A stretch of DNA of 64,000 nucleotides from Kibdelosporangium philippinense (lineage in GTDB: Bacteria; Actinomycetota; Actinomycetes; Mycobacteriales; Pseudonocardiaceae): NCBI RefSeq assembly GCF_021390435.2, contig NZ_JAJVCN010000002.1, positions 310,001 through 374,000 of the forward strand. Direction: 5' to 3'. Shown here in pieces: positions 1 through 64,000 of this stretch. The notes beneath the pieces are model-generated. The model saw only the letters and a list, made by a program, of their open reading frames with translations. It was not told the DNA's origin and ran no database searches. Each line of letters opens with the position of its first letter. The stretch's first letter is position 1. The position numbers were made by a program, and so were the translations under genes.

Positions 1-306
1 GGCCCGTGCGGCCGGACGCTTGTCGACGCGCCGCAGCACCTTGGTGCGCAGGATCGACTCGGACAGGGACAGCTGACGGTCCATTTCCTTGACAGCGTCT
101 GGCTCGGCGTTCACGTCGAGCACCGCGTAGATGCCCTCGGCGTGCTTGTTGATCTCGAACGAGAGCCGGCGCTTGCCCCAGACCTCGACCTTCTCAACCG
201 AACCGCCGGAGTTGCGGATCACGTTGAGGAAGTTCTCCAGCGACGGCTGCACGTTGCGCTCGTCGGTGCTGGGATCGAGGATGATCATTACCTCGTAATG
301 ACGCAT
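1..306 (-). CDS. rpsF: 30S ribosomal protein S6 (partial at window edge)
   Basis: Ribosomal protein S6, which joins the 30S platform together with S18. The visible 102 residues begin [12 protein letters not shown] and contain [19 protein letters not shown], a clear S6 signature. The family is usually 95-100 residues, so little more than the stop codon lies beyond the left edge. The ATG follows AGGAGG by 12 bases, and that Shine-Dalgarno sequence is itself part of a foldable leader. In mycobacteria ssb, rpsR and rplI follow rpsF and would lie to the left of this window. Identity is certain. Confidence 0.97.
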
Positions 307-318
307 GAAGACCACTCA

Positions 319-360
319 CCTCCTGTGGACTCGCGGCCATGGTCTCTCCATGGCAGGAGG
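319..360 (-). promoter_or_regulatory. rpsF leader hairpin, S6:S18-binding-motif-like
   Basis: Read on the minus strand, CCTCCTG can pair with CAGGAGG, enclosing an inner hairpin CCATGG-AGAGA-CCATGG. An unpaired stretch beginning CCG (CCGCGAGTCCA) follows the inner stem on its 3' side. The outer 3' arm is the rpsF Shine-Dalgarno sequence. A stem with a CCG-containing bulge is the described recognition feature of the S6:S18 complex in rpsF leaders, so translational autoregulation is likely. The pairing is seen directly; the function is inferred. Confidence 0.55.
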
Positions 361-546
361 GTCTACGGCCAAAAAGAGTACAGTGCCGGATTGCCCTCGC
401 TTCGCTCGGGCGGGCTTGGGCGCCAAAGCCGGTCATTTCCACCCCGCCCCGCGCAGCCGACATCTTCGCTGTGAGCTGCTTGTTTGGCTGGCTGGGGCGA
501 TGTCGGGCGCGTTGCGTGGCGTAAACGACCGGCGCGCCCAAGCCGG

Positions 547-1539
547 TTACGCGGCGGCTTTGCGCAGGACCCATGTCCGCACGAGTGCGGCGGTCACGCC
601 GGACAAAGCCAGCACCGCGAGCAGCACGGAAATGTCGATGGCGCTGCGACCGGACGAGCCACCAATCGCCTCGGCGTGCCCGGCGGCCTGCACGCCGTCG
701 TTGGGCGGGTTGTCCACGCCGAGGATCCCGAACTGCGGGCTGTAGCCGGGAACACCAGAGCCGTATCGCACGGCAGGAGACGGCGCGTACAGCCCGGCCT
801 GGGCGAACGGGATCATGCTGTAGTCGGTCATCGGCGAGCGGCCCGTGAGGTAGTCGCCGAACCCGAAGCCGGCGATCCCAGGAGCCTGCGGCGATCCGCC
901 GAGCACGGGCAGCGTCGGCTGGTACGGCTGCTGGTCTTGCGGCGCTCCGCCGCCGGTGCTGCCACCGGGGCCAGGCTTGCCGGTCTGGCCACCACCAGTC
1001 CCCGGGGTCGAGCCACCGCCAGGCAGGATCCGCGCGGCGCCCGCGTTGGCCGCGTCGGCAACGGCCTTGGAGCCGTCCTGAGCCTGTCCGCCAGCCGTGT
1101 TGGCGACCTGGACAGTCACGCCGCACATCCCGGCGAGAGCGTTCTGCACGCCCTTGGCAACGCCACCGATGATCGGGCCGAGCAGCGGGATCTTGTTCAG
1201 CTGGGCGATCACGGCATTGGCGATCTGGCCGCCGCTGATGAACCCGCCACCAGCGGGAATGGACCCGATCGGGATCGGCGGCAGTGCGGCGAACGCCGAA
1301 CGCACGCCTGGCGTGATCAAGTTCAGCGGATCGAGTGCCCTGACGACGTTGACCACCGGTTCGAGCACTGCCGAGGGTTGCAGCTGGATGGGCGTGCCCT
1401 GCTCGCCTTTGACGGTGACCGCGCAGCTGCCGATCACCATGGGAGTGGCCGCGGCCGCGGTGCTCCCGCCGAGCAAGCTGCTCGTCAGCACGACGATGAC
1501 CACGGCGAACGCAGCTGCCAGTCGTCTGACGAGTCGCAT
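547..1539 (-). CDS. secreted, membrane-anchored protein of unknown function
   Basis: No named family recognised. The 330-residue protein starts MRLVRRLAAAFAVV with a classical signal peptide of about 30 residues ending near TAAAA. A globular part follows with two cysteines (SCAVTV and MCGVTV) that could form a disulfide. Then comes a Gly/Pro/Gln-rich linker (about residues 165-205) and a C-terminal hydrophobic helix (IDISVLLAVLALSGVTAALV) before RTWVLRKAAA. This arrangement suggests an exported domain held at the cell surface by the C-terminal helix. I chose the ATG directly before the signal peptide; a longer reading frame exists but would bury the signal. It lies upstream of rpsF on the same strand with a 240-bp gap that holds the rpsF leader. 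Confidence 0.72.
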   Translation of the reverse strand: MRLVRRLAAAFAVVIVVLTSSLLGGSTAAAATPMVIGSCAVTVKGEQGTPIQLQPSAVLEPVVNVVRALDPLNLITPGVRSAFAALPPIPIGSIPAGGGFISGGQIANAVIAQLNKIPLLGPIIGGVAKGVQNALAGMCGVTVQVANTAGGQAQDGSKAVADAANAGAARILPGGGSTPGTGGGQTGKPGPGGSTGGGAPQDQQPYQPTLPVLGGSPQAPGIAGFGFGDYLTGRSPMTDYSMIPFAQAGLYAPSPAVRYGSGVPGYSPQFGILGVDNPPNDGVQAAGHAEAIGGSSGRSAIDISVLLAVLALSGVTAALVRTWVLRKAAA

Positions 1540-1731
1540 ATCCCCTGCCTTCCGAGTCGTACCGACGAGTAGCTCCATGAATTCCAACGACAGTACTGGC
1601 GATTGGTGACGCCAACCACCGCTAATCACCCAGTCGTCGGCATTTTCCCGGCTCGGTTTCTCCCGCCAGGTGGAGCAGCTCGACCCACCACCGGCGCGTT
1701 TGCTATCGAACGGCGACTACGCTCGCTGGCC

Positions 1732-2502
1732 ATGCGTATAGGTGCCCATGTCCGCGACGACGACCCGCTCGCTGCCGGGCGCGAGCGTGGCGCCGAGGTG
1801 GTGCAGTTCTTCCTGGCAGATCCCCAGTCGTGGAAGAAGCCGCCGGAGCACCCGCAGGCCGAGGCCTTGCGGGCGACCGACCTTGACGTCTTCGTCCACT
1901 CGCCGTACCCGGTGAACATCGCGTCGATGAACAACCGGATCCGCATCCCGTCGCGCAAGACCGTGCTGCAGCACGCCGAAGGCGCCGCCGCGATCGGCGC
2001 GAAGGGCCTTGTCGTGCACGGCGGGCACGTGACACAGGGCGAAGATCCCGAGCAGGGCATCGAGAACTGGAAGAAGTTCTTCGAGCGCCAGGCCAAGGAC
2101 GGCGGCTTCCCACTGCCGATCCTGATCGAGAACACCGCCGGTGGCGAGAACGCGATGGCCCGCAGGTTCGACATGCTGGCCAAACTGTGGGACGCGGTCG
2201 GCGAGTTCGGCGCTGGGTTCTGCCTGGACACGTGCCACGCTTTCGCCGCCGGCGAGGAGCTTGTCGGCATCGTCGACCGGGTGAAAGCGATCACCGGCCG
2301 GATCGATCTGGTGCACCTGAACAACTCGCGTGACGAGTTCGGCTCGTCCCGCGATCGGCACGCGAACATCAGTACTGGCACCATCGAACCGGAGGTACTC
2401 GCGGCGGTCGTCGCCGCGGCAGGAGCTCCGGTCGTGGTCGAGACACCGTCCGAAGGCCAGGCGGAGGACATCGCGTTCCTTCGTCAGGCGCTTGGTGGGT
2501 GA
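1732..2502 (+). CDS. nfo: endonuclease IV (AP endonuclease)
   Basis: Apurinic/apyrimidinic endonuclease of base-excision repair, with a TIM-barrel fold and three metal ions. At 256 residues it matches the mycobacterial enzyme (about 252). Equivalents of all nine metal ligands of E. coli Nfo are visible in order: His in VHSPYPVN, His in VHGGHV, Glu in LIENTAG, Asp and His in CLDTCHAFAAG, His in VHLNNS, Asp and His in SRDRHANISTG, and Glu in VVVETPS. The start MRIGAHVRDDDPL is the usual N-terminus; the reading frame stays open upstream but that part looks unrelated. The stop overlaps the GTG of the next gene, so the two are translationally coupled. Confidence 0.93.
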   Translation: MRIGAHVRDDDPLAAGRERGAEVVQFFLADPQSWKKPPEHPQAEALRATDLDVFVHSPYPVNIASMNNRIRIPSRKTVLQHAEGAAAIGAKGLVVHGGHVTQGEDPEQGIENWKKFFERQAKDGGFPLPILIENTAGGENAMARRFDMLAKLWDAVGEFGAGFCLDTCHAFAAGEELVGIVDRVKAITGRIDLVHLNNSRDEFGSSRDRHANISTGTIEPEVLAAVVAAAGAPVVVETPSEGQAEDIAFLRQALGG

Positions 2503-3959
2503 GGGACAAGGTGCCGGGGCAGGTGTCCGAGGAGGCGGAGCGGCCGGTGGGCGAGCAGGAGGCAACCCCGCCCGCGTCCCTTGGCAAAGCGGTGCAACTC
2601 GGCCGGTTCTCCCTCGCGGCGCTGGTGTTGCTCTGCGGCGTGACGCTGGTCCTCGGGTTCGCCAACAAGGACAGGTGCACCGGCCCGCAGTTCGACCAGT
2701 GGGGCCGCAGCGAACCGAACTTCACCCAGCGCGCCCGTGAGGACGCCTGCTACTCCGACATCCAGTACCTGTGGGTCGGCCGGGACATCGACCGGCACGT
2801 CTTCCCGTACATCACCGGCGGGATCACCGCGAGAGGCGAGCTGACCGGCGGCACGGTCGAGTACCCGGTGCTGACCGGTGTGGTGATCTGGCTCGGCGCG
2901 TTGTTCGCCGACAACGACGCCGGATTTCTGCTCGGCTCGGCGATCCTGATGGCGCCGTTCGGCCTGGTCACCGCGTGGATGCTGGGCAAGCTGTCGCGGT
3001 GGCGGGCGTTACTGTGGAGCGTCGGCCCGCCACTTGTGTTGTACGCCTTCCACAACTGGGATCTGCCGGTCGTGTTGTGCGCGGTCGCGGCCGTGTACGT
3101 GATGCACCGCGGCTGGGGCAACGCCGGTGCGAACCGGCCGTTGATGGACCGGGCCACGTTCGCCGCGATCCTGCTCGGCATCGGCTTTACGTTCAAGCTC
3201 TATCCGGCGATCTTCGTTCTGCCGCTGATGCTGTACGTGCTGACCGGCGGGCGGTCCGGCCAGGAGTTGCCGCCGGACAAGCGGTACAACGTCGGTGGGA
3301 TGTTCAAGATCGCCGGGGTAGCTCTGCTGACCGCGGTCCTGATCAACCTGCCGTTCGCGCTCGCCGGGTTCGACGGCTGGCGGGCGTCGTTCACGTTCCA
3401 GGGCCTGCGGCAGGCCGACATCACCACGAACTCGTTCTGGTTCTGGGGTTTCCGGCCGGAGTCGGATCCGAAGAACACGGACTTCCAGGACATGGTCACG
3501 GTGTGGTCGCCGATCCTGGTGCTCGCCTCGTTCGCGCTGGCGCTCTACCTCGGCTGGCGTCGCTACAAGCGCGAGGGCACGTACCCGTGGATCGCGGTGT
3601 CCGCCGCGATGCTGTGCGGGTTCCTGCTGCTGCACAAGGTCCACTCGCCGCAGTACACGCTGTGGCTCGTGCCGATGTTCGTGCTGCTGCGCGTGCACCT
3701 CGGCTGGGCGATCGCGTACTACATCGCGGATTTCGCGATGGGTGTCGGGATCTTCAAGTGGTACCACGCGATCGACGTCAACAAGGCGACCACGATCTAC
3801 GACGGGTTCACCGCGCAGGCGGTGATGATCGGCGTGTGGGGTCGCGCGGCCCTGCTCGTCGGCCTGTTCATCGCGTTCCTGAACGCGAGATCGACCGTGG
3901 AAGACCCTGTTCCCGACGACTTCCTGCCAGGTGTGCCGAAAACCGTCACGGTCAGTTAA
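2499..3959 (+). CDS. GT87-like polytopic membrane glycosyltransferase (Rv0051-like paralogue A)
   Basis: Integral membrane protein of 486 residues with about ten hydrophobic helices after a short cytoplasmic N-terminus. It resembles the actinobacterial DUF2029/GT87 family, whose known members use polyprenyl-phosphate mannose to glycosylate envelope lipids. Family-like segments include YPVLTGVVIW, FHNWDLPVV, FTFKLYPAIF and KVHSPQYTLWLVP. The same segments recur in the minus-strand gene downstream of ponA, so the two are paralogues. The GTG start overlaps the nfo stop (GTGA). The actual substrate cannot be read from the sequence. Confidence 0.8.
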   Translation: MRDKVPGQVSEEAERPVGEQEATPPASLGKAVQLGRFSLAALVLLCGVTLVLGFANKDRCTGPQFDQWGRSEPNFTQRAREDACYSDIQYLWVGRDIDRHVFPYITGGITARGELTGGTVEYPVLTGVVIWLGALFADNDAGFLLGSAILMAPFGLVTAWMLGKLSRWRALLWSVGPPLVLYAFHNWDLPVVLCAVAAVYVMHRGWGNAGANRPLMDRATFAAILLGIGFTFKLYPAIFVLPLMLYVLTGGRSGQELPPDKRYNVGGMFKIAGVALLTAVLINLPFALAGFDGWRASFTFQGLRQADITTNSFWFWGFRPESDPKNTDFQDMVTVWSPILVLASFALALYLGWRRYKREGTYPWIAVSAAMLCGFLLLHKVHSPQYTLWLVPMFVLLRVHLGWAIAYYIADFAMGVGIFKWYHAIDVNKATTIYDGFTAQAVMIGVWGRAALLVGLFIAFLNARSTVEDPVPDDFLPGVPKTVTVS

Positions 3960-4010
3960 TCAGCCGTTCGGCGGTGGCACGCCGAACGCGTGAGCCAGCA
4001 AGTTGATCGA

Positions 4011-5209
4011 ATGAGACGACTGCTGGCTGTGGGCCTGACTGCCGCCGCGACGATCGGCCTTGTGGCTACGTCCAGTGGCGCCCAAACTCCGGGCGGATGG
4101 GTCGGGACGTGGGCAGCATCGCCCGCGACCGGTGTGTCCGGCACCGAGATCGGTTACCCGAACTTCTCCATCCGAAACATCGTGCACACCAGTGTCGGCG
4201 GCGGCACTGTCCGAGTGCGACTGTCCAATGCGTTCGGTACGAAACCCTTGCAGTTCGGGCAAGTCACGGTTGCTGCGGCGGCCGAGCCGAACAGCCCGCG
4301 CGCGGTGCCCGGCAGCGTCAGGACGTTGAAGTTCGGCGGCTCGCAGACAGTAACCGTGCCGCCGGGCGCCGAAGTGCTGACCGACGCGGCGATCCTGCGT
4401 GTCCCCGAAGACTCGGATCTGCTTGTCACGACATATGTCCCGACGCCATCCGGTCCGGTCACGTACCACCCCGCAGCTATGCAGACCTCGTTCTTCAACC
4501 GCACAGGCAACTTCACGACCGACGAGTCGGCACGCCCTACAACGAGCGCACGAACGTCTGGCATTACGTCAGCGGCGTCGACGTGCAAGGCGCGCTCGCC
4601 AACGGTTCAGTGGTCACGCTCGGCGACTCGATCACCGACGGTGTCGGCTCAACCGTGGGTACCAACAGGCGCTGGCCGGACGTGCTCGCCGATCGCCTGA
4701 AGGCAAGCCAGCGCAGGCTCGGCGTGCTCAACGCGGGGATCAGCGGCAACCGGCTGCTGCTCGACGGCACCGACTTCGGCCGCAATGCGCTGGCCAGGCT
4801 GGACGAGGATGTGCTGAGCCTCGGCGGCGTGCGGACGTTGATCGTGCTCGAAGGGATCAACGACATCCAGCAGTCGCCGAACCAGACCGATCCCGAGCAG
4901 ATCATCAACGCCTACAAGCAGATCATCGCGCAGGCCAAGGCGCGCGGGATCCGGGTCATCGGCGGCACGATCACCCCGTTCAAGGGCTGGCGGGTCTGGA
5001 ACGAGACGCTCGAAGCCACACGTCAGTCGGTGAATACGTTCATCCGCACGAGCGGCGCGTTCGACGGCGTGGTCGACTTCGACGCCGCGATCAGGGATTC
5101 GCAGGATCCGTTGCGGATGAAGCCGGAGTTCGACACCGGCGATCATCTGCACCCGAACGACGCGGGTCTCAGGGCGATGGGTGAAGCTGTGCCGCTCGCC
5201 TTGCTTTGA
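4011..5209 (+). pseudogene. SGNH/GDSL hydrolase with a single-base frameshift
   Basis: Secreted SGNH-family esterase or lipase interrupted by a frameshift. The first frame starts MRRLLAVGLTAAATIGLV (signal peptide) and runs through VGTWAASP to GNFTTDESAR near base 4535. The homologous sequence then continues one base earlier as PYNERTNVWHYVSG. The second part carries the catalytic blocks: Ser in TLGDSITDG, Asn in EGINDIQQS, and Asp/His in DHLHPNDAG. Adding one base around 4530-4540 would restore about 400 codons, the usual family length. It may be a genuine mutation or a sequencing error. The 3' end overlaps the convergent membrane-protein gene by 41 bp. The start lacks a clear Shine-Dalgarno site; a GTG at 3990 is an alternative. 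Confidence 0.85.
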
Positions 5210-6695
5210 GCACGAACTTGTCTTCGGCCCCGTCGAGCACACCGCCGGCAGGGTCGTCGTCACCGAACTTGCGCACGAGGTCGCGCTGCGGATGGTAGAT
5301 TTCGTAGACCACCACGGCACATACCGCGATCACCACGAGGTCGCGCAGCACGACCGCGCCGAGGAACCAGTCCACGGGCAGGCCTTTGTGGTCGACGCCG
5401 AGGTAGTACATCATCCGCGGCACCCAGATCAGGGCGTCGACGGTCATCCACGCCAGCAGGATCTTCCAGCGCGGCAAGGCAAGCACGGCCAGCGGCACGA
5501 GCCACAGCGAGTACTGCGGGCTCCACACCTTGTTGATCAACAGGAAGGACGCGACAAGCAGGAAACCGAGCTGTGCCAGCCGTGGCCGGGTGGGCGCGGA
5601 CAACGCCATCCAGCCGATCGCCGCGCACGCGATCAGGAACAGGATCGCGGTCACGGTATTGAGCACGGCAGGCGTTTCCCACGGCCCCAACGGCCCGTCG
5701 AAGCCGAGCCAGCCGGTGAACCCGGAGATCACGTTGTAGATCGAGTCGGTGTCCGCGGCCCGAGCGGTGTTGCGCCGGAAGAACTCCCACCAGCCGTCCT
5801 GGTACTGGAAGGCGATCGGCGCGTTCACGGCCAGCCATGTAGCCAACGCGGCGACTGTGGCCCGTTGCCACTCCCGTAGTTTCCCGGCTCGCAGGCACAG
5901 CACGAACAACGCGCCGAGCAGCAACAACGGATAGAACTTGGCCGCGCCGCCAAGGCCGATCAGCACACCGGCGACGACCGGCTTACGCCGGGCCCACGCC
6001 AGAATTCCGGCCGCCGCGGCTGCCGTGGCCAGTGCGTCGAAGTTGGTGAACACGTGCACCAAGACCAGCGGTGAAGCCGCGACCAGGATCGCGTCCCACG
6101 GCCGTCGGCGCGCGGTCCGCATGGTTGCCCAGACAGTGATCAGCCACGCCAGAGCGAGCCAGAAAGCGGTGATGTTGAAGTAGATCGCGACCGGCAACGC
6201 GGTCGCGAGACCAAGGTCGAGCCAGCCCGCGGTGAGCTTCGCGTTGACCCACTGGAACAACCCGGTGACGACCGGGTACTCCATGTACCGGGTCTGCTGG
6301 GTCGGCTTGCCTTCGTCGTCGATCCAGCTCGTCTTGTACGGGAACGTGTCCGGCTTGTCGAGTTGCTCGGCGGAGTAGAGCGGGACGACATCGGAGTAGC
6401 ACATCGCGATGTACGGCCGCGCGGTTCGCCAGTCGAGTTCGAACTGGCCTTGGTCGTTGGTGAACTGCTGGATGCAGCCTGCCTTGCCGAACCAGCTCAC
6501 GGTCAGCGCGAGCACACCGATCAGCAAGGCGACCCGCAGCGGAGTCCAGAACCACTGCCTGCCCACCTGCGCGTGCCGCCCGAGCGGGCCACCGATCGCA
6601 CCGGCCGCACTTGTGGCCAGCGGACCAGTCCGGGTGGGAGCGACTCGCTCGGTCAGTTCGAGCGAGTCGGTGTCACCGGTTTCGTCGGGCTGCAC
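5169..6695 (-). CDS. GT87-like polytopic membrane glycosyltransferase (Rv0051 orthologue, paralogue B)
   Basis: 508-residue membrane protein downstream of the penicillin-binding protein by 39 bp on the same strand, as Rv0051 follows ponA1 in M. tuberculosis. A hydrophilic N-terminus of about 50 residues precedes ten or so transmembrane helices. Family-like segments are YPVVTGLFQWV, FTNFDALATA, GGAAKFYPLLLLG and KVWSPQYSLWLVP. Known GT87 proteins transfer mannose from polyprenyl phosphate on the outer face of the membrane; here only the family is supported. The charged C-terminal tail is cytoplasmic and its codons overlap the convergent SGNH gene. The GTG start has no obvious Shine-Dalgarno site. 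Confidence 0.83.
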   Translation of the reverse strand: MQPDETGDTDSLELTERVAPTRTGPLATSAAGAIGGPLGRHAQVGRQWFWTPLRVALLIGVLALTVSWFGKAGCIQQFTNDQGQFELDWRTARPYIAMCYSDVVPLYSAEQLDKPDTFPYKTSWIDDEGKPTQQTRYMEYPVVTGLFQWVNAKLTAGWLDLGLATALPVAIYFNITAFWLALAWLITVWATMRTARRRPWDAILVAASPLVLVHVFTNFDALATAAAAAGILAWARRKPVVAGVLIGLGGAAKFYPLLLLGALFVLCLRAGKLREWQRATVAALATWLAVNAPIAFQYQDGWWEFFRRNTARAADTDSIYNVISGFTGWLGFDGPLGPWETPAVLNTVTAILFLIACAAIGWMALSAPTRPRLAQLGFLLVASFLLINKVWSPQYSLWLVPLAVLALPRWKILLAWMTVDALIWVPRMMYYLGVDHKGLPVDWFLGAVVLRDLVVIAVCAVVVYEIYHPQRDLVRKFGDDDPAGGVLDGAEDKFVLKARRAAQLHPSP

Positions 6696-6734
6696 GCGCG
6701 AGATGCTACGCGGGCTGGATCATGCGGTTGCCGG

Positions 6735-9422
6735 TCATCTGCCGAAATCGTCGTTGTCTCTCGGGTTCGGATTGTCTCTATCCGTACCGGTCGGGAACAG
6801 CGTCGGTGGCGTCTTGGTGTTCTTCGTCGGGCTGGTTGGGTCGCTTGACGAGGGGGTCGAGCTCGACGGGGTACCGGACGACGTCTGCGAGGGCGACGTC
6901 TGGCTCTTGCTGTCGTCGGTCTTGCTCTCGCCCGTCTTCGCCTGGTCAGGGGACAAGCCGATGGCCGTGAACTTGGTGAAGGTCTTCTTCTCCTTGCCCT
7001 TCAAGTACGAGTCCATGAACTTCTTCCAGATCTCCCCCGGTAGGCCACTACCGAAGATGATCCTGCCCTGTTTGTTCTTCAGCGCGGAGTTGTCGTCCGA
7101 ACCGACCCATACCGCCGTGGAGATCTGCGGCGTGTAGCCGACCATCCAGGCCGCACAGTTGTCGGACTTCGAGGTCTTCGCCGTGTCTGCGCAACCGTGC
7201 GTACCCGTCTTGCCCGCGCACTGGCGGCCCTCGATGCACTTCAGCGCACCGCCGCGGGTGTTGTTGACCACCGGGATCAGCGACTCGGTCACGTTCCGTG
7301 CGATCTTGGCGTTCTCGGCGGCATCCGACTTGCTGAACGCCTGCTGCGGCTGGCTGAGCGACTCGTCACCGCTCCAGACCACCGCGTCACCGTCGTTCGG
7401 GTTGGTCACCTTGGCCACGAAGTGCGGCGACCGCTTGGTGCCGTTGGCAGCGAACGTGGCATAGGCGCTGGCCATGTTGAGCGGCGTGGCGACGTACTTG
7501 CCACCGCCGATGACGATGTTCAGGTCGGGGGTCTGCTCGAGCGGCATGTTCTGGCGACCGATGTTGTTCGGGATGCCTGCCTCGATCGCAGCCGCTGCCA
7601 CCGCCTTCAACCCGGTCTGGTTGTAGCCGATATCGGCGAACACCGTGTTGATCGACAGCTCCATGGCCTTTGCCACCGAGCAGTGCTCGCCACAGTCGTC
7701 GTTCTCGGAGTTGTGGATGGTGATCCCGCCGAACTTCCGGCCGGACGTGCCGTCGAACGTCTCGCCGAGGCCCTTGCCCTTGTGCAGGAACGCGACCAGG
7801 TCGAACGGCTTGAACGCCGAACCGGGGTTGTACCAGCCCTTCCCGAAGTCGATGCCGTTCTTGGCCTCGTTGTAGCCGTAGTACGCGATCACCTTGCCGT
7901 TGGTCGGATCCACCGCGACAAGGGCTTTCCTGAGGTTGGCAGGCTGGCCGCGCATGACGTCTTCCGCCGCCTGCTTCGCCGCATCCTGCGCGGCCTTGTC
8001 GATGGTGAGCTCGACCTTGTAGCCGTTCCTGTTGATCTGTTCCTCGGAGATACCGTTTTCTTCCAGTTCCTTCTTGGCCTGCGCCCAGATGAACTGCATG
8101 TCCGGGGTCATCCCGGCGTTGGTGTCCTTGTTGTCGACCATTTGCGGGAACACCGAGTTTGCCCGCTTGGCCGCCTCCATCCACTTGTTCTCGACCAGCT
8201 TGTTCATCACGTAGTTCCAGCGCTGCTCGACCCACTCGGGGTCACCGGCCGCGCGGCCGGGCTGCTGGATCACACCGGCGAGCGTCGCGGCCTGGATGTC
8301 CGTGATCTGGTTGAGCGCCACGCCGTAGTAGGCCTTCGCGGCCTCGACAATGCCCCAAGCGCCCTTGCCGAAGTAGATCGTGTTCAGGTACCCGCACAGG
8401 ATGTCGGTCTTGTCCGTGGTGTTGGACAACTTGTACGCGGTGACCAGCTCGAGCGCCTTACGGGTGAGGGTCGGGTCCTCGTTGCCGGTCGCCTTCTTGA
8501 CGTACTGCTGGGTGATGGTCGAACCACCACCGCCGCCACCCTTCAGGTTGTTCCACACCGCGCGCATGATCGACGTGATGTCGAAGCCCTCGTTGGTCTC
8601 GAAGGTCGCGTCCTCGGCCGCGAACACCGCGCGCTTGACCGGGTCCGGGATCTCGTCACACTTGACCAGGGTGCGGCGGCCCTTGGGGGCGACCGTCGCG
8701 AAGTTCTCCGTGCCACCGGCGTAAGTGATCTGCACGGTCTTGTCCAGCCGGTCGGCCAGCCGCTCCGGGTTGGGTACCTCGACCATCTGGTACGCGATGA
8801 AGAACGCGACCAGCGGGCCGATCAGCATCAACGCGACGAAGACATAGCTGGTCCTTCGTACGCGTCGCCATATCTTCTTGCGCCGCAGCAGGCGCGCCTC
8901 TTCGTCGGTCAGTACCGGCTCGCTGTACCGGCTGTCCGGGTCGTCGTAGTCGTCGTACCCATCCTCGAACTCGCGATGGGTGAGCAGCTCAGGCTCGGGC
9001 GCGCTGCGGTTGCGCCCGCTGCCGCCGCGGACCGGGCTGACCACGTCAGTCGGCTGGTCGGGTGGCGGGCCTTGGGGAACTCGCGCAGTCTGCTGCCCGG
9101 CGGGACCACCCGGTGGGCGAACACCGGGAGGAGGCGGCATCGGCTGACCCGGCCGTGGTCCACCCGGCGGTCTGCCAGGCGGACGTGGCGGGCCACCTCG
9201 TCCAGCCTGCGGGTTCATCGGTGGGCGAGGCGGAGACTGGCGCTCAGGGGGCGCTTCCGTGGGCCACTGGGGCTGTTGCCGGGGCGCGGGGGTGTCATCG
9301 TCATCGAAAGACGGCTGCCAGAACCCAGTGCTTTCCTCCTGGGGCTGTTCCTGGCGACGCCCGCGCCTGCCTGCGTCCGGGTCGTCACCCGTGGGCCATT
9401 GCGGGTCTCTGTGGTCGTTCAC
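6735..9422 (-). CDS. ponA1: bifunctional class A penicillin-binding protein (PonA1-like)
   Basis: Peptidoglycan glycosyltransferase/transpeptidase, 895 residues. A Pro/Gly/Gln-rich cytoplasmic N-terminus (about 1-185) precedes one transmembrane helix (about 190-212). The GT51 domain shows AAEDATFETNEGFD, STITQQYVKKATG and YLNTIYFGKGAWG. The transpeptidase domain shows the catalytic Ser/Lys in PGSAFKPF, SxN in LSINTV and KTGT in CAGKTGTHG. A Ser/Thr/Pro-rich tail ends the protein. I chose the GTG preceded by GGAAGG, which gives VNDHRDPQWP; an ATG 40 codons upstream adds unrelated-looking sequence. Mtb PonA1 is shorter mainly because its N-terminus is shorter. Neighbours on both sides match the mycobacterial locus. 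Confidence 0.95.
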   Translation of the reverse strand: MNDHRDPQWPTGDDPDAGRRGRRQEQPQEESTGFWQPSFDDDDTPAPRQQPQWPTEAPPERQSPPRPPMNPQAGRGGPPRPPGRPPGGPRPGQPMPPPPGVRPPGGPAGQQTARVPQGPPPDQPTDVVSPVRGGSGRNRSAPEPELLTHREFEDGYDDYDDPDSRYSEPVLTDEEARLLRRKKIWRRVRRTSYVFVALMLIGPLVAFFIAYQMVEVPNPERLADRLDKTVQITYAGGTENFATVAPKGRRTLVKCDEIPDPVKRAVFAAEDATFETNEGFDITSIMRAVWNNLKGGGGGGSTITQQYVKKATGNEDPTLTRKALELVTAYKLSNTTDKTDILCGYLNTIYFGKGAWGIVEAAKAYYGVALNQITDIQAATLAGVIQQPGRAAGDPEWVEQRWNYVMNKLVENKWMEAAKRANSVFPQMVDNKDTNAGMTPDMQFIWAQAKKELEENGISEEQINRNGYKVELTIDKAAQDAAKQAAEDVMRGQPANLRKALVAVDPTNGKVIAYYGYNEAKNGIDFGKGWYNPGSAFKPFDLVAFLHKGKGLGETFDGTSGRKFGGITIHNSENDDCGEHCSVAKAMELSINTVFADIGYNQTGLKAVAAAAIEAGIPNNIGRQNMPLEQTPDLNIVIGGGKYVATPLNMASAYATFAANGTKRSPHFVAKVTNPNDGDAVVWSGDESLSQPQQAFSKSDAAENAKIARNVTESLIPVVNNTRGGALKCIEGRQCAGKTGTHGCADTAKTSKSDNCAAWMVGYTPQISTAVWVGSDDNSALKNKQGRIIFGSGLPGEIWKKFMDSYLKGKEKKTFTKFTAIGLSPDQAKTGESKTDDSKSQTSPSQTSSGTPSSSTPSSSDPTSPTKNTKTPPTLFPTGTDRDNPNPRDNDDFGR

Positions 9423-9495
9423 GAATGATGGGCCTTCCAGACGTCCGCGAGCATGCGGAGCAGTTTGTGACGAAACAAGTGCGTTTGCAACCGCC

Positions 9496-9900
9496 TCACT
9501 CCGCCACAGTCCTCCTGCGTGGCTTGCCGGAACGCAGTCCACGCGTTCCCAAGACGTATGACTGCACTAGGTGGTTCCATGAACAGGTGCGGCAAACTTC
9601 TACCGCATATACGGTGAACTCCTCGTAGAGGTTCGCCAGTCTGGCAAGTTCTTCGGGAGCGCGTGCGGATCCGGACGCGTGCTTGAGCTCGTCACCATAG
9701 ATCCACGACACCAACGTGAGCGGTTCCTTGCGGCACACCGGGCATTGCACGTCTGTCGGCTGACCATGGAACTTCGCAGCTCGCAGCAGGTACGAGCTGG
9801 CGTCGCAGACGTCCGTGGTGCCGACCCGGCCGGAATAGACCTCGGCAAGCAGCGCACGGCGCTGCAGCGCATAGTCCACCACCTGACGTTGGGTCCGCAC
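9496..9900 (-). CDS. DUF5318 zinc-ribbon protein (Rv0049-like)
   Basis: Small conserved actinobacterial protein of unknown function, 134 residues, orthologous to Rv0049 by sequence and by position next to ponA1. It starts (GTG) with MRTQRQVVDYALQRR and carries two CxxC pairs, CPVC and CRTC, about 60 residues apart, which likely bind zinc. It lies 73 bp upstream of the penicillin-binding protein on the same strand and probably shares its transcript. The GTG start is chosen because the mycobacterial homologue begins with the same MRTQRQVVDYAL; the open frame extends 44 codons further but without similarity. No strong Shine-Dalgarno sequence is present. Confidence 0.88.
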   Translation of the reverse strand: MRTQRQVVDYALQRRALLAEVYSGRVGTTDVCDASSYLLRAAKFHGQPTDVQCPVCRKEPLTLVSWIYGDELKHASGSARAPEELARLANLYEEFTVYAVEVCRTCSWNHLVQSYVLGTRGLRSGKPRRRTVAE

Positions 9901-10038
9901 ATCGGACAGACTACGTGCCCCTTGCTGAGGAGGCGTTGCGCCGTTCAGCGCAGCACACCACTGGCAGGCCTTCGACCTGCGCATCAAGGAGGAGGTGTCG
10001 ATTGCCACAGGTTCACGTCGTTGAAACTGCACGCGATG

Positions 10039-10055
10039 TATCGCGCCGATATAAT
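10039..10055 (+). promoter_or_regulatory. padR promoter -10 and overlapping dyad
   Basis: A perfect TATAAT hexamer (10050-10055) lies 37 bases before the padR start in an otherwise GC-rich spacer. It overlaps the end of a dyad TATCG-CGC-CGATA (10039-10051). No -35 box at standard spacing is obvious. A dyad over the -10 box is a plausible autorepression site for PadR, but this is inference. Confidence 0.45.
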
Positions 10056-10092
10056 TGGCCGGTAGGTCAAGCTGTCCGGAGAGGAGGCCTCA

Positions 10093-10635
10093 GTGCTTGA
10101 GTTCGCCATCCTCGGGCTGCTGCACGAGGCCTCGATGCACGGCTATGAGCTGCGCAAACGCCTCTTCGACCTACTCGGCACCCTGCGGGCGTTCTCCTAC
10201 GGATCGCTGTACCCGACATTGCGCCGGTTGCAACGTGAAGGCTGGATCGTCGAGGAAGATCCGGATGAGAACCGCGCATGGGGCCGCCGTGCCAAGCGCG
10301 TCTACAAGCTGACCGCGGAAGGCAAGGAACGGTTCGCGGATCTGCTCGCCGACGCCGGTCCCCAGACTTGGGACGACGAGGGGTTCGGCGTCCATATGGC
10401 GTTCTTCTCCCGGACACCAGCCGAGGTCAGGATGCGGATCCTGGAAGGCCGTCGAAGGCGGGTCGAGGAACGCAGGGAAGGCCAGCGCTCCGCGATGTCG
10501 CGGATGGGCGAACAGATCGACCGGTACACCCGCGAGCTGCACCGGATGGGACTGGAAAGCAGCGAACGCGAGGTCCGGTGGCTCAACGAGCTGATCGCCG
10601 AGGAACAACGCGAGCAGGACGGCGGCGCGTTGTGA
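10093..10635 (+). CDS. PadR-family transcriptional regulator (Rv0047c-like)
   Basis: 180-residue PadR regulator. The N-terminal winged helix is typical: LEFAILGLLHEASMHGYEL, then SYGSLYPTLRRLQREGWI and VYKLTAEGKERFADLL. An Arg/Glu-rich helical C-terminal domain (about residues 105-175) would form the dimer. The GTG start follows GGAGAGGAGG closely. It precedes the inositol-phosphate synthase gene by 66 bp in the same direction, the same pair as Rv0047c-ino1 in M. tuberculosis, so the two are likely co-transcribed and PadR may control inositol synthesis. The effector is unknown. Confidence 0.92.
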   Translation: MLEFAILGLLHEASMHGYELRKRLFDLLGTLRAFSYGSLYPTLRRLQREGWIVEEDPDENRAWGRRAKRVYKLTAEGKERFADLLADAGPQTWDDEGFGVHMAFFSRTPAEVRMRILEGRRRRVEERREGQRSAMSRMGEQIDRYTRELHRMGLESSEREVRWLNELIAEEQREQDGGAL

Positions 10636-10701
10636 GGCGGCGAAAACACCAGTGACGGCAGCTGAAGGCGCCGTCAGCGGAAAAGGATAAGGAGAACCGG
10701 C

Positions 10702-11784
10702 ATGGGCCAAAGCGTGAAAGTGGCCATCGTCGGCGTCGGCAACTGCGCGGCTTCGCTGGTGCAGGGCGTCCACTACTACCGCGACGCCGATCCAGCCACC
10801 CGCGTGCCCGGCCTGATGCACGTGCGGTTCGGCGAGTACCACGTCGGTGACGTCCAGTTCGTCGCGGCGTTCGACGTGGATGCCAAAAAGGTCGGGCGTG
10901 ACCTGTCCGAAGCGATCGTGGCGAGCGAGAACAACACGATCAAGATCTGTGACGTGCCGCCGCTCGGGGTGACCGTGCAGCGCGGCCACACCCTCGACGG
11001 GCTCGGCGAGTACTACCGGGAGATCATCACCGAAGCCGACGAAGACCCGGTCGACGTGGTGAAGACACTGCGCGAATCCGGCGCCGACGTACTCGTGTCC
11101 TACCTGCCCGTCGGGTCGGAGGAAGCGGACAAGTTCTACGCCCAGTGCGCGATCGACGCGGGTGTCGCGTTCGTCAACGCGCTCCCGGTGTTCATCGCCT
11201 CCGACCCGGAGTGGGCCGAGAAGTTCCGCGCCGCGGGCGTGCCGATCGTCGGCGACGACATCAAGTCCCAGGTCGGCGCGACAATCACGCACCGGGTGAT
11301 GGCGAAGCTGTTCGAAGACCGCGGAGTGGAGCTGCTGCGCACGTACCAGCTGAACTTCGGCGGGAACATGGACTTCATGAACATGCTGGAGCGCAAGCGC
11401 CTCCAGTCGAAGAAGATCTCCAAGACCCAGTCGGTCACCTCACAGATCCCGCACGAGATGGAGAAAGCCGACGTCCACATCGGCCCGTCCGACCACGTGC
11501 CGTGGCTTGATGACCGCAAGTGGGCCTACGTGCGCCTGGAAGGCCGGTCCTTCGGCGACACCCCGTTGAACCTCGAGTACAAGCTCGAGGTCTGGGACTC
11601 GCCCAACTCGGCAGGCGTGATCATCGACGCTGTGCGGGCCGCGAAGATCGCACTGGATCGCGGGATCGGCGGGCCGATCCTGTCGGCCTCGTCGTACTTC
11701 ATGAAGTCGCCGCCCGAGCAGTACTCGGACTCCGAGGCCTACGACGCGGTCGAGGCCTTCATCCGAGGCGATGTCGAAGGCTGA
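10702..11784 (+). CDS. ino1: inositol-1-phosphate synthase
   Basis: NAD-dependent enzyme converting glucose 6-phosphate to myo-inositol 3-phosphate, the first step toward phosphatidylinositol, mannosylated lipids and mycothiol. The 360 residues fit the actinobacterial short form (Mtb Ino1 is 367). Visible features are the Rossmann loop [16 protein letters not shown], the central [13 protein letters not shown], and the active-site region [15 protein letters not shown] with [18 protein letters not shown] lies just ahead of the ATG. It follows padR and is bounded downstream by a strong hairpin. Identity is certain from sequence and synteny. Confidence 0.96.
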
Positions 11785-11797
11785 GGATGGCGGCGAG

Positions 11798-11820
11798 CGG
11801 GACCAGCGCGGCTGGTCCCG
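11798..11820 (+). terminator. hairpin after ino1
   Basis: Perfect 10-bp inverted repeat, CGGGACCAGC-GCG-GCTGGTCCCG, 13 bases after the ino1 stop. There is no U-tract, which is common for terminators in high-GC actinomycetes. Confidence 0.6.
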
Positions 11821-11863
11821 TATGCGGCATACTCAAGGTTCGAACCCGACAGGGAGGTGGAAC

Positions 11864-12460
11864 ATGGCCGCAGAGTCGATAGCACCGGAGTTTGATCCGT
11901 TAGTCGAGCTTTACGGCATGTGGACCACCGAACTGGCTGAGCACTACTTGCCGATTCCGTTTGCTTCATTGGTCGGCAAGTACGAGTGCCTGGACGGTTA
12001 CCTGATCATGAGTCCCCGCGAGGGCAGCCGGAACAGCTTCGCCGCGTCGGCGCTCAACAGGCTCCTTTTCGATCCTGCTCTTGAAGCGGGTCACTTGGCC
12101 TACCTGACCCTCAATGTGGAGTTCGAGCCGAGAACGTGGATCGAGCCGGATCTGGTCGTGTTGAAGGAGCCAGTCAACGGATTGACATGGGTTCCCGCCG
12201 ACAAGGTGCTGATCCCGGTTGAGTTCGTCTCAACTTCCAGTCGTCGGCGCGACCGGATCGACAAGCCCAAGTTGTGCGCCGAAGCTGGGATTCCGTACTT
12301 CATGCGGGTCGAGATCGACAACCGTGAAGTCCATGTCGAGCTGTTCCAACTCGACGACGGGCAGTACCGCCTGCACGCCAAGGCGTTGACCGGTCAGCGG
12401 TTCGAGACTGAGGTGCCGTTCCCGATCTCGTTCGACCCTGTGGTTCTGCTGGAGCCGTGA
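11864..12460 (+). CDS. Uma2-family (DUF820) putative endonuclease
   Basis: 198-residue protein of the Uma2 branch of the PD-(D/E)XK nuclease superfamily. The fold is suggested by WIEPDLVVLKE (acidic strand), then IPVEFVSTSSRRRDRIDK and LCAEAGIPYFMRVEID, which match the family's VEx-Sxx-RRRD-K-YAEAGVPxYW pattern. These genes are often present in many copies in actinobacteria and cyanobacteria; their biological substrate is not established. AGGGAGGT lies 5 bases before the ATG. The gene stands alone between two strong hairpins, so it is probably monocistronic. Nuclease activity is inferred from family only. Confidence 0.82.
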   Translation: MAAESIAPEFDPLVELYGMWTTELAEHYLPIPFASLVGKYECLDGYLIMSPREGSRNSFAASALNRLLFDPALEAGHLAYLTLNVEFEPRTWIEPDLVVLKEPVNGLTWVPADKVLIPVEFVSTSSRRRDRIDKPKLCAEAGIPYFMRVEIDNREVHVELFQLDDGQYRLHAKALTGQRFETEVPFPISFDPVVLLEP

Positions 12461-12492
12461 TTGTGGTGGGCCGGAATCCCGGCCCACCACAA
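12461..12492. terminator. bidirectional terminator between uma2 and phoX-1
   Basis: Perfect 14-bp inverted repeat (TTGTGGTGGGCCGG with its complement, 4-base loop) starts directly after the uma2 stop. It ends 10 bases before the stop of the convergent phosphatase gene. It can serve both strands. Confidence 0.75.
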
Positions 12493-12502
12493 CTTCTACG
12501 GG

Positions 12503-14581
12503 TCAGTCGCAGATGTTGCCGCGGCGCGGCCAGATCGCGGCCACCGAAGGCCGAGGCTGGCTGGTGCCGCCGTCCGGCCAGTGTGACAGCGGGTTGTCGG
12601 CGTTGGCGCCGGTCAGCTCACCCGGGTGCTGCACGGACACGAGAACGAAGTTGTCCTCGATCACCGGGCCACAGGTCTCCGCACCCTTGGGCACGGTCAG
12701 GAACTGCTTGACCCGGCCCCGGTAACGCCCCTCGGTCGGCACGGCGAACAGGCCGTCGTTGGACTTCAGTGCGTTGCCGTCAGTCGAGATCCACAGGTTG
12801 CCCTTCTTGTCGAAGGCAACGTTGTCCGGGCACGAGATCGGGCTGACCTGGGTCTTGTCATAACCACCGAAGTACGTGTCGGGCGACGCCGGGTCACCGC
12901 AGACCAGGAACAGCTTCCACGAGAACTTCGTGGCGGTCGCGTCGTTGTTGCGCTCTTCCCACTCGAGCACGTGCCCGTGCTTGTTGTTGATCCGTGGGTT
13001 GATCTCGGTCGGGCCTTCCTTGCCTGCCACGACACCGCGGTCGGTGTTGTTGGTCAGCGCGGCGTAGACGCGGCCGGTCTTCGGGTTCGGCTCGATGTCC
13101 TCTGGCCGGTCCATCTTGGTCGCGCCGACCTTGTCGGCGGCCAGGCGCGTGAAGATGTAGACCTCTTCGGCGGTGAAACCGTCCACAAAGGACTTGTTGC
13201 CGCTGGCCAACGGGATCCACTCGCCGCCGCCGTCGAACTCGCCGTCGGACGGCAGCTTGCCCGAGCCGTCGATCTCCGCGGCCGGGCTGTCACCGGAGAA
13301 CTTGGCCACGTACAGCGTGCCATCGGTCAGCAGCTTCTTGTTCTCCTCGCGCACCCGCTGGCTGTTGCCGTGCTTGATGCGGTTGCGCGACACGAACTTG
13401 TAGATGTAGTCGAAGCGCTCGTCGTCACCCATGTACACGACCACGCGGCCGTCACGGGCGACGCGGACGTTGGCGCCCTCGTGCTTGAAGCGGCCGAGTG
13501 CGGTGTGCTTGACCGGCGTCGAGTTCGGGTCGTTCGGGTCGATTTCGACGATGTAGCCGGAACGGTTGAACTCGTTCGGCTCCTTGGCGAAGTCGAAGCG
13601 CTTGTCGAACCGCTCCCACTTGCGCGTCGTCGACGTGCCCAGCTTGCCGTAGCGGGTCACGCGCGGGTCGGTCGACGGGGCGCCGGTGTTGGCGTAGTAA
13701 CCGTCGAAGTTCTCCTCGCCGGACAGGTACGTGCCCCACGGGGTCACGCCGCCAGAGCAGTTGCCGAAGGTGCCGTACACCTTGCGGCCGGTCTTGTCGA
13801 CCGAGGTCTGCAGGTATTTGCTGCCCGCGGCCGGTCCCTCGAACTTGAACTCGGTGTTGACGGTGATCCGGCGGTTGTAGTGCCGGTCGAGCTTGGCGAC
13901 CAGCTTGCCTGACCAGAAGTCCTTCTCCACCACGACGACCGAGAAACCGTGCCCGGCCCAGCCGATCTTGACCTGTTCTTCGGTCGGGTTGGCCGCGTCG
14001 TACCCCTTGAACATGAAGGTTTCGGAGGTGTACTCGTGGTTCGAGCCCATCAGCCAGCGGTTCCAGCCGAGCGGCACCAGGCCGCAGAAGTCGTTGTTGA
14101 AGCCGAACTGCTTGGCCTGCGCGGCGGCGGTCTGGTTGTCGAAGTCGAACTTCGGCGCGCCGGGCAGCACCGCGTCGCCCCAGCGGATCACGATCGACTG
14201 GTCGTAGCCCTCCGGCGTGACGATCTTGTCCTCGGTGTTCGGGGCCACCGGGTCGAAGTTCAGCCCGTCACGACGGTCCGGCCGTCCCCAGCCCTGGACC
14301 TCGGCGTCCTGTATCGAGTTCTGGGCAGGCGCGGCAGCGGCAGCGCCGCCGAGTGCGGTCACACCAGCGCCAGCCGCGGCGAGCACCGCACCGGCCTTGA
14401 GCATGCCGCGCCGCCGCACGACATCACGCACGACGTCGCCGAAGTACTCGTTGTCAGAAGTGTTGGGCGCCTCATGGAAACAGGCGTTGTTACAGCGGTA
14501 CTGGCAGGTGATCGCCTGCCGCCCGTGGTGGTTCTGGGTGAGCAAAGGCAGCAAGCGGCCAGGCTCGGGGCGTGATGACAC
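12503..14581 (-). CDS. phoX: PhoX-family (DUF839) Tat-exported alkaline phosphatase, copy 1
   Basis: 692-residue phosphatase of the PhoX/DUF839 family, which hydrolyses phosphomonoesters outside the cell with calcium and iron cofactors. A twin-arginine signal (VVRRRGMLKAGAVL, Arg 56-58) follows an unusual hydrophilic N-terminus with three regularly spaced cysteines (CQYRCNNAC). Family segments include GSNHEYTSETFMF, TPWGTYLSGEENFDGYY, GRFKHEGANVRVARDGR and ISCPDNVAFDKKGNLW. The GTG start has GGGAGG six bases upstream. The next gene upstream, on the same strand, is a close paralogue, so the pair arose by tandem duplication. A PHO-box-like direct repeat lies upstream of this copy. Confidence 0.9.
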   Translation of the reverse strand: MSSRPEPGRLLPLLTQNHHGRQAITCQYRCNNACFHEAPNTSDNEYFGDVVRDVVRRRGMLKAGAVLAAAGAGVTALGGAAAAAPAQNSIQDAEVQGWGRPDRRDGLNFDPVAPNTEDKIVTPEGYDQSIVIRWGDAVLPGAPKFDFDNQTAAAQAKQFGFNNDFCGLVPLGWNRWLMGSNHEYTSETFMFKGYDAANPTEEQVKIGWAGHGFSVVVVEKDFWSGKLVAKLDRHYNRRITVNTEFKFEGPAAGSKYLQTSVDKTGRKVYGTFGNCSGGVTPWGTYLSGEENFDGYYANTGAPSTDPRVTRYGKLGTSTTRKWERFDKRFDFAKEPNEFNRSGYIVEIDPNDPNSTPVKHTALGRFKHEGANVRVARDGRVVVYMGDDERFDYIYKFVSRNRIKHGNSQRVREENKKLLTDGTLYVAKFSGDSPAAEIDGSGKLPSDGEFDGGGEWIPLASGNKSFVDGFTAEEVYIFTRLAADKVGATKMDRPEDIEPNPKTGRVYAALTNNTDRGVVAGKEGPTEINPRINNKHGHVLEWEERNNDATATKFSWKLFLVCGDPASPDTYFGGYDKTQVSPISCPDNVAFDKKGNLWISTDGNALKSNDGLFAVPTEGRYRGRVKQFLTVPKGAETCGPVIEDNFVLVSVQHPGELTGANADNPLSHWPDGGTSQPRPSVAAIWPRRGNICD

Positions 14582-14620
14582 GCGAGGCCTCCCGTACGAG
14601 GGTCAGTCCGGAACGCTCGA

Positions 14621-14675
14621 AACCTAAGCGCGGCAGGGGTGTTAAAGCCGACATCCAGGTGAACGCGGAGCGAAC
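14621..14675 (-). promoter_or_regulatory. candidate PHO box and promoter of phoX copy 1
   Basis: On the coding strand two adjacent 11-base units, GTTCGCTCCGC and GTTCACCTGGA (14675-14654), match the direct-repeat pattern bound by actinobacterial PhoP. A TAGGTT -10-like hexamer follows at 14626-14621. This fits phosphate-starvation control of the phosphatase. The repeats are seen; binding is inferred. Confidence 0.5.
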
Positions 14676-14717
14676 AGCTGACGCCATCGCACGGGAGAAT
14701 CGCCTGACTACCTGGTG

Positions 14718-16757
14718 TTATGAGCCGATCTTCATCGGCCCGTGCCGCCCTGGCTTCCATACCGCGACGACCGACGGCCGTGGCTGGCTGTCACCGCCGT
14801 CCGGCCAGTGCGACGCCGGGTTGTTCGCACTGTGCCCGTCGAGTTCGCCCGGGTGCTGCACGCAGACCGTGATCAACCGTTCCTGCACGATCGGGCCGCA
14901 GGTCTCCGCGCCCCTCGGCACAGTGAGGAACAGCTTGAGGTTGCCGCGTTCCGGGCCGTCGACCGGAACGCCGTACAGGCCGTCGTTGATGCCGAGCGCG
15001 TTGGCCGAGTCGGTGGAGATCCAGAGGTTGCCGTACTGGTCGAAGGCGACGTTGTCCGGACTGGAGATCGGGCTGACCTGGTCTTTCGGGAAACCCGCGA
15101 AGTACGTGCTCGGGTCGTTCGGGTCGCCGCACACCAAAAACAGCCACCACTCGAACCGCAGCGACAACGGATCGTGCTCGGTCAGCTCGAGCACCTGGCC
15201 GTGTTTGTTGTTGTTACGCGGGTTCGGCTCGGTCGCGCTTTCCTTGCCCGGCGTGACACCGCGTTCGACGTTGTTGGACAGCGCCACGTAGACCTTGCCG
15301 GTCTTCGGGCTGGCCTGTACGTCCTCCGGACGGTCCATTTTGGTCGCCCCGACCTTGTCGCCTGCCAGGCGGGTGAAGACGTAGACCTCCTCAGCGGTCA
15401 TGCCCGGCACGAACGAGCGATTCCCGCTGGCCAGCGGAATCCACTCGCCGCTGCCGTCAAACCTCTTGTCGGAAGGCAGTTTCCCGGTTCCGTCGATCTC
15501 GCTTGGCGGGCTGTCACCGGTGAACTTGGCGACGTACAACGTGCCTTCGTCGAGCAGGGTCATGTTGTACCGGCGCGCGCTACGGCTGTTTCCCTTGCGC
15601 ATTTTGTTCTTGGACACGAACTTGTACAGGTACTCGAAGCGCTCGTCGTCGCCGGAGTACGCGACCACGCGGCCATCGCGAGCGACGCGGATGTTGGCGC
15701 ACTCGTGCTTGAATCGGCCAAGCGCGGTGTGCTTGACCGGCGTCGAGTCCGGGTCGTGCGGGTCGAGTTCAATGACGTAGCCGAACCTGTTGACCTCGTT
15801 GGGTTCCTGGACCATGTCGAACCGCTTGTCGAAGCGTTCCCACTTTCGGCTGGTGGTGCCGGAAGTGATGCCGTAGCGCGCGGCCCGCGATTTGATCGGC
15901 TCAGCGGTCTGGCCAGCGTTGGCCCAGTACTGGTTGAAGTTCTCCTCGCCGGACAGGATCGTGCCCCACGGCGTCACGCCGCCAGCGCAGTTGTTGAGCG
16001 TGCCGAGCGCGACCGTGCCGGTCGGGTCGACCGAGGTCTTGAGCAGGTCACTGCCCGCGGCCGGGCCGGTGATCTTGAACGGCGTCGTCATCGTGATCCG
16101 CCGGTTCTGCGGCCCGATCACCGGCTTCAGCCTGCCGGAACCACGAACCTGCTCGACCTCGACGACCGAAAGGCCATGCGCCGCCCAGCCGATCTTGACC
16201 TGCTCCGCGGTGGGGTTGGCCGAGCTGTAGTCCTTGAACATGAAGCTCTCGGACGTGTACTCGTGGTTGGTGACCAGCAGCTGGTTGCCGCCGTTGGTCG
16301 GCAACAGCGCGGCGAAGTCACAGTTGAAGCCGAACTGTTTTTCCTGCGCGGCCGCGCTCTGCTCGGTGAAGTTGAACTTCGGCGCGCCGGGCAGCACCGC
16401 GTCACCCCAGCGGATCACCACGGCCTGCTCGTAGCCCTTCGGGACGACCACCGCGTCCAGCGTGTTCGGCTGGACCCGTTCGAAGTTCAAGCCGGGCGTG
16501 CCTCTGCCGCCGCGTTGGTCATCCGCCGCGGCCGACCCGCCGACCCCGACGACACCACTCGCGGCGAACGTGACCACAGCGCCCGCTTTGAGCGCATTCC
16601 GCCGGTTGATCACATTCGTGACGATGTCACCGAGATACTCGTTCGCCGACGGGTTCGGCGCCTCGTGCGAGCAGGCGTTGCCGCAGCGGTACTCGCAGGT
16701 CACCGCCGCGCGGCCGCCGCCGCTGTTGAGCAGTGGCAAAGGGATGCGTGGTGGCAT
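14718..16757 (-). CDS. phoX: PhoX-family (DUF839) Tat-exported alkaline phosphatase, copy 2
   Basis: 679-residue paralogue of the adjacent downstream phosphatase, with the same order of motifs: CEYRCGNAC near the N-terminus, a twin-arginine signal (NRRNALKAGAVVTFAAS, Arg 52-53), VTNHEYTSESFMF, TPWGTILSGEENFNQYW and ISSPDNVAFDQYGNLW. The two copies have diverged over their whole length, so the duplication is not recent. GGAGGAG precedes the ATG closely. A 136-bp spacer holding the promoter of copy 1 separates the genes, so each copy probably has its own promoter. Confidence 0.9.
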   Translation of the reverse strand: MPPRIPLPLLNSGGGRAAVTCEYRCGNACSHEAPNPSANEYLGDIVTNVINRRNALKAGAVVTFAASGVVGVGGSAAADDQRGGRGTPGLNFERVQPNTLDAVVVPKGYEQAVVIRWGDAVLPGAPKFNFTEQSAAAQEKQFGFNCDFAALLPTNGGNQLLVTNHEYTSESFMFKDYSSANPTAEQVKIGWAAHGLSVVEVEQVRGSGRLKPVIGPQNRRITMTTPFKITGPAAGSDLLKTSVDPTGTVALGTLNNCAGGVTPWGTILSGEENFNQYWANAGQTAEPIKSRAARYGITSGTTSRKWERFDKRFDMVQEPNEVNRFGYVIELDPHDPDSTPVKHTALGRFKHECANIRVARDGRVVAYSGDDERFEYLYKFVSKNKMRKGNSRSARRYNMTLLDEGTLYVAKFTGDSPPSEIDGTGKLPSDKRFDGSGEWIPLASGNRSFVPGMTAEEVYVFTRLAGDKVGATKMDRPEDVQASPKTGKVYVALSNNVERGVTPGKESATEPNPRNNNKHGQVLELTEHDPLSLRFEWWLFLVCGDPNDPSTYFAGFPKDQVSPISSPDNVAFDQYGNLWISTDSANALGINDGLYGVPVDGPERGNLKLFLTVPRGAETCGPIVQERLITVCVQHPGELDGHSANNPASHWPDGGDSQPRPSVVAVWKPGRHGPMKIGS

Positions 16758-16791
16758 CGTGAGCTCCTCCAGTCCGCTCGGGAGGAGATCG

Positions 16792-16872
16792 ACACTAAGC
16801 CCGTTCGCCCCGAATGGGAACGACCGAACGTCGCCTACCGTTCACCCGCTGTTCACGATCCGTTCTGCAGCT
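16792..16872 (-). promoter_or_regulatory. candidate PHO box upstream of phoX copy 2 (reverse orientation)
   Basis: Three consecutive 11-base units start at 16840: GTTCACCCGCT, GTTCACGATCC and GTTCTGCAGCT. This is a textbook PHO-box pattern, but it reads on the plus strand, opposite to the phosphatase gene. Part of it lies in the last codons of the neighbouring gene. A TAGTGT -10-like hexamer for phoX is at 16797-16792, resembling that of copy 1. Confidence 0.5.
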
Positions 16873-17641
16873 GCTTGTTGTTGGCGTCGAGCGCCGACCA
16901 GGCGATGGGCTTGATCGGGCCGTTCAGGTAGACGACGAAAAGGGTGAACTGCTTGCCAACGGCTTTCGAAGCGGACACCGCATAGCTGTTGTCGGGCAGG
17001 CGCACCATGACCCGGTCGGTCGGCGGGCTCATCACGTACGCGTAGACGCTGCCGTTCGGCCTGTTGCCAGGTGTCGTCACATCCCGGCTGCCCCAGCTGA
17101 CCACCTTCTCGTTGACGGGCGGGGCCAGGATCTGACACTGCGGCGCGCCATATTTGGCCTGTTGCGGGCCGTTGATCGGCTCGCCTTCGAGAACCTGAGC
17201 CTGGCACAGCTGCGAGTAACCCTTCGGCATCTGCAAGGCGTAGACGTACGTGCTGACGAAGTCGCGGCCGTTGCTCAGGTTCACCGAACCCGTCGAAACG
17301 GGGTCGGTGGCCAGGATTTCCCCCTCGAGCGCGATGTACTGCGGCACGCCCGGCTTCCACGCACTGCTCGGCGGCGCCGTGACCTCAGGCTGGCCACTTG
17401 CCTCGGGGATCGAACCAGCCGGACCCACCGGCGAGTGGTTACCTTGGAAGATCATGATCGGGGTCACGATCAGCGCCACCACCGCCGCAGCCACGGCCGC
17501 CATAACAGCCGGTCGACGTCGATCTCGACGACTTTTCAGGGCCAGCCTGCGCTGCTGGTCCTCCCAGGCGCCGTGGCTCGGCGGCACCTCCTCGGCCATC
17601 TCGGTGAGTGCCGAGCGCAGCCGGTGCTCCAGCTCGTCCAT
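16853..17641 (-). CDS. single-pass membrane protein coupled to a sigma factor (putative regulator)
   Basis: 262-residue protein: cytoplasmic N-terminus MDELEHRLRSALTEMAEEVP, one transmembrane helix (VMAAVAAAVVALIVTPIMIF, about residues 45-65), then an extracytoplasmic domain with two cysteines. The start codon shares its A with the stop of the upstream sigma-factor gene (TGATG) and has GGAGGA six bases ahead, so the two are translationally coupled. This layout fits a membrane partner or anti-sigma-like protein, as in the CU044_5270-type genes that follow SigE-family sigma factors in actinomycetes. No zinc-binding anti-sigma motif (HxxxCxxC) is visible. Confidence 0.75.
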   Translation of the reverse strand: MDELEHRLRSALTEMAEEVPPSHGAWEDQQRRLALKSRRDRRRPAVMAAVAAAVVALIVTPIMIFQGNHSPVGPAGSIPEASGQPEVTAPPSSAWKPGVPQYIALEGEILATDPVSTGSVNLSNGRDFVSTYVYALQMPKGYSQLCQAQVLEGEPINGPQQAKYGAPQCQILAPPVNEKVVSWGSRDVTTPGNRPNGSVYAYVMSPPTDRVMVRLPDNSYAVSASKAVGKQFTLFVVYLNGPIKPIAWSALDANNKQLQNGS

Positions 17642-18165
17642 CACCACTCCTCCAGGTGCTTGCGCAAGTTGGTCATCGCGTGTGACGTGGTCGCCTTGAC
17701 CGTGCCAACCGCGACACCCAGCGTTTCGGCGATCGCGGCCTGGTCGAGATCCAGCCAGTAGCGCAACACCAGAACTTCTCGTTGCCTGCGGGACAGCTTG
17801 CCCAGGGCATCCCTGATCCGCTTGTGTTCTTGGCGTGCCAGCGCGTGTGACTCCGCCGACAACTCGTCGAGCATCACATCCGGCGGCGTCCGCCGCACAA
17901 CACGCAGATGCCTGAGCCGCGACCGGCTCAGATTCACCACCATCGCCCGCAGGTACGGCAACGCCTTGCTGTCGTCGTACAACGTGTGCCAGCGGTCGTG
18001 CAGCCGGACGAACGCCTCCTGCGCGATGTTCTCCGGGTCATCGGCACCGAGCAGGTACGCGAGTCGCTTCATCGCCTCGAAGGACTCGTCGAACAGTGCC
18101 GAGAACGCCGCCATCGCGTCCATTCTGGACGGACCGGCGTCCGAGCCGGCAGCAACCGCTCTCAC
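17641..18165 (-). CDS. SigE-family ECF-type RNA polymerase sigma factor
   Basis: 174-residue group 4 sigma factor. Region 2 is seen in FSALFDESFEAMKRLAYLLG and ENIAQEAFVRLHDRW. Region 4 is seen in LSRRQREVLVLRYWLDLD and AIAETLGVAVGTVKATTS, a helix-turn-helix for the -35 element. The GTG start is uncertain: an ATG 14 codons later (MDAMAAFSALF) also fits the family, and neither has a good Shine-Dalgarno site. It is divergent from the dprA-like gene and coupled to the membrane protein downstream. The regulon cannot be predicted. Confidence 0.88.
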   Translation of the reverse strand: MRAVAAGSDAGPSRMDAMAAFSALFDESFEAMKRLAYLLGADDPENIAQEAFVRLHDRWHTLYDDSKALPYLRAMVVNLSRSRLRHLRVVRRTPPDVMLDELSAESHALARQEHKRIRDALGKLSRRQREVLVLRYWLDLDQAAIAETLGVAVGTVKATTSHAMTNLRKHLEEW

Positions 18166-18251
18166 GTGTCGTTTACGCCCGAGCCTGACAGGGGGTTTAA
18201 GGTCGCGACACGAAAATCTTCAGCCAGCCGGGTGAACGCCTGTTCGATAGG

Positions 18252-19151
18252 ATGAAGCGCGTGGTCGATCGTCGCGAGCAGGCAGCGCTCCTGGTAGCAC
18301 TGCGCAACAGCGAGCTGTCGTGGCCAGAGATCTCCCGCCGGGTCGAAGAAGTGGGCTCGACCAGCGCGATCCTTGAGCAACTGACCAGCCCATCGGCGCC
18401 GACACTCGATCATCAGCCACTCGACCTGGACGCCGAGATCGCCACGATGCGCACGGAGATCGAGCAGTGGTCAGCCGACGGCATCGGACTGGTCACACTG
18501 CTTGACGAGACCTATCCCACACAGTTGCTGATGGTCCATCAGCGTCCACCGTTCCTGACCTATCGCGGATTGCCCGACCCAGCCGAGATGAACGCGGTCG
18601 CTGTAGTCGGCAGCCGCGCGGCAACCCCCGCAGGTCTCGAACGAGCCCGAACGGTTGCGACACTCTTGTGCAATCACGGCATAACCGTGGTCAGTGGATT
18701 GGCCGCAGGCATCGACACCGCCGCACACCAGGCGGCCCTCGACGCCGGTTCACGAACGGTCGCCGTCGTCGGAACCGGTCTCCGGCATTGCTACCCAGTC
18801 GAGAATCGCGACCTGCAGAGCCGGATCGCCCGTACCGGCGCGGTGTTCTCGCAGTTCTGGCCAGACGCGGGACCTGCGAAACGTCAGTTCCCGATGCGCA
18901 ACGGTGTGATGAGCGGCCTGACCGTCGCCACCGTGATCGTCGAAGCCGGTGAGCACAGTGGAGCACGTACGCAGGCGCGTCTCGCGCTCGAGCACGGCAG
19001 GCATGTCTTCCTGATGCGTGAGGTCCTGGTGAACGAGTGGGCTCGCGGCATTGCCGATCGTCCGAACACGACGGTTCTGGAAGGGCCAGACCATGTGATC
19101 AAGGTGCTCGGCGACATGCTGGCCGAGACGCCCGACCTGATCAACCTGTGA
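18252..19151 (+). CDS. DprA/Smf-like SLOG-domain protein (ShosA-like)
   Basis: 299-residue member of the DprA/Smf family, whose Rossmann-like SLOG fold binds DNA or nucleotides. Motifs run in family order: VAVVGSRAATPAG (Ser/Arg at 121-122), VVSGLAAGIDTAAHQAAL (about 147-163), GTGLRHCYPVENRDL, SQFWPDAGP, FPMRNGVMSGL and VEAGEHSGARTQA (230-242). It ends without the C-terminal winged helix of many DprA proteins. The stop overlaps the GTG of a phosphoribosyltransferase gene. It therefore need not be the housekeeping dprA; a DprA-like protein paired with a phosphoribosyltransferase is the composition of the ShosTA toxin-antitoxin/anti-phage system. That assignment is inferred. Confidence 0.88.
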   Translation: MKRVVDRREQAALLVALRNSELSWPEISRRVEEVGSTSAILEQLTSPSAPTLDHQPLDLDAEIATMRTEIEQWSADGIGLVTLLDETYPTQLLMVHQRPPFLTYRGLPDPAEMNAVAVVGSRAATPAGLERARTVATLLCNHGITVVSGLAAGIDTAAHQAALDAGSRTVAVVGTGLRHCYPVENRDLQSRIARTGAVFSQFWPDAGPAKRQFPMRNGVMSGLTVATVIVEAGEHSGARTQARLALEHGRHVFLMREVLVNEWARGIADRPNTTVLEGPDHVIKVLGDMLAETPDLINL

Positions 19152-19900
19152 GTCCCTCGCCGTGGACGCTGCAGAGTTACCGCAACGTTCTGGTGGCAGT
19201 GCCACCTGCTGGTCCTGATGTATGCGCCACGTGCTGGCGCGACACCCGGAGGCAGCTCCGCTGTCGGCGATGCCATGAGCACCAGGAGAATCACGCGAGT
19301 TTTCTCGCCGACGTCGTGGTCCCGGTTTCGCTCGCGGAGCGGTCGAAGCAGTTGGCTCACGAACTCCGGCAGTACAAGGATGGGATGGATGGTGTCCGGC
19401 GCAGACTCTATGTCGGACTTGCCGCGGTTCTCGCTGAGTTCCTGCGCCAGCACGAGAAGTGCATAGCCGCAGCAGCCGAGGTACCCGAGTTCGATCAGGT
19501 CACGGTGGTTCCCAGTACCCGAGGTCGGCAGGCGCACCCGCTGGCGAAGATGGTGAGTAAGACTGTCCTGCAGACCAAACACCGGTTCGCGGAGTGTTTG
19601 GTCCCCTTGCCCAGCAGTCAAGATGATCGAGTCGTGCGCCCGGATCGCTTTGCTGCGGTTCGTGACATGACCGGGCTGAATGTCCTTGTGGTGGACGACA
19701 CCTGGACCACAGGTGCCCGCCTGCAGTCAGCGAGCCTCACCCTCAAGGGCGCTGGTGCTGCCAAGGTTGCGGGATTGGTGCTCGGCCGCTGGTTCGATGA
19801 CGACTACCCACCTGCGAAGACCTATCTCCAGCGCGCCAAGGCGGAACCGTTCAACTGGGATCGATGCTGTCTTGGGCGCTCAGGTATCGGTACTTGCTGA
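19148..19900 (+). CDS. ComF-like phosphoribosyltransferase with zinc ribbon (ShosT-like)
   Basis: 250-residue phosphoribosyltransferase. An N-terminal zinc ribbon has cysteines at 26, 29, 39 and 42 (CATCWRD and CRRCHEH), as in ComF proteins. The PRPP-binding loop is VLVVDDTWTTGARLQSA (Asp183-Asp184, Thr187-Thr188-Gly189). The GTG start overlaps the DprA-like stop by four bases (GTGA), so the two proteins are made together. ComF is usually linked to competence or to hpf/secA loci; a tight pair with a DprA-like protein instead recalls ShosTA, where the phosphoribosyltransferase is the toxin. No cognate base or target can be inferred. Confidence 0.85.
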   Translation: MSPSPWTLQSYRNVLVAVPPAGPDVCATCWRDTRRQLRCRRCHEHQENHASFLADVVVPVSLAERSKQLAHELRQYKDGMDGVRRRLYVGLAAVLAEFLRQHEKCIAAAAEVPEFDQVTVVPSTRGRQAHPLAKMVSKTVLQTKHRFAECLVPLPSSQDDRVVRPDRFAAVRDMTGLNVLVVDDTWTTGARLQSASLTLKGAGAAKVAGLVLGRWFDDDYPPAKTYLQRAKAEPFNWDRCCLGRSGIGTC

Positions 19901-19918
19901 CCTTCTAGGGTTCAAGTC

Positions 19919-20578
19919 GTGAAAACAGCTTTGGTGACGGGTGCGTCCGGCGGTATCGGGGCGGCGATTGCGCAGGTCCTGGCGCCGACACACGAGGTGT
20001 GGCTTGGCGGCCGCAAGATCCCGGATGGCCTGCCGGGCCACCCATGGCCGGTGGACCTGCGCGACCTGGACAGCCTCGAAGACAAGACGGCCGAAATCCC
20101 CGACCTGGACGTGCTGGTGCACAGTGCGGGCGTGATCCAGTTGGGCCCGTTGAGCGAGACCTCGGTGCAGACCTGGCGCGACACCCTTGAGCTGAACGTG
20201 ATCGCGGTCGCCGAGCTGACCAGGATCCTGTTGCCCAAGCTCAGGGCCAAAAACGGGCACGTCATCCTGATCAACTCGGGCGCTGGCCTGCGCGTGAACC
20301 CGAACTGGGGTTCCTACGGCGCCAGCAAGTTCGCCCTCAGGGCCTTCGCCGACGCGCTCAGGGCCGAGGAACCGGACATTCGGGTCACCTCGGTCTTCCC
20401 CGGCCGCACGGACACCGAGATGCAGCGTGGGGTGCGAGCCGCCGAGCAAGGTGACTACCAGCCGGAGAAGTACCTCAAACCGGACACGGTCGCCCAGGCT
20501 GTCCTGAACGCCATCACGATGCCCGCCGACGCGCACCCCGCCGAAGTGATCATCCGCCCGAGAGCAACCGCTGGGTGA
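19919..20578 (+). CDS. short-chain dehydrogenase/reductase
   Basis: 219-residue classical SDR. The nucleotide-binding loop is TALVTGASGGIGAAIAQVL, the NAG-equivalent is VLVHSAGVIQLG, and the catalytic set is Asn in LELNVIA, Ser in INSGAG, and Tyr/Lys in GSYGASKFALRAF. The substrate is unknown. The GTG start lies 18 bp after the phosphoribosyltransferase stop, so it may be read from the same transcript, though its function has no clear link to that pair. Its 3' end overlaps the convergent amidohydrolase gene by 29 bp. Confidence 0.88.
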   Translation: MKTALVTGASGGIGAAIAQVLAPTHEVWLGGRKIPDGLPGHPWPVDLRDLDSLEDKTAEIPDLDVLVHSAGVIQLGPLSETSVQTWRDTLELNVIAVAELTRILLPKLRAKNGHVILINSGAGLRVNPNWGSYGASKFALRAFADALRAEEPDIRVTSVFPGRTDTEMQRGVRAAEQGDYQPEKYLKPDTVAQAVLNAITMPADAHPAEVIIRPRATAG

Positions 20579-21860
20579 CAGCGCCTGCCTTGGCCTGAAC
20601 CTCGAAACGGTCAACCCGCGTCGGCTCAAACGACCGCAAAACCTGGTCGCCCGCGACCCAAACATCCTGAACCTGCCGCGAACCGGCTGCCCAGACCACA
20701 TTGGACAGCAGCTGCGCGTCGGGCACGTCGACGCCTGCCGAGAACGCGGGTGCGTCGGTCGAGATGTGCACGATGTCCGCCCAGCGGCCTTCTTCCAGCG
20801 CGCCGATGTCGTCACGGCCGATCGCGGCCGCGCCCATCCGGGTTGCCATCAACAGGACATCCGGCGCGATCAGGGTTGAAGCGTCCATAGTGGACAAACG
20901 GCTGAGCATCGCGGCCAGCCGGACCTCTTCCCACAGGTCCAGGTCGTCGTTGCTGGCCGGTCCGTCCGTGCCGAGGCCGACGGTCACGCCTGCCTCGCGC
21001 AGGTCGCGGATCCGCGCGATGCCGGACGCCAGTTTCGCGTTCGACCCCGGGCAGTGCGCGACCGCGACACCGTGCCGGGCGAAGATCGAAATGTCCTCGT
21101 CGGACAGATGCACGCAGTGCGCCGCGAGCACGCGTCCGCCGTAGAAACCCAACGATTCCAGCAACTTGGGCACCGAACCGTGCGAAGCACGCGCGACGGT
21201 GTCCTCCAAGGACGCTTCGGCCACGTGGATGTGCATGAGCGCGTCACGTTCGTGCGCGGCGGCAGCGACTTCGGTCAGCACCTCCGGCGTCAACGTGTAC
21301 GCCGAGTGCGGGCCGTATCCGATCTCGATCCGGTCGCCCGCGCCGAACCGCAGACCCTCGGTGTCGATCAGCGTGCTGACGTCCTCAAGCAGCGAACGCC
21401 ACGTGAAACCGGGCGCCTCGATGATCCCGCCGGTCAGTACCGCGCGGCCGCCGGTCTGCAGGACCGCGTCGGCGAGCTGATCGAGGTGGAAGTACATCTC
21501 CACACTGGCGGTCACGCCAGCGCGCAGCATCTCGACCGACCCGAGCAGCATCCCGGCGCGCATGTCCGCCGCGCTCAACTGCGCCTCGGCTGGCCAGATG
21601 ACTTCCTGCAGCCAGCGCAGCAACGGCAGGTCGCCGCCCATTCCACGCAGGACCGTCATCGGGGTGTGCGCGTGCGCGTTGATCAGGCCTGGTACCAGGA
21701 TTCCGGACACGTCGGTGATCGGCTCGTCGCCGGGCGCGTCGGCGAGCGGGCCGACGTACCCGATGCGGCCGTTGTCCTCAATGTCCAGCACGGCATCCCG
21801 CAGCACAGAGCAATCCGGGTCGCACGGCAGGATGATCGGAGCACGCAAACGCTGACGCAT
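20550..21860 (-). CDS. amidohydrolase, MTA/SAH-deaminase type (ATZ/TRZ family)
   Basis: 436-residue metal-dependent deaminase or amidohydrolase. Metal and catalytic blocks are NAHAHTPMTVLRGMGGDLPL (HxH), HIHVAEAS, LAAHCVHLSDEDI, HCPGSNAKLA and GLGTDGPASNDDLDLWEE. The pattern around HxH and LPLLRWLQEVIWP matches 5'-methylthioadenosine/S-adenosylhomocysteine deaminases, but related enzymes act on guanine, chlorotriazines and other rings, so the substrate is open. I chose the ATG giving MRQRLRAPIILP; the frame extends 23 codons upstream into the preceding gene. It is the last gene of a run of four on this strand, 10 bp after the NOS-like gene. Confidence 0.83.
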   Translation of the reverse strand: MRQRLRAPIILPCDPDCSVLRDAVLDIEDNGRIGYVGPLADAPGDEPITDVSGILVPGLINAHAHTPMTVLRGMGGDLPLLRWLQEVIWPAEAQLSAADMRAGMLLGSVEMLRAGVTASVEMYFHLDQLADAVLQTGGRAVLTGGIIEAPGFTWRSLLEDVSTLIDTEGLRFGAGDRIEIGYGPHSAYTLTPEVLTEVAAAAHERDALMHIHVAEASLEDTVARASHGSVPKLLESLGFYGGRVLAAHCVHLSDEDISIFARHGVAVAHCPGSNAKLASGIARIRDLREAGVTVGLGTDGPASNDDLDLWEEVRLAAMLSRLSTMDASTLIAPDVLLMATRMGAAAIGRDDIGALEEGRWADIVHISTDAPAFSAGVDVPDAQLLSNVVWAAGSRQVQDVWVAGDQVLRSFEPTRVDRFEVQAKAGAVTQRLLSGG

Positions 21861-21870
21861 GCTGGAAACG

Positions 21871-22818
21871 CTATCCCAGGAAACTAGGGCGATACTTCCC
21901 TGGCTCACGTCGTTGCGGCCGAGCCTCACGCGGCGCGATCGTCACCCCAGCTGCGTGGAATGAGTGCAGGACCGCACGGTCGAGCTCCAGCGCGGCGCGT
22001 TCTCGCCACAGCGATTCGTCGCTTGAGGTAGCCAGCCCCAGGTGTTCGGCAATGACCCGGCCGAATCCGTATGCGCCGTCGGCGCCCAACGCGTCGGCAC
22101 CAATCGCCGAGGACATGTAGATCCCGTTGAACACCACCGGATACTCGATGCCGCCGATCGCCAGCCGCTGCGAGCGCGCGCCCACCGCGTGCCAGCGCAG
22201 CCCAAGATCCACGAACCAGCCCAGCTCCGGGTGCTCCAAAGGCACCTCACGCACGACGTCGCGTGGCAGCCCGAACAACCGAACGCCTTGCTCCTCGTCC
22301 TGCACCACCAACGGCAGTAGGTCGAAGGCGCTGCGCGCGGTCGGCGGCCGCCAGCCCATCTTGCGGACAGTCTCGGTGAACGCGACATGCCGACGGTCGC
22401 CCAGCACCTGGCCGTGCTGCGCGTATCCCGCGTAGCGCACGAGGTGTTCGTTGACCAACCGTGGACTGTCCGGCGCGAAGATCGTCACCGTTGGACGGAC
22501 CCGCCCCTTGCCAGCCGCGAGCCGCAGGTGCTGCACGCACCCGGTCGCGACCTGCGTCGAGGTTCTCGCCGCACGAAGGTCGCGGACCAGCAGTTCGCGC
22601 CATGGAACTCCGTCGGTGTACACACCGCTGTCGCGCAACGCTATCCGCGCGCCGTATGCCAGTTCCGCACGAGTGTGTTCGTACGTCCCGGTTTCCGCGA
22701 TCTGCGCGCGGACCTTGCCGAGGCGGGCCTGCACATGCCCGGCACGCGGGCGGGCACCGTGGTACCGGTGCAGGAACTCCTCGGCGGCGACAAGCTCAGT
22801 CGATAACAGGGCAGTCAC
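21871..22818 (-). CDS. nitric-oxide-synthase-fold protein lacking the haem cysteine
   Basis: 315-residue protein that aligns with bacterial NOS oxygenases over most of its length: TGTYEHTRAELAYGARIAL, RPTVTIFAP, LVRYAGYAQHGQVLGDRR, FDLLPLVVQ, REVPLEHPELGWF, LGLRWHAV, FNGIYM, and SLWRERAALELDRAVLHSF. Two hallmark residues are changed. The RNxxRCIGR haem-thiolate motif reads RDSGVYTDG, placing Tyr67 at the cysteine. The arginine-binding Glu of WYMxxE reads IYMSSA (Ala238). The C-terminal DHHTA region and the roughly 50 residues after it are absent. So ordinary NO synthesis is unlikely; another activity or a pseudoenzyme is possible. GTG start chosen; a TTG 12 codons upstream is an alternative. 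Confidence 0.82.
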   Translation of the reverse strand: MTALLSTELVAAEEFLHRYHGARPRAGHVQARLGKVRAQIAETGTYEHTRAELAYGARIALRDSGVYTDGVPWRELLVRDLRAARTSTQVATGCVQHLRLAAGKGRVRPTVTIFAPDSPRLVNEHLVRYAGYAQHGQVLGDRRHVAFTETVRKMGWRPPTARSAFDLLPLVVQDEEQGVRLFGLPRDVVREVPLEHPELGWFVDLGLRWHAVGARSQRLAIGGIEYPVVFNGIYMSSAIGADALGADGAYGFGRVIAEHLGLATSSDESLWRERAALELDRAVLHSFHAAGVTIAPREARPQRREPGKYRPSFLG

Positions 22819-22877
22819 GCAGTGCTTATCGGCCGAATGCCCTAATCGACTCAACTACCTGGTCGGGTATTGCCGAA

Positions 22878-23576
22878 CTACCCTGCGTGGGCCTTTTCGA
22901 AGATCAGGTCGCGGATTTCCCGTCCTTCGGTATGCGCCCGCGACTCGAACTTGGTCACCGGACGCCATTCCGGCCGTGGCGCCCACCCGTCGTACACGTT
23001 GCGCAACGCGGGTTCCGCGGAGCACACCTCCATCATGTGCTCGGCGTAGTGCTCCCAGTCGGTCGCCATGTGGAACCGCCCGCCAGGCGCCAGTCGTGAA
23101 GCGACCAGTGCAGCGAAATCCGGCTGGACGATCCGTCGCTTGTGGTGCCGCTTCTTGGGCCAAGGGTCCGGGAAGTACAGCCGAACCTCGGACAACGAGT
23201 CCGGCGCGATGTGTTCAGTGAGCAGGATGACCGCGTCGCCACGCAGCAGCCGGAGGTTGGTCAGCTCAAGCTCGGCGGCGCGCATCATCAGCTGCGCCAA
23301 GCCTGCTTGGTATACCTCGACGGCCAGATAGTTCACGTCCGGTGCGGCGGCGGCCAGCTTCGCCGTGGTCTCGCCCATCCCCGAACCGATCTCCAGCACG
23401 ACCGGCGCCGACCGTCCAAACCATGCCCCAGCGTCCAACGGACCAGAAGGCAGGTCAGAAATCTCCTGGCCGAGCTGCGGCCAATAGCGCTCCCATGCCC
23501 GTTCCTGGCCTACCGTCATCCGCCCGCCACGCTGGACGTAGCTGACGATCGTGCGCCTGTGTAGCTGTTGTTCCAC
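22878..23576 (-). CDS. trmB: tRNA (guanine-N7-)-methyltransferase
   Basis: SAM-dependent enzyme forming m7G46 in tRNA variable loops. The 232 residues hold the SAM loop LEIGSGMGETTAKLA, the acidic YLAVEVYQAGL, and the TrmB signature VRLYFPDPWPKKRHHKRR followed by GGRFHMATDWEHYAEHM. The start is GTG, 10 bp after the stop of the unknown upstream gene. It lies 59 bp before the NOS-like gene on the same strand, so the four genes probably form an operon. Identity is secure. Confidence 0.95.
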   Translation of the reverse strand: MEQQLHRRTIVSYVQRGGRMTVGQERAWERYWPQLGQEISDLPSGPLDAGAWFGRSAPVVLEIGSGMGETTAKLAAAAPDVNYLAVEVYQAGLAQLMMRAAELELTNLRLLRGDAVILLTEHIAPDSLSEVRLYFPDPWPKKRHHKRRIVQPDFAALVASRLAPGGRFHMATDWEHYAEHMMEVCSAEPALRNVYDGWAPRPEWRPVTKFESRAHTEGREIRDLIFEKAHAG

Positions 23577-23586
23577 GTCGGAAAAG

Positions 23587-24189
23587 CTAGAACACGCTCT
23601 CCCAGCGGGCGAGGTTGGACCGCAGGTCGCCCATCCCCTTCACCGCGAGTGGGGTCGGTTTGCCGGTCGTGAGATGCACGGGATAGATGTCGAGCCAGCC
23701 GGTGTGCCGGTCGGTGAGCACGAGCGTGGTCGGCACGGCAGGCCCGGATACTCGACGTTCGGACGGCATGTATTCCCAGTAGCCGCAGTCACCATCGCTG
23801 CTCCACGGCACGAAAACCCAGCCAGGACGGGCATCCAGCAACTTGCCGACCCGGTCCTCCAGTAGGAAACCTTCCGCCCGTGAGGTCAATTCGCCTGCTG
23901 CCAACGCCTTCAGCCACCACGGGGCGGCCAGCTCTGGGTCGACTTCGGACGCTGAGCGGTACAGGGTCAGTACTTGGTCCTCTGGTGCACGATGGACCCA
24001 CGCACGCCGGGCTTCAGCTGGTTTCGTCGCGGCCGCGATGGATGCCAACGCGGTATGGGGCTCGATGGCCTGTGACCATTCGAGCTCGATCATCGGTTCG
24101 ACTCGTAGTGCCCGTCGGGGCCCCATGCCGTTGTTCGGCATGACCGGCTCCGGCGGTTCCGTAGGTGCGCTTACATCGGCGACCGTCAA
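23587..24189 (-). CDS. unknown 200-residue protein upstream of trmB
   Basis: I do not recognise this protein. It is soluble-looking, with no signal peptide or membrane helix. It is rich in Trp and acidic residues, with a central helical part (TALASIAAATKPAEARRAW) and a C-terminal part with GWVFVPWSSDGDCGYWEYMP, LVLTDRHTGWLDIYPVHL and LAVKGMGDLRSNLARW. The start is probably TTG, because GGAGGT sits five bases ahead of it and no ATG or GTG nearby has one. It is tightly linked to trmB (10-bp gap) and likely heads that operon. The upstream 285 bp hold only the terminator of the ABC genes. Confidence 0.65.
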   Translation of the reverse strand: MTVADVSAPTEPPEPVMPNNGMGPRRALRVEPMIELEWSQAIEPHTALASIAAATKPAEARRAWVHRAPEDQVLTLYRSASEVDPELAAPWWLKALAAGELTSRAEGFLLEDRVGKLLDARPGWVFVPWSSDGDCGYWEYMPSERRVSGPAVPTTLVLTDRHTGWLDIYPVHLTTGKPTPLAVKGMGDLRSNLARWESVF

Positions 24190-24384
24190 CGTCCACCTCC
24201 GATGGTTCGTGACGGAGTCAACATCGATCTGAGCGCTAGTCGAACATCGTTGTCCGCGATAAGTGCGGCACCTCACAGCCTCTTAACGTGGTCTTAACCG
24301 GGCCGCATGCGCTAGATCGCTTCGTTACATCCTTGCAAGCTCGACCGGTGATCGCAACCGTGGGTGACCAGACCAACAAAGAAA

Positions 24385-24414
24385 CCCGGGCCACCCCCCG
24401 ACAGGTGACCCGGG
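24385..24414 (-). terminator. rho-independent terminator of the ABC exporter genes
   Basis: On the minus strand the stem CCCGGGTCACC / GGTGGCCCGGG (one mismatch, 8-base loop) is followed by a T-rich run, TTTCTTTGTTGGT. It lies about 60 bp after the permease stop and is the clearest intrinsic terminator in the window. Confidence 0.8.
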
Positions 24415-24475
24415 CTCTCATTCCCCCGTATCCACTGGCACGTCCCCCGACAGACCCGCCAGGTGGTTCTTTCGT

Positions 24476-25234
24476 TCAGGCGTCCCGCTTCTTTGCCGTG
24501 ACGATGGCGATCACCAGCATGACGATGGCGAAGCCGGCGAAGTACGCCAGCGCTGCCCATGGGGCGAGCGTGCTCGTGGAACTGCCTGGCCCGTCGACGA
24601 CCTGTGCGAGATCCGGGTTGCCGGTGAGGAACCGGTTGGCGACGTTGAACGGCAGCCACTGGTGGATGTCCCTGCCGATGCTCGGAATCAGCTGGACGAG
24701 GTTCTCGGCCACGAGCGAGTAGGCAAGCAGCAGCGACACGGCGCCTGCTGTGTGCCGGATCAGGATGCCGGCCGAGATCGCCACGACAGCGGCGAAGAAC
24801 GTGATCAGACCTGTACCGGCGACCTGCCGCCAGTCGGCCTCGCTGTTGAGCGCGAGGTTGGCGTCCGGCTGGATCAGCATGGCGATGCCGACCGAACCGA
24901 ACGCGGCGATCAGGCCGAGGACGCCGGAGACGAACGCGACGACAGTGGTCTTGGCCAACAAGGCGGACGTGCGGCTCGGCACCGCCTGGAACGTCGTCCT
25001 GATGGTGTTGAAGCGGTATTCGGTGGTCACCGACAGCGTGGCGAGCACGAGGATGACCGCCAAGGCGAAGGTGAACCCGAACTGGCTCATCGGCACGGAG
25101 AGCTCGCCCGCGTTGGAGGCCGACGCGCTGACCAGTGCGGCGAACCCGACCATCAGGCCAAGTGCCAGCGCCATGCACCACCACGGTGACCGGGTGGAGA
25201 AGAGCTTGATTCGTTCGACAGCGAGCAGGGTCAT
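24476..25234 (-). CDS. ABC-2 type transporter permease
   Basis: 252-residue membrane subunit of an ABC exporter with six predicted helices, beginning near residues 20-35 and ending with FAGFAIVMLVIAIVTA before a KKRDA tail. The cytoplasmic loop TLSVTTEYRFNTIRTTFQ is typical of ABC-2 permeases in two-gene actinobacterial exporters. The ATG overlaps the stop of the ATPase gene (ATGA), so they are translated as a pair. The exported substrate is unknown; drugs, lipids and peptides are all possible. Confidence 0.88.
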   Translation of the reverse strand: MTLLAVERIKLFSTRSPWWCMALALGLMVGFAALVSASASNAGELSVPMSQFGFTFALAVILVLATLSVTTEYRFNTIRTTFQAVPSRTSALLAKTTVVAFVSGVLGLIAAFGSVGIAMLIQPDANLALNSEADWRQVAGTGLITFFAAVVAISAGILIRHTAGAVSLLLAYSLVAENLVQLIPSIGRDIHQWLPFNVANRFLTGNPDLAQVVDGPGSSTSTLAPWAALAYFAGFAIVMLVIAIVTAKKRDA

Positions 25235-26172
25235 CGGTTCACATCCACCAGTTGGTCAACGGCCTGGGCAAGTTCGGTGTGGTATTCGACGGAGTCGCCG
25301 GTCAGCTGCATGAACGCCTCTTCGAGCGAACCGCGCTGCGGGCTGAGCTCGTGCAGCACGACCTGGTTGGCCGCGGCGATCTCACCGATCTGCGCAGCGT
25401 CCAAACCAGACACGACCAGGGCGTCGGCGTCGTCGCGCAGCGTGGCATTGGTGGTCCGCATGAGTGCGTCACGCAGCTTGCTCGCCTGCGGGCTGCGCAC
25501 CTTGACGGTGTTCTCCGTCGCGGCGTGGATGAAGTCCTCAGTGGAGCTCTGGGCGATCAGCTTGCCGCGCCCGATCACGACGAGTTCCTGCGCGGTCAGC
25601 GACATCTCCGACAGCAGGTGGCTGGACACCAGCACGGTCCGGCCCTCGTCGGCCAGCCGGTGCATGAACTTGCGGATCCAGAGGATGCCCTCAGGGTCGA
25701 GGCCGTTCACCGGCTCGTCGAACAGCAGGATCTCCGGGTCGCCGAGCAGTGCGCCCGCGATCCCCAACCGCTGCGACATACCGAGGGAGAACCCACCCGC
25801 GCGCTTCTTGGCGACCGCGGTCAGACCGACGAGCTCAAGCACCTCGTCCACCCGGCGAACCGGAATCTTGTTGGACACGGCCATCCACTGCAGGTGCGCG
25901 TACGCCGAACGGTTGGGGTGCACCCACTTGGCGTCCAGCAGCGCGCCGATCTTGCGCAGCGGGTTGTGCAGCTCGCGGTAGTTCTTGCCGTCGATGAGGG
26001 CGACACCTGAGGTCGGGTTGTCCAAACCGAGCATCATCCGCATGGTGGTGGACTTGCCAGCGCCGTTCGGGCCGAGAAAGCCGGTGACCCGGCCGGGCTG
26101 AACGGTGAACGACAGATCGTTGACCGCGAGGGTCTTCCCATATCGCTTGGTGAGGCCCCGTGCCTCGATCAT
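25231..26172 (-). CDS. ABC transporter ATP-binding protein
   Basis: 313-residue ATPase of the DrrA/BcrA-like exporter group. Walker A is GFLGPNGAGKSTTMRMM, the signature is FSLGMSQRLGIAGALLG, Walker B is ILLFDEPVNGLDPEG, and the H-loop is VLVSSHLLSEM. The C-terminal 100 residues form the usual regulatory extension. AAGGAG lies five bases before the ATG chosen (MIEARGLTKRYG); a longer frame has no support. It is the first gene of the exporter pair. Confidence 0.92.
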   Translation of the reverse strand: MIEARGLTKRYGKTLAVNDLSFTVQPGRVTGFLGPNGAGKSTTMRMMLGLDNPTSGVALIDGKNYRELHNPLRKIGALLDAKWVHPNRSAYAHLQWMAVSNKIPVRRVDEVLELVGLTAVAKKRAGGFSLGMSQRLGIAGALLGDPEILLFDEPVNGLDPEGILWIRKFMHRLADEGRTVLVSSHLLSEMSLTAQELVVIGRGKLIAQSSTEDFIHAATENTVKVRSPQASKLRDALMRTTNATLRDDADALVVSGLDAAQIGEIAAANQVVLHELSPQRGSLEEAFMQLTGDSVEYHTELAQAVDQLVDVNR

Positions 26173-26350
26173 GATCGCTCCTTGGAAGTCTGAGTCCCGC
26201 CTCGATGTGACCATCCTGTTCGCCCCACCTGTCCGACCGCGTCGTCCCGTGGTGCCAACTCGGGGTCAACTCGCAGTCGTAGCCTGGCGGACATCCAGCC
26301 AACCTGCGATCCGTGAAAACCCCGATCTGTCCCTGAGTTGCCACCCCCTA

Positions 26351-26366
26351 CGTGAGTGGTTTGTCC
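26351..26366 (+). repeat. CGTGAGTGGTTTGTCC repeat, copy 1
   Basis: The 16-base motif CGTGAGTGGTTTGTCC occurs just before the SDR start. The same motif recurs at 27779, on the opposite strand at 27904, and in shortened form in the palindrome at 55545. Here it precedes TAAGGT, a possible -10 box placed so that the mRNA would start close to the ATG. Confidence 0.6.
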
Positions 26367-26378
26367 TAAGGTGTCGCA

Positions 26379-27269
26379 ATGACTGAACTGGTCGCCGTGG
26401 TCGCGGGCGCGACCAGAGGATGCGGTCGTGGAATCGCGGTCGAACTGGGCGCGATCGGCGCGACGGTCTACGTGACCGGCCGGACAACGCGGTCATCCAC
26501 CAGCCCAATGAACCGCCCAGAGACCATTGAGGACACAGCAGAACTGGTAACCGCGGCGGGCGGTAACGGAATCCCGGTCCGCTGCGACTTCACGGTCGCC
26601 TCGGACGTGCGAGAGCTGGCGTCCCGCCTTGACCGCCTGGACATCCTGGTGAACGACGTGTGGGGCGGCGACCCGTTCGTAGAGCACGGAACCCCCTTCT
26701 GGGAATCCGATTTGGACAAAGCACTGTCGGTGCACCGCAACGGAATCGAAACCCACCTGATCGGGCTGCACACACTGCTGCCACTGATGGTCCGGCAAGG
26801 CTCCGGCCTCGTCATCGAAGTGACCGACGGCGACGACGAGACCTACCACGGCGTCGCCCTGCCGTACTTCCTGGTCAAATCAGCCCTCCGCCGGACAGCG
26901 CAGGCAATGAGCCAACAGCTACGTGAGCACGGCATCACGGCCGTGGCCCTGACCCCCGGGTTCATCCGATCCGAGGCAATGCTCGAAGGCTTCGGTGTCA
27001 CGGAGGCAACGTGGCGCGACGCGATCGCCGAGGACATCCACTTCTCGATGGCCGAATCACCCCACTACATCGGCCGCGCGGTGGCCGCCCTCGCCAAGGA
27101 CCCGAACGTGGCACGCTGGTCGGGTCAGTCCTTGTCATCCTGGAGTCTGATGCGGGAGTACGACTTCACGGACCTCGACGGCACCCAACCGGACTGGGGC
27201 CGCTGGTACGAAGACATCTTCGGCAAAGGCCTGGACCCGAACACCGTCGATCCCGCGGATTACAGGTAA
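26379..27269 (+). CDS. SDR-family oxidoreductase (DHRS1-like)
   Basis: 296-residue SDR of the DHRS1-like group. The nucleotide-binding loop is AVVAGATRGCGRGIAVELG, followed by TGRTTRSS. The NAG region is LVNDVWGGD, and the active-site Tyr and Lys are within GVALPYFLVKSALRRTAQ. The C-terminus has ARWSGQSLSSWSLMREYDF, typical of this subgroup. It is divergent from the ABC exporter genes. No Shine-Dalgarno sequence is evident; TAAGGT about 7 bases before the ATG suggests a leaderless transcript. The substrate is unknown. Confidence 0.88.
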   Translation: MTELVAVVAGATRGCGRGIAVELGAIGATVYVTGRTTRSSTSPMNRPETIEDTAELVTAAGGNGIPVRCDFTVASDVRELASRLDRLDILVNDVWGGDPFVEHGTPFWESDLDKALSVHRNGIETHLIGLHTLLPLMVRQGSGLVIEVTDGDDETYHGVALPYFLVKSALRRTAQAMSQQLREHGITAVALTPGFIRSEAMLEGFGVTEATWRDAIAEDIHFSMAESPHYIGRAVAALAKDPNVARWSGQSLSSWSLMREYDFTDLDGTQPDWGRWYEDIFGKGLDPNTVDPADYR

Positions 27270-27777
27270 CCCGTGCCGGAATTGGATGCCGTGAAGGCCG
27301 AAGGGGCCTGCGAGGCATTCGGGAGTCCACTGTGGACGCCAGATCACCTCACCAGCCACACCTGCCACACTCTCCCCACCTGTGACAGGATCGAGTGCCG
27401 TGAAGGTCACCTTGACGGCGCTGAACGCCCCGAATCTTCCCCTCGCAACGGCCTACCGCCCGCACGACGTCGTGGCACGCCAGCGCGACCGCGGCCATGG
27501 CAGCCTCCGCGCTGTGTCATCAGGGAAACCTGCAGGTCGCCGATCTGAACACGGTCCAGCAACGCCCGATCAGCAAGCCTGAAACTCCTGGCATTGGCGT
27601 TCAACGCCCCACACTCGGCCCGCACACCTCGCTCCGGCCGGTGCACGACCGCCCTCTGTTCCGCGACACACGAAACATCCAGGTCAACAGCCCATTCATT
27701 AGCCTTAGGCAACTCCGCTCGGCTGCGTTCCAGCGGGGCTCCTTTGTGTGGTCGACCTTGCGTTCCAGCCGGGCTCT

Positions 27778-27818
27778 TCGTGAGTGGTTTGTCCCGGTAT
27801 TGAACTAACCACTCACGA
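27778..27818. repeat. CGTGAGTGGTT palindrome, copy 2
   Basis: Perfect 12-bp inverted repeat TCGTGAGTGGTT / AACCACTCACGA with a 17-base loop that begins TGTCCC. Together with the next hairpin it ends the response-regulator transcript or marks a dispersed palindromic element. Confidence 0.65.
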
Positions 27819-27849
27819 CACTCTTTCCAGCTCGGCTGGTTTTCTTTGT

Positions 27850-27904
27850 CGTGAGTGGTTAGTTCGAACTTGGGTATGCCCTTGAATGGGACAAACCACT
27901 CACG
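27850..27904. repeat. CGTGAGTGGTT palindrome, copy 3
   Basis: Perfect 11-bp inverted repeat CGTGAGTGGTT / AACCACTCACG with a 33-base spacer. The right arm is preceded by GGGACA, restoring the full CGTGAGTGGTTTGTCC motif on the minus strand. It lies 6 bp from the response-regulator stop. Confidence 0.65.
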
Positions 27905-27909
27905 TGAGG

Positions 27910-28566
27910 CTAGGCCTCACCTGGGCGAACAAGCCCAGTTTCGTAAGCCAGCACGACAGCCTGAACCCGGTCACGCAGTTCCAGCTTCGCCAGGACCCGG
28001 CCAACGTGAGTCTTGACCGTGGCCTCGGACAAAAACAGCTTCCGGGCGATCTCGGTGTTCGACAGTCCTTGGGCCATCAGCACAAGCACTTCCCGCTCCC
28101 GCTCAGTCAAAGCGTCAAGCACGGAAGCATCCCGCAGCTGCCCGCCAGAAGCCCCAAGGAACCGGTCAAGCAAGCGCCGGGTAACAGAGGGCGAAACCAC
28201 CGCATCCCCACTGGCAACCGAACGCAAAGCCGCCACCAAATGATCAGGCGGAGTGTCCTTGAGCATGAACCCACTCGCCCCATTGCGCAGAGCGGTCAAC
28301 GCATATTCGTCCAGGTCGAAGGTGGTCATCACGAGCACCTTCGCTGTTCCAGCCTCGGTGATCAGCTTGGTTGCCTCGACCCCGTCAAGCACCGGCATCC
28401 GGACGTCCATCAGCACCACGTCGGGCCGCAGTGCAGCCGCGAGTTGAACGGCCTGGTCGCCGTCGCCTGCTTCGCCGACGATCTCCATGTCCGGCTGTGC
28501 GCCGAGGACCATCCGGAAGCCGACGCGCATCAGCTCCTGGTCGTCGACCAGCACCACTCTGATCAT
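27910..28566 (-). CDS. NarL/FixJ-family response regulator
   Basis: 218-residue two-component regulator. The receiver domain has acidic VVLVDDQELMR, the phosphoacceptor Asp in VVLMDVRMPVLDG, the conserved Thr in VMTTFD and the Lys in GFMLKDTPP. The C-terminal LuxR-type helix-turn-helix is LTEREREVLVLMAQGLSN, then IARKLFLSEATVKTHVGR. The ATG chosen gives MIRVVLVDDQ; the frame extends back into the kinase gene. It follows the kinase stop by 5 bp. Target genes are unknown, but the kinase group usually senses envelope stress or cell-wall antibiotics. Confidence 0.93.
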   Translation of the reverse strand: MIRVVLVDDQELMRVGFRMVLGAQPDMEIVGEAGDGDQAVQLAAALRPDVVLMDVRMPVLDGVEATKLITEAGTAKVLVMTTFDLDEYALTALRNGASGFMLKDTPPDHLVAALRSVASGDAVVSPSVTRRLLDRFLGASGGQLRDASVLDALTEREREVLVLMAQGLSNTEIARKLFLSEATVKTHVGRVLAKLELRDRVQAVVLAYETGLVRPGEA

Positions 28567-28571
28567 GTTCG

Positions 28572-29756
28572 CTATGTTCCTTGGATTGGTAGTACGGCGT
28601 GGACGTGCCATCCGCCGCCGGGCCGTGGGCCTGCTTGCAGCGTCCCGCCGAAGACGTTCGCGCGTTCGCGCATGCCGATCAGGCCGTTTCCGCCGGAGAT
28701 CGACACCAGTTCGTGCGGTGTGCCGAAGCCGTCGTCGGTGATGTCCAGTTCGATGTTGTCGCCGATCCGCGCGACGCGCACGACCGCGGACGCACCGGCG
28801 CCCGCGTGTTTCAGCGTGTTGGTCAGCGCTTCCTGCACGATCCGGTAGATCCCCAGGCCGATTCCGGCTGGCAGGCCGTCCAGCTCGCCCTTGAGTTTCA
28901 GCCGCACGGGCAAACCGACCACCCGAACCCGTTCCGCCAGGTCGTTCAGCGAATTCGTGCCGGGCTGCGGCGTACGTTCGTCCGCGTTCTCCTCGGCACG
29001 CAACACCCCAAGCAACCGCCGCAGCTCGGTCAACGCCTCACGCCCGGTCGACGAGATCGTCTTGATCGCGCGTTCGGCCAGCTCAGCATTGGTGTGCACG
29101 GCGTACTGCGCCCCATCGGCCTGTACGACCATGACACTCACCGCGTGCGCGACCACGTCATGCAGCTCGCGGGCGATACGCGCGCGCTCCTCGACAACGG
29201 CGATCTTCGCCTGGTGGTCACGCTCGGCTTCCAAGAGCCGTAGCCGTTGCTCCACCTCGCGTTGGTACGCATGACGTGCGCCAACGAACTCGCCAAGCGT
29301 CCAGCAGAACGCGAACAGCACCATCACCACGGCAGCCGCGACCCACCACGCCTCGGTAGTCGGCCTGAGCAGCGTGCCAGCCCACAACATCGTCCCGACG
29401 GTCAGCCAGATGCCGTAGATCAACGCCTGACGACGGCCGACGTAGACCACCATCGTGTACAGCGCGATCCCGAGCGCCATGTCCGCAGGCCGGACCAACT
29501 CGCCGGGCGCGAGGAAGCCGTCCAGCAGCAGTTGCCCGAACGCCGTTCCGAGGATCACGTAACCGACCAGGAAAGGGCGCCGCCGGCGCAGCACGACCGG
29601 TGCGATCAGACCGATGTCCACCAGGACGAACACCCACCACGGCTGTTCCCCGCGCGCGGTTATCACCTGCGGCAACTCGAACAGCACCAGGAACAGGGCC
29701 AGCAACGAGTCGCCGAACGTCGGATGCGCGCGCATCCACAAGCTCAGCCGTCGCAC
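28572..29756 (-). CDS. sensor histidine kinase (HisKA_3 type)
   Basis: 394-residue kinase. The N-terminal half has about five membrane helices (FGDSLLALFLVLFELPQVI to WWVAAAVVMVLFAFCWTLG) with short loops, so sensing is probably within the membrane. A coiled stretch leads into the phosphoacceptor His of ARIARELHDVVAHAVSVM. The HATPase has the N box YRIVQEALTNTLKHA, the G1 motif DITDDGFG and the G2 motif GLIGMRERANVFGG. It is co-transcribed with the response regulator. Confidence 0.93.
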   Translation of the reverse strand: MRRLSLWMRAHPTFGDSLLALFLVLFELPQVITARGEQPWWVFVLVDIGLIAPVVLRRRRPFLVGYVILGTAFGQLLLDGFLAPGELVRPADMALGIALYTMVVYVGRRQALIYGIWLTVGTMLWAGTLLRPTTEAWWVAAAVVMVLFAFCWTLGEFVGARHAYQREVEQRLRLLEAERDHQAKIAVVEERARIARELHDVVAHAVSVMVVQADGAQYAVHTNAELAERAIKTISSTGREALTELRRLLGVLRAEENADERTPQPGTNSLNDLAERVRVVGLPVRLKLKGELDGLPAGIGLGIYRIVQEALTNTLKHAGAGASAVVRVARIGDNIELDITDDGFGTPHELVSISGGNGLIGMRERANVFGGTLQAGPRPGGGWHVHAVLPIQGT

Positions 29757-29829
29757 CCCTAGAGCCTAAGCGCGCGCCAGCCCCCAGCGCGTCGCGCCGG
29801 AGGCTGACACGTCTCGCCCTGGAGGCTGA

Positions 29830-30276
29830 TTAGGACGAGAGATACGGAGGAGGCGGGTTGGTTGTCGTGGTCGGGGCCGTGTCGATGCTTGGTTCAGGGG
29901 CTTGCTCGTGCCGGAGGGTCTGTGGATGGGTCATGTCCTCCGCCAACTGCTCCTGCACCTGGCTCTCCTTGATCCGCGCGAGGATCGCCATGATCACCCC
30001 GTGTGCCGCCGCGATCAGCAGCAACACGATGCCTAGCCGCATGACAACACCCTCGGTCTGGGTATCTCCGACCTCGACGGTGGATATGAGCATCAGCAGA
30101 CCGAGCACCACGAGGTGGAACAGCACGGTGACCAGGCGCGCCATGGACGTGCCCGCACCGGAATCGCCATGAGAACGCTCGAGATACCGCCGCCCGCTGC
30201 GATAGATGATCTGCCCGTCGATGGCCACGAGAATGACACCGACCACGAGGAAGGCGATGTAGCTGTTCGTGTCCAT
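29830..30276 (-). CDS. small three-helix membrane protein, unknown function
   Basis: 148-residue protein with three hydrophobic helices: SYIAFLVVGVILVAIDG, VTVLFHLVVLGLLMLIS and GIVLLLIAAAHGVIMAILA. A hydrophilic, Thr/Pro-rich tail follows. No family recognised with certainty. It is divergent from the dynamin operon (start codons 68 bp apart), which may hint at a shared role in the membrane, but this is only positional. Confidence 0.72.
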   Translation of the reverse strand: MDTNSYIAFLVVGVILVAIDGQIIYRSGRRYLERSHGDSGAGTSMARLVTVLFHLVVLGLLMLISTVEVGDTQTEGVVMRLGIVLLLIAAAHGVIMAILARIKESQVQEQLAEDMTHPQTLRHEQAPEPSIDTAPTTTTNPPPPYLSS

Positions 30277-30344
30277 GCCGAGTGGTTACCCCGGAATGGC
30301 GGGTTTGCAACCGTGCGTCCCCAGTACATGGCACGATTCGACGA

Positions 30345-31895
30345 GTGACCACGGCGACCGATCAGCAACAGCACCTGGCCGGCCCGCTGTCGGCCGCTGT
30401 CGCTCAGCTGTGTGTCCGGCTGCAGTCGCAGGTCACGGCCCATACCGCGGCCGGGTTCCGGGAAGTGCTGCGCAGGCTGTCCGCACCGCTTCAGGTCGCG
30501 GTCGCAGGCCGGATCAAATCCGGTAAGTCGACGCTGGTCAACGCCCTGATCGGGCGCCTTGTCGCACCGACCGACGTCGGCGAGTGCACCCGATTGGTGA
30601 CCAGGTTCCAGTACGGCACGGTCGACCGGGTCGAAGTGATCTTCAACGATGGCCGCAAACAGGTCCTGCCGTTCGACGCGAACGGGATGATCCCGGCGAC
30701 CCTGAACGTCGACTTCGACCAGGTCTCCCACATCGAGGCGTACCTGACCAACGCGGTACTGCGCGATCTGACCGTGATCGACACGCCTGGCCTCGGCTCG
30801 CTGGACGCCGCGTCGGTCGCCCGGACCGAGCAACTCCTCGGCGCGGCCAAACCAGAAGAGGAAGAGTCGAACGAGCTCGACGACACCTCACGCAACGCGG
30901 TCGCAGGCGCGGAAGCCGTGCTCTATGTCGTGACGCAAGGCGTGCGCGCCGACGACCAGCAAGCGCTTGCGGCGTTCACGGCAGCGACGGCCAGCCGTGA
31001 AGCCGGTCCGGTGAACGCGATCGCTGTGTTGAACAAGGCGGACACGATCGCGCCCGAGTCGGTCACCGGTTCGGACGGCGACGTCTGGAAAGCCGCGTCC
31101 CTGCTCGCCGAGAAGCAGGCCCTCACGCTCAAGCCGCGTGTCGCGGACGTCCTGCCAGTGATCGGGTTGCTCGCGGAGACCGCCGAGTCCGGCGGGTTCA
31201 CCCAGGCCGACGCCGACGCGTTGAAGCAGCTCGCCCAGCTCGACGACGTCACATGGGACATGATGCTGGTCTCCGCCGACATCTTCACCACGTGGGACTG
31301 CGACGTGCCCAGCGGCACCAGGCTGCGGCTGCTGGAAAAGCTTGACCTCTACGGCATCGGCCAAGCCGTTGCGGCAGTGCGTGATGAGCCGGAGCTCACC
31401 GCGGGCGCCTTGCGCCGCAAGCTGCTGGACGCATCCGGCTTGGCGACTGTCCGGGCGAGGTTGGACGCGGTGTTCCGTGCCAGGGCAGACGGCATCAAAG
31501 CCGCTGCCGCGCTGGCGTCCGTGACCGCGCTGGCCCAAGCATCCGGGGATCTGGGTGAACGTCAGCGGGTCAACGACGCGATCGAAGTCCTGCTGGCCAA
31601 GCCGGAGGCGCACGCGCTGCGCTTGCTCGAAGCGCTCACGCTGGTCACCTCCGGCGCCGTCGCGATGCCCGAGGACCTGGCCGAGGAGGTGCTCAGGGTC
31701 GGTGGCAGCGCGGACATCGGCGAGCAACTCGGCATGCAGGGGCGTCCGCGGCACGAGTTGGTCGCGTACGCGTTGGAACGCGCGGGCTGGTGGCGTTCTT
31801 TCGCCTCTTTCGGTGCGACACCGGCACAAAGTCGTGTCGCGCATGTCGTGCACCGAGCCTATTTCCTCATCTGGCAACAACTTCGCGGCAACTAA
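30345..31895 (+). CDS. dynamin-like GTPase 1 (IniA-like)
   Basis: 516-residue dynamin-family GTPase. The G1 loop is GRIKSGKST (about 55-63), a Thr (G2) lies in GECTRLVTRFQ, G3 is VIDTPGLGSLD, and G4 is VLNKAD. A loop of acidic residues (PEEEESNELDDT) follows G3. The rest is helical and lacks an obvious membrane anchor. The pair with a second dynamin two genes on resembles iniA/iniC of mycobacteria and the dynA/dynB pair of Streptomyces, which act in membrane stress and in sporulation septation. The GTG chosen gives VTTATDQQQ; longer frames look spurious. Confidence 0.87.
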   Translation: MTTATDQQQHLAGPLSAAVAQLCVRLQSQVTAHTAAGFREVLRRLSAPLQVAVAGRIKSGKSTLVNALIGRLVAPTDVGECTRLVTRFQYGTVDRVEVIFNDGRKQVLPFDANGMIPATLNVDFDQVSHIEAYLTNAVLRDLTVIDTPGLGSLDAASVARTEQLLGAAKPEEEESNELDDTSRNAVAGAEAVLYVVTQGVRADDQQALAAFTAATASREAGPVNAIAVLNKADTIAPESVTGSDGDVWKAASLLAEKQALTLKPRVADVLPVIGLLAETAESGGFTQADADALKQLAQLDDVTWDMMLVSADIFTTWDCDVPSGTRLRLLEKLDLYGIGQAVAAVRDEPELTAGALRRKLLDASGLATVRARLDAVFRARADGIKAAAALASVTALAQASGDLGERQRVNDAIEVLLAKPEAHALRLLEALTLVTSGAVAMPEDLAEEVLRVGGSADIGEQLGMQGRPRHELVAYALERAGWWRSFASFGATPAQSRVAHVVHRAYFLIWQQLRGN

Positions 31896-31940
31896 CGGTA
31901 GCTTCGGCATTTCAGTCGTCCCGAGAATTTCGTAGACAGG

Positions 31941-32360
31941 GTGATCTCGTTGGCTTCCCTTTTCCGACGCACGAAGGCCGACGACGAGACCGATCCGACC
32001 GACGCGACGATCGAGGTCAGTGCCGAGATGATCGCGGGCATCGACAAGAACGAGACCCTCAAGCAGGCACTGTCCGAGCGGGATTCGTTGGTTCAGCTGT
32101 GCCTGTACGCGCTCGACCGCGCCCGCAGTCCAGGCGTGGTCGAGCGGATCGAGGAAGGCCTCAACGGCATCGGCGTCGCCGCGATCCGCCCGGATGGTGA
32201 TCTGTTCGACCCGGCGCAGCACGAAGCAGGCGGTACCGTGCCGACACAGGACGTGACGATGGACGGCGTGGTGGCGGAGACAGAAGTGGTGGGATTCGCT
32301 GATCGTGGGCGCTTGCTGCGGGCGCCGATCGTGACTGTGTACAAGGCCCGGCAACCGTGA
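31941..32360 (+). CDS. GrpE-like protein inside the dynamin operon
   Basis: 139-residue protein whose C-terminal half matches the GrpE beta domain: VVERIEEGLNGIGVAAIRPD, LFDPAQHEAGGTVPT and GFADRGRLLRAPIVTVYKA. The long N-terminal coiled coil of housekeeping GrpE is reduced to a short helix (NETLKQALSERDSLVQLCLY). GrpE is the nucleotide-exchange factor of DnaK/Hsp70, yet no Hsp70 gene is adjacent here. The stop overlaps the GTG of the second dynamin (GTGA), so the protein is made in step with it. A specialised chaperone or exchange role for the dynamin pair is inferred. Confidence 0.78.
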   Translation: MISLASLFRRTKADDETDPTDATIEVSAEMIAGIDKNETLKQALSERDSLVQLCLYALDRARSPGVVERIEEGLNGIGVAAIRPDGDLFDPAQHEAGGTVPTQDVTMDGVVAETEVVGFADRGRLLRAPIVTVYKARQP

Positions 32361-34213
32361 CCGCGCCCGCACCCAGTCTGCCCAAGCAGGTTGCCCAGCA
32401 CCGCGAGCAGATGTTGAAGCTGCTGCGGGAGATCTCGCCGGATTCGGCCACGTGGGTCGAGGAACTGCGGGCCCGCCGACGGCGCCAGCCGACCGTTGTG
32501 ACCGTCGGCGAGACCAACCGGGGCAAAAGTTCGCTGGTCAACGCGTTGCTCGACCGTCCAGGACTGTCTCCTGTGGACGCGGATGTGGCGACGGCGACGT
32601 ACCTGGTCTTCGGCCACGCCCCGCAATGGGAGGCAAGGGCCTGCTATCCCGGCCACCTCGCGCCCATCCAGGTCGACCTCGCGCAGCTGGTGAACTGGGT
32701 GTCCGCCGCGCACGAGCTGCCGGAAGGCCATCTGCCGCCGCGGTATGTGGAGATCGACGGCCCGGTCGACCTGCTCAGCAAGATCTCCATTGTGGACACC
32801 CCAGGAGTCGGCGGGCTCGACTCGGTACACGGCGAGCTGGCCGTGGAAGCCGCGGCCAGCGCGACCGCCTTGCTGTTCGTTGTCGACGCCTCCGCGCCGT
32901 TCACCGTTGGCGAGTTGAACTTCCTGCGCAACATCGGCGACCGCGTCGAGACCGTGCTGTTCGCGCTGTCCAAAGTGGACCAATATCGCGGCTGGCGCCA
33001 GGTCCTTGAGGCAAACCAGGGACTGCTGCGTGATCACGCACCGCGGTTCGCCGACGCGATGTTCTACCCCGTCTCGGCGCGGATGTACGAGATGGCGCAG
33101 AAGGCGCCCAACCAACAAGCCGCGGACATGCTCAAGGAGAAGTCGGGACTTGCGGCGTTGGCGGAAGCCTTGCAGGAGCTGGTGATTGGCAAGGCGGCCA
33201 TGCTCGCCGAAGCCAACACCATGCGCGCGCTGACCACGTCACTCGACGAGGTCAAGGTCCAGCTGACCGCGGAATCCCGCGCGTTGACCACTGGCGCGGA
33301 CGAGGCCAAAGCCTTGCGTGCCCGCAAAGAAGAGCTGACCGCGCAACGGAAATCAGCCGCCCGCGGCTGGCAGGTGAAGCTGCGCGGCGAAATCCAGCGC
33401 ACGCGCGTCGAGAACACCCACGAAGTCAGCCGCGAAATGCGCGACATGCAGACGTGGTTCCGCCAGGCGATCGACGCGGCGGACCGGGACGCGCTCGCCG
33501 CGTTGCCCAACCAGGTCGACGCGGCGCTGCAGCTGGTCTCCCGCCGAATCAGCATGTCCGTCGGCGCCAGGCTGAACAAGATCGGCGAAACCGTGCTGAT
33601 CGGGCTGTTCTCCCCGGACGAGCTGGTGATGCTGCAGGCCCAGTACGCCCGTGCGGGCCAGCCGCCGGTCGTGCTGCGCAGTCCGGAGAAACGGCCAGGC
33701 ACGTCCGAAGACAAGCTGATGGTGATGATGGGCATCTCCGGCGGCGTGGGCCTTGGCAAACTCGCCACCCTGCCCTTGGGACTGTTCGGCGCGGCGGCCG
33801 CTGGAACGCTCGGCGTGATCGTGGCTCCGGTGACGATCGTGCTCGGCCTCGGCGCGGGCTGGTGGATTTCCCGAACGCGCAGGCACGCGCAGGACAAGCA
33901 GCACATGAAGACCTGGCTGACCGACGCGATCGCGGACGCCCGTTCCACCCTGGATCAGATGGTCGCCGACCAGCTGATCCAGGCCGAACAGGAGTTGTCG
34001 CTGGCGCTGGACGACGCACTCGGCCGCCGGATCGCCAGCATCGAGGAAGAGCTGCGTGAAGTCGACAAGGCCATGCGGCTGGACGCGACCGAGCGCTCAA
34101 AACGCCTTCAGGCCGTGAACAAGCAGCTCGCCCAGGTCGAGTCCGGCAGCGAGACGGCGAAAGCCCTGCTCGCCCGGATCCGTGCCGCGAAGGTGAAGCC
34201 CGCCGCTGTGTGA
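32357..34213 (+). CDS. dynamin-like GTPase 2 (IniC/DynB-like)
   Basis: 618-residue dynamin-family GTPase. G1 is GETNRGKSS (51-59), G3 is VDTPGVGGLDSV, and G4 is ALSKVDQYRG. A hydrophobic hairpin (LATLPLGLFGAAAAGTLGV and VAPVTIVLGLGAGWWI, about residues 470-510) is the likely membrane paddle. Long helices flank it, with coiled-coil character at the C-terminus (ASIEEELREVDKAMRLDATE). The paddle is missing from the first dynamin, so the two probably work as a heteromer with this partner inserting into the membrane. A strong hairpin ends the operon. Confidence 0.88.
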   Translation: MTAPAPSLPKQVAQHREQMLKLLREISPDSATWVEELRARRRRQPTVVTVGETNRGKSSLVNALLDRPGLSPVDADVATATYLVFGHAPQWEARACYPGHLAPIQVDLAQLVNWVSAAHELPEGHLPPRYVEIDGPVDLLSKISIVDTPGVGGLDSVHGELAVEAAASATALLFVVDASAPFTVGELNFLRNIGDRVETVLFALSKVDQYRGWRQVLEANQGLLRDHAPRFADAMFYPVSARMYEMAQKAPNQQAADMLKEKSGLAALAEALQELVIGKAAMLAEANTMRALTTSLDEVKVQLTAESRALTTGADEAKALRARKEELTAQRKSAARGWQVKLRGEIQRTRVENTHEVSREMRDMQTWFRQAIDAADRDALAALPNQVDAALQLVSRRISMSVGARLNKIGETVLIGLFSPDELVMLQAQYARAGQPPVVLRSPEKRPGTSEDKLMVMMGISGGVGLGKLATLPLGLFGAAAAGTLGVIVAPVTIVLGLGAGWWISRTRRHAQDKQHMKTWLTDAIADARSTLDQMVADQLIQAEQELSLALDDALGRRIASIEEELREVDKAMRLDATERSKRLQAVNKQLAQVESGSETAKALLARIRAAKVKPAAV

Positions 34214-34214
34214 G

Positions 34215-34251
34215 GATCCGGTCCGCTGCCCCCGAGACAACGGACCGGATC
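34215..34251 (+). terminator. terminator of the dynamin operon
   Basis: Perfect 11-bp inverted repeat GATCCGGTCCG / CGGACCGGATC with a 15-base loop, directly after the stop codon. No U-tract. Confidence 0.65.
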
Positions 34252-34452
34252 GCCCCCGCCCCCCTCGGCGAGAAACTCTGCCAGCAGGCGGTCCACCGCA
34301 GGAGGGAGCCGACGGGGGAGGCATCGAGGTTGGATCGCGGCGGATATCGCGCAAATGCTTGACAAGTCTATGAACGATCTGGTTGACAACCCCGCCAACC
34401 TCTATCACGCTGGGCGACGAGTTGGTGCCACCTTCGACGGGGGAGTTAAAGC

Positions 34453-35682
34453 GTGGCGACATCGAACACACTCCTGCGCGAGGTGCGGGAGCGCACGCCA
34501 TCACGCCAGCACCCCGGCGACTGCCTGTCCCGCCAGGAGCTGGCCGAACTGGTCAACGCCCACCTCTGGCAGATGCACGGCCAGCGCGTCGAAATCGACG
34601 CTGGCTACATCGGCAAGCTCGAACGAGGAGTGATCACCTGGCCGGGCCAGCTCTACCGGGAAGCGCTGCGTTCGATACTGGACGTAACCACAGACGCCCA
34701 GCTCGGCCTGCGCAACACCCGCCGAGGCGTCGTCCCAGTCGGCCCATCACGAGAGCGTGACCTGGGATCAGCGGCCCCGCATTCGGTGCCTGCCGTAGTC
34801 GACCGCCGTCACATCCGGGACGTCATCGGCGCGGCCAGATTCCTCAGCGACTGGGACCACATGCACGGCGGATGGTCCCTGCTGGATGCCGCGCTGTCAC
34901 AGGCCCGATGGGCACGGCAGCTGATGACCGCCGACTGCCCGCCCGCCTTACGTACGCCGCTGTGCCAGGCGGTCGCCGATCTCGTGGGAACCTGCGGGTT
35001 CAAGCTGTTCGACACGGGCGCGTACGAAGAAGCGAACCGGTACTTCCGCTTCGCTTTGGTTTGCACCGAAGAGGCCGACGACTGGCACCGGCGTGCGCGG
35101 GTCCTTGCGCGGATGGTGCGCCTCGCCGTCGACTCGGGTCAGCCGGACCGGGCACTCACGCTCGCCGAACGTGCGCTTGTCCGTGCGGATCGACTGGCCC
35201 CGGTCCGGCGGTCAATGGTGCATGTCGCGCACGCCAAGGCATTGGCCGCGCGAAGACGTCCGCAGGACGCCCTGCGAGCAATCGGTGCCGCCGACGAGAC
35301 ATTCACTCGCGCACCGGACGATTGCGCGCCACTGTGGACAGACCGCTACACCGCCGCCCATCACGCCGGAGAGACCGCCGAAACCCTGGCGACGCTGCAA
35401 GCCTCCGGCTCAGAAGCCCGCTTCGCCTTGGCACGCAAGGGTTTCGGCGACAAGTACCCACGCGCAAGAGTGCTGGCCGAACTCAAATTCGCCACAACCG
35501 CCCTGGAAACCGGAGACCCAGCCGAAGCGGCCACCATTGCCGCAGGCGCCTTGGACACCGCCGAGCACATGCGCTCCGGCCGGGTCGAAGATCTCCTACG
35601 CACCCTGGCCGCACAGGTCGCCAAACACACCAGCCGCGAAGTCCAAGACCTCAAGGCCCGCATGGAAGAAACCCAAGCCTGA
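34453..35682 (+). CDS. HTH and TPR-repeat transcriptional regulator
   Basis: 409-residue regulator of a type common in streptomycetes and relatives. The N-terminal part (CLSRQELAELVNAHLW, then IDAGYIGKLERGVITWP) is an XRE-like helix-turn-helix. The C-terminal two thirds are helical repeats with TPR-like periodicity (CGFKLFDTGAYEEANRYFRF, ALTLAERALVRADRL, GDPAEAATIAAGALDTA). Such proteins often sense peptides or control development, but no ligand is evident. The GTG start has GGGGAG a few bases upstream. Neighbours on both sides are separated by hairpins, so it is a single-gene unit. Confidence 0.82.
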   Translation: MATSNTLLREVRERTPSRQHPGDCLSRQELAELVNAHLWQMHGQRVEIDAGYIGKLERGVITWPGQLYREALRSILDVTTDAQLGLRNTRRGVVPVGPSRERDLGSAAPHSVPAVVDRRHIRDVIGAARFLSDWDHMHGGWSLLDAALSQARWARQLMTADCPPALRTPLCQAVADLVGTCGFKLFDTGAYEEANRYFRFALVCTEEADDWHRRARVLARMVRLAVDSGQPDRALTLAERALVRADRLAPVRRSMVHVAHAKALAARRRPQDALRAIGAADETFTRAPDDCAPLWTDRYTAAHHAGETAETLATLQASGSEARFALARKGFGDKYPRARVLAELKFATTALETGDPAEAATIAAGALDTAEHMRSGRVEDLLRTLAAQVAKHTSREVQDLKARMEETQA

Positions 35683-35684
35683 AG

Positions 35685-35750
35685 CCGTGTCCACCGTTCC
35701 AGCACACCGTGTCCACCGTTGCTGAATACCGTGTCCACCGTTCCGGCACA
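35685..35750. repeat. 22-bp tandem repeat, 3 units
   Basis: Three consecutive 22-base units, each beginning CCGTGTCCACCGTT and ending in CCAGCACA, GCTGAATA or CCGGCACA. The last is followed by GTGAAATGCAC. The same unit type and a near-identical tail (GGAAATGCAC) recur at 43992-44079. Since 22 is not a multiple of three and there is no gene here, the repeat is non-coding. Confidence 0.85.
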
Positions 35751-35775
35751 GTGAAATGCACTGTGCTGAAGTGTG

Positions 35776-35809
35776 AAAAGGCCCCGGGTGAGCCGTCCCG
35801 GGGCCTTTT
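35776..35809. terminator. bidirectional terminator between HTH-TPR gene and pckG
   Basis: Perfect 13-bp inverted repeat AAAAGGCCCCGGG / CCCGGGGCCTTTT with an 8-base loop. The terminal A and T runs make it an intrinsic terminator on both strands, between two convergent genes. Confidence 0.88.
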
Positions 35810-35846
35810 GCGCCTGGCTACGCTGGCAGGCGCTGCTTGAGTGCTA

Positions 35847-37661
35847 CTACCCGTTCAGCCGCTGCTTGAGAGCCGCCAGCTCGTCCTTCAACGACGTCGG
35901 CAGCTTCTCACCCATCTTGTCGAACCATTCCTCGATCAGCGGGATCTCGGCGAGCCACTCTTCGCGGTTCACCTTGAGCGCCGCCTCCAGGTCCTCCTGC
36001 GACGCGTCGAGGCCCTCGGTGTCCAGGTCGGCCAGCGTCGGCACGTAGCCGATCGGGGTTTCCTGGGCAGCCGCCTTGCCTTCGATGCGCTCGATCGCCC
36101 ACTTCAGGACGCGCGAGTTTTCGCCGAAGCCTGGCCACAGGAACTGGTTCTCCTCGCCACGGCGGAACCAGTTGACGTAGAAGATCTTCGGCAGCTTGGC
36201 CGCGTCGGCGCGCTTGCCGGTGGCGATCCAGTGTGCGAAGTAGTCCGCGGCGTTGTAGCCGATGAACGGCAGCATCGCCATCGGGTCGCGGCGCACGACG
36301 CCGACCTTGCCCTTGGCCGCGGCCGTCGTCTCGCTGGACAGGGTGGCGCCCATGAAGGTGCCGTGGTTCCAGTCGCGGGACTCCGTCACCAGCGGGATCG
36401 TGTCCTTACGACGGCCGCCGAAGAAGATCGCCGAGATCGGCACGCCGTTCGGGTCGTCCCACTCCGGCGCCAGGATCGGGCACTGCGACATCGGCGTGCA
36501 GTACCGCGAGTTCGGGTGGCTCGACAGCTCGCCCGAATCCGGCGTCCAGTCTTCCTTCTTCCAGCTGGTCAGGTGCGCGGGCGGCTCACCCATGCCTTCC
36601 CACCAGATGTCGCCGTTGTCGGTCAGCGCCACGTTGGTGAAGACCGTGTTGCCACGCTCGATCGTGCGCATCGCGTTCGGGTTGGTGTGCCAGTCCGTGC
36701 CGGGGGCCACGCCGAAGAAGCCGGCCTCCGGGTTGACCGCGTACAGACGACCGTCCTCACCGAACTTCATCCACGCGATGTCGTCGCCAAGCGTCTCGAC
36801 CTTCCAGCCGGGGATCGTCGGCTCGAGCATCGCCAGGTTGGTCTTGCCGCAGGCGCTTGGGAAGGCCGCGGCGATGTAGTAGACCTTGTTCTCCGGCGAG
36901 ATCAGCTTGAGGATCAGCATGTGCTCGGCCAGCCAGCCCTCGTCGCGGCCGATCACTGAGGCGATCCGCAGCGAGTAGCACTTCTTGCCAAGCAGCGCGT
37001 TGCCGCCGTAGCCGGAGCCGTAGCTCCAGATCTCGCGGGTCTCCGGGAAGTGGCTGATGTACTTGGTCTCGTTCGCGGGCCAGGCCACGTCCTGCTGGCC
37101 CTCGTCGAGCGGCGCGCCGACGGAGTGCAGGCACGGAACGAAGTCGGCGTCCTCACCGAACTTGGCCAACGCCTTCGAACCCATGCGGGTCATCACTCGC
37201 ATGGACACGACGACGTACTCCGAGTCGGTGATCTCCACGCCCAGCATCGGCTTCTCGGCGTCGAGCGGGCCCATGCAGAACGGGATCACATACATCGTGC
37301 GACCACGCATGCAGCCCCGGTAGAGCTCGGTCATGGTGGCCTTCATCTCGGCCGGGTCCATCCAGTGGTTGGTCGGGCCCGCGTCCTGTGGGTCGACCGA
37401 ACAGATGAACGTCCGCTCCTCGACCCTGGCGACGTCGCCAGGATCCGAAGCGGCCCAGAACGAGTTGGGTTTCTGCTTCAGCGGGGTGAACGTGCCCGCT
37501 TCGACGAGCTTCGCGGTGAGTCGTTCCCACTCCTCGTCCGAACCATCAGCCCACACCACACGGTCCGGGGTGGTCAGCTCGGCGACCTCGTGCACCCACT
37601 CGAGAAGCCGTTGGTGCGCCGTCGGTGCGGAATCCAGACCTGGGATGGCCAATGCGGTCAT
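35847..37661 (-). CDS. pckG: phosphoenolpyruvate carboxykinase (GTP)
   Basis: GTP-dependent enzyme interconverting oxaloacetate and phosphoenolpyruvate, the entry to gluconeogenesis. At 604 residues it is full length (Mtb PckA 606). Signatures are [17 protein letters not shown] (P-loop and kinase motif), [33 protein letters not shown] and [14 protein letters not shown]. The ATG has AGGAGACGAGG upstream. It stands alone, with a terminator after it and a 490-bp AT-richer region upstream that probably holds its promoter. Identity is certain. Confidence 0.97.
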
Positions 37662-38105
37662 GTCGCCTCGTCTCCTGACTGGGGGATCACAAAGCCCGCG
37701 ACGGACGCCGTTGTCTAGCTCGCGGGGACTTCGACGTCCTCACCAATGGCTTCGCCCACCCACCGGAGGAGATGGGCGTGCCGTGAAAAGGGATGAAGCG
37801 AGATTAACCAGGTGACGGCCGGTTAAACGACAGCTGGCGTGTGGGTTGCCTCACCGGACCGATAAGGGGATCGATTCAGCACTCGAATGCGCACGTGTGC
37901 TTTCCCACATAACCCGTGCCCGCCGGGAAATTTTCCTGTTCAGCGGTATTTCCTGATCGGTTCAGGAATCGGTCAAGGGCATTGGGCACATTCCGTGACC
38001 CTTTTGCCGGGTGTCGGCGAAAGCATTGTGGCGGCCGCCACTTTGTCCGATTTCCTTGCGCTGCAAGGGTTTCCTGCTGAACGCAGGTCAGTTCGGAAAT
38101 GTGAA
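37662..38105. other. pckG upstream region, no gene seen
   Basis: About 440 bp, clearly less GC-rich than its surroundings. There is no convincing reading frame: a 78-codon frame starting at 37887 has no family likeness and no good ribosome site. A small dyad TTCCTGA-TCGGT-TCAGGAA lies at 37950-37968. The region must contain the pckG promoter, probably within 150 bp of its start. Confidence 0.5.
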
Positions 38106-38133
38106 AGCGGCCCGGTCGGATAACCGGGCCGCT
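38106..38133 (-). terminator. terminator of the acidic repeat-protein gene
   Basis: Perfect 11-bp inverted repeat AGCGGCCCGGT / ACCGGGCCGCT with a 6-base loop. On the minus strand it is followed by TTTCACATTT. It lies 14 bp after the stop codon. Confidence 0.75.
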
Positions 38134-38147
38134 CGTTGACTTACGGG

Positions 38148-38795
38148 TCAGCTGCGCTGGCTGTCCGGTACGTAGTTGCCCTGCGAGTCGAGGTGGCCTT
38201 TCTCGACCTCGGCCCACTCGTCCTCGCCGGTGTGCTGCGAGATGCTGACGCTGCCGTCCGACTCGATCACCGTCATCTGGTCGGCCTCGCCGTCCCCGTC
38301 GGAGTCGGTGAACGCGTACACGTCGCCATTCTCGGACTGGACGACGGCCGTGTCGTTCTTGCCGTCCTTGTTCATGTCCACTGTGGCCGCTCCGGCGCTC
38401 ATGTCCTCAGGGTCGTCCGGAACGTCCACAATGATGTCGCCGGTTGCCGATGCCGCCGGCGTCCCCTCGCCTGCCGCGGACGATTCCTCGCCGGTGGCGT
38501 CACCGGTCTTCGGGTCGATCGGCACCCACTCGCCGCTGGCTTCGTCGTACCGCGCGGCGCCGACCACGTTGCCCTTGTCGTCGAGTTCGACCGCCACGTC
38601 GGCGTCGCCGTCTTTGTCGGAGTCGGTGAACGCGACCTGGCCACCGTCGTCGGTGGTCACGATGGCGGTGTCGTTGGTGCCGTCTTTGTTGATGTCGAAC
38701 TCGGTCTCGAGCTCGTACTGCTCACCATCGACGGTCACGGTCATCTCGTCGCCATGACCGGTGGCGGTGGTGTCCTGGTCGGCGTCTTCGTACAC
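38148..38795 (-). CDS. acidic protein with calcium-loop (DxDxDG) repeats
   Basis: 215-residue, very acidic protein with four EF-hand-like or FG-GAP-like loops: DINKDGTNDTAIV, DSDKDGDADVAVELD, DMNKDGKNDTAVV and DSDGDGEADQMTVIE. They form two similar halves, each pairing an N-K-D-G loop with a D-x-D-G-D loop. A Ser/Ala/Thr-rich linker (TGEESSAAGEGTPAASATG) joins them. No signal peptide is visible, so it may be cytoplasmic or exported by another route. The GTG start follows GAGGGGGAG. The loops suggest calcium binding; the role is unknown. Its promoter region holds the DnaA-box cluster. Confidence 0.78.
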   Translation of the reverse strand: MYEDADQDTTATGHGDEMTVTVDGEQYELETEFDINKDGTNDTAIVTTDDGGQVAFTDSDKDGDADVAVELDDKGNVVGAARYDEASGEWVPIDPKTGDATGEESSAAGEGTPAASATGDIIVDVPDDPEDMSAGAATVDMNKDGKNDTAVVQSENGDVYAFTDSDGDGEADQMTVIESDGSVSISQHTGEDEWAEVEKGHLDSQGNYVPDSQRS

Positions 38796-38870
38796 CGCTC
38801 CCCCTCGGATGAAGTAGGTCTCGTTACGCGGGTTGGACTCACGATAGGCCTCAATGGTTCCCCAACCGGC

Positions 38871-38966
38871 TTATCCACATCCTCTGAGGCGTGTGTGAAC
38901 AGTGTGACTGGTGGTGCACTGGCATGGAGCTGGGCAAGCCCGAAGTTGTCCACATCCTGTGGATAG
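38871..38966. promoter_or_regulatory. cluster of three DnaA-box-like 9-mers
   Basis: TTATCCACA (38871-38879), TTGTCCACA (38946-38954) and, on the other strand, CTATCCACA (38966-38958). The last two form a dyad around TCC. A further CTGTGCACA lies at 38969. The first two match the bacterial and actinobacterial DnaA-box consensus exactly. The region lies between two divergent genes and has no dnaA or dnaN next to it, so it is more likely a DnaA-titrating or regulatory site than oriC. Confidence 0.55.
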
Positions 38967-39102
38967 AACTGTGCACAGCCTGGGGACGAGACCTGCCCGA
39001 GACCGCTTCGAAACTCAGTTGCCCACAACCACCCGAAACAAGGACCCTGGTCCGCACGTCATTAAGAGACGAGGAACACACACAGGAGAGGTGGTGTCAA
39101 AG

Positions 39103-39252
39103 ATGATCGTCGCCGGACTGGCCATGATGGCGCTGGCACTGGCCGCCCTGTTGATGGTTGTTTTCACGTCGACAGACCCCGACCAGGAACCCGCGGACCA
39201 CAACACGGAGCCTGTCACGCCCACGCGTGACGGGCTCCACCTAGCTGGGTAG
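39103..39252 (+). CDS. small single-helix membrane protein (49 residues)
   Basis: Starts MIVAGLAMMALALAALLMVV, one membrane helix, followed by a hydrophilic acidic tail rich in Pro, Asp and Thr. GGAGAGGTGG lies 8 bases before the ATG; in-frame GTGs at 39091 and 39094 sit on that site and are less likely. No family recognised. It is divergent from the acidic repeat-protein gene. Its stop overlaps the end of the convergent lipoprotein gene by 12 bp. Confidence 0.65.
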   Translation: MIVAGLAMMALALAALLMVVFTSTDPDQEPADHNTEPVTPTRDGLHLAG

Positions 39253-40083
39253 CGTCAGCGGGCCCAAGTTGCGCAGCCGGACCCGGACCGGGCGCGTGGC
39301 TTCCACGTAACAGACCAGATTGGTGTATCCGCGGGCCCACGACTCCGCGTTGGGCAGCCGCCACGCGGCGGAAACCTCTTTGTTCTCACCACCGAGGTAC
39401 TTCTTGACCACGGCTGGGCACTTCTCGCTGGCGATCCGGTTCATCGTGTCGGTGTTCGGCATCGTCGATCCGGGTTTGCCGAGGCTGATCACGCCAGGCA
39501 GCGCCTCACCGAGGTGCGGACCGTCGCACGGACCACGACGAACCCGCGCGTCGCGCGACGGCGAGGACACCGAACACGTCTGGTAGCGGAACATGTCGGT
39601 ACTCAACAGCGCGTCTTCCAGCGATCCGGTGCGGTGCAACGGTTTCTCGTCCGCGCCGACCTCGGCGACGGTGCACAGCAGCCACCGCTCCCCCTTGTTC
39701 CACTGCTGCTCGTTCGGCCAGAGCGGCATCGCCACAAGATTGGTCGCGTCCATGTCCTGCCCGCCTAGGTAATCGGCCAGTTTCTCGCGGCACGGCGGCA
39801 TCGTCATGGTCGCGGCGGTCGCCTCGTCCGGCATGGACGTTGCTGTGAGCTTGCCCGTGCTGACCACTTCGGCGTCGTGCGGTGAACCACAGTCGACGAC
39901 GATGGCGTTGCCGGTGTCCAGGCACTGGCCCGGTTTCGGCTGGTCGGCGCCGTACATGTTCGGTGGCACGGTGACACGACCCGATGAGGGCGATGTCGGC
40001 GCTGGTTCCGGGGCGGCGGCCGGGTCACAGGCGGCGATGCCGAGCAGGGCTGCGCATACGGCCAGCCCCCAAGCGATCCGCAT
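39241..40083 (-). CDS. septum-formation-domain lipoprotein
   Basis: 280-residue lipoprotein. The signal is MRIAWGLAVCAALLGIAACDP, with the lipobox Cys at about residue 19. A Pro/Ser-rich spacer precedes two copies of a septum-formation-like domain: GQCLDTGNAIVVDCGSPHDA with the later CREKLADYLGG, and YQTCSVSSP, GPCDGPHLGEALPGV with CPAVVKKYLGG. Evenly placed cysteines suggest disulfides outside the membrane. Mycobacterial relatives are linked to cell division but poorly defined. I chose the ATG at the signal peptide; the frame extends 32 codons upstream without support. Confidence 0.8.
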   Translation of the reverse strand: MRIAWGLAVCAALLGIAACDPAAAPEPAPTSPSSGRVTVPPNMYGADQPKPGQCLDTGNAIVVDCGSPHDAEVVSTGKLTATSMPDEATAATMTMPPCREKLADYLGGQDMDATNLVAMPLWPNEQQWNKGERWLLCTVAEVGADEKPLHRTGSLEDALLSTDMFRYQTCSVSSPSRDARVRRGPCDGPHLGEALPGVISLGKPGSTMPNTDTMNRIASEKCPAVVKKYLGGENKEVSAAWRLPNAESWARGYTNLVCYVEATRPVRVRLRNLGPLTLPS

Positions 40084-40260
40084 GACGTGACCGTACCGGC
40101 CGGGATGCGTTCTGTGACGGCGTGAAGTCACGATTCGGATACTCCCGCCGGTTGGCTGGTTCCGGCCGTGAACTCCCACCAGGAAGGTAATGCATCTGGT
40201 GCTTAGTCACGTCTACGATCCGGCGAACGCAATGGCCTGAGACGCGGAGTGAGGACGTCG

Positions 40261-40536
40261 ATGTCTGAGTCACCTGGGAAGACCGGGTACGGCCTACGGT
40301 GGAACAACTGGAACCTGCTGCTGCTGGTTCCGCTGGTCATGCTGATCACACCGTTGATCAACTTCGATGGCCCGCACCTGTTCGGGATGCCGTTCTTCTA
40401 TTGGTCGCAGTTCGCCTTCGTCATCGTCGGCGTGCTGTGCGTGTGGATCGTGTACGTCAAGACCAAGGACGAGCCGGTCAGTCACAAACCAGACCAGCTG
40501 AGTGTTGACGATCTTGACGAGGGGGACGCGAAGTGA
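40261..40536 (+). CDS. small membrane subunit of the symporter (DUF3311-like)
   Basis: 91-residue protein with two membrane helices (WNLLLLVPLVMLITPLINF and WSQFAFVIVGVLCVWIVYVK) and an acidic C-terminus. It matches the small DUF3311-type proteins that precede sodium:solute symporters in many bacteria. GAGG lies nine bases before the ATG. The stop overlaps the GTG of the symporter gene (GTGA), so the two are translated as a unit and probably assemble together. Confidence 0.82.
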   Translation: MSESPGKTGYGLRWNNWNLLLLVPLVMLITPLINFDGPHLFGMPFFYWSQFAFVIVGVLCVWIVYVKTKDEPVSHKPDQLSVDDLDEGDAK

Positions 40537-42176
40537 GCAATCTGCAATGGACCGAGATCGTGATCTTCGCGATCCTGTTCCTCGTAGTGACCGTGCTCGG
40601 CTTCGTCGCCGCGCGCTGGCAGGCCGGCGCCACACTGGACCATCTGGACGAATGGGGTCTCGGCGGCCGGAAGTTCGGATCGTGGATCACGTGGTTCCTG
40701 GTCGGCGGTGACCTTTACACCGCGTACACCTTCGTCGCGGTGCCCGCGCTGGTGTTCGGCGCCGGTGCGATGGGCTTCTTCGCCTTGCCGTACACCGTGA
40801 TCCTGTACCCGATCGTGTTCCTTCCGTTGCTGCGGATGTGGTCGGTGTCGCGCGTGCACGGTTATGTCACGCCCGCGGACTATGTGCGCGGCCGTTACGG
40901 CTCGCGCACGCTGGCACTTTTGGTCGCGATCACAGGCATTGTCGCCACGATGCCGTACATCGCCTTGCAGCTGGTCGGTTTGGAAGCGGTGCTGCGCACC
41001 ATGGGCTTCAACGGCTCCGGCTTCCTCGGGCATCTGCCGTTGCTGATCGCGTTCGTCGTGTTGGCCGTCTACACCTACCAGTCCGGCCTGCGCGCGCCCG
41101 CGCTGATCGCGTTCGTCAAGGACATCCTGATCTACATCGTGATCCTGGTCGCGGTGTTCTACCTGCCGTCCAAGCTCGGCGGCTGGGAGACGATCTTCAA
41201 CACGGCCGAGGCCAAGTTCAACGCGACGCCGAACCCGAACGACGGCATCCTGCTCAGCCCGAGCAACCAGCTGCAGTACGCGACCCTGGCCCTGGGCTCG
41301 GCACTGGCGCTGTTCCTTTACCCGCACTCGTTGACCGGCGCGCTGGCTTCGCGCGGCCGTAGCGTGATCAAGCGCAACATGGTCGCGCTGCCCGCGTACT
41401 CGCTGTTGCTGGGTTTGCTGGCACTGCTGGGTTTCGTGGCCATCCAGGCCGCGTCCAAGCCGCTGACCAACCAGGCCACCGGGCGCCCGGACAGCAACAC
41501 CATCGTGCCGGTGCTGTTCGACCAGCAGTTCCCCGCGTGGTTCACCGGAATCGCGTTCGCCGCGATCGGTATCGGTGCGCTCGTGCCCGCCGCGATCATG
41601 TCGATCGCCGCGGCGAACCTGTGGACTCGCAACATCTACAAGGAGTACGTCCGCAAGGACGCCAACCCGAAGCAGGAAGCAAAGCAGGCCAAGCTCGCCT
41701 CGCTGATCGTGAAGTTCGGCGCGGTGCTGTTCATCCTGTTCATCGACCCGCAGTTCTCGATCGACTTGCAGCTGATCGGTGGCGTGATCATCCTGCAGAC
41801 GCTGCCGGCGGTGGCGATCTCGCTGTACACCAGGTGGTTCCACCGGTGGGCGCTGGTCGCCGGCTGGGTCGTCGGCATGGTCGCCGGGTTCGCGATGCTC
41901 TACGAGATCCCGAACCCGGCCGCGGGCAAGGCTCACTTCGGCGGCTCGGCGTTGTCATTGGGGCAGCTCAGCATCTTCGGCTGGCACCCGTTCGCTGGCG
42001 TGAGCACGCAGATTTACGTCGGGTTCGTCGCATTGCTCGCGAACCTGGTCATCGCGATCGTGGTGACGTGGATTCTGCGGGCTCGCAAGGTGCACAACGG
42101 CGTCGACCAGACGCAGGATGCGGACTACCACGCCGATGAGGGCGACCCTCGGCTCAAGGAAGTCGCTGTCCACTAG
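40533..42176 (+). CDS. sodium/solute symporter family transporter
   Basis: 547-residue SSS-family transporter with 13 or so helices. Family features are WGLGGRKFGSWITWFLVGGD near the N-terminus, RVHGYVTPADYVRGRYGSR, LALFLYPHSLTGALASRG and GIGALVPAAIMSIAAANLWT. The best-known relatives with a small partner protein (MctC, MctP, ActP) take up pyruvate, acetate and other monocarboxylates, which is a likely but unproved substrate range here. It is coupled to the small upstream gene and followed by a very strong terminator. Confidence 0.88.
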   Translation: MSNLQWTEIVIFAILFLVVTVLGFVAARWQAGATLDHLDEWGLGGRKFGSWITWFLVGGDLYTAYTFVAVPALVFGAGAMGFFALPYTVILYPIVFLPLLRMWSVSRVHGYVTPADYVRGRYGSRTLALLVAITGIVATMPYIALQLVGLEAVLRTMGFNGSGFLGHLPLLIAFVVLAVYTYQSGLRAPALIAFVKDILIYIVILVAVFYLPSKLGGWETIFNTAEAKFNATPNPNDGILLSPSNQLQYATLALGSALALFLYPHSLTGALASRGRSVIKRNMVALPAYSLLLGLLALLGFVAIQAASKPLTNQATGRPDSNTIVPVLFDQQFPAWFTGIAFAAIGIGALVPAAIMSIAAANLWTRNIYKEYVRKDANPKQEAKQAKLASLIVKFGAVLFILFIDPQFSIDLQLIGGVIILQTLPAVAISLYTRWFHRWALVAGWVVGMVAGFAMLYEIPNPAAGKAHFGGSALSLGQLSIFGWHPFAGVSTQIYVGFVALLANLVIAIVVTWILRARKVHNGVDQTQDADYHADEGDPRLKEVAVH

Positions 42177-42186
42177 GTGACAAGGA

Positions 42187-42225
42187 AACCGGCCGGTTAG
42201 TCCACTATGGACTGACCGGCCGGTT
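42187..42225. terminator. terminator after the symporter gene
   Basis: Long hairpin: outer arms AACCGGCCGGT / ACCGGCCGGTT, then a single mismatch, then inner arms AGTCCA / TGGACT around a 3-base loop. It overlaps the last codons of the convergent lipoprotein gene and can serve both. Confidence 0.85.
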
Positions 42226-42711
42226 CTGTGTGTGCTGCAATTCGGCAAGTGCCTTCGCGGCGAACTCGCGAGCCGGTTTGCACGGGGCCAGTTCCTGATC
42301 GGTTGCCTGCTGGCGATAGACGATCAGTAAAACCTGATCCGGTGCGACATCGAGGGCGACCCGGCAGGAGGTGATCCCGTCGCTACTGGCGCCGATCAAT
42401 TGGATCGCTGGAAACTTGTCGATACCGAGCCATCTGATGGTGTGGCCGTCGATCGAGTCGGAGTAGTGGCGTAAACCGCCGTCGAGCCGGGGGAAGACAA
42501 GAATTTCCGCGGTGCCGTTCTCGGTCATCAGCTGACAGCCGGCGGAGAGCCGGTCGGCATTCAGCGCCGCGCACACATCGTGGTCCTGTAATGGGATGTC
42601 GGAAGGTCGCTCAAGTGGCGACATGGGTAAGTCCCAATGATCGTTAACCGCGCTGCAACCAGCCAGCAACCCGGTTGCGAGCAGCACCGCGGTAAGGGCG
42701 CGACCAGGCAC
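42205..42711 (-). CDS. DUF3558-like lipoprotein
   Basis: 168-residue lipoprotein: signal ALTAVLLATGLLAGCSAVND with the lipobox Cys at about residue 19. A compact domain follows with three cysteines (DVCAALNADRLSAGCQLM, GITSCRVALDV and ELAPCKPA). DUF3558 lipoproteins are numerous in Pseudonocardiaceae and mycobacteria, with no established function. The GTG has GGGAGG six bases upstream. Its promoter probably lies in the AT-richer 250 bp between it and the ROK kinase gene. Confidence 0.72.
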   Translation of the reverse strand: MPGRALTAVLLATGLLAGCSAVNDHWDLPMSPLERPSDIPLQDHDVCAALNADRLSAGCQLMTENGTAEILVFPRLDGGLRHYSDSIDGHTIRWLGIDKFPAIQLIGASSDGITSCRVALDVAPDQVLLIVYRQQATDQELAPCKPAREFAAKALAELQHTQNRPVSP

Positions 42712-42867
42712 GCCGAGCCTCCCAGAACAAAGAAGAATTTCCAGGTGCCCACCAAACCACGGATTGGCGGGTTCGTCGATGCTGCGTTCGAGTGTGTTGT
42801 GTGCGACTGCTTGACGCTAATCGCGGTGCGCGTATTGGTGGCTACTGGACGTATATATTTCTGTCGC

Positions 42868-42930
42868 TTGATCAGTTGTCGCGATGCTCGGATGCGACCA
42901 TCGAGGCCTTTTTGTTCACCAACTGATCAA
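42868..42930. repeat. spaced inverted repeat in an AT-rich spacer
   Basis: Perfect 11-bp arms TTGATCAGTTG (42868-42878) and CAACTGATCAA (42920-42930), 41 bases apart, in a 254-bp intergenic region that otherwise shows no gene. Each arm contains the 6-bp palindrome TGATCA. It could be an operator pair for the lipoprotein gene or a weak terminator for the kinase gene. Confidence 0.5.
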
Positions 42931-42965
42931 AGTTGCTGCGCATTGGATTTCGAAAATGCGGTGTA

Positions 42966-43868
42966 TCAAGCGCCAATGATCAACGCGGCCGCGCCGACAA
43001 TGCCCGCGTGGCTGCCAAGCTGAGCCGGAACTACCCGCACCGCGTTGACGTACGACAATCTTGAGTATTCGGCCAACGCATGCCGAACGGGATCAAAGAG
43101 CAGATCCCCGGCCTGCGCGATACCCCCGCCAATCACCGCGAGATCCAAGTCGCACAACGCGGCGGTGGCCGCGATCCCCATCCCAACCGCCCGGCCAGCC
43201 CGTTCAAAGGCCGCCAAGGCAACCTCGTCACCGGCGAGCGCGGAGGCCGCGAGATGTGCAGCGTCGCCATTTTCGGGAGCGCGCCATCCTTGTTGCCTTG
43301 CCCATTGCACCAAGTGCCGCCCGGCGGCGACGGTTTCCACGCATCCCTTGCCGCCACAGGTGCACGGCAGGCCATCGGGCTCAACCACGATGTGGCCGAT
43401 ATGCCCGGCGTTTCCGGTGCGTCCGCCATACGGCTTGCCTTGCAACACAAGCCCACCGCCAACGCCGGTGGAAACGACCAGGCCAACTAGGAAATCGGCG
43501 CCCCGGCCCGCGCCCATCCAATGCTCGCCCAGTGCCATACAAACCCCGTCGCCCGCGAGCTTCACCGGAACCTCGAATTCCCGGCTCAGGTGTGCGGCGA
43601 GTGGAAAGTCCTCCCAGCAGGGCACGTTGATCGGATTGACGGTGCCAGCGGTGGAGTCGACAGGGCCCGCACAGGCCACGCCGACGCCGTTGATTGTCCG
43701 GCCAACGAGCACTTCCATCGAAGCATCGAGCACGGCTTGCCAGGCATGGGCGGGGTCGTGCAGCGGAGTGGGTCGAGTCGCGTGCGCAAGCACCTCACCG
43801 TGCTCGTCGATGACGCCTGCCGCGATCTTGGTCCCGCCGATATCCAGCGCCAGAACGGTCATACCCAC
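42966..43868 (-). CDS. ROK-family sugar kinase
   Basis: 300-residue kinase of the ROK family, most likely a glucokinase-type enzyme. The ATP loop is LALDIGGTKIAAGVID, the sugar-binding region contains the catalytic Asp in KLAGDGVCMALGEHWMG, and the zinc-binding motif is CTCGGKGCVE after GHIGHIVVE. The C-terminal adenosine region is LAVIGGGIAQAGDL. The GTG start is preferred because AGGG lies seven bases upstream; an ATG two codons later is equally in frame. Regulator-type ROK proteins carry an N-terminal helix-turn-helix, which is absent here. Sugar specificity is not determinable. Confidence 0.88.
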   Translation of the reverse strand: MGMTVLALDIGGTKIAAGVIDEHGEVLAHATRPTPLHDPAHAWQAVLDASMEVLVGRTINGVGVACAGPVDSTAGTVNPINVPCWEDFPLAAHLSREFEVPVKLAGDGVCMALGEHWMGAGRGADFLVGLVVSTGVGGGLVLQGKPYGGRTGNAGHIGHIVVEPDGLPCTCGGKGCVETVAAGRHLVQWARQQGWRAPENGDAAHLAASALAGDEVALAAFERAGRAVGMGIAATAALCDLDLAVIGGGIAQAGDLLFDPVRHALAEYSRLSYVNAVRVVPAQLGSHAGIVGAAALIIGA

Positions 43869-43991
43869 GCCAACACCCTACGGAGGACGCCCGATCGAGG
43901 GATGTCTAGGCCACTCGGTTGCCTACTGTGTCCGGAATGTCCCCCACTCCGGCACCTCCAACTTGCATTCCCAGCCCGCCATGACCCAACG

Positions 43992-44079
43992 CCGTGTCCA
44001 CCGTTCCGGAAGGGTGTGTCCACCGTTCCGGCACACCGTGTCCACCTTTGCTGAAGAGTGTGTCCGCCTTTGCGGCACA
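43992..44079. repeat. 22-bp tandem repeat, 4 units (second locus)
   Basis: Four consecutive 22-base units starting CCGTGTCCACCGTT, GTGTGTCCACCGTT, CCGTGTCCACCTTT and GTGTGTCCGCCTTT, followed by GGGAAATGCAC. It is the same family as the three-unit array at 35685-35750. The order of unit types is similar (a CCGGCACA end, then a GCTGAA end, then a CGGCACA end), so the two arrays share a common origin. Confidence 0.85.
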
Positions 44080-44641
44080 GGGAAATGCACGTTGCTTGCG
44101 GTTTGGCTTTGGCTTGCGGTTTGGTTCGCTGCAGGTTCCAGCCGGGCTGGGTGGGGTGAACTACCGCGTGTCCGCCCCACCGGCACGGCGTGTCAAACTG
44201 CTCGACTCGCCACCAGCCTGCTCACTCGCCGCCGTGCGCCGCTCGCGCGTTCAACATGCCATGCCGGAGCGGCAGACACGCGCGACGGTGTACGCGCCCT
44301 GTTCACGCCTGCTCGCTTCGCTCGCAGGCCGCTCTCGGGTGCATGTGTACGGCGGCGTTCCCAGGTTCGTTACTTGTGGTGCGGCGGCGTTCCCAGGTTT
44401 GTGCCTTGTTGCTTGCAGGGGCGGGCTCGTGCCGTGTGCCTTGGGTTTGCCCGGGATATGGAAGACCCCGGGATGCTGCCAGGTCGGGGGTCCGCCAGCA
44501 TCTCGGGATCATTGGGAACATCGCCGGTCTGGACCAAGTTGTTACCGGGTTTCCGGATGTGTTCCATGTCACTCTATCGTGTGACGCTTTCTAGCTTTTG
44601 GTGTATGGCCGATCACTCGGGGTGAGTGAGGGCCCGCGAAG
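44080..44641. other. repeat-rich intergenic region, no gene seen
   Basis: No plausible gene. It contains GCTTGCGGTTTGG twice near 44100, an 18-base unit CGGCGGCGTTCCCAGGTT at 44350 and again at 44382, and an imperfect hairpin CCCGGGATGCTG / CAGCATCTCGGG at 44467-44507. The sequence looks like accumulated short duplications downstream of the 22-bp array. Confidence 0.55.
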
Positions 44642-44785
44642 TCAGCGGAGTTGGCCCTGCTGCTGCGCGATCATGATCAGTTCGTGGCGCATCGCAGGTG
44701 TGGCGGCGTGATCGATGGCCCGGTTGACCGCCCGCCGGGTACGAGCCTCGGCGCGGCGGGCACGAATCTTGGCGGTGATGTTCAC
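44642..44785 (-). CDS. small basic protein (47 residues)
   Basis: Probable small protein starting MNITAKIRARRAEARTRRAV, with many Arg residues in the first half and a helical second half ending MIAQQQGQLR. AGGGGTG lies eight bases before the GTG start. Its composition and length resemble small conserved actinobacterial proteins without assigned function. It is short, so the call rests on the ribosome site and helix-like pattern. The frame stays open 33 codons upstream without support. Confidence 0.5.
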   Translation of the reverse strand: MNITAKIRARRAEARTRRAVNRAIDHAATPAMRHELIMIAQQQGQLR

Positions 44786-44972
44786 AGGTACTGCACCCCT
44801 CGGGTTGTGTCTCGGCTTATCTGTACCTAGTATGCGCGTCCGCACGCTCGAATGCACCCGATTATCCGGTGATATGAGGCACAAGCCGATGATTCGTCGG
44901 TCAAAGTGGGTAGTCCGCCGGACATGTCTTCCTATCTGGCTGTCTACCTCGTGTTCTAGATTCCGTTAGACA

Positions 44973-46169
44973 TCATCCGTCACGACCCAGCAGGAACCGG
45001 CCGAAGTGCGGCACGGTGAAGGCGATCCGGCCGCGTTCGGCGGAGTACACCAAGCCCTTCTTGATCAAGCTGTCCCGTGCGGGCGACAGCGAAGACGGCT
45101 TGCGCCCCAGGAAAACGGCGATATCCGCAGTGCTTGTGCCTTCGTCGCGGCCCTCGGTCAGCTCGGCCATCGCCCGCAGGTATTCCCGCTCGGCAGGCGT
45201 CGCGCGCTCGTACCGCGAACCGAAGAAGCCGACCGCCAACTCGGCTTCTGCCTCCGGCGCGGCGACCCGAACGTCCTCATCGGTGATCGGATCGCTGGGT
45301 GCGGCGTCCCACGCGGCCTTGCCGTAGGCCTGGATGAAGTACGGATAACCACCGGACGCCTCGAACAACGCAGCCAACGCGTCGGAAGTGATGTCGGCTT
45401 CCTCGCGGGTGACCGGCGCCAGGATCGCCTGGTGGGCGTCCTCCTCGGAGAGCCGGTCGATCCGGACGTAACGAAACAGTCGCTCGGAGTACGACTTGCT
45501 CGCCGACAACACCGCGGGCAAGTGCGGCAGCCCGGCGCCGACAACCACCAAAGGCGCCTGGTTCTGGGACAACTCGTGGCAGGCGGCGCACATCGCGGAC
45601 ACGTCGTCCGGCAACAAGTCCTGCATCTCGTCGATCAGCAGCGCGACGCCGGTGCCGACATCCTGAGCCAGTTCGGCGACGTCGGTGAACAGTTCGACCA
45701 GGTCGATCTCGATGTCCCCGGAATCCGCGCGGCCGTGCGCCGCAGGCACGTCGATGCCTGGCTGCCAACGATCCCGCAGCTTGGCGTCCGAGGGAGTGGC
45801 TCGCAGCGCGAACGCCTTGAGCACCCCGAGCACGTACTCGACCCGGTCTGGCGCACGATGCCGCACGGCAAGGTCCCGCACGGCTCGGTGCAGCGCGGCA
45901 GACAGCGGTCGCCGCAGGTCAGCGTCGGGGCGGGCCTCGACTTTGCCCGCGCCCCAACCGCGTTTCAACGCCATCGACCGCAGCTCGCCGAGCAACACGG
46001 TCTTCCCGACGCCTCGCAGACCGGTCAGCACCAGGCTGCGTTCCGGGCGCCCGCGGGCGATCCGTTCCAGCACGACCTCGAAGGCGGCGACTTCCTTGTC
46101 CCGACCAGCGAGCTCGGGCGGGCGCTGCCCCGCGCCAGGGGCGAACGGGTTGCGTACCGGGTCCATCAT
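44973..46169 (-). CDS. AAA ATPase with C-terminal winged helix (Orc/Cdc6-like)
   Basis: 398-residue ATPase. Walker A is VLTGLRGVGKTVLL, Walker B is ALLIDEMQDLLPDD, sensor-like VVVGAGLPHLP follows, then a lid with EEDAHQAILAPV. The last 70 residues (STADIAVFLGRKPSSLSPAR, then LIKKGLVYSAERGRIAFTV) form a winged helix. The domain order is that of archaeal Orc1/Cdc6 and the related AAA_16 proteins found singly in actinomycete genomes. The cellular role is unknown. Start: two adjacent ATGs; the first is used. A 7-bp dyad lies 9 bp upstream. Confidence 0.83.
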   Translation of the reverse strand: MMDPVRNPFAPGAGQRPPELAGRDKEVAAFEVVLERIARGRPERSLVLTGLRGVGKTVLLGELRSMALKRGWGAGKVEARPDADLRRPLSAALHRAVRDLAVRHRAPDRVEYVLGVLKAFALRATPSDAKLRDRWQPGIDVPAAHGRADSGDIEIDLVELFTDVAELAQDVGTGVALLIDEMQDLLPDDVSAMCAACHELSQNQAPLVVVGAGLPHLPAVLSASKSYSERLFRYVRIDRLSEEDAHQAILAPVTREEADITSDALAALFEASGGYPYFIQAYGKAAWDAAPSDPITDEDVRVAAPEAEAELAVGFFGSRYERATPAEREYLRAMAELTEGRDEGTSTADIAVFLGRKPSSLSPARDSLIKKGLVYSAERGRIAFTVPHFGRFLLGRDG

Positions 46170-46177
46170 CGGAAGGT

Positions 46178-46198
46178 ATCGGCGTATCTAGCGCCGAT
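46178..46198. promoter_or_regulatory. dyad upstream of the AAA ATPase gene
   Basis: Perfect inverted repeat ATCGGCG-TATCTAG-CGCCGAT, 9 bp before the ATG. The central sequence reads CTAGATA on the coding strand and could overlap a -10 box of a leaderless promoter. It is a candidate operator. Confidence 0.4.
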
Positions 46199-46287
46199 CC
46201 GATATTCCCGGATACATCCGTACGGCGTGTCGTCCATCAGGTCGTCTACTGCAATCTAGCTCTCAAACTAGAAACCTGTAGATGGCG

Positions 46288-47568
46288 CTACTTCTCCACG
46301 ATGGCGACCACGCCCTGCCCGCCAGCGGCACAGATCGAGATGAGTCCACGGCCGGAGCCGCGTTCGTTCAGCAGTTTGGCCAAAGTCGCGACAATCCGGC
46401 CGCCGGTCGCGGCGAACGGGTGCCCGGCCGCCAGCGACGAGCCGTTGACGTTGAGCTTGCTCCGGTCGATCGCGCCGGGCGGCTCGTCCAATCCAAGCCG
46501 TTGCTTGGCGAACGCTGGGTCCTCCCAGGCTTTGAGCGTCGCGAGCACCTGCGAGGCGAAGGCTTCGTGGATCTCGTAGAAGTCGAAGTCCTGCAACGAA
46601 ATCCCGGCACGAGCGAGCATCCGCGGCACCGCGTACGCCGGAGCCATCAGCAGACCTTCACCGCCGTGCACGTAGTCGACGGCCGCGGTCTCCGAGAAAG
46701 TCAGGTACGCCAACACATGCAGCCGATGAGCCTTGGCCCATTGGTCGTTGGCAAGAAGAACCGTGGAAGCGCCGTCGGTCAACGGAGTCGAGTTGCCCGC
46801 GGTCATCGTGCCGTCCGCGCCACCGAATGTCGGCTTCAGCTTCGCCAGCTTTTCCACCGAAGAATCCGGCCGCATGTTCTGGTCGCGTTGCAGCCCTAGA
46901 TAAGGCGTCACGAGGTCGTCGAAGAACCCGCGTTCGTAGGCGGCGGCCAGGTTGTGGTGTGAGGCGGCGGCGAGTTCGTCCTGGTCGGCGCGCTCGATGC
47001 CCCATTCTTTCGCGGTGATCGCCGCGTGCTCGCCCATCGAGAGGCCGGTGCGCGGCTCCGCGTTGCGTGGAATGTCCGGCACGATGTGGTTCGGCCGCAG
47101 TTTGGTCAGCAGCCGAAGGCGCCCGCCGATGCTCTTGGTCCTGTTGAGCTGCAACAGAAGCGCGCGCAGATCCTCGTGTACGCCGATCGGCGCGTCGCTG
47201 GTGGTGTCCACGCCGCCCGCGATGCCCGCGTCGATCTGACCGAGCGCGATCTTGTTCGCCACCTGGATGATCGCCTGCAGGCCGGTGCCACACGCCTGCT
47301 GGATGTCGTACGCCGGGGTCTCCGGGGAAAGCCTGCTGCCGAGCACGGATTCGCGCGCCAGGTTGAAGTCGCGGCTGTGTTTGAGCACCGCGCCCGCGGC
47401 GACTTCGCCGAGCCGTTCCTCCTGCAGCGCGAAGCGGCTGACCAGGCCGTCCAGCGCCGCGGTGAACATGTCCTGGTTCGAAGCGGTGGCGTACGGGCCG
47501 TTCGACCGGGCGAACGGGATCCGGTTTCCGCCGATGATCGCGACCCGCTTCAAGCCTCTTGGCGCCAT
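46288..47568 (-). CDS. fadA2: acetyl-CoA acyltransferase (thiolase)
   Basis: 426-residue thiolase that cleaves or forms 3-ketoacyl-CoA in fatty-acid metabolism. Catalytic residues are the nucleophile Cys in DIQQACGTGLQA, His in FYEIHEAFA, and Cys in ICAAGGQG; the AAGHPFAATGGR loop is also present. It is divergent from a FabG4-type reductase, the same arrangement as fadA2 (Rv0243) and fabG4 (Rv0242c) in M. tuberculosis, which supports the gene name. GGGAGGG precedes the ATG. The shared 77-bp intergenic region carries two TetR-type operators. Confidence 0.92.
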   Translation of the reverse strand: MAPRGLKRVAIIGGNRIPFARSNGPYATASNQDMFTAALDGLVSRFALQEERLGEVAAGAVLKHSRDFNLARESVLGSRLSPETPAYDIQQACGTGLQAIIQVANKIALGQIDAGIAGGVDTTSDAPIGVHEDLRALLLQLNRTKSIGGRLRLLTKLRPNHIVPDIPRNAEPRTGLSMGEHAAITAKEWGIERADQDELAAASHHNLAAAYERGFFDDLVTPYLGLQRDQNMRPDSSVEKLAKLKPTFGGADGTMTAGNSTPLTDGASTVLLANDQWAKAHRLHVLAYLTFSETAAVDYVHGGEGLLMAPAYAVPRMLARAGISLQDFDFYEIHEAFASQVLATLKAWEDPAFAKQRLGLDEPPGAIDRSKLNVNGSSLAAGHPFAATGGRIVATLAKLLNERGSGRGLISICAAGGQGVVAIVEK

Positions 47569-47604
47569 GTGGCCCTCCCGAATCGGTGGTACTAGCCATC
47601 CTAA

Positions 47605-47635
47605 CCTACTCGCAAGTAGTATTACCGCGAGTAGG
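47605..47635. promoter_or_regulatory. paired operator between fadA2 and fabG4
   Basis: TACTCGCAAGTA (47607-47618) and TTACCGCGAGTA (47622-47633), framed by CCTACTCGC / GCGAGTAGG. Both resemble the perfect palindrome TACTCGCGAGTA upstream of the nearby tetR gene (11 and 9 of 12 positions). They sit in the divergent promoter region and are likely bound by that TetR protein. Confidence 0.65.
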
Positions 47636-47645
47636 GAGGCGTGAG

Positions 47646-48956
47646 ATGACCGACGGCTACCAGCGATTCGCCCTGTCCGGCCCGGGAAAGTTCCTGGTCA
47701 AGCGGCTCGGGCTACCCAACCCGGTACCCTTGCGACGATACCGGGAAGGACAGCCCCCACTGCCAGGTCCAGCGGTTGTCGGTGCAGCCAAAGGTGGTCG
47801 TCTCGACGAACAAATCCGCAAAATCCTCAGCAGCTCAGGCATCGAAATCGCGTCGGAAGCCGAACGACCCGGCGCCTTGGTGTTCGACGCGACCGGCATC
47901 GACAGCGCGGATCGGCTGCGTGAGCTCTACGACTTCTTTCACCCACGAATCCGCAGCGTCGCGCCATCCGGCCGAGTGGTGGTGGTCGGCGCAACACCCG
48001 ACGGCTCCAAGGAATCGATCCCCCAGCGTGCGCTCGAAGGATTCACGCGCTCGGTCGGCAAGGAACTCAAACGCGGCGCCACCGCGCAGCTGGTCTACAC
48101 GTCCGGCGACGCGGACATCGAATCGACGCTGCGCTTCCTGCTCTCAGCGAAGTCCGCCTACGTCGACGCCCAGGTCATCCGGATCGGCGACGGCCAAGTC
48201 ACCCGCCCGGAAAACTGGCTGACGCCGTTGGCAGGCAAGGTCGCCCTGGTCACCGGAGCCTCCCGAGGCATCGGTGCGTCGATCGCGGAAGTGCTGGCTC
48301 GGGACGGGGCGCACGTCGTCGCCCTGGACATCCCGGCGCAGGGCGAAGCGTTGTCGCAGGTCGCGAACCGCGTTGGCGGCTCGGCGCTCCAACTCGACAT
48401 CACCGCCCCCGAAGCACCCGCGCAGCTCGTCGACTACTTCCGCGCCCGGCACGGCGGCGTGGACATCGTGGTGCACAACGCCGGAATCACGCGCGACAAG
48501 ACCTTGGCCAAGATGACCGACGCCCAATGGGACGCGGTGTTGTCGGTGAACCTGGCATCCCAGCTTCGAATGAACGACGCCCTGCTTGACGGCACACTGC
48601 GCACCGGCGGACGGATCATCGGCGTCTCCTCGATCGGCGGAATCGCCGGAAACGTCGGCCAAACCAACTACGGCACGAGCAAGGCAGGCGTGATCGGGAT
48701 GGTCAACGCATATGCGCCTCTGCTCGCTGCACAAAGCGGAACCATCAACGCGGTCGCGCCCGGTTTCATCGAGACCGCGATGACCGCCGCGATGCCGCTG
48801 ACGATCCGCGAAGTCGGACGGCGGATGAACAGCATGTCCCAAGGCGGCCTGCCCGTGGACGTCGCCGAAACCATTGCGTGGTACGCGAATCCCGCGTCCG
48901 GCGGCGTGAACGGCAACGTCGTGCGGGTCTGCGGCCAAAGTCTGCTGGGAGCGTGA
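47646..48956 (+). CDS. fabG4: high-molecular-weight 3-ketoacyl reductase FabG4
   Basis: 436-residue two-domain SDR. The N-terminal 190 residues are a flavodoxin-like domain without a cofactor site (LVFDATGIDSADRLRELY, RVVVVGATPDG). The C-terminal domain is a full SDR: ALVTGASRGIGASIAEVLA, HNAGITRDKTLAKM, Ser in GVSSIGGIAG, and Tyr/Lys in QTNYGTSKAGVIG. This is the HMwFabG layout of Rv0242c (454 residues), which reduces 3-ketoacyl-CoA with NADH. GGGAGG lies six bases before the ATG. It is followed by htdX with one base between, as in mycobacteria. Confidence 0.93.
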   Translation: MTDGYQRFALSGPGKFLVKRLGLPNPVPLRRYREGQPPLPGPAVVGAAKGGRLDEQIRKILSSSGIEIASEAERPGALVFDATGIDSADRLRELYDFFHPRIRSVAPSGRVVVVGATPDGSKESIPQRALEGFTRSVGKELKRGATAQLVYTSGDADIESTLRFLLSAKSAYVDAQVIRIGDGQVTRPENWLTPLAGKVALVTGASRGIGASIAEVLARDGAHVVALDIPAQGEALSQVANRVGGSALQLDITAPEAPAQLVDYFRARHGGVDIVVHNAGITRDKTLAKMTDAQWDAVLSVNLASQLRMNDALLDGTLRTGGRIIGVSSIGGIAGNVGQTNYGTSKAGVIGMVNAYAPLLAAQSGTINAVAPGFIETAMTAAMPLTIREVGRRMNSMSQGGLPVDVAETIAWYANPASGGVNGNVVRVCGQSLLGA

Positions 48957-48957
48957 C

Positions 48958-49800
48958 ATGCCGACCACCCACACCCACGAACTCGACTCGACACCAAACC
49001 TGACTGTGTTGTTCGGCAAAGCAGTACTCACCGGCTTCACCAGGCACGGATCAGCCTTGCCGTCCACTGTGTACAGCCGGTCGCCGGTCGCGATCGACCC
49101 TGGGCACTTGTCGGCGTACAGCAAGGTATGTGGATTCCGGCTGACTGACCAGTTGCCCATCACGTATCCGCATATCTTGGGATTTCCGTTGCAGGTCAAA
49201 CTGATGACCGACAACGACTTCCCGTTCCCCTTGGTTGGTTCGGTGCATGTCGCCAACCGCATCACCCAACTGCGACCCTTGTACTCGACGGATGCGCTGC
49301 GGCTGCAGGTGCACGTGGAGAACCTGCGTGAACACCCCAAGGGGCACCAGTTCGACATGATCACCACGGTGTCCGTCGGTGACTCTGTCGCCTGGCACAG
49401 CACCAGCACTTACTTGCGCCGCACAGGTTCTGGGGGTTCTTCCGGGCCTTCGGAAGTGGTTGTCCGGCAGCCTCGTGCCGTGTGGACCGTGCCTGACGAC
49501 ATCGGCCGTCGGTATGCGGACGTTTCCGGTGACCGGAACCCGATTCACTTGCATCCGTTGACCGCCAAGCTTTTTGGCTTCCCACGGGCCATCGCCCATG
49601 GGATGTGGACAAAGGCTCGGTGCTTGGCGGCTTTTGAGGGACGGTTGCCTGAGGCTTACACAGTGGACGTGAAGTTCAAGCTGCCGGTGCTGTTGCCAGC
49701 CAAGGTCGGCTTCGCCACCAACCGTACGGAGGATGGGTGGGGCTTCGAGCTCTTCGGCGCCCGTACCGCAAAACCGCACCTGACCGGTGAAATCACCTGA
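48958..49800 (+). CDS. htdX: MaoC-like 3-hydroxyacyl dehydratase HtdX
   Basis: 280-residue double hot-dog dehydratase. The hydratase-2 motif is in YADVSGDRNPIHLHPLTAK, then GFPRAIAHGMWTKAR, with the catalytic Asp and His of DxNPxH. The N-terminal half (YSKVCGFRLTDQLPITYPHI) is the second, degenerate hot-dog. It is separated by one base from fabG4, matching the Rv0242c-Rv0241c pair. Together, fabG4, htdX and fadA2 supply the reductase, dehydratase and thiolase activities of a fatty-acyl-CoA cycle. Confidence 0.9.
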   Translation: MPTTHTHELDSTPNLTVLFGKAVLTGFTRHGSALPSTVYSRSPVAIDPGHLSAYSKVCGFRLTDQLPITYPHILGFPLQVKLMTDNDFPFPLVGSVHVANRITQLRPLYSTDALRLQVHVENLREHPKGHQFDMITTVSVGDSVAWHSTSTYLRRTGSGGSSGPSEVVVRQPRAVWTVPDDIGRRYADVSGDRNPIHLHPLTAKLFGFPRAIAHGMWTKARCLAAFEGRLPEAYTVDVKFKLPVLLPAKVGFATNRTEDGWGFELFGARTAKPHLTGEIT

Positions 49801-49835
49801 GTCGACCGAGCCAATGGAGCCGTTCGCAAATCTGG

Positions 49836-49844
49836 TTATCCACA
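49836..49844 (+). promoter_or_regulatory. single DnaA-box 9-mer
   Basis: TTATCCACA, an exact DnaA-box consensus, in the 149-bp convergent spacer after htdX. It is isolated, so biological meaning is doubtful. Confidence 0.3.
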
Positions 49845-49898
49845 ACGGTGGCGAATTCAGCTGTTGATCAAGCCTCATCGATAGACTGGACAAGGGAC

Positions 49899-49921
49899 GC
49901 CCCCCCGGGACGGGTGGGGGC
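49899..49921. terminator. probable terminator between htdX and tetR
   Basis: GC-only hairpin: GCCCCCCC pairs with GGGTGGGGGC with one bulged T and a short loop, between the convergent htdX and tetR genes. Confidence 0.4.
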
Positions 49922-49949
49922 TGTCTGGCAGAGGCTGTCGGGCGGGGGC

Positions 49950-50630
49950 TCAGTGCTCGGATGGGGTCCAGACTTCGCCTTCGACCAGGTCGCCGAAGCC
50001 CATCCAGACCAGGTTCATCAGCCACGACGCCACAGTCTGGGTGGGGACGGCGGGGTGGTCGAGCCACCAGTCGGCGAGCGACTCTCCGGCGCCGACCAAA
50101 GCGGCGGCCATGGCCTCGGTGCTCTTCTGGGCGTGTTCGTCCACGCCCTTCTTGGTTGCGGCGCCGACCAGGAGCGCGTCCACGAGGTTGATCGCACGAC
50201 TCCGCATCGCCAGGACTTCCTCGCTGAACGGGCCGCCTTGCGAGATCACCTGTCGGTGTAGCACGCGCCAGCTCTGCTTGTTCGCCCCGACGAACTCGAA
50301 GAAGGACCTCAGGCCCATCCACAGCTGCATGTCTGGCGGCAGTTCGACGTCTATGCCCCCGGCGATGGCCTCCATCAACAGGCCTGCTTCTCGGCGGATA
50401 CAGGCCGCGAACAGGTCTTCCTTCGACCCGAGGTAGGCGTAGATCATCGGTTTCGAGACCCCGGCCACCTCGCTGACTTCGTCCATTGAGGCTTCGTGGT
50501 AGCCGTGCTCGGAGAACACGCGGACGGCTGCGTCCAGGATCTGTCGTTCCCGGACTTCTCGAGGTAGCCGCTTTACTCGCCTGTCCTCCACGCTCACCGT
50601 ATCCACCCCTCGTGTGTTTGAGATTGCCAT
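49950..50630 (-). CDS. TetR-family regulator of the fabG4/fadA2 and SCP2 genes (inferred)
   Basis: 226-residue TetR repressor. The helix-turn-helix is ILDAAVRVFSEHGYHEASMD, then VSEVAGVSKPMIYAYLGSKE. The C-terminal ligand domain has a tryptophan-rich helix set (LQLWMGLRSFFEFVGANKQ, SLADWWLDHPA). A perfect 12-bp palindrome lies 23 bp upstream of its ATG, in the divergent spacer with the SCP2 genes, and near copies lie between fadA2 and fabG4. It therefore probably controls itself, the SCP2 pair and the fatty-acid genes, with an acyl-CoA as plausible ligand. No Shine-Dalgarno site; TAAGAATA may be a -10 box. Confidence 0.88.
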   Translation of the reverse strand: MAISNTRGVDTVSVEDRRVKRLPREVRERQILDAAVRVFSEHGYHEASMDEVSEVAGVSKPMIYAYLGSKEDLFAACIRREAGLLMEAIAGGIDVELPPDMQLWMGLRSFFEFVGANKQSWRVLHRQVISQGGPFSEEVLAMRSRAINLVDALLVGAATKKGVDEHAQKSTEAMAAALVGAGESLADWWLDHPAVPTQTVASWLMNLVWMGFGDLVEGEVWTPSEH

Positions 50631-50650
50631 CGTAACTACCCGACCGTATT

Positions 50651-50670
50651 CTTACTCGCGAGTAGGTAAG
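50651..50670. promoter_or_regulatory. TetR operator between tetR and the SCP2 genes
   Basis: CTTACTCGCGAGTAGGTAAG, containing the perfect palindrome TACTCGCGAGTA at 50653-50664. It overlaps the predicted -10 region of tetR and lies just before the Shine-Dalgarno site of the first SCP2 gene. Confidence 0.7.
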
Positions 50671-50681
50671 AGGAGGCGCTC

Positions 50682-51323
50682 ATGCCCGACCTCAGCGTCG
50701 AGGCCATCAGCAGGCTCAGTCCGAGTGAGCTGGTCTTGCTCATCGACTCGCTCGACCCTTCCACCGAGGGGCTTGCCGATGTCGACATCGATGCGATTGC
50801 TCGCAACATCGACCCGGCTCGGCTCAGCGGCGACGAGTTCGTCCGCCTCATCAGCGGGTTGCAGCGGTTGTCCAGCGTCAGCATCGACCTGGCCAAGATG
50901 GGGCCTCGCACGTTCGCCAAGCTCATCTCCGGCGCTTCCAAGGAGCAGCTCGAAGAGGTTCTCAGCCGACCTGAGCTGCGCAAACTTATCCTTGGCGAGA
51001 TTTTTCGGCGGATGTCCACCCATCTCAAGCAGGACAAGGCCGTGGGTGTCGATGCCGTTGTGCACTGGCGGTTCTCCGAAGGGAGCGGCGAAGGCGGTTA
51101 CGACCGCTACGAGACCGTCATCGCCAACGGGACGTGCACGATCAACCGGGAGATGACCAAGGAAAGCCGGGTCACCATCACCATGCCTCCGCAGGACTTT
51201 CTCCGGCTGGTCACGTCGAACGCGTCCGCTCCCGTCCTGTTCATGATGGGCAAGCTCAAGCTGCGCGGCGATCTGCCGTTCGCCGCGGGCATGCTGCACA
51301 TGTTCGACCTGCCGAAGCCTTGA
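50682..51323 (+). CDS. SCP2 sterol-carrier-domain protein, copy 1
   Basis: 213-residue protein. The N-terminal half is helical with an internal repeat-like pattern (LSPSELVLLIDSLDP and LSGDEFVRLISGLQ). The C-terminal half is an SCP2-like lipid-binding fold: FRRMSTHLKQDK, VVHWRFSEGSGEGGYDRYET, VTITMPPQDFLRLVTSNA and LFMMGKLKLRGDLPFAAGM. It likely binds a hydrophobic ligand such as an acyl chain or sterol. AGGAGG precedes the ATG, directly after the TetR operator. The following gene is a paralogue. Confidence 0.82.
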   Translation: MPDLSVEAISRLSPSELVLLIDSLDPSTEGLADVDIDAIARNIDPARLSGDEFVRLISGLQRLSSVSIDLAKMGPRTFAKLISGASKEQLEEVLSRPELRKLILGEIFRRMSTHLKQDKAVGVDAVVHWRFSEGSGEGGYDRYETVIANGTCTINREMTKESRVTITMPPQDFLRLVTSNASAPVLFMMGKLKLRGDLPFAAGMLHMFDLPKP

Positions 51324-51346
51324 AGCGCTGGAACCGGTTGCCGGAC

Positions 51347-51889
51347 ATGAGCGTGTTCGACCAGTTCGCGCGGTCCATTGACATCGCGAAGCTCGATGAG
51401 GACCAGTTCGTCCGGCTGATCGAGACCATGGACATGCTCGGCAAGGCCGGTACGGGCATCGAGCTCGCCAATCTCAGCACGAGCACGTTCGTCTGGATCA
51501 TCGAGAAAGCGTCCGCCGCGCAGCTGGAAGCGTTGATGGCGCACGACAATCTCCGGACCGTCGTCCTGTCCGAGATCTTCAGCAGGATGGGCAAGCATCT
51601 CAAGCAAGACGCGCCGGATGCCGTTGTGCACTGGCGTTTCATCGGTGGTTACGACACCGGCGGCTACGATCGCTACCAAACGGTCATCGAGAAAGGCCGG
51701 TGTACGTCAGGGATCGTGCAAGACCGCGACCCGCGCGCGACGGTCACGATCACCCCGTCCGATTTCCTCAAAGTCGCGACCGGCAACGCGTCCGCGCCAT
51801 TGCTGTTCATCCGCGGCCGTGTGAAGGTCAAAGGGGACATTCCGTTCATCGCGAGCTTCCCGAACCACTTCGACCTATCGAGTCCTTGA
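51347..51889 (+). CDS. SCP2 sterol-carrier-domain protein, copy 2
   Basis: 180-residue paralogue of the preceding gene: LDEDQFVRLIETMDMLGKA, LSEIFSRMGKHLKQD, VVHWRFIGGYDTGGYDRYQT, VTITPSDFLKVATGNA and LLFIRGRVKVKGDIPF. The ATG giving MSVFDQF is used, but a TTG three codons earlier gives MPDMSV, matching the MPDLSV start of copy 1, and may be the true start. The two genes form an operon behind the TetR operator. The 3' end overlaps the convergent MocR gene by 44 bp. Confidence 0.8.
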   Translation: MSVFDQFARSIDIAKLDEDQFVRLIETMDMLGKAGTGIELANLSTSTFVWIIEKASAAQLEALMAHDNLRTVVLSEIFSRMGKHLKQDAPDAVVHWRFIGGYDTGGYDRYQTVIEKGRCTSGIVQDRDPRATVTITPSDFLKVATGNASAPLLFIRGRVKVKGDIPFIASFPNHFDLSSP

Positions 51890-53204
51890 GCACGGCGACC
51901 GCTTCGGTCACGGAACTGTCCGCCAGGTTGCCGTAGCCGAGCACCAGGGCCGGGGCGCCTGGGCTGGACCGGTAGGCGTCGAGGCTTTTGAGCTTCAGCC
52001 CAGAGGCGGCCGCCCGGTTGACGACGTCGTCAGCGGGAGAATCCAAGTGCAGCAACAGATGCAGTCCTGCCGCAGCGCCAGAGATGTCGAGTGGGCCCAA
52101 CGCGGCCAACAGGGCGTCCCGGCGTTTGCGGTAACGCAGCCGCGCCGCGCGTAGGTACCGGTGATAGCCGCCATTCTCGATGAAAGTCGCCAGTGCCAAT
52201 TGGTCGATGACTGGTGGCGCCGCTTGCGGAATGGTCCACTGTGGAGGAACGACACACCAGCCGATGCCCAGCGCCGGGCTCAGCGTCTTGGCGATCGAGC
52301 CGAGTAGAACGACGCGTCGCGGATCCATGCCTTGCACGGTCCCAACAGGCTTACGATCGTACCGGAACTCGGCGTCGTAGTCGTCTTCGAGAATCAGGCC
52401 GTCGACATCGCGCGCCCACGTCAACAACGCGGCACGCCTCTCCGGCGTGAGCACGACACCTGACGGGAATTGGTGCGCGGGAGTCACGACAACCGCGCGA
52501 ATCCCGGCGGGAATCTGGTCGACGCACAGGCCGTCCGCGTCGACGGGCACCCGGACCACTTCGAGACCAGCGTCCTCAGCAGCCCGCCACACGTGAGTCC
52601 AGCCGGGTTCCTCCACAGCGATCTGCGTGATACCTGCCGCATGCAGTGCCCGGCCAACCAATGCGACGCCATTGCACACCCCAGAGGTGATCAACACATC
52701 GTCGGTCACCGCACCCCGGGTTCGGCGAAGGTACTCAGCCAGAACCGTGCGCAACCGCGGATGTCCGCCTGGGATGGGCATTCCAAGGTCTGTGTGCGGT
52801 GCCGTTGTCAACGCGTCACGGACCGCGTCCGCCCATCGCCTACGTGGGAAATTGCGCAGGTCAGGTAGGCCAGGTGCCAGGTCGTAGCGCGGTGGCGGCA
52901 GTTCTTGCCGTCGTGGCACGGGTTCCCAGATCTCGTCCGCCCAGCAGTGCACGCGGGTCGCTGATCCGGTTCTGGCTTCGAGGTATCCCTCGGCGACCAG
53001 TTGCGCGTACGCCTGCGTGACCACCCATCGCGAGCACTGCAGGTCTCCGGCCATTTTGCGGCTTGGCGGGAGGGTCGCGCCTTTCTTTAGCACACCTTCG
53101 CGGATCGTCGTCCGCAGTGCGCGGGCGAGACGTTCGTGCTGGGCGCCGGGGCCGGACATGTCCAGCAGAACGTCCCAGCCCAAATTGGTCTGCGATCTGG
53201 TCAC
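51846..53204 (-). CDS. MocR/PdxR-type regulator (GntR helix-turn-helix plus aminotransferase)
   Basis: 452-residue fusion of a GntR winged helix (GATLPPSRKMAGDLQCSR, then VVTQAYAQLVAEGYLEAR) to a class I aminotransferase fold. PLP-binding features are DDVLITSGVCNGVALVG, LILEDDYDAEFRYDR (Asp of the cofactor ring) and the Lys in GSIAKTLSPALGIGW. MocR proteins use PLP or an amino compound as signal and usually regulate a divergent neighbour, here an aldo-keto reductase 46 bp away. The GTG start giving VTRSQTNLGW is chosen; the frame runs on 62 codons into the divergent gene. Confidence 0.88.
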   Translation of the reverse strand: MTRSQTNLGWDVLLDMSGPGAQHERLARALRTTIREGVLKKGATLPPSRKMAGDLQCSRWVVTQAYAQLVAEGYLEARTGSATRVHCWADEIWEPVPRRQELPPPRYDLAPGLPDLRNFPRRRWADAVRDALTTAPHTDLGMPIPGGHPRLRTVLAEYLRRTRGAVTDDVLITSGVCNGVALVGRALHAAGITQIAVEEPGWTHVWRAAEDAGLEVVRVPVDADGLCVDQIPAGIRAVVVTPAHQFPSGVVLTPERRAALLTWARDVDGLILEDDYDAEFRYDRKPVGTVQGMDPRRVVLLGSIAKTLSPALGIGWCVVPPQWTIPQAAPPVIDQLALATFIENGGYHRYLRAARLRYRKRRDALLAALGPLDISGAAAGLHLLLHLDSPADDVVNRAAASGLKLKSLDAYRSSPGAPALVLGYGNLADSSVTEAVAVLKDSIGRSGSGSSR

Positions 53205-53250
53205 GAGAGTGGACTGTAGTACCGGACCGATCGCTCGTAGGGTCGAAGAC

Positions 53251-54201
53251 ATGAAGAGAGTCCAACTCGGTGACCAGACAGTCAGCCAGATTTCCCTCGG
53301 GTGCATGCTGATGGGCACCCGCACCGACCTTGTTTCGTCCGCTCGCATTCTCGACGCTTTCCTTGACACAGGCGGGGATTTCCTGGACACGGCCGACTGC
53401 TACGCCTGGTGGACCAGCCCGCAGACCACGGGCGGCGAGAGCGAGACCGCGCTGGGCACACTGCTGAAAGGCAGGCGGGACAAGGTTTTCCTGGCGACGA
53501 AGGTGTCCGCGGCGATCACAGATCTCGATGCCGCACGCAAAGCACCCAGCGCGGAGCCGTACTACGAAGGCGCCAGTGCCGAGGTGATCCGGCGCGGGAT
53601 CGACGGCAGCCTGAACCGGCTGCAGACGGATTACGTTGACCTGTACTACATCCACGTCGACGACATGGTGACTCCGCTGGAGGAGACACTCGAAACTCTC
53701 GACGAGATCGTGCGAGCGGGCAAAGTCCGGTACATCGGCTGGAGCAACGTCTGGACGTGGCGCCTTGAGCGCATCCGGGCGTTGTGCAGGGAAAACGGCT
53801 GGACTGTGCCAATCGTTGTGCAGCAACAGCATTCGTACTTGAAGCCACGTACCGGCGGGCGGAATGTCGCCGGTCCGGACATGCTCGATTGGTTGCAGCA
53901 CAACCCGGACGCTGTGCTGGCCGCGTACTCGCCGATCCTTTCCGGTGTTTACGAAGGCCGCGACAAGTCGATCTACAAGCAGTACGACGGCCCGGAAACC
54001 GAAACACAGCTGGCCGCGGTCGCGAAGGTCGCGCAGGAGTTGGGTGTGACCAGGAGCCAGGTCGTGCTGGCGTGGTTGCAGCAGTCATCGAAGCAGGTCG
54101 TGCCCATCATCGGGCCGCGTACGTGGGAGCACTACGAGGCTTACGCGCCCGCGTTCGACCTGGAACTCGCGCCGGAGCACCTGGCGCTGCTCAATCAGTA
54201 A
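53251..54201 (+). CDS. aldo/keto reductase
   Basis: 316-residue NADPH-dependent aldo-keto reductase. The catalytic tetrad is visible as Asp and Tyr in DTADCYAWW, Lys in LATKVS and His in YYIHVDD. Cofactor-binding segments are GKVRYIGWSNVW, VLAAYSPILSG and VVPIIGPRTWEHY. The start MKRVQLGDQTVSQISLG is the usual N-terminus. It is divergent from a MocR regulator, which makes it the probable target of that regulator; a pyridoxal-reductase-like role is conceivable but unproved. It overlaps the AraC gene by 7 bp at the 3' end. Confidence 0.88.
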   Translation: MKRVQLGDQTVSQISLGCMLMGTRTDLVSSARILDAFLDTGGDFLDTADCYAWWTSPQTTGGESETALGTLLKGRRDKVFLATKVSAAITDLDAARKAPSAEPYYEGASAEVIRRGIDGSLNRLQTDYVDLYYIHVDDMVTPLEETLETLDEIVRAGKVRYIGWSNVWTWRLERIRALCRENGWTVPIVVQQQHSYLKPRTGGRNVAGPDMLDWLQHNPDAVLAAYSPILSGVYEGRDKSIYKQYDGPETETQLAAVAKVAQELGVTRSQVVLAWLQQSSKQVVPIIGPRTWEHYEAYAPAFDLELAPEHLALLNQ

Positions 54202-54929
54202 CGTTCCGCGTAGCGTGTCGGGGTCTCGCCGAACATTCTGGTGAAATCCCTGATGAAATGGGCTTGGTCGGCGTATCCGAGATCAGCCGCCAGCGATGCC
54301 CAGTCGATTTTCGAGCCGCCAGCCATTTGCTCGGTCACTTCATGCAGTCGGTAGCGCCGGATCACCCATTTCGGTCCGACGCCTACGTGCTCGGCGAACA
54401 GCCGTTGTAGCTGCCGGACTGTCGTGTCGAATTCCTGTGCCAGTGCGTCGACGCGCACGATCTCTGGCGCCTTCGTGATCCGGTCGACGATCTGCGCGGC
54501 CAGCTCTGCCTTCGCGTCGGGGGTCGGCAGGTTGGCCCGCAGGAAGTCCTCGACCTCGGCGATCTCGTACCGGTCGGGCATCCCGGTGAAGACCTCGTTC
54601 GCCGGGATGACCCGGTCGGTGATCGTCGAGACGGCCCGGCCGAGGAAAGGCCGTAACATTCCCGGGTGGAACGCTATCCCGAACACGCTTTTGCGCCCGT
54701 CAAGCACTTGGTACACGTGCCCGCTCGACACGCCGTTGAGGTTCGCGCTGTCCTCGTGGAACGTCAGGTGCACGTTCGGGTACGGCACGATGAGCTGGCG
54801 ATACGGCTCCGCGTAATCCCACTCCACCATCCAGTACCTGGCGACATAGACCGCCAGATCGGGCGCGGGCTCGCGGAACGTGTGGCTCTGGAACTTCCGC
54901 CACGCCAGCTCACGCGGATCCCTGCTCAT
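54195..54929 (-). CDS. AraC-family transcriptional regulator
   Basis: 244-residue regulator. The N-terminal 130 residues form a sensing domain (LAVYVARYWMVEWDY, IVPYPNVHLTFHED, FGIAFHPGMLRPFLGR). The C-terminal double helix-turn-helix is VDALAQEFDTTVRQLQRLF and LAADLGYADQAHFIRDFTR, ending in GETPTRYAERY. AAAGG precedes the ATG. The start codon is 51 bp from the divergent DinB-fold gene, which it may control. The effector is unknown. Confidence 0.9.
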   Translation of the reverse strand: MSRDPRELAWRKFQSHTFREPAPDLAVYVARYWMVEWDYAEPYRQLIVPYPNVHLTFHEDSANLNGVSSGHVYQVLDGRKSVFGIAFHPGMLRPFLGRAVSTITDRVIPANEVFTGMPDRYEIAEVEDFLRANLPTPDAKAELAAQIVDRITKAPEIVRVDALAQEFDTTVRQLQRLFAEHVGVGPKWVIRRYRLHEVTEQMAGGSKIDWASLAADLGYADQAHFIRDFTRMFGETPTRYAERY

Positions 54930-54980
54930 CTGTCGCCTTTGTTCAATACACCGGGCCGCGTCCACCCTACGGTTGTCGGC

Positions 54981-55550
54981 ATGTCTCCGGACCAGCTCTT
55001 CCGATACGCAACCGGACCCGTGATCGACGTCGTCAACGGGACCACACCGGACCAGCTCGGCGAGCCGACGCCGTGCGCCGATTTCGACGTCAGCAAGCTG
55101 CTCAACCACCTGCTGTACTGGGGCCCGTCGCTGGAAGGCGCCGCACGCAAGGAAACCGTGCCACCACCCGTCACCCCTGAGTACGAAGTGGACCTGCCAG
55201 CGGACTGGCAGCCGAAACTCGTGGCGCACCTGCAGAAGATCACCGAGTCCTGGAGCGACCCGGCCGCATGGGAGGGCACCACACACATGGGCGGCCCGAC
55301 CGAACTGCCTGCCGCGATGGTCGGCGGCATGATCACCGGCGAGATCGTGATCCATGGCAAGGACCTTGCCCGCGCGACCGGCCAGCAGCTGGAGTTCGAC
55401 GAGGCACTGCTGGTCTACGTGCACAAAGAAGTCGAGTCCGGCGTGGAATGGGGCCGCGACATGGGCGTCTACAGGCCGGAAGTACCAGTACCCGCAGACG
55501 CCCCGCTCATGGACCGAATCCTGGGCCTGACGGGCAGAAATCCCTCGTGA
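54981..55550 (+). CDS. TIGR03086-type metal-binding protein (DinB/mycothiol-transferase fold)
   Basis: 189-residue four-helix-bundle protein. The family pattern is GEPTPCADFDVSKLLNHLLY, with a metal-binding His in LLNHL, and TGEIVIHGKDLARATGQ, with another His in VIHGKD. Relatives include mycothiol-dependent maleylpyruvate isomerase and other thiol transferases of actinomycetes, so a mycothiol-linked reaction is likely. No Shine-Dalgarno site precedes the ATG, suggesting a leaderless message. The stop codon lies inside the perfect palindrome that follows. Confidence 0.82.
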   Translation: MSPDQLFRYATGPVIDVVNGTTPDQLGEPTPCADFDVSKLLNHLLYWGPSLEGAARKETVPPPVTPEYEVDLPADWQPKLVAHLQKITESWSDPAAWEGTTHMGGPTELPAAMVGGMITGEIVIHGKDLARATGQQLEFDEALLVYVHKEVESGVEWGRDMGVYRPEVPVPADAPLMDRILGLTGRNPS

Positions 55551-55588
55551 GTGTTTTCGCCGGTTCTAACCGGCGAAAACACTCACGA
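55545..55588. terminator. 21-bp perfect palindrome, bidirectional terminator of the CGTGAGTG family
   Basis: Perfect 21-bp inverted repeat with a 2-base loop: the left arm begins TCGTGAGTGTTTTCGCC, and the right arm is its exact complement. It includes the stop of the upstream gene and ends 12 bp before the stop of the convergent E2 gene. The outer ends (CGTGAGTG) match the palindromes at 27.8 kb. Confidence 0.85.
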
Positions 55589-55599
55589 CCGTTGACCTG

Positions 55600-56919
55600 C
55601 TAATACGTGATTGCCAGGCTGGGGTCGGCGAGCAGAGTGCCGACGTCCGCGAGGAACTCGGAGCCCTGCTGACCGTCGATCACGCGGTGGTCGAAACTCA
55701 GTGACAGCTGGCAGATCTTGCGTGGCACGATCTGCCCGTCGACCACCCATGGCATGTCGCGGATCGTGCCGAGGGCCAGGATCGCCGACTCGCCAGGGTT
55801 GATGATCGGCGTGCCGGTGTCCACTCCGAACACACCGATATTGGTGATGGTGAACGTGCCGTTCGCCATCTCCGCCGGGGTCGTCTTGCCGTCACGGGCC
55901 TTGGCCGTCAACGCCTCCAACGCCTCGGCCAGCTCACGCAGTGACAGCTGGTCGGCGTCGTGGATCTTGGGAACGACCAGGCCACGCGGGGTGGCCGCGG
56001 CGATACCCAAGTGCACATAGGACTTGTAGATGATCTCGTCGCCTGCCCACAGCGCGTTGATGTCCGGCGTCCGCTTCATCGCCAGCAGTACTGCCTTGGC
56101 GGCGAAGGTCAGCGGCGTCAGCCTCACGTCCCGGAACTGCGGATGGTTCTTCAGTTTCGCCCGCAGTTCCATCATCGGGGTCACGTCGACCGTCATGAAC
56201 TCGGTGACGTGCGGAGCCGTGAACGCACTGTCCACCATGGCTTTCGCGGTCGCCTTGCGGACGCCGCGAACCGGCACCCGCCGCTCACGCTCAACCGAGC
56301 CCGAAGAAACCACCGGAGCGACGGGCGTCGCCGCACGCTGAACGTCGTCGCGCGTGATGACCTGGCCTTCAACGGCCAGCGAACGCAGGTCGACGCCAAG
56401 GTCCTTGGCCAGCTTGCGCACCGGTGGCTTGGCCATCGGTACGTAGCCACCGGCCGGAGCGGCGACCGGTTCCGGTTCCCGCACAACAGGAGCCGGAGCA
56501 GGCGCTTCCGCAACCGGCGCGGGCGTGGGTGTGGAACCCTTGCGGGCCCGGCGTTTCGCGGCACCGGTCTTCGGGCCGTAGCCGACCAGGCTCTGGATCC
56601 GGCCGTCCGCGCTCTCCTCACCGATCTTCGTCCCACCGGTCCCGTTGTCCGAAGAGGACTTCTCGGGCCCGTCCGGGTCGATGTCGAAGACGATGATCGG
56701 CGTGCCGACCGCGACCGTCTCACCCGGCTGGGCCAGCAGTTCGGTCACCACGCCTTCGTACGGCGCGGGCAGTTCGACGGCAGCCTTCGAGGTCTCGATC
56801 TCCACGAAGATGTCGTTGACCTTGACCTTCGAGCCCACCTGGACGTGCCAGGTCAGGATCTCCGCCTCGACAAGGCCTTCGCCGACGTCGGGAAGGGGAA
56901 AGTGCTTGTAGTCAGGCAC
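55600..56919 (-). CDS. bkdC: 2-oxoacid dehydrogenase E2 (dihydrolipoyl acyltransferase)
   Basis: 439-residue E2 component. The lipoyl domain (about 1-80) has the lipoylated Lys in IETSKAAVELP. A linker rich in Ala/Pro/Val follows, then the peripheral-subunit-binding domain (KPPVRKLAKDLGVDLRSLAV, about 165-200). The catalytic core ends in SFDHRVIDGQQGSEFL with the active His and Asp. A single lipoyl domain and the adjacent E1 genes fit the branched-chain complex (bkdABC) better than pyruvate dehydrogenase, whose actinobacterial E1 is a single AceE chain. The start is 3 bp after the E1 beta stop. Confidence 0.9.
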   Translation of the reverse strand: MPDYKHFPLPDVGEGLVEAEILTWHVQVGSKVKVNDIFVEIETSKAAVELPAPYEGVVTELLAQPGETVAVGTPIIVFDIDPDGPEKSSSDNGTGGTKIGEESADGRIQSLVGYGPKTGAAKRRARKGSTPTPAPVAEAPAPAPVVREPEPVAAPAGGYVPMAKPPVRKLAKDLGVDLRSLAVEGQVITRDDVQRAATPVAPVVSSGSVERERRVPVRGVRKATAKAMVDSAFTAPHVTEFMTVDVTPMMELRAKLKNHPQFRDVRLTPLTFAAKAVLLAMKRTPDINALWAGDEIIYKSYVHLGIAAATPRGLVVPKIHDADQLSLRELAEALEALTAKARDGKTTPAEMANGTFTITNIGVFGVDTGTPIINPGESAILALGTIRDMPWVVDGQIVPRKICQLSLSFDHRVIDGQQGSEFLADVGTLLADPSLAITY

Positions 56920-56922
56920 GGC

Positions 56923-57942
56923 TCACCACGCCAGGGATCGGTCGACGGCGTCGAGCACGCGGTCGAGGTCGGGGAGGTACTCCTCCTCCACCTTCGACGG
57001 CGGGTACGGCGTGTCGAATCCGGTCACCTTCAGCACCGGTGCTTCCAAGGAGTAGAAGCACTCCTGCTGCACCCTGCTGGCGATCTCGGACGCGATCGAC
57101 ACCTCGCCGGGCGCCTCGCTGACCACCACAAGGTGTCCGGTGCGGCGCACCGACTCGAACACCGGGTCGAGGTCGAGCGGGGACAACGTGCGCAGGTCGA
57201 TCACTTCGAGATCGTTGCCGTCCTCAGCGGCCGCGTTGGCCGCGTCGAGGCAGGTCTTCACCATCGGGCCGTACGCCGCGAGGGTCGCGGTCGTGCCCTG
57301 CCGGACCACCCTCGAGCGCCACAACGGGTATGGCGTCGCGTCGAAGTCGATCTCGGCTTTCTCGTGGTAGCGCCGCTTCGGCTCGAAGAACAGCACCGGG
57401 TCGTCGGACTCGATGGCCTGCTGGATCATCCAGTACGCGTCGACCGGGTTCGCGCAGGAGACGACCTTGATCCCTGGCAGGTGCGCGAACAGCGACTCCG
57501 GCGACTCGGAGTGGTGCTCGACCGCGCCGACACCGCCGCCGAACGGAACCCGGATCACCATCGGCACCTTGAGCATGCCCTGCGTGCGGTAGTGCAGCTT
57601 GGCGACCTGGCTGTTGATCTGGTCGAACGCCGGGAAAATAAATCCTTCGAACTGGATCTCACACACCGGCCGGAAGCCACGGATGGCAAGGCCGACCGCG
57701 GTGCCGACGATGCCCGACTCGGCCAGCGGGGTGTCCAGCACCCGGTGCTCGCCGAAGTCCTTCTGCAGGCCGTCGGTGATCCGGTAGACGCCGCCCATCT
57801 TGCCGACGTCCTCGCCCATCACGATCACCTTGGGGTCGCGCTCCATCGCGGCGCGCAGTCCCATGTTGATGGCCTTGCCCATGGTCAGTTTCGTGGGTGC
57901 CGCGACCGCGGCTGTCTTCGGATCCATCACTGGTGCCGCCAT
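56923..57942 (-). CDS. bkdB: 2-oxoacid dehydrogenase E1 beta subunit
   Basis: 339-residue E1 beta. Family blocks are VIVMGEDVGKMGGVYRIT, DTPLAESGIVGTAVGLAIRG, RVPFGGGVGAVEHHSES, VVSCANPVDAYWMIQQAI and LEVIDLRTLSPLDLDPVFES. It pairs with E1 alpha to form the thiamine-diphosphate enzyme that decarboxylates branched-chain 2-oxoacids. The ATG giving MAAPVMDPK starts one base after the E1 alpha stop, so expression is coupled. Confidence 0.92.
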   Translation of the reverse strand: MAAPVMDPKTAAVAAPTKLTMGKAINMGLRAAMERDPKVIVMGEDVGKMGGVYRITDGLQKDFGEHRVLDTPLAESGIVGTAVGLAIRGFRPVCEIQFEGFIFPAFDQINSQVAKLHYRTQGMLKVPMVIRVPFGGGVGAVEHHSESPESLFAHLPGIKVVSCANPVDAYWMIQQAIESDDPVLFFEPKRRYHEKAEIDFDATPYPLWRSRVVRQGTTATLAAYGPMVKTCLDAANAAAEDGNDLEVIDLRTLSPLDLDPVFESVRRTGHLVVVSEAPGEVSIASEIASRVQQECFYSLEAPVLKVTGFDTPYPPSKVEEEYLPDLDRVLDAVDRSLAW

Positions 57943-57943
57943 T

Positions 57944-59152
57944 TCAGTGCGCACCCCCCTCGAAACCGGCCAAATACTCCAGATATTCGTCGCGTTCCCG
58001 CTCAAGCAACGGGTTTCCGCCCGCGTAGACCTTCTCGAAGATCCGCGACGCCGGCGGGTCCGGCATGTTGAAGCAGTACGCGCGCAGCTCGGAAGCCAGC
58101 TGGTCGGCTTCGAGTTGCACCTCGTCGAAGAACTCCGGCTCGGCCATGCCGCTGCGGACCAGGTGCACGCGAACGCGCTCGATCGGGTCCTTCAGCTTCC
58201 AGGCTTCGAGCTCGTCGGACAGCCGGTAGCGCGTCGGGTCGTCGGACGTGGTGTGCGCGTCCATCCGGTACGTGAACGCCTCGATCAACACGGGACCGTT
58301 GCCAGTCCGGCACTCCTCCAGCGCCCACCGCGACACCGCGAGACACGCGAGCACGTCGTTGCCGTCAACCCGGATGCCGGGGAAGCCATAGCCACGGGCG
58401 CGCTGGTAGAGCGGGAGCCGGCTCTGTCGTTCGGTCGGCTCGGAGATCGCCCATTGGTTGTTCTGGCAGTAGAAAACGACTGGCGCGTCGTACACCGCGG
58501 CCCAGACGAAGCCTTCGTGCACGTCACCCTGGCTGGTCGCGCCGTCGCCGAAGAAGACCATCGTGGCTTCGGCGTCCGGCTCGTGGCCGACCTTGCCCTC
58601 GAACTTCTGGCCCATCGCGTACCCGGTCGCGTTCACGACCTGGTTGCCGATCACGATCGTGTACGGGTGGAAGCGGTGTTTGACCGGATCCCACTCGGAG
58701 TGCTCGGTGCCGCGGAAGGTCGCGAGGATCTGCTCGGGCTTCACGCCACGGCACCACGCGACACCGTGCTCGCGGTAGCTGGGGAAGACCATGTCCTGCG
58801 GCTTCAGCGCGCGGCCCGCGCCGATCTGTGCGGCCTCCTGACCGAGCAGCGGAACCCAGATGCCGAGCTGGCCCTGGCGCTGCAGCGCGTTTCCCTCACG
58901 GTCGGCGCGGCGGACAAGCACCATGTCGCGGTACAGAGCGCGAAGCTCTTCAGCACCAATGTCGGCGACGTACTTGTCGAACTCGGGGTTGGCTACTCGC
59001 TCACCCTCGGGCGTCAGGAGCTCCACGAGCTCCGCGCCACCTTCGTTAGTCGCACGCAAACCCGCGATCACCTGTTCTGGGGTCGGTTTCGCCGCGGTTG
59101 CGGCTGGACCGCCTCCGGGCTCCGGGTGCGTCCACTGTTCTGGGGACGACAT
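57944..59152 (-). CDS. bkdA: 2-oxoacid dehydrogenase E1 alpha subunit
   Basis: 402-residue thiamine-diphosphate-binding E1 alpha. The cofactor motif GDG-(x)-NN is VFFGDGATSQGDVHEGF to YCQNNQWAIS. Other family blocks are REGNALQRQGQLGIWVPLLG, PSYREHGVAWCRG and AFTYRMDAHTTSDDPTRYR (phosphorylation-loop region). GAGGAG precedes the ATG giving MSSPEQWTHPEPG. The first 45 residues are hydrophilic and Pro-rich. It heads the bkdABC operon; the products feed branched-chain acyl-CoA starters for fatty acids. Confidence 0.92.
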   Translation of the reverse strand: MSSPEQWTHPEPGGGPAATAAKPTPEQVIAGLRATNEGGAELVELLTPEGERVANPEFDKYVADIGAEELRALYRDMVLVRRADREGNALQRQGQLGIWVPLLGQEAAQIGAGRALKPQDMVFPSYREHGVAWCRGVKPEQILATFRGTEHSEWDPVKHRFHPYTIVIGNQVVNATGYAMGQKFEGKVGHEPDAEATMVFFGDGATSQGDVHEGFVWAAVYDAPVVFYCQNNQWAISEPTERQSRLPLYQRARGYGFPGIRVDGNDVLACLAVSRWALEECRTGNGPVLIEAFTYRMDAHTTSDDPTRYRLSDELEAWKLKDPIERVRVHLVRSGMAEPEFFDEVQLEADQLASELRAYCFNMPDPPASRIFEKVYAGGNPLLERERDEYLEYLAGFEGGAH

Positions 59153-59517
59153 GCGGCTTGTTCTCCTCGCGTTCGAGGCCACGGCATCGCTTGTGACGGC
59201 GCCTTGCGGCCACTCCGGTCCGCGCACCGCCACCTCGGGTTGGAAGGCGGACAGCGGCGGTCGGCACTGACGGGCTGTCAGGCTCCATCCTGGCACGCCG
59301 TCGCCCGGTCTGGTGAGTCAGGCGCGCATGCTTTTCCGTCTCGAAATGGTCCTGAGCAGGCAAAATGGTAGGAACACCGATGGTTGGGGTGCCTAGCGAG
59401 GGCATCGGCCACGCATGCCAGAGCACGTTCGGCCCGGCGCCGAGGTGACGTCCGTTCGACAAGCCACCATGCGGAATGTGATCTGGGCCACGCCGTGATT
59501 CGTGACAGGATCGGGGG
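59153..59517. other. divergent promoter region of bkdA and the M20 peptidase
   Basis: 365 bp between divergent genes. No reading frame here looks coding. It must hold both promoters, but no consensus boxes or strong palindromes stand out. Confidence 0.5.
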
Positions 59518-60933
59518 GTGCAGCACAACACCCTGAACTCGACTGTCAGCAGGCTCTGGGACGCAGAGATCCTGCCCAGCCTGTCCGAGCTGGTCTCGAT
59601 CCCCGCGCTGTCGCCCGTCTTCGACCCGTCATGGGCGGCCAACGGACACCTGGACGACGCGGTCGCGCATGTCAGCAAGTGGATCACCGCCCGCAACCTG
59701 CCAGGCGCGACCGTCGAGACGGTCCGGCTGGACGGCCTGACGCCCGTGGTGATGGTGGACATCCCGGCAACGCCAGGCGCTGAGGACGCGGGCACTGTCG
59801 TGCTCTACGGCCACTTGGACAAGCAGCCGCCCGTCGGCGGTTGGGGCGAGGGCCTCGGCCCGTGGACCCCGGTTCTGCGCGACGGTCGCCTGTATGGACG
59901 TGGCGCGGCTGACGACGGTTACTCGGGTTATGCGGCAACGGCTGCGATCGAGGCGCTCAAGGCTGCGGGTGGTTCGCATGCTCGGTGCGTGATCTTGCTG
60001 GAGACGTGTGAGGAGTCCGGTAGCCCTGACCTTGCGGCTTATCTGACGCACCTGCGTGACCGTCTCGGTGACGTGACTCTGGTGATCTGCCTGGACTCGG
60101 GTGGCAACGACTATTCGCGGCTGTGGCTCACGACTTCCTTGCGCGGCATGGTTTCGGTGGACGTGACCGTGCGCGTGCTCGACGCTGGCGTGCACTCCGG
60201 GCTGGCCAGCGGGATCGTGCCCAGCTCGTTCCGGGTGCTGCGGGTGCTGCTCGACCGGATCGAAGACTCGGCCACGGGCGAGATCCTGCTGCCCGAGCTG
60301 AACGTGGAAATTCCGGCGCACCGCCAGGAAGAGGCCAGGACGAGCGTGGCCGCGGTCGGCCCGATCGGAACCACGTTCCCGCTGGCCTCCGGCGTGCACC
60401 GGGTGACCGACCAGGACCTCGAGCTCGCGTTGAACAACAGCTGGCGTCCGACGCTGTCGATCATCGGTGCCTCCGGCATGCCCGAGCCGCTCGACGCGGG
60501 CAATGTGCTGCGGCCGTACACAACGTTGTCGCTGAGCTTCCGCCTGCCGCCGACTGCTTCCGCCGAGGCCGCGCTCGCGGCCATCAAGAAGGCGCTGACC
60601 ACGGACGTTCCTTATGGCGCGCACGTCGAGCTGGGTCGGCCGGACATCGCCGACGGTTGGGATGCGCCAGAAACCGCGCCTTGGCTGCGTGCGGTGCTGG
60701 ATGACGTGAGCAAGACGGTGTTCGACGCGCCATGGGGAACCGTGGGGCTTGGCGGCTCGATCCCGTTCATGGGCCTTTTGGCGGAGACGTACCCGCAAGC
60801 GCAGTTCGTCGTGACTGGTGCATTGGGCGCGGACAGCAACCCGCACGTGCCCGACGAGTGGCTGCACCTGGGCCAAGCCGCGCGCGTGACGACGTCAGTC
60901 GCGCACATCCTGGACGCCCACGCGACCCGCTAG
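59518..60933 (+). CDS. M20-family metallopeptidase
   Basis: 471-residue di-zinc peptidase. Metal ligands and catalytic residues appear in order: His and Asp in VLYGHLDKQPP, Asp in YGRGAADDGYSG, Glu-Glu in LLETCEESGSPDL, Asp in VICLDSGGND, and a late His in ADSNPHVPDEWLHLG. The dimerisation domain lies between (about residues 205-360). The CPGA/carnosinase-like pattern suggests a dipeptidase. GGATCGGGGG precedes the GTG. The 3' end overlaps the convergent endonuclease V gene by 39 bp. Confidence 0.9.
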   Translation: MQHNTLNSTVSRLWDAEILPSLSELVSIPALSPVFDPSWAANGHLDDAVAHVSKWITARNLPGATVETVRLDGLTPVVMVDIPATPGAEDAGTVVLYGHLDKQPPVGGWGEGLGPWTPVLRDGRLYGRGAADDGYSGYAATAAIEALKAAGGSHARCVILLETCEESGSPDLAAYLTHLRDRLGDVTLVICLDSGGNDYSRLWLTTSLRGMVSVDVTVRVLDAGVHSGLASGIVPSSFRVLRVLLDRIEDSATGEILLPELNVEIPAHRQEEARTSVAAVGPIGTTFPLASGVHRVTDQDLELALNNSWRPTLSIIGASGMPEPLDAGNVLRPYTTLSLSFRLPPTASAEAALAAIKKALTTDVPYGAHVELGRPDIADGWDAPETAPWLRAVLDDVSKTVFDAPWGTVGLGGSIPFMGLLAETYPQAQFVVTGALGADSNPHVPDEWLHLGQAARVTTSVAHILDAHATR

Positions 60934-61557
60934 CACTTCACGGCCAAGGTGATCGGCTGCCCTTGTGGTTTCGGGCAGCCGATACCTCGGGCTGAGTTTC
61001 AACGTCAGCTCGGTCGCGGTGTCCAGGTCGATCCGGTGTCCAATGGAGACGAACACCGGTTTGACGCCGTGCTGGGTTCGCAGCGCCCGTCCGACGGTTT
61101 CGCCGTTGTCCACCAACGGTTTCCAGTCGCCTCGGTGCGGTCCTGGTGCCTCGTACTGGCCTAGCGCTTGCTTGCTCACGCCGATCGACGGCAGCCCGGT
61201 CTGCACACCGATGTGGCAGGCGAGCCCGAACCTGCGCGGATGCGCGAGACCTTGGCCGTCGCAGACCAGAACATCCGGCGTGACACGGAGTTTCGCCAAT
61301 GCCGGAAGCAGCGCTGGCAGTTCACGGAAGCTGAACAGCCCTGGCACGTACGGGAAGTCCGCGACGCCATGGTGGACCGCACTGTCCACAATGTCCAGTG
61401 TCGCTATGTCGACACAGACTGCCGTGGCGATGAACCTGTCCGATGTGTACGCGACATCCAGGCCAGCGGCGACTTTCGGCTCGAACCCTTCCGGTGCACG
61501 GTGTTCGACCAGATGCGCCATTCGCAGCTGCAGCTGAATGGCCTCTTCCACCGTCAC
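60895..61557 (-). CDS. nfi: endonuclease V
   Basis: 220-residue nuclease that cuts near deoxyinosine or inosine. Family motifs are AGLDVAYTSDRF (catalytic Asp), DFPYVPGLFSFRELPAL (the YIPGxLxFRE wedge), DVLVCDGQGLAHPRRFGLAC (Asp and His) and SIGVSKQALG, with GHRIDLDTA near the end. The GTG start overlaps the stop of the ADP-ribosylglycohydrolase gene (GTGA), so the two enzymes are made together. Length and motifs are complete. Confidence 0.93.
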   Translation of the reverse strand: MTVEEAIQLQLRMAHLVEHRAPEGFEPKVAAGLDVAYTSDRFIATAVCVDIATLDIVDSAVHHGVADFPYVPGLFSFRELPALLPALAKLRVTPDVLVCDGQGLAHPRRFGLACHIGVQTGLPSIGVSKQALGQYEAPGPHRGDWKPLVDNGETVGRALRTQHGVKPVFVSIGHRIDLDTATELTLKLSPRYRLPETTRAADHLGREVLAGRVGVQDVRD

Positions 61558-62651
61558 CAGTCCGGGTAGCGCGTGTACCAGGCCGGATCGCGCAACGGCT
61601 TCGGCCCGAACTCGACGACCGCGTCCAGGCTGAGGCGTTCGATCACCTCGCGCAGCTCCAGCTCGGCGAGCCAGGACGCCGGGATCGCGTCGATACCCCA
61701 GGCGGCGCCGAGGATGTTGCCGCAGATCGCGCCGGTCGAATCGCTGTCGCCGGAGTGGTTGACCGCCATCAGCAGGCCTTCGGCCATGTCGTCGGCACAG
61801 AGTGCCGCGCACAGCCCGATCGCCAAGGCTTCCTCGCCGACCCAGCCGCCGCCAAGCTCGGCCGCGATGGTCTCCGGATCCGGCTTGTACTGCGACAGCT
61901 CAACCGCTTTGTCCAAAATGTCCAGCTGTTCCTGGTGATCGTTCCAGCGCAACAGCTGTTCCCGCGCGACCGTGACCGCGTCGGGTAACGGTGTTCCTTC
62001 AAGCAGTTCACTCACGATCACCGCGAGCACACCGGCTGACAGATAGCCGCTCGGGTGCCCGTGGGTCAGCGCCCCACTCCGCACCGCGATCGTGAAAACC
62101 TCGACGGGGTCATCCGACCAGAACGCCACCGGCGCGGCCCGCATCACGCCGCCGCAGCCCTTCGAGTCGTTGATCGGGTTGTCCGGCGTACTCGGTTTGC
62201 CGGAAGTTGCGAAAGTGCGCAGCGACGCCATGCACGTCCCACCCGGCGCCCTGCGGTGGAACAGGCCGCGGTTGGTGATCAGCCAGCCGTCCGGCTGGGG
62301 CGAGCGCTGCGCGAACACGCCACCCCAGCGTTCCCACGGCTGACCCTGCGTCAGGTACCACCGCTGGTATGCGTGCTGCAACACCATCGTGATGTCGGTT
62401 TCGGTGCCCCTGCGCTTGCCCGCGTGCGCCCTGATCAGGCCTTCCAGCGTGAACAGGGTCATCTGGGTGTCGTCGGTGATCTTGCCGCGGCCGCCGTACT
62501 CGGTGGCGTAGTCACGCAGGCCTGCCTGGCCGAACCGGTCCCGGATGTCGTCGATCGAGTTGAACTCGATCGGCGAACCGAGCGCGTCACCGACCGCCCC
62601 GGCGAGCATCGATCCGAGCACTTTCGACGGCGGCAACGAGCTTCGGGTCAC
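61554..62651 (-). CDS. ADP-ribosylglycohydrolase (DraG/ARH-like)
   Basis: 365-residue enzyme of the ADP-ribosylglycohydrolase family, which removes ADP-ribose from proteins or nucleic acids with two magnesium ions. Metal-binding motifs are KITDDTQMTLFTLEG near the N-terminus and NHSGDSDSTGAICGNILG near the C-terminus; GSMLAGAVGDALGSPIEF is the conserved first helix. The GTG giving VTRSSLPPSK is used; TACGAT seven bases ahead suggests a leaderless message. The frame runs 118 codons further upstream but without likeness. It is coupled to endonuclease V. Confidence 0.87.
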   Translation of the reverse strand: MTRSSLPPSKVLGSMLAGAVGDALGSPIEFNSIDDIRDRFGQAGLRDYATEYGGRGKITDDTQMTLFTLEGLIRAHAGKRRGTETDITMVLQHAYQRWYLTQGQPWERWGGVFAQRSPQPDGWLITNRGLFHRRAPGGTCMASLRTFATSGKPSTPDNPINDSKGCGGVMRAAPVAFWSDDPVEVFTIAVRSGALTHGHPSGYLSAGVLAVIVSELLEGTPLPDAVTVAREQLLRWNDHQEQLDILDKAVELSQYKPDPETIAAELGGGWVGEEALAIGLCAALCADDMAEGLLMAVNHSGDSDSTGAICGNILGAAWGIDAIPASWLAELELREVIERLSLDAVVEFGPKPLRDPAWYTRYPDW

Positions 62652-62796
62652 TGGAGCAATCGTAGGCGACGCACCGATCGCGCATCGCGAATCGGCCAAT
62701 CGGCTGTGTGGTGACCAGGTCGTAACGGGTGCTTGCTGGGAACGAGCGCTAACAAGTGGCAGTATGCGGGCACTTGACCAAGAAAAGGAGTGACCT

Positions 62797-63729
62797 GTGG
62801 CGCTACGGACCAGGCACAAGTTGCTCGCCCTGTTGCCTACGCTGGCCATGGCGACACTGGCGGCCGCGTGCGGAACCGTGCAAGACAACCCCAGCGGTGG
62901 CGGTGGTGGGGCGCCCGGCAACACATCGGCGGCGGCGATCCCGACGCCGACCAAGGACGACGCGCTCGCAGCGTTGGTGCCAGCGGACTTCAAGTCCGAC
63001 GGCAAGATCGTCGTCGGGCAGGACCAGAGCTACCCGCCGAACGAGTTCGTGGACAGCGGCCAGGTCGTCGGGATGGACGTGGACCTCGGCAAGGCGATCG
63101 GGCAGAAGCTCGGCGTCGAGTTCACCTTCGAGAACTCCGCGTTCGACGGCATCATCCCCGGCCTCGCGGCCGGCCGCTACGAGGCGGCGATGTCCTCGTT
63201 CACGATCAACGCGGAACGCCTCCAGCAGGTCGACATGGTGTCGTACTTCACCGCGGGCACCTCGGCAGCCGTGCTCAAGGGCAACCCGGACAAGCTGACG
63301 CTCGACACCCTCTGCGGCAAGAACGTCGCCGTGCAGAAGGGCACCGTCCAGGTCGAGGACCTCGAAGGCCGCACGGCCAAGTGCACGCAGGCCGGCCAGG
63401 GCGCGATCAACGTCCAGCAGTTCCAGAACCAGACCGACGCCAACCTGGCGCTGACCTCGAAGCGCGTCCAGGCGATGGTCGCCGACTCACCGGTCATCGA
63501 CTACGCGATCAAGGTCACCGGCAACCAGCTCGAGCAGGTCGGCCAGACCTACGACTCGGCGCCGTACGGCATCATCCTGCCCAAGGGCAAGGGTGACTTC
63601 GCCAAGGCCGTCCAGGGCGCGCTGCAGGCACTCATCGACGACGGGACGTACAAGAAAATCCTTGAGAAGTGGGGCGTTCAGCAGGGCGCGGTCACCAAGG
63701 CAGAGGTGAACCCCGCACCCGCGGGCTGA
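62797..63729 (+). CDS. amino-acid ABC transporter substrate-binding lipoprotein
   Basis: 310-residue solute-binding protein of the type that serves polar amino-acid importers. The lipoprotein signal ends in TLAAACGTVQD (Cys about residue 25), then a Gly/Pro/Thr linker. The two lobes show VGQDQSYPPNEFVDSGQVVG, DVDLGKAIGQKLG, FDGIIPGLAAGRYEAAMSSF, VAVQKGTVQVEDL and AMVADSPVIDYAI. AAAAGGAG precedes the GTG. It is followed by a permease gene, so this is the start of an importer operon. Ligand, perhaps glutamate or aspartate, is not certain. Confidence 0.92.
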   Translation: MALRTRHKLLALLPTLAMATLAAACGTVQDNPSGGGGGAPGNTSAAAIPTPTKDDALAALVPADFKSDGKIVVGQDQSYPPNEFVDSGQVVGMDVDLGKAIGQKLGVEFTFENSAFDGIIPGLAAGRYEAAMSSFTINAERLQQVDMVSYFTAGTSAAVLKGNPDKLTLDTLCGKNVAVQKGTVQVEDLEGRTAKCTQAGQGAINVQQFQNQTDANLALTSKRVQAMVADSPVIDYAIKVTGNQLEQVGQTYDSAPYGIILPKGKGDFAKAVQGALQALIDDGTYKKILEKWGVQQGAVTKAEVNPAPAG

Positions 63730-63742
63730 TCTGGAGACTCAC

Positions 63743-64000
63743 TTGTCATCCTCAACCGAAGAACGCCGCCCGGAACCGATCAAAGCGGTTCCGGTGCGGC
63801 ACGTCGGCCGCTGGATCGGCGGCGCCGTCGTCCTGTTCATCGCGGCGCTGATCATCCGCAGCATCATCGTCAACCCGAACTTCGAGTGGGACCTCGTCGG
63901 TCCGTACCTGTTCGACACCAGGGTGTTCACCGGTCTGCTGAAAACCCTGATGCTGACCGTGCTTTCGATGGTGCTGGGCATCGTCGGCGGTGTCGTGCTC
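63743..64000 (+). CDS. amino-acid ABC transporter permease (partial)
   Basis: The first 86 codons of a permease that runs off the right edge. A probable TTG start with GGAG seven bases upstream gives MSSSTEERRPEPIKAV, then a membrane helix (WIGGAVVLFIAALIIRSIIV), a loop with PNFEWDLVGPYLFD, and LLKTLMLTVLSMVLGIVGG. The last segment is the start of the EAA-type permease domain. It lies 13 bp after the substrate-binding protein gene and is certainly part of the same importer. Confidence 0.82.
   Translation, partial: MSSSTEERRPEPIKAVPVRHVGRWIGGAVVLFIAALIIRSIIVNPNFEWDLVGPYLFDTRVFTGLLKTLMLTVLSMVLGIVGGVVL

Follow-up and report, generated by a model that had tools for sequence, protein, structure and literature searches.

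A trmB-linked relative of nitric oxide synthase in Kibdelosporangium carrying tyrosine in place of the haem cysteine

Nitric oxide synthases (NOS) are among the best studied haem-thiolate enzymes. The roles of their key residues are taken here to be those known from mouse iNOS, namely the proximal Trp188, the haem ligand Cys194, the arginine-binding Glu371 and the tryptophan of the pterin site. The closest described systems are the bacterial NOS oxygenases (PF02898; e.g., PDB ID: 2flq and the B. subtilis NOS, PDB ID: 2amo). The protein described here is homologous to them over most of its length, with a gapless block around the haem cysteine, but lacks the haem Cys, the arginine Glu, the proximal Trp, the pterin-site motif and the DHH motif. 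In actinobacteria, the NOS of natural-product clusters (TxtD, RufN/IlaM, PtnF, and FlsN1) provide NO as a precursor, and in the passages of PMC10831120 concerned with them they belong to biosynthetic clusters, whereas the present gene lies between trmB and an amidohydrolase gene. Loss of haem binding by a haem fold is exemplified by the pseudoglobin module of Synechococcus NOS (PMC12922734), which also occurs in an NO-related protein but is a globin and not a NOS oxygenase fold. No description of a NOS relative that lacks the cysteine or is linked to trmB was found in the open-licence PMC literature.

The window, i.e., the whole analysed stretch of 64,000 nucleotides from Kibdelosporangium philippinense, contains the following features around this gene:

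19919..20578, plus strand: short-chain dehydrogenase (SDR; PF00106), convergent, at the end of the conserved block
20550..21860, minus strand: amidohydrolase-family, deaminase-like gene (PF01979; all NCBIfam matches below cut-off; reading frame open to 21929)
21871..22818, minus strand: gene derived from NOS oxygenase, 315 codons from GTG (reading frame, profile, and structure-sequence matches)
22105..22107, minus strand: codon 238, GCG = Ala, where NOS has the Glu that binds arginine (position counted from 22818)
22618..22620, minus strand: codon 67, TAC = Tyr, where NOS has the Cys that ligates haem (position counted from 22818)
22854, minus strand: possible alternative TTG start of the NOS-like gene (a TTG is similarly placed in K. 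banguiense)
22878..23576, minus strand: trmB, tRNA m7G46 methyltransferase, upstream (TIGR00091, E 4.4e-47, above cut-off; PF02390)
23587..24276, minus strand: conserved 229-aa protein upstream of trmB, without a Pfam or NCBIfam match
24476..25234, minus strand: ABC permease-like gene, part of the conserved block, named by reading the sequence
25231..26214, minus strand: ABC ATPase of the conserved block, named by reading the sequence

Plus-strand frame 1 is interrupted by stops across 21871-22818, and the coding strand of the gene is the minus one. The protein matches the Pfam profile NO_synthase (PF02898) with E 3.1e-82 and 276.8 bits against a cut-off of 22.7, its residues 11-295 corresponding to positions 8-299 of the 362 in the profile; no NCBIfam model matches it. 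The best solved relative is 2flq (E 3.1e-60), to which the alignment is gapless across the haem-cysteine block. These matches place the protein, by sequence, in the NOS oxygenase family. The gene is present in all eight genomes of the genus examined, intact in seven and broken across two frames in one (L037), with Tyr at the Cys column in 8/8 and Ala238 in the seven intact copies as well as in the corresponding piece of the split one. Frame errors are likely in the L037 assembly, as its canonical NOS is split too (L051/L053). The initial annotation had proposed the same gene boundaries, membership of the NOS family, replacement of the haem Cys by Tyr67 and of the arginine Glu by Ala238, loss of the C-terminal DHH segment and absence of a frameshift; each of these statements withstood the comparison, the last for the window copy, and both the DHH and the pterin-Trp motifs are missing from the 7/7 intact copies.

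The sole cysteine of the window protein, Cys94, lies 27 residues from Tyr67 in sequence. A different Cys at the haem site, which the initial annotation had named as evidence that would speak against its reading, was rejected, since Cys94 alone is invariant in the genus and is shared by the canonical sequence L038. The idea that Arg215 has newly come to lie above the haem was also rejected. In the alignment with L038, gaps of one residue fall directly before Phe230 and near residue 216; such a gap leaves the column of Arg215 uncertain, and in one species the position is occupied by Cys. Gly213 is found in all seven intact Tyr-bearing sequences (TYR) at a column that is Pro in 113 of the 114 others.

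Removal of duplicates left 130 sequences, 121 of which were complete enough for counts: 52 canonical NOS, 26 with Leu or Met for the proximal Trp and with both Cys and Glu, 23 with Leu or Val for this Trp and no Glu, two from the genus coded g52 in which Glu was, as it seems independently, replaced by Thr, seven of a second paralog of the window's genus, seven TYR, and four with Gly for Cys. The 58 "canonical-like" sequences of one residue comparison include the Gly sequences and partial pieces; feature counts use the 52. The pterin-site motif (W-x-W) occurs in 46/52 canonical sequences and in none of the 26 trmB-linked sequences with Cys and Glu, the 25 without Glu (g52 included) or the seven TYR. 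Cys occupies the haem column in 52/52, 26/26, and 25/25 of these groups, respectively, and in 0/7 TYR. Glu is found at the arginine column in 52/52 canonical and 26/26 trmB-linked Cys/Glu sequences, whereas all seven TYR have Ala. The DHH-type motif is present in 49/52 canonical sequences against 0/7 TYR. As this motif and the pterin-Trp motif are also absent from 25/25 trmB-linked relatives that lack Glu and retain Cys, the C-terminal loss is older than Tyr67. The varied residues at the Glu column of the 23 Glu-less sequences (Ala in 19, Thr in two, Ser and Gly in one each) show that the residue itself is free and that the loss is that of the Glu.

The nearest relatives of the window protein (L054-L069, L010, and others; 57-67% identity) thus share with it the locus, the C-terminal motif loss and the Glu loss, and differ in having kept Cys (23/23). 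The trmB-linked relatives with Glu, mostly of the GWC type at the haem block, share the locus, a replaced proximal Trp (theirs by Leu or Met) and the loss of the pterin motif (26/26), and differ in retaining Cys and Glu (26/26). The initial annotation had held that homologues with RCIGR at this position would count against it: same-locus relatives of other genera do have the cysteine there, as GWC rather than RCIGR. Tyr is therefore no artefact but a change that is derived and confined to one genus.

Two further NOS-type genes are encoded in the window genome: L003, which is canonical (RCIGR and WYMGTE), and L002, which is of the GWC type, has Asp for Glu, and is 54% identical to the window protein. 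L002 (1432-2481, minus strand), which adjoins a DUF427 gene, and its six kin form the second paralog; it is found in the same genomes as the Tyr gene (7/8 of the genus) and differs in keeping Cys, in having Asp for the arginine Glu (7/7) and in having no trmB on the fetched stretch (0/7).

In a tree of 65 sequences, from which a duplicate of the query and four split pieces were left out, TYR forms a clade with support of 100/100; the initial annotation had asked whether Tyr67/Ala238 proteins do so. TYR and the Glu-less sequences form a clade of 26 (100/100), and addition of the GWC sequences gives a clade of 43 (100/96), which falls within canonical NOS. The Glu-less sequences alone form one clade at only 93/73; in a tree of 121 sequences, computed with two trait blocks omitted and nine split or partial pieces of the 130 left out, the Glu-less L010 groups with TYR (SH-aLRT 84). 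TYR may consequently have arisen from within the Glu-less sequences. In the larger tree, TYR and the Gly sequences are each one group (SH-aLRT 100 for both) and stand apart, the latter on a long branch; on this tree, the haem Cys was lost twice. The losses are nested, first of the proximal Trp and the pterin motif, then of the Glu, and then the change of Cys to Tyr in one genus. The window gene is the most derived member of a trmB-linked, NOS-derived lineage in Pseudonocardiaceae.

Each of the 58 sequences that lack the proximal Trp is accompanied by trmB on its fetched stretch (26/26 with Cys and Glu, 23/23 Glu-less, 2/2 from g52, and 7/7 TYR), 53 of them on standard stretches and five on longer ones, with trmB at most about 2.8 kb away. 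The corresponding counts are 0/7 for the second paralog and 0/52 for canonical loci, most of which were fetched with 1.5 kb flanks only. In other Pseudonocardiaceae the order at this address is, with some insertions, ABC genes, 229-aa protein, trmB, NOS-type gene, deaminase and SDR, and in the other genera the NOS-type gene keeps its Cys. The 229-aa protein (23587..24276, minus strand) is kept upstream of trmB in many Pseudonocardiaceae loci. Of the neighbours named by the initial annotation, trmB and a deaminase-like enzyme are borne out by the profiles; the specification "MTA/SAH" was a guess. Its view that the setting is odd for NOS does not hold for this lineage, for which the trmB side is a fixed address (58/58).

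The setting was rejected as a pointer to function. Fourteen Pseudonocardiaceae genomes from 13 genera, picked because they have no trmB-type NOS match, showed no NOS-like match at their trmB loci (about 1.5 kb flanks), and in three of them (L168, L173, and L175) trmB is followed directly by the deaminase with no NOS-type gene between. Since the junction of trmB and deaminase occurs without a NOS-type gene, the address is no evidence of a common function. In the window, the ATG of the deaminase-like gene at 21860 lies 10 bases past the stop of the NOS-like gene.

In the closest species trio, dN/dS (Nei-Gojobori, same species pairs across three genes) is 0.046-0.050 in TYR, as compared with 0.074-0.088 in the second paralog and 0.087-0.107 in canonical NOS; in wider pairs the values reach 0.27, 0.30, and 0.18, respectively. 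The TYR gene is under purifying selection and, given these low values, is not decaying. Outside the pocket, the positions invariant among six matched species number 181/253 in TYR, 182/253 in canonical NOS, and 199/249 in the second paralog. In the pocket shell, a list drawn up after mouse iNOS, the figures are 21/32, 30/32, and 29/32, and for blocks 61-73 and 229-243 only, they are 18/28, 28/28, and 26/28. With positions taken as independent, Fisher tests on shell counts (sets of 7, 7, and 6 rows) separate TYR from the second paralog (p 0.016) and from canonical NOS (p 0.005). Shell and rest do not differ within TYR (p 0.5-0.8), and the shell excess in the second paralog is not significant (p 0.11-0.23). 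In seven-row sets, the body of TYR is less conserved than that of the second paralog (165 vs 197 of 253, p 0.002). The pocket has lost the extra conservation seen in canonical NOS. Tyr67, Phe230, Asn231, and Gly232 do not vary within the genus, which a haem site would require; with 185 of 285 positions invariant there, this weighs little for or against such a site.

Structure models predicted from six and seven sequences had a mean pLDDT of 46.3 and 54.3, respectively; in each of them, the pocket stretches (residues 66-71 and 231-245) scored less than 50. NOS chains were among the 50 Foldseek matches listed for the second, low-pLDDT model, but with TM of 0.38-0.41 and rmsd above 14 Å, so that they do not count as structural evidence.

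The reading preferred here, with a probability of roughly 55%, is a functional protein other than NOS, most likely free of haem, in which constraint acts on the body of the fold and not on the haem pocket. In the trmB-linked lineage, loss of the proximal Trp and of the pterin-site motif was followed by that of the Glu that holds arginine and then, in the genus of the window only, by replacement of the haem Cys with Tyr, for which a single base change (TGC to TAC) could suffice. NO would no longer be made from arginine, and constraint would have shifted from the haem pocket to the fold body, leaving a potential role in binding, as a scaffold or in regulation, with Tyr67 filling the space of the former ligand and haem. 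Loss of NO synthesis is presumed from the missing residues, and the combination of lost catalytic residues with retained purifying selection is that of a putative pseudoenzyme. Among the options left by the initial annotation (tyrosinate-ligated haem, haem-free fold, or pseudoenzyme), the data lean towards the latter two, since special conservation has gone from the pocket while the body is still conserved. Related living species show, at a single locus, the loss of the pterin site, then of the substrate anchor and then of the haem ligand, with selection acting to the last; the series is well suited to exploring which tasks the NOS fold can perform when it does not make NO. A match to PF02898 need not imply NO production.

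It is possible, though distinctly less probable, that Tyr67 is the proximal ligand of a haem moved towards the emptied distal pocket, in a protein that senses, stores or turns over a compound other than arginine. As the nearest relatives have Cys in 23/23, haem was probably bound until recently, and Tyr67 is kept in 8/8 copies, whereas the nearby residues 63, 64, 65, 68, and 69 differ among the seven intact proteins. The bulk lost from the distal block (Trp to Ile, Glu to Ala) could make room for the haem. The side chain of Tyr, however, reaches about 3 Å beyond that of Cys and requires a shift of the backbone or of the haem; the C-terminal part that carries the pterin motif, also situated at the haem edge in NOS, is gone; and the pocket shell of TYR is no more conserved than the rest (21/32 vs 181/253). 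Tyr is a known haem ligand (PMC11101860). Yeast Sfh5 is reported to be a paralog of a transfer-protein family turned haem protein. If the tyrosinate reading were true, the locus would present a haem-thiolate family that has naturally exchanged its ligand on the NOS fold. That its living members are intermediates between a Cys-ligated NOS-type haem protein and a Tyr-ligated one with a new, non-arginine function is a doubtful proposition.

An improbable alternative is a regulatory role, in which the protein would pair as a heterodimer with an active NOS-type paralog of the cell and modulate that paralog. NOS proteins are homodimers, and the Cys-bearing genes L002 and L003 of the window genome, together with the wide occurrence of the Cys/Asp paralog in the genus, would offer such partners. 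The pterin segment, which forms part of the NOS dimer interface, is nevertheless missing; in G001 the Tyr gene is kept and the search shows neither a Cys/Asp paralog nor a canonical RCIGR NOS, the only other NOS-type gene being divergent (L043); and 11 of the 23 Glu-less relatives are the single NOS-type match in their genome, with at most five candidates scored per genome.

A repurposed enzyme, which would use its emptied cavity for a new substrate and operate either haem-free or with a different metal, is very unlikely. The strong constraint among close species and the fixation of the distal block (SSAIG) in the genus would suit it, but inspection showed no newly conserved cluster of the kind that binds metal, the one invariant cysteine is not peculiar to TYR, and the neighbours suggest no substrate, since trmB and the deaminase exist without a NOS-type gene. 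Decay into a pseudogene, to which the split copies L037 and L131 (from another genus) could point, is scarcely credible in view of the low dN/dS in the closest trio, the 7/8 intact copies and the frame errors likely in the L037 assembly. The haem-free, non-NOS protein remains the preferred reading.

Several observations concern other members of the family. The NOS-type relative at the trmB locus of another genus that is split between two frames (L131) belongs to G030. The two g52 sequences (L138 and L139) are trmB-linked, have Thr for Glu (WFIGGTVG) and fall outside the main Glu-less clade, which suggests a second loss of the arginine anchor. Close copies of the Tyr gene occur in five public records (84-97% identity); the one titled Rhodococcus rhodnii NRRL B-16535 (L033) has a 97% copy at the same contig place as the genus genome G004 and is probably mislabelled. 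A second, separate NOS-type group without the haem Cys has Gly at that column; it comprises the four genomes with a match from the genus coded g41 (L029, 1360-2340, minus strand; L126; L127; L128, 4173-5147, minus strand), which keep the Glu and the proximal Trp and have no pterin motif. The NOS-type gene directly follows a gene of the Orn/Lys/Arg decarboxylase type in L029, where the decarboxylase matches PF01276, and in L128, where it was named by reading the sequence. A 134 kb IMG/VR sequence (L095, 2962-4152) was the one contig that came up in both of two scans for further NOS relatives among viral contigs; it encodes a canonical NOS with RCIGR and WYMGTE and may be host DNA.
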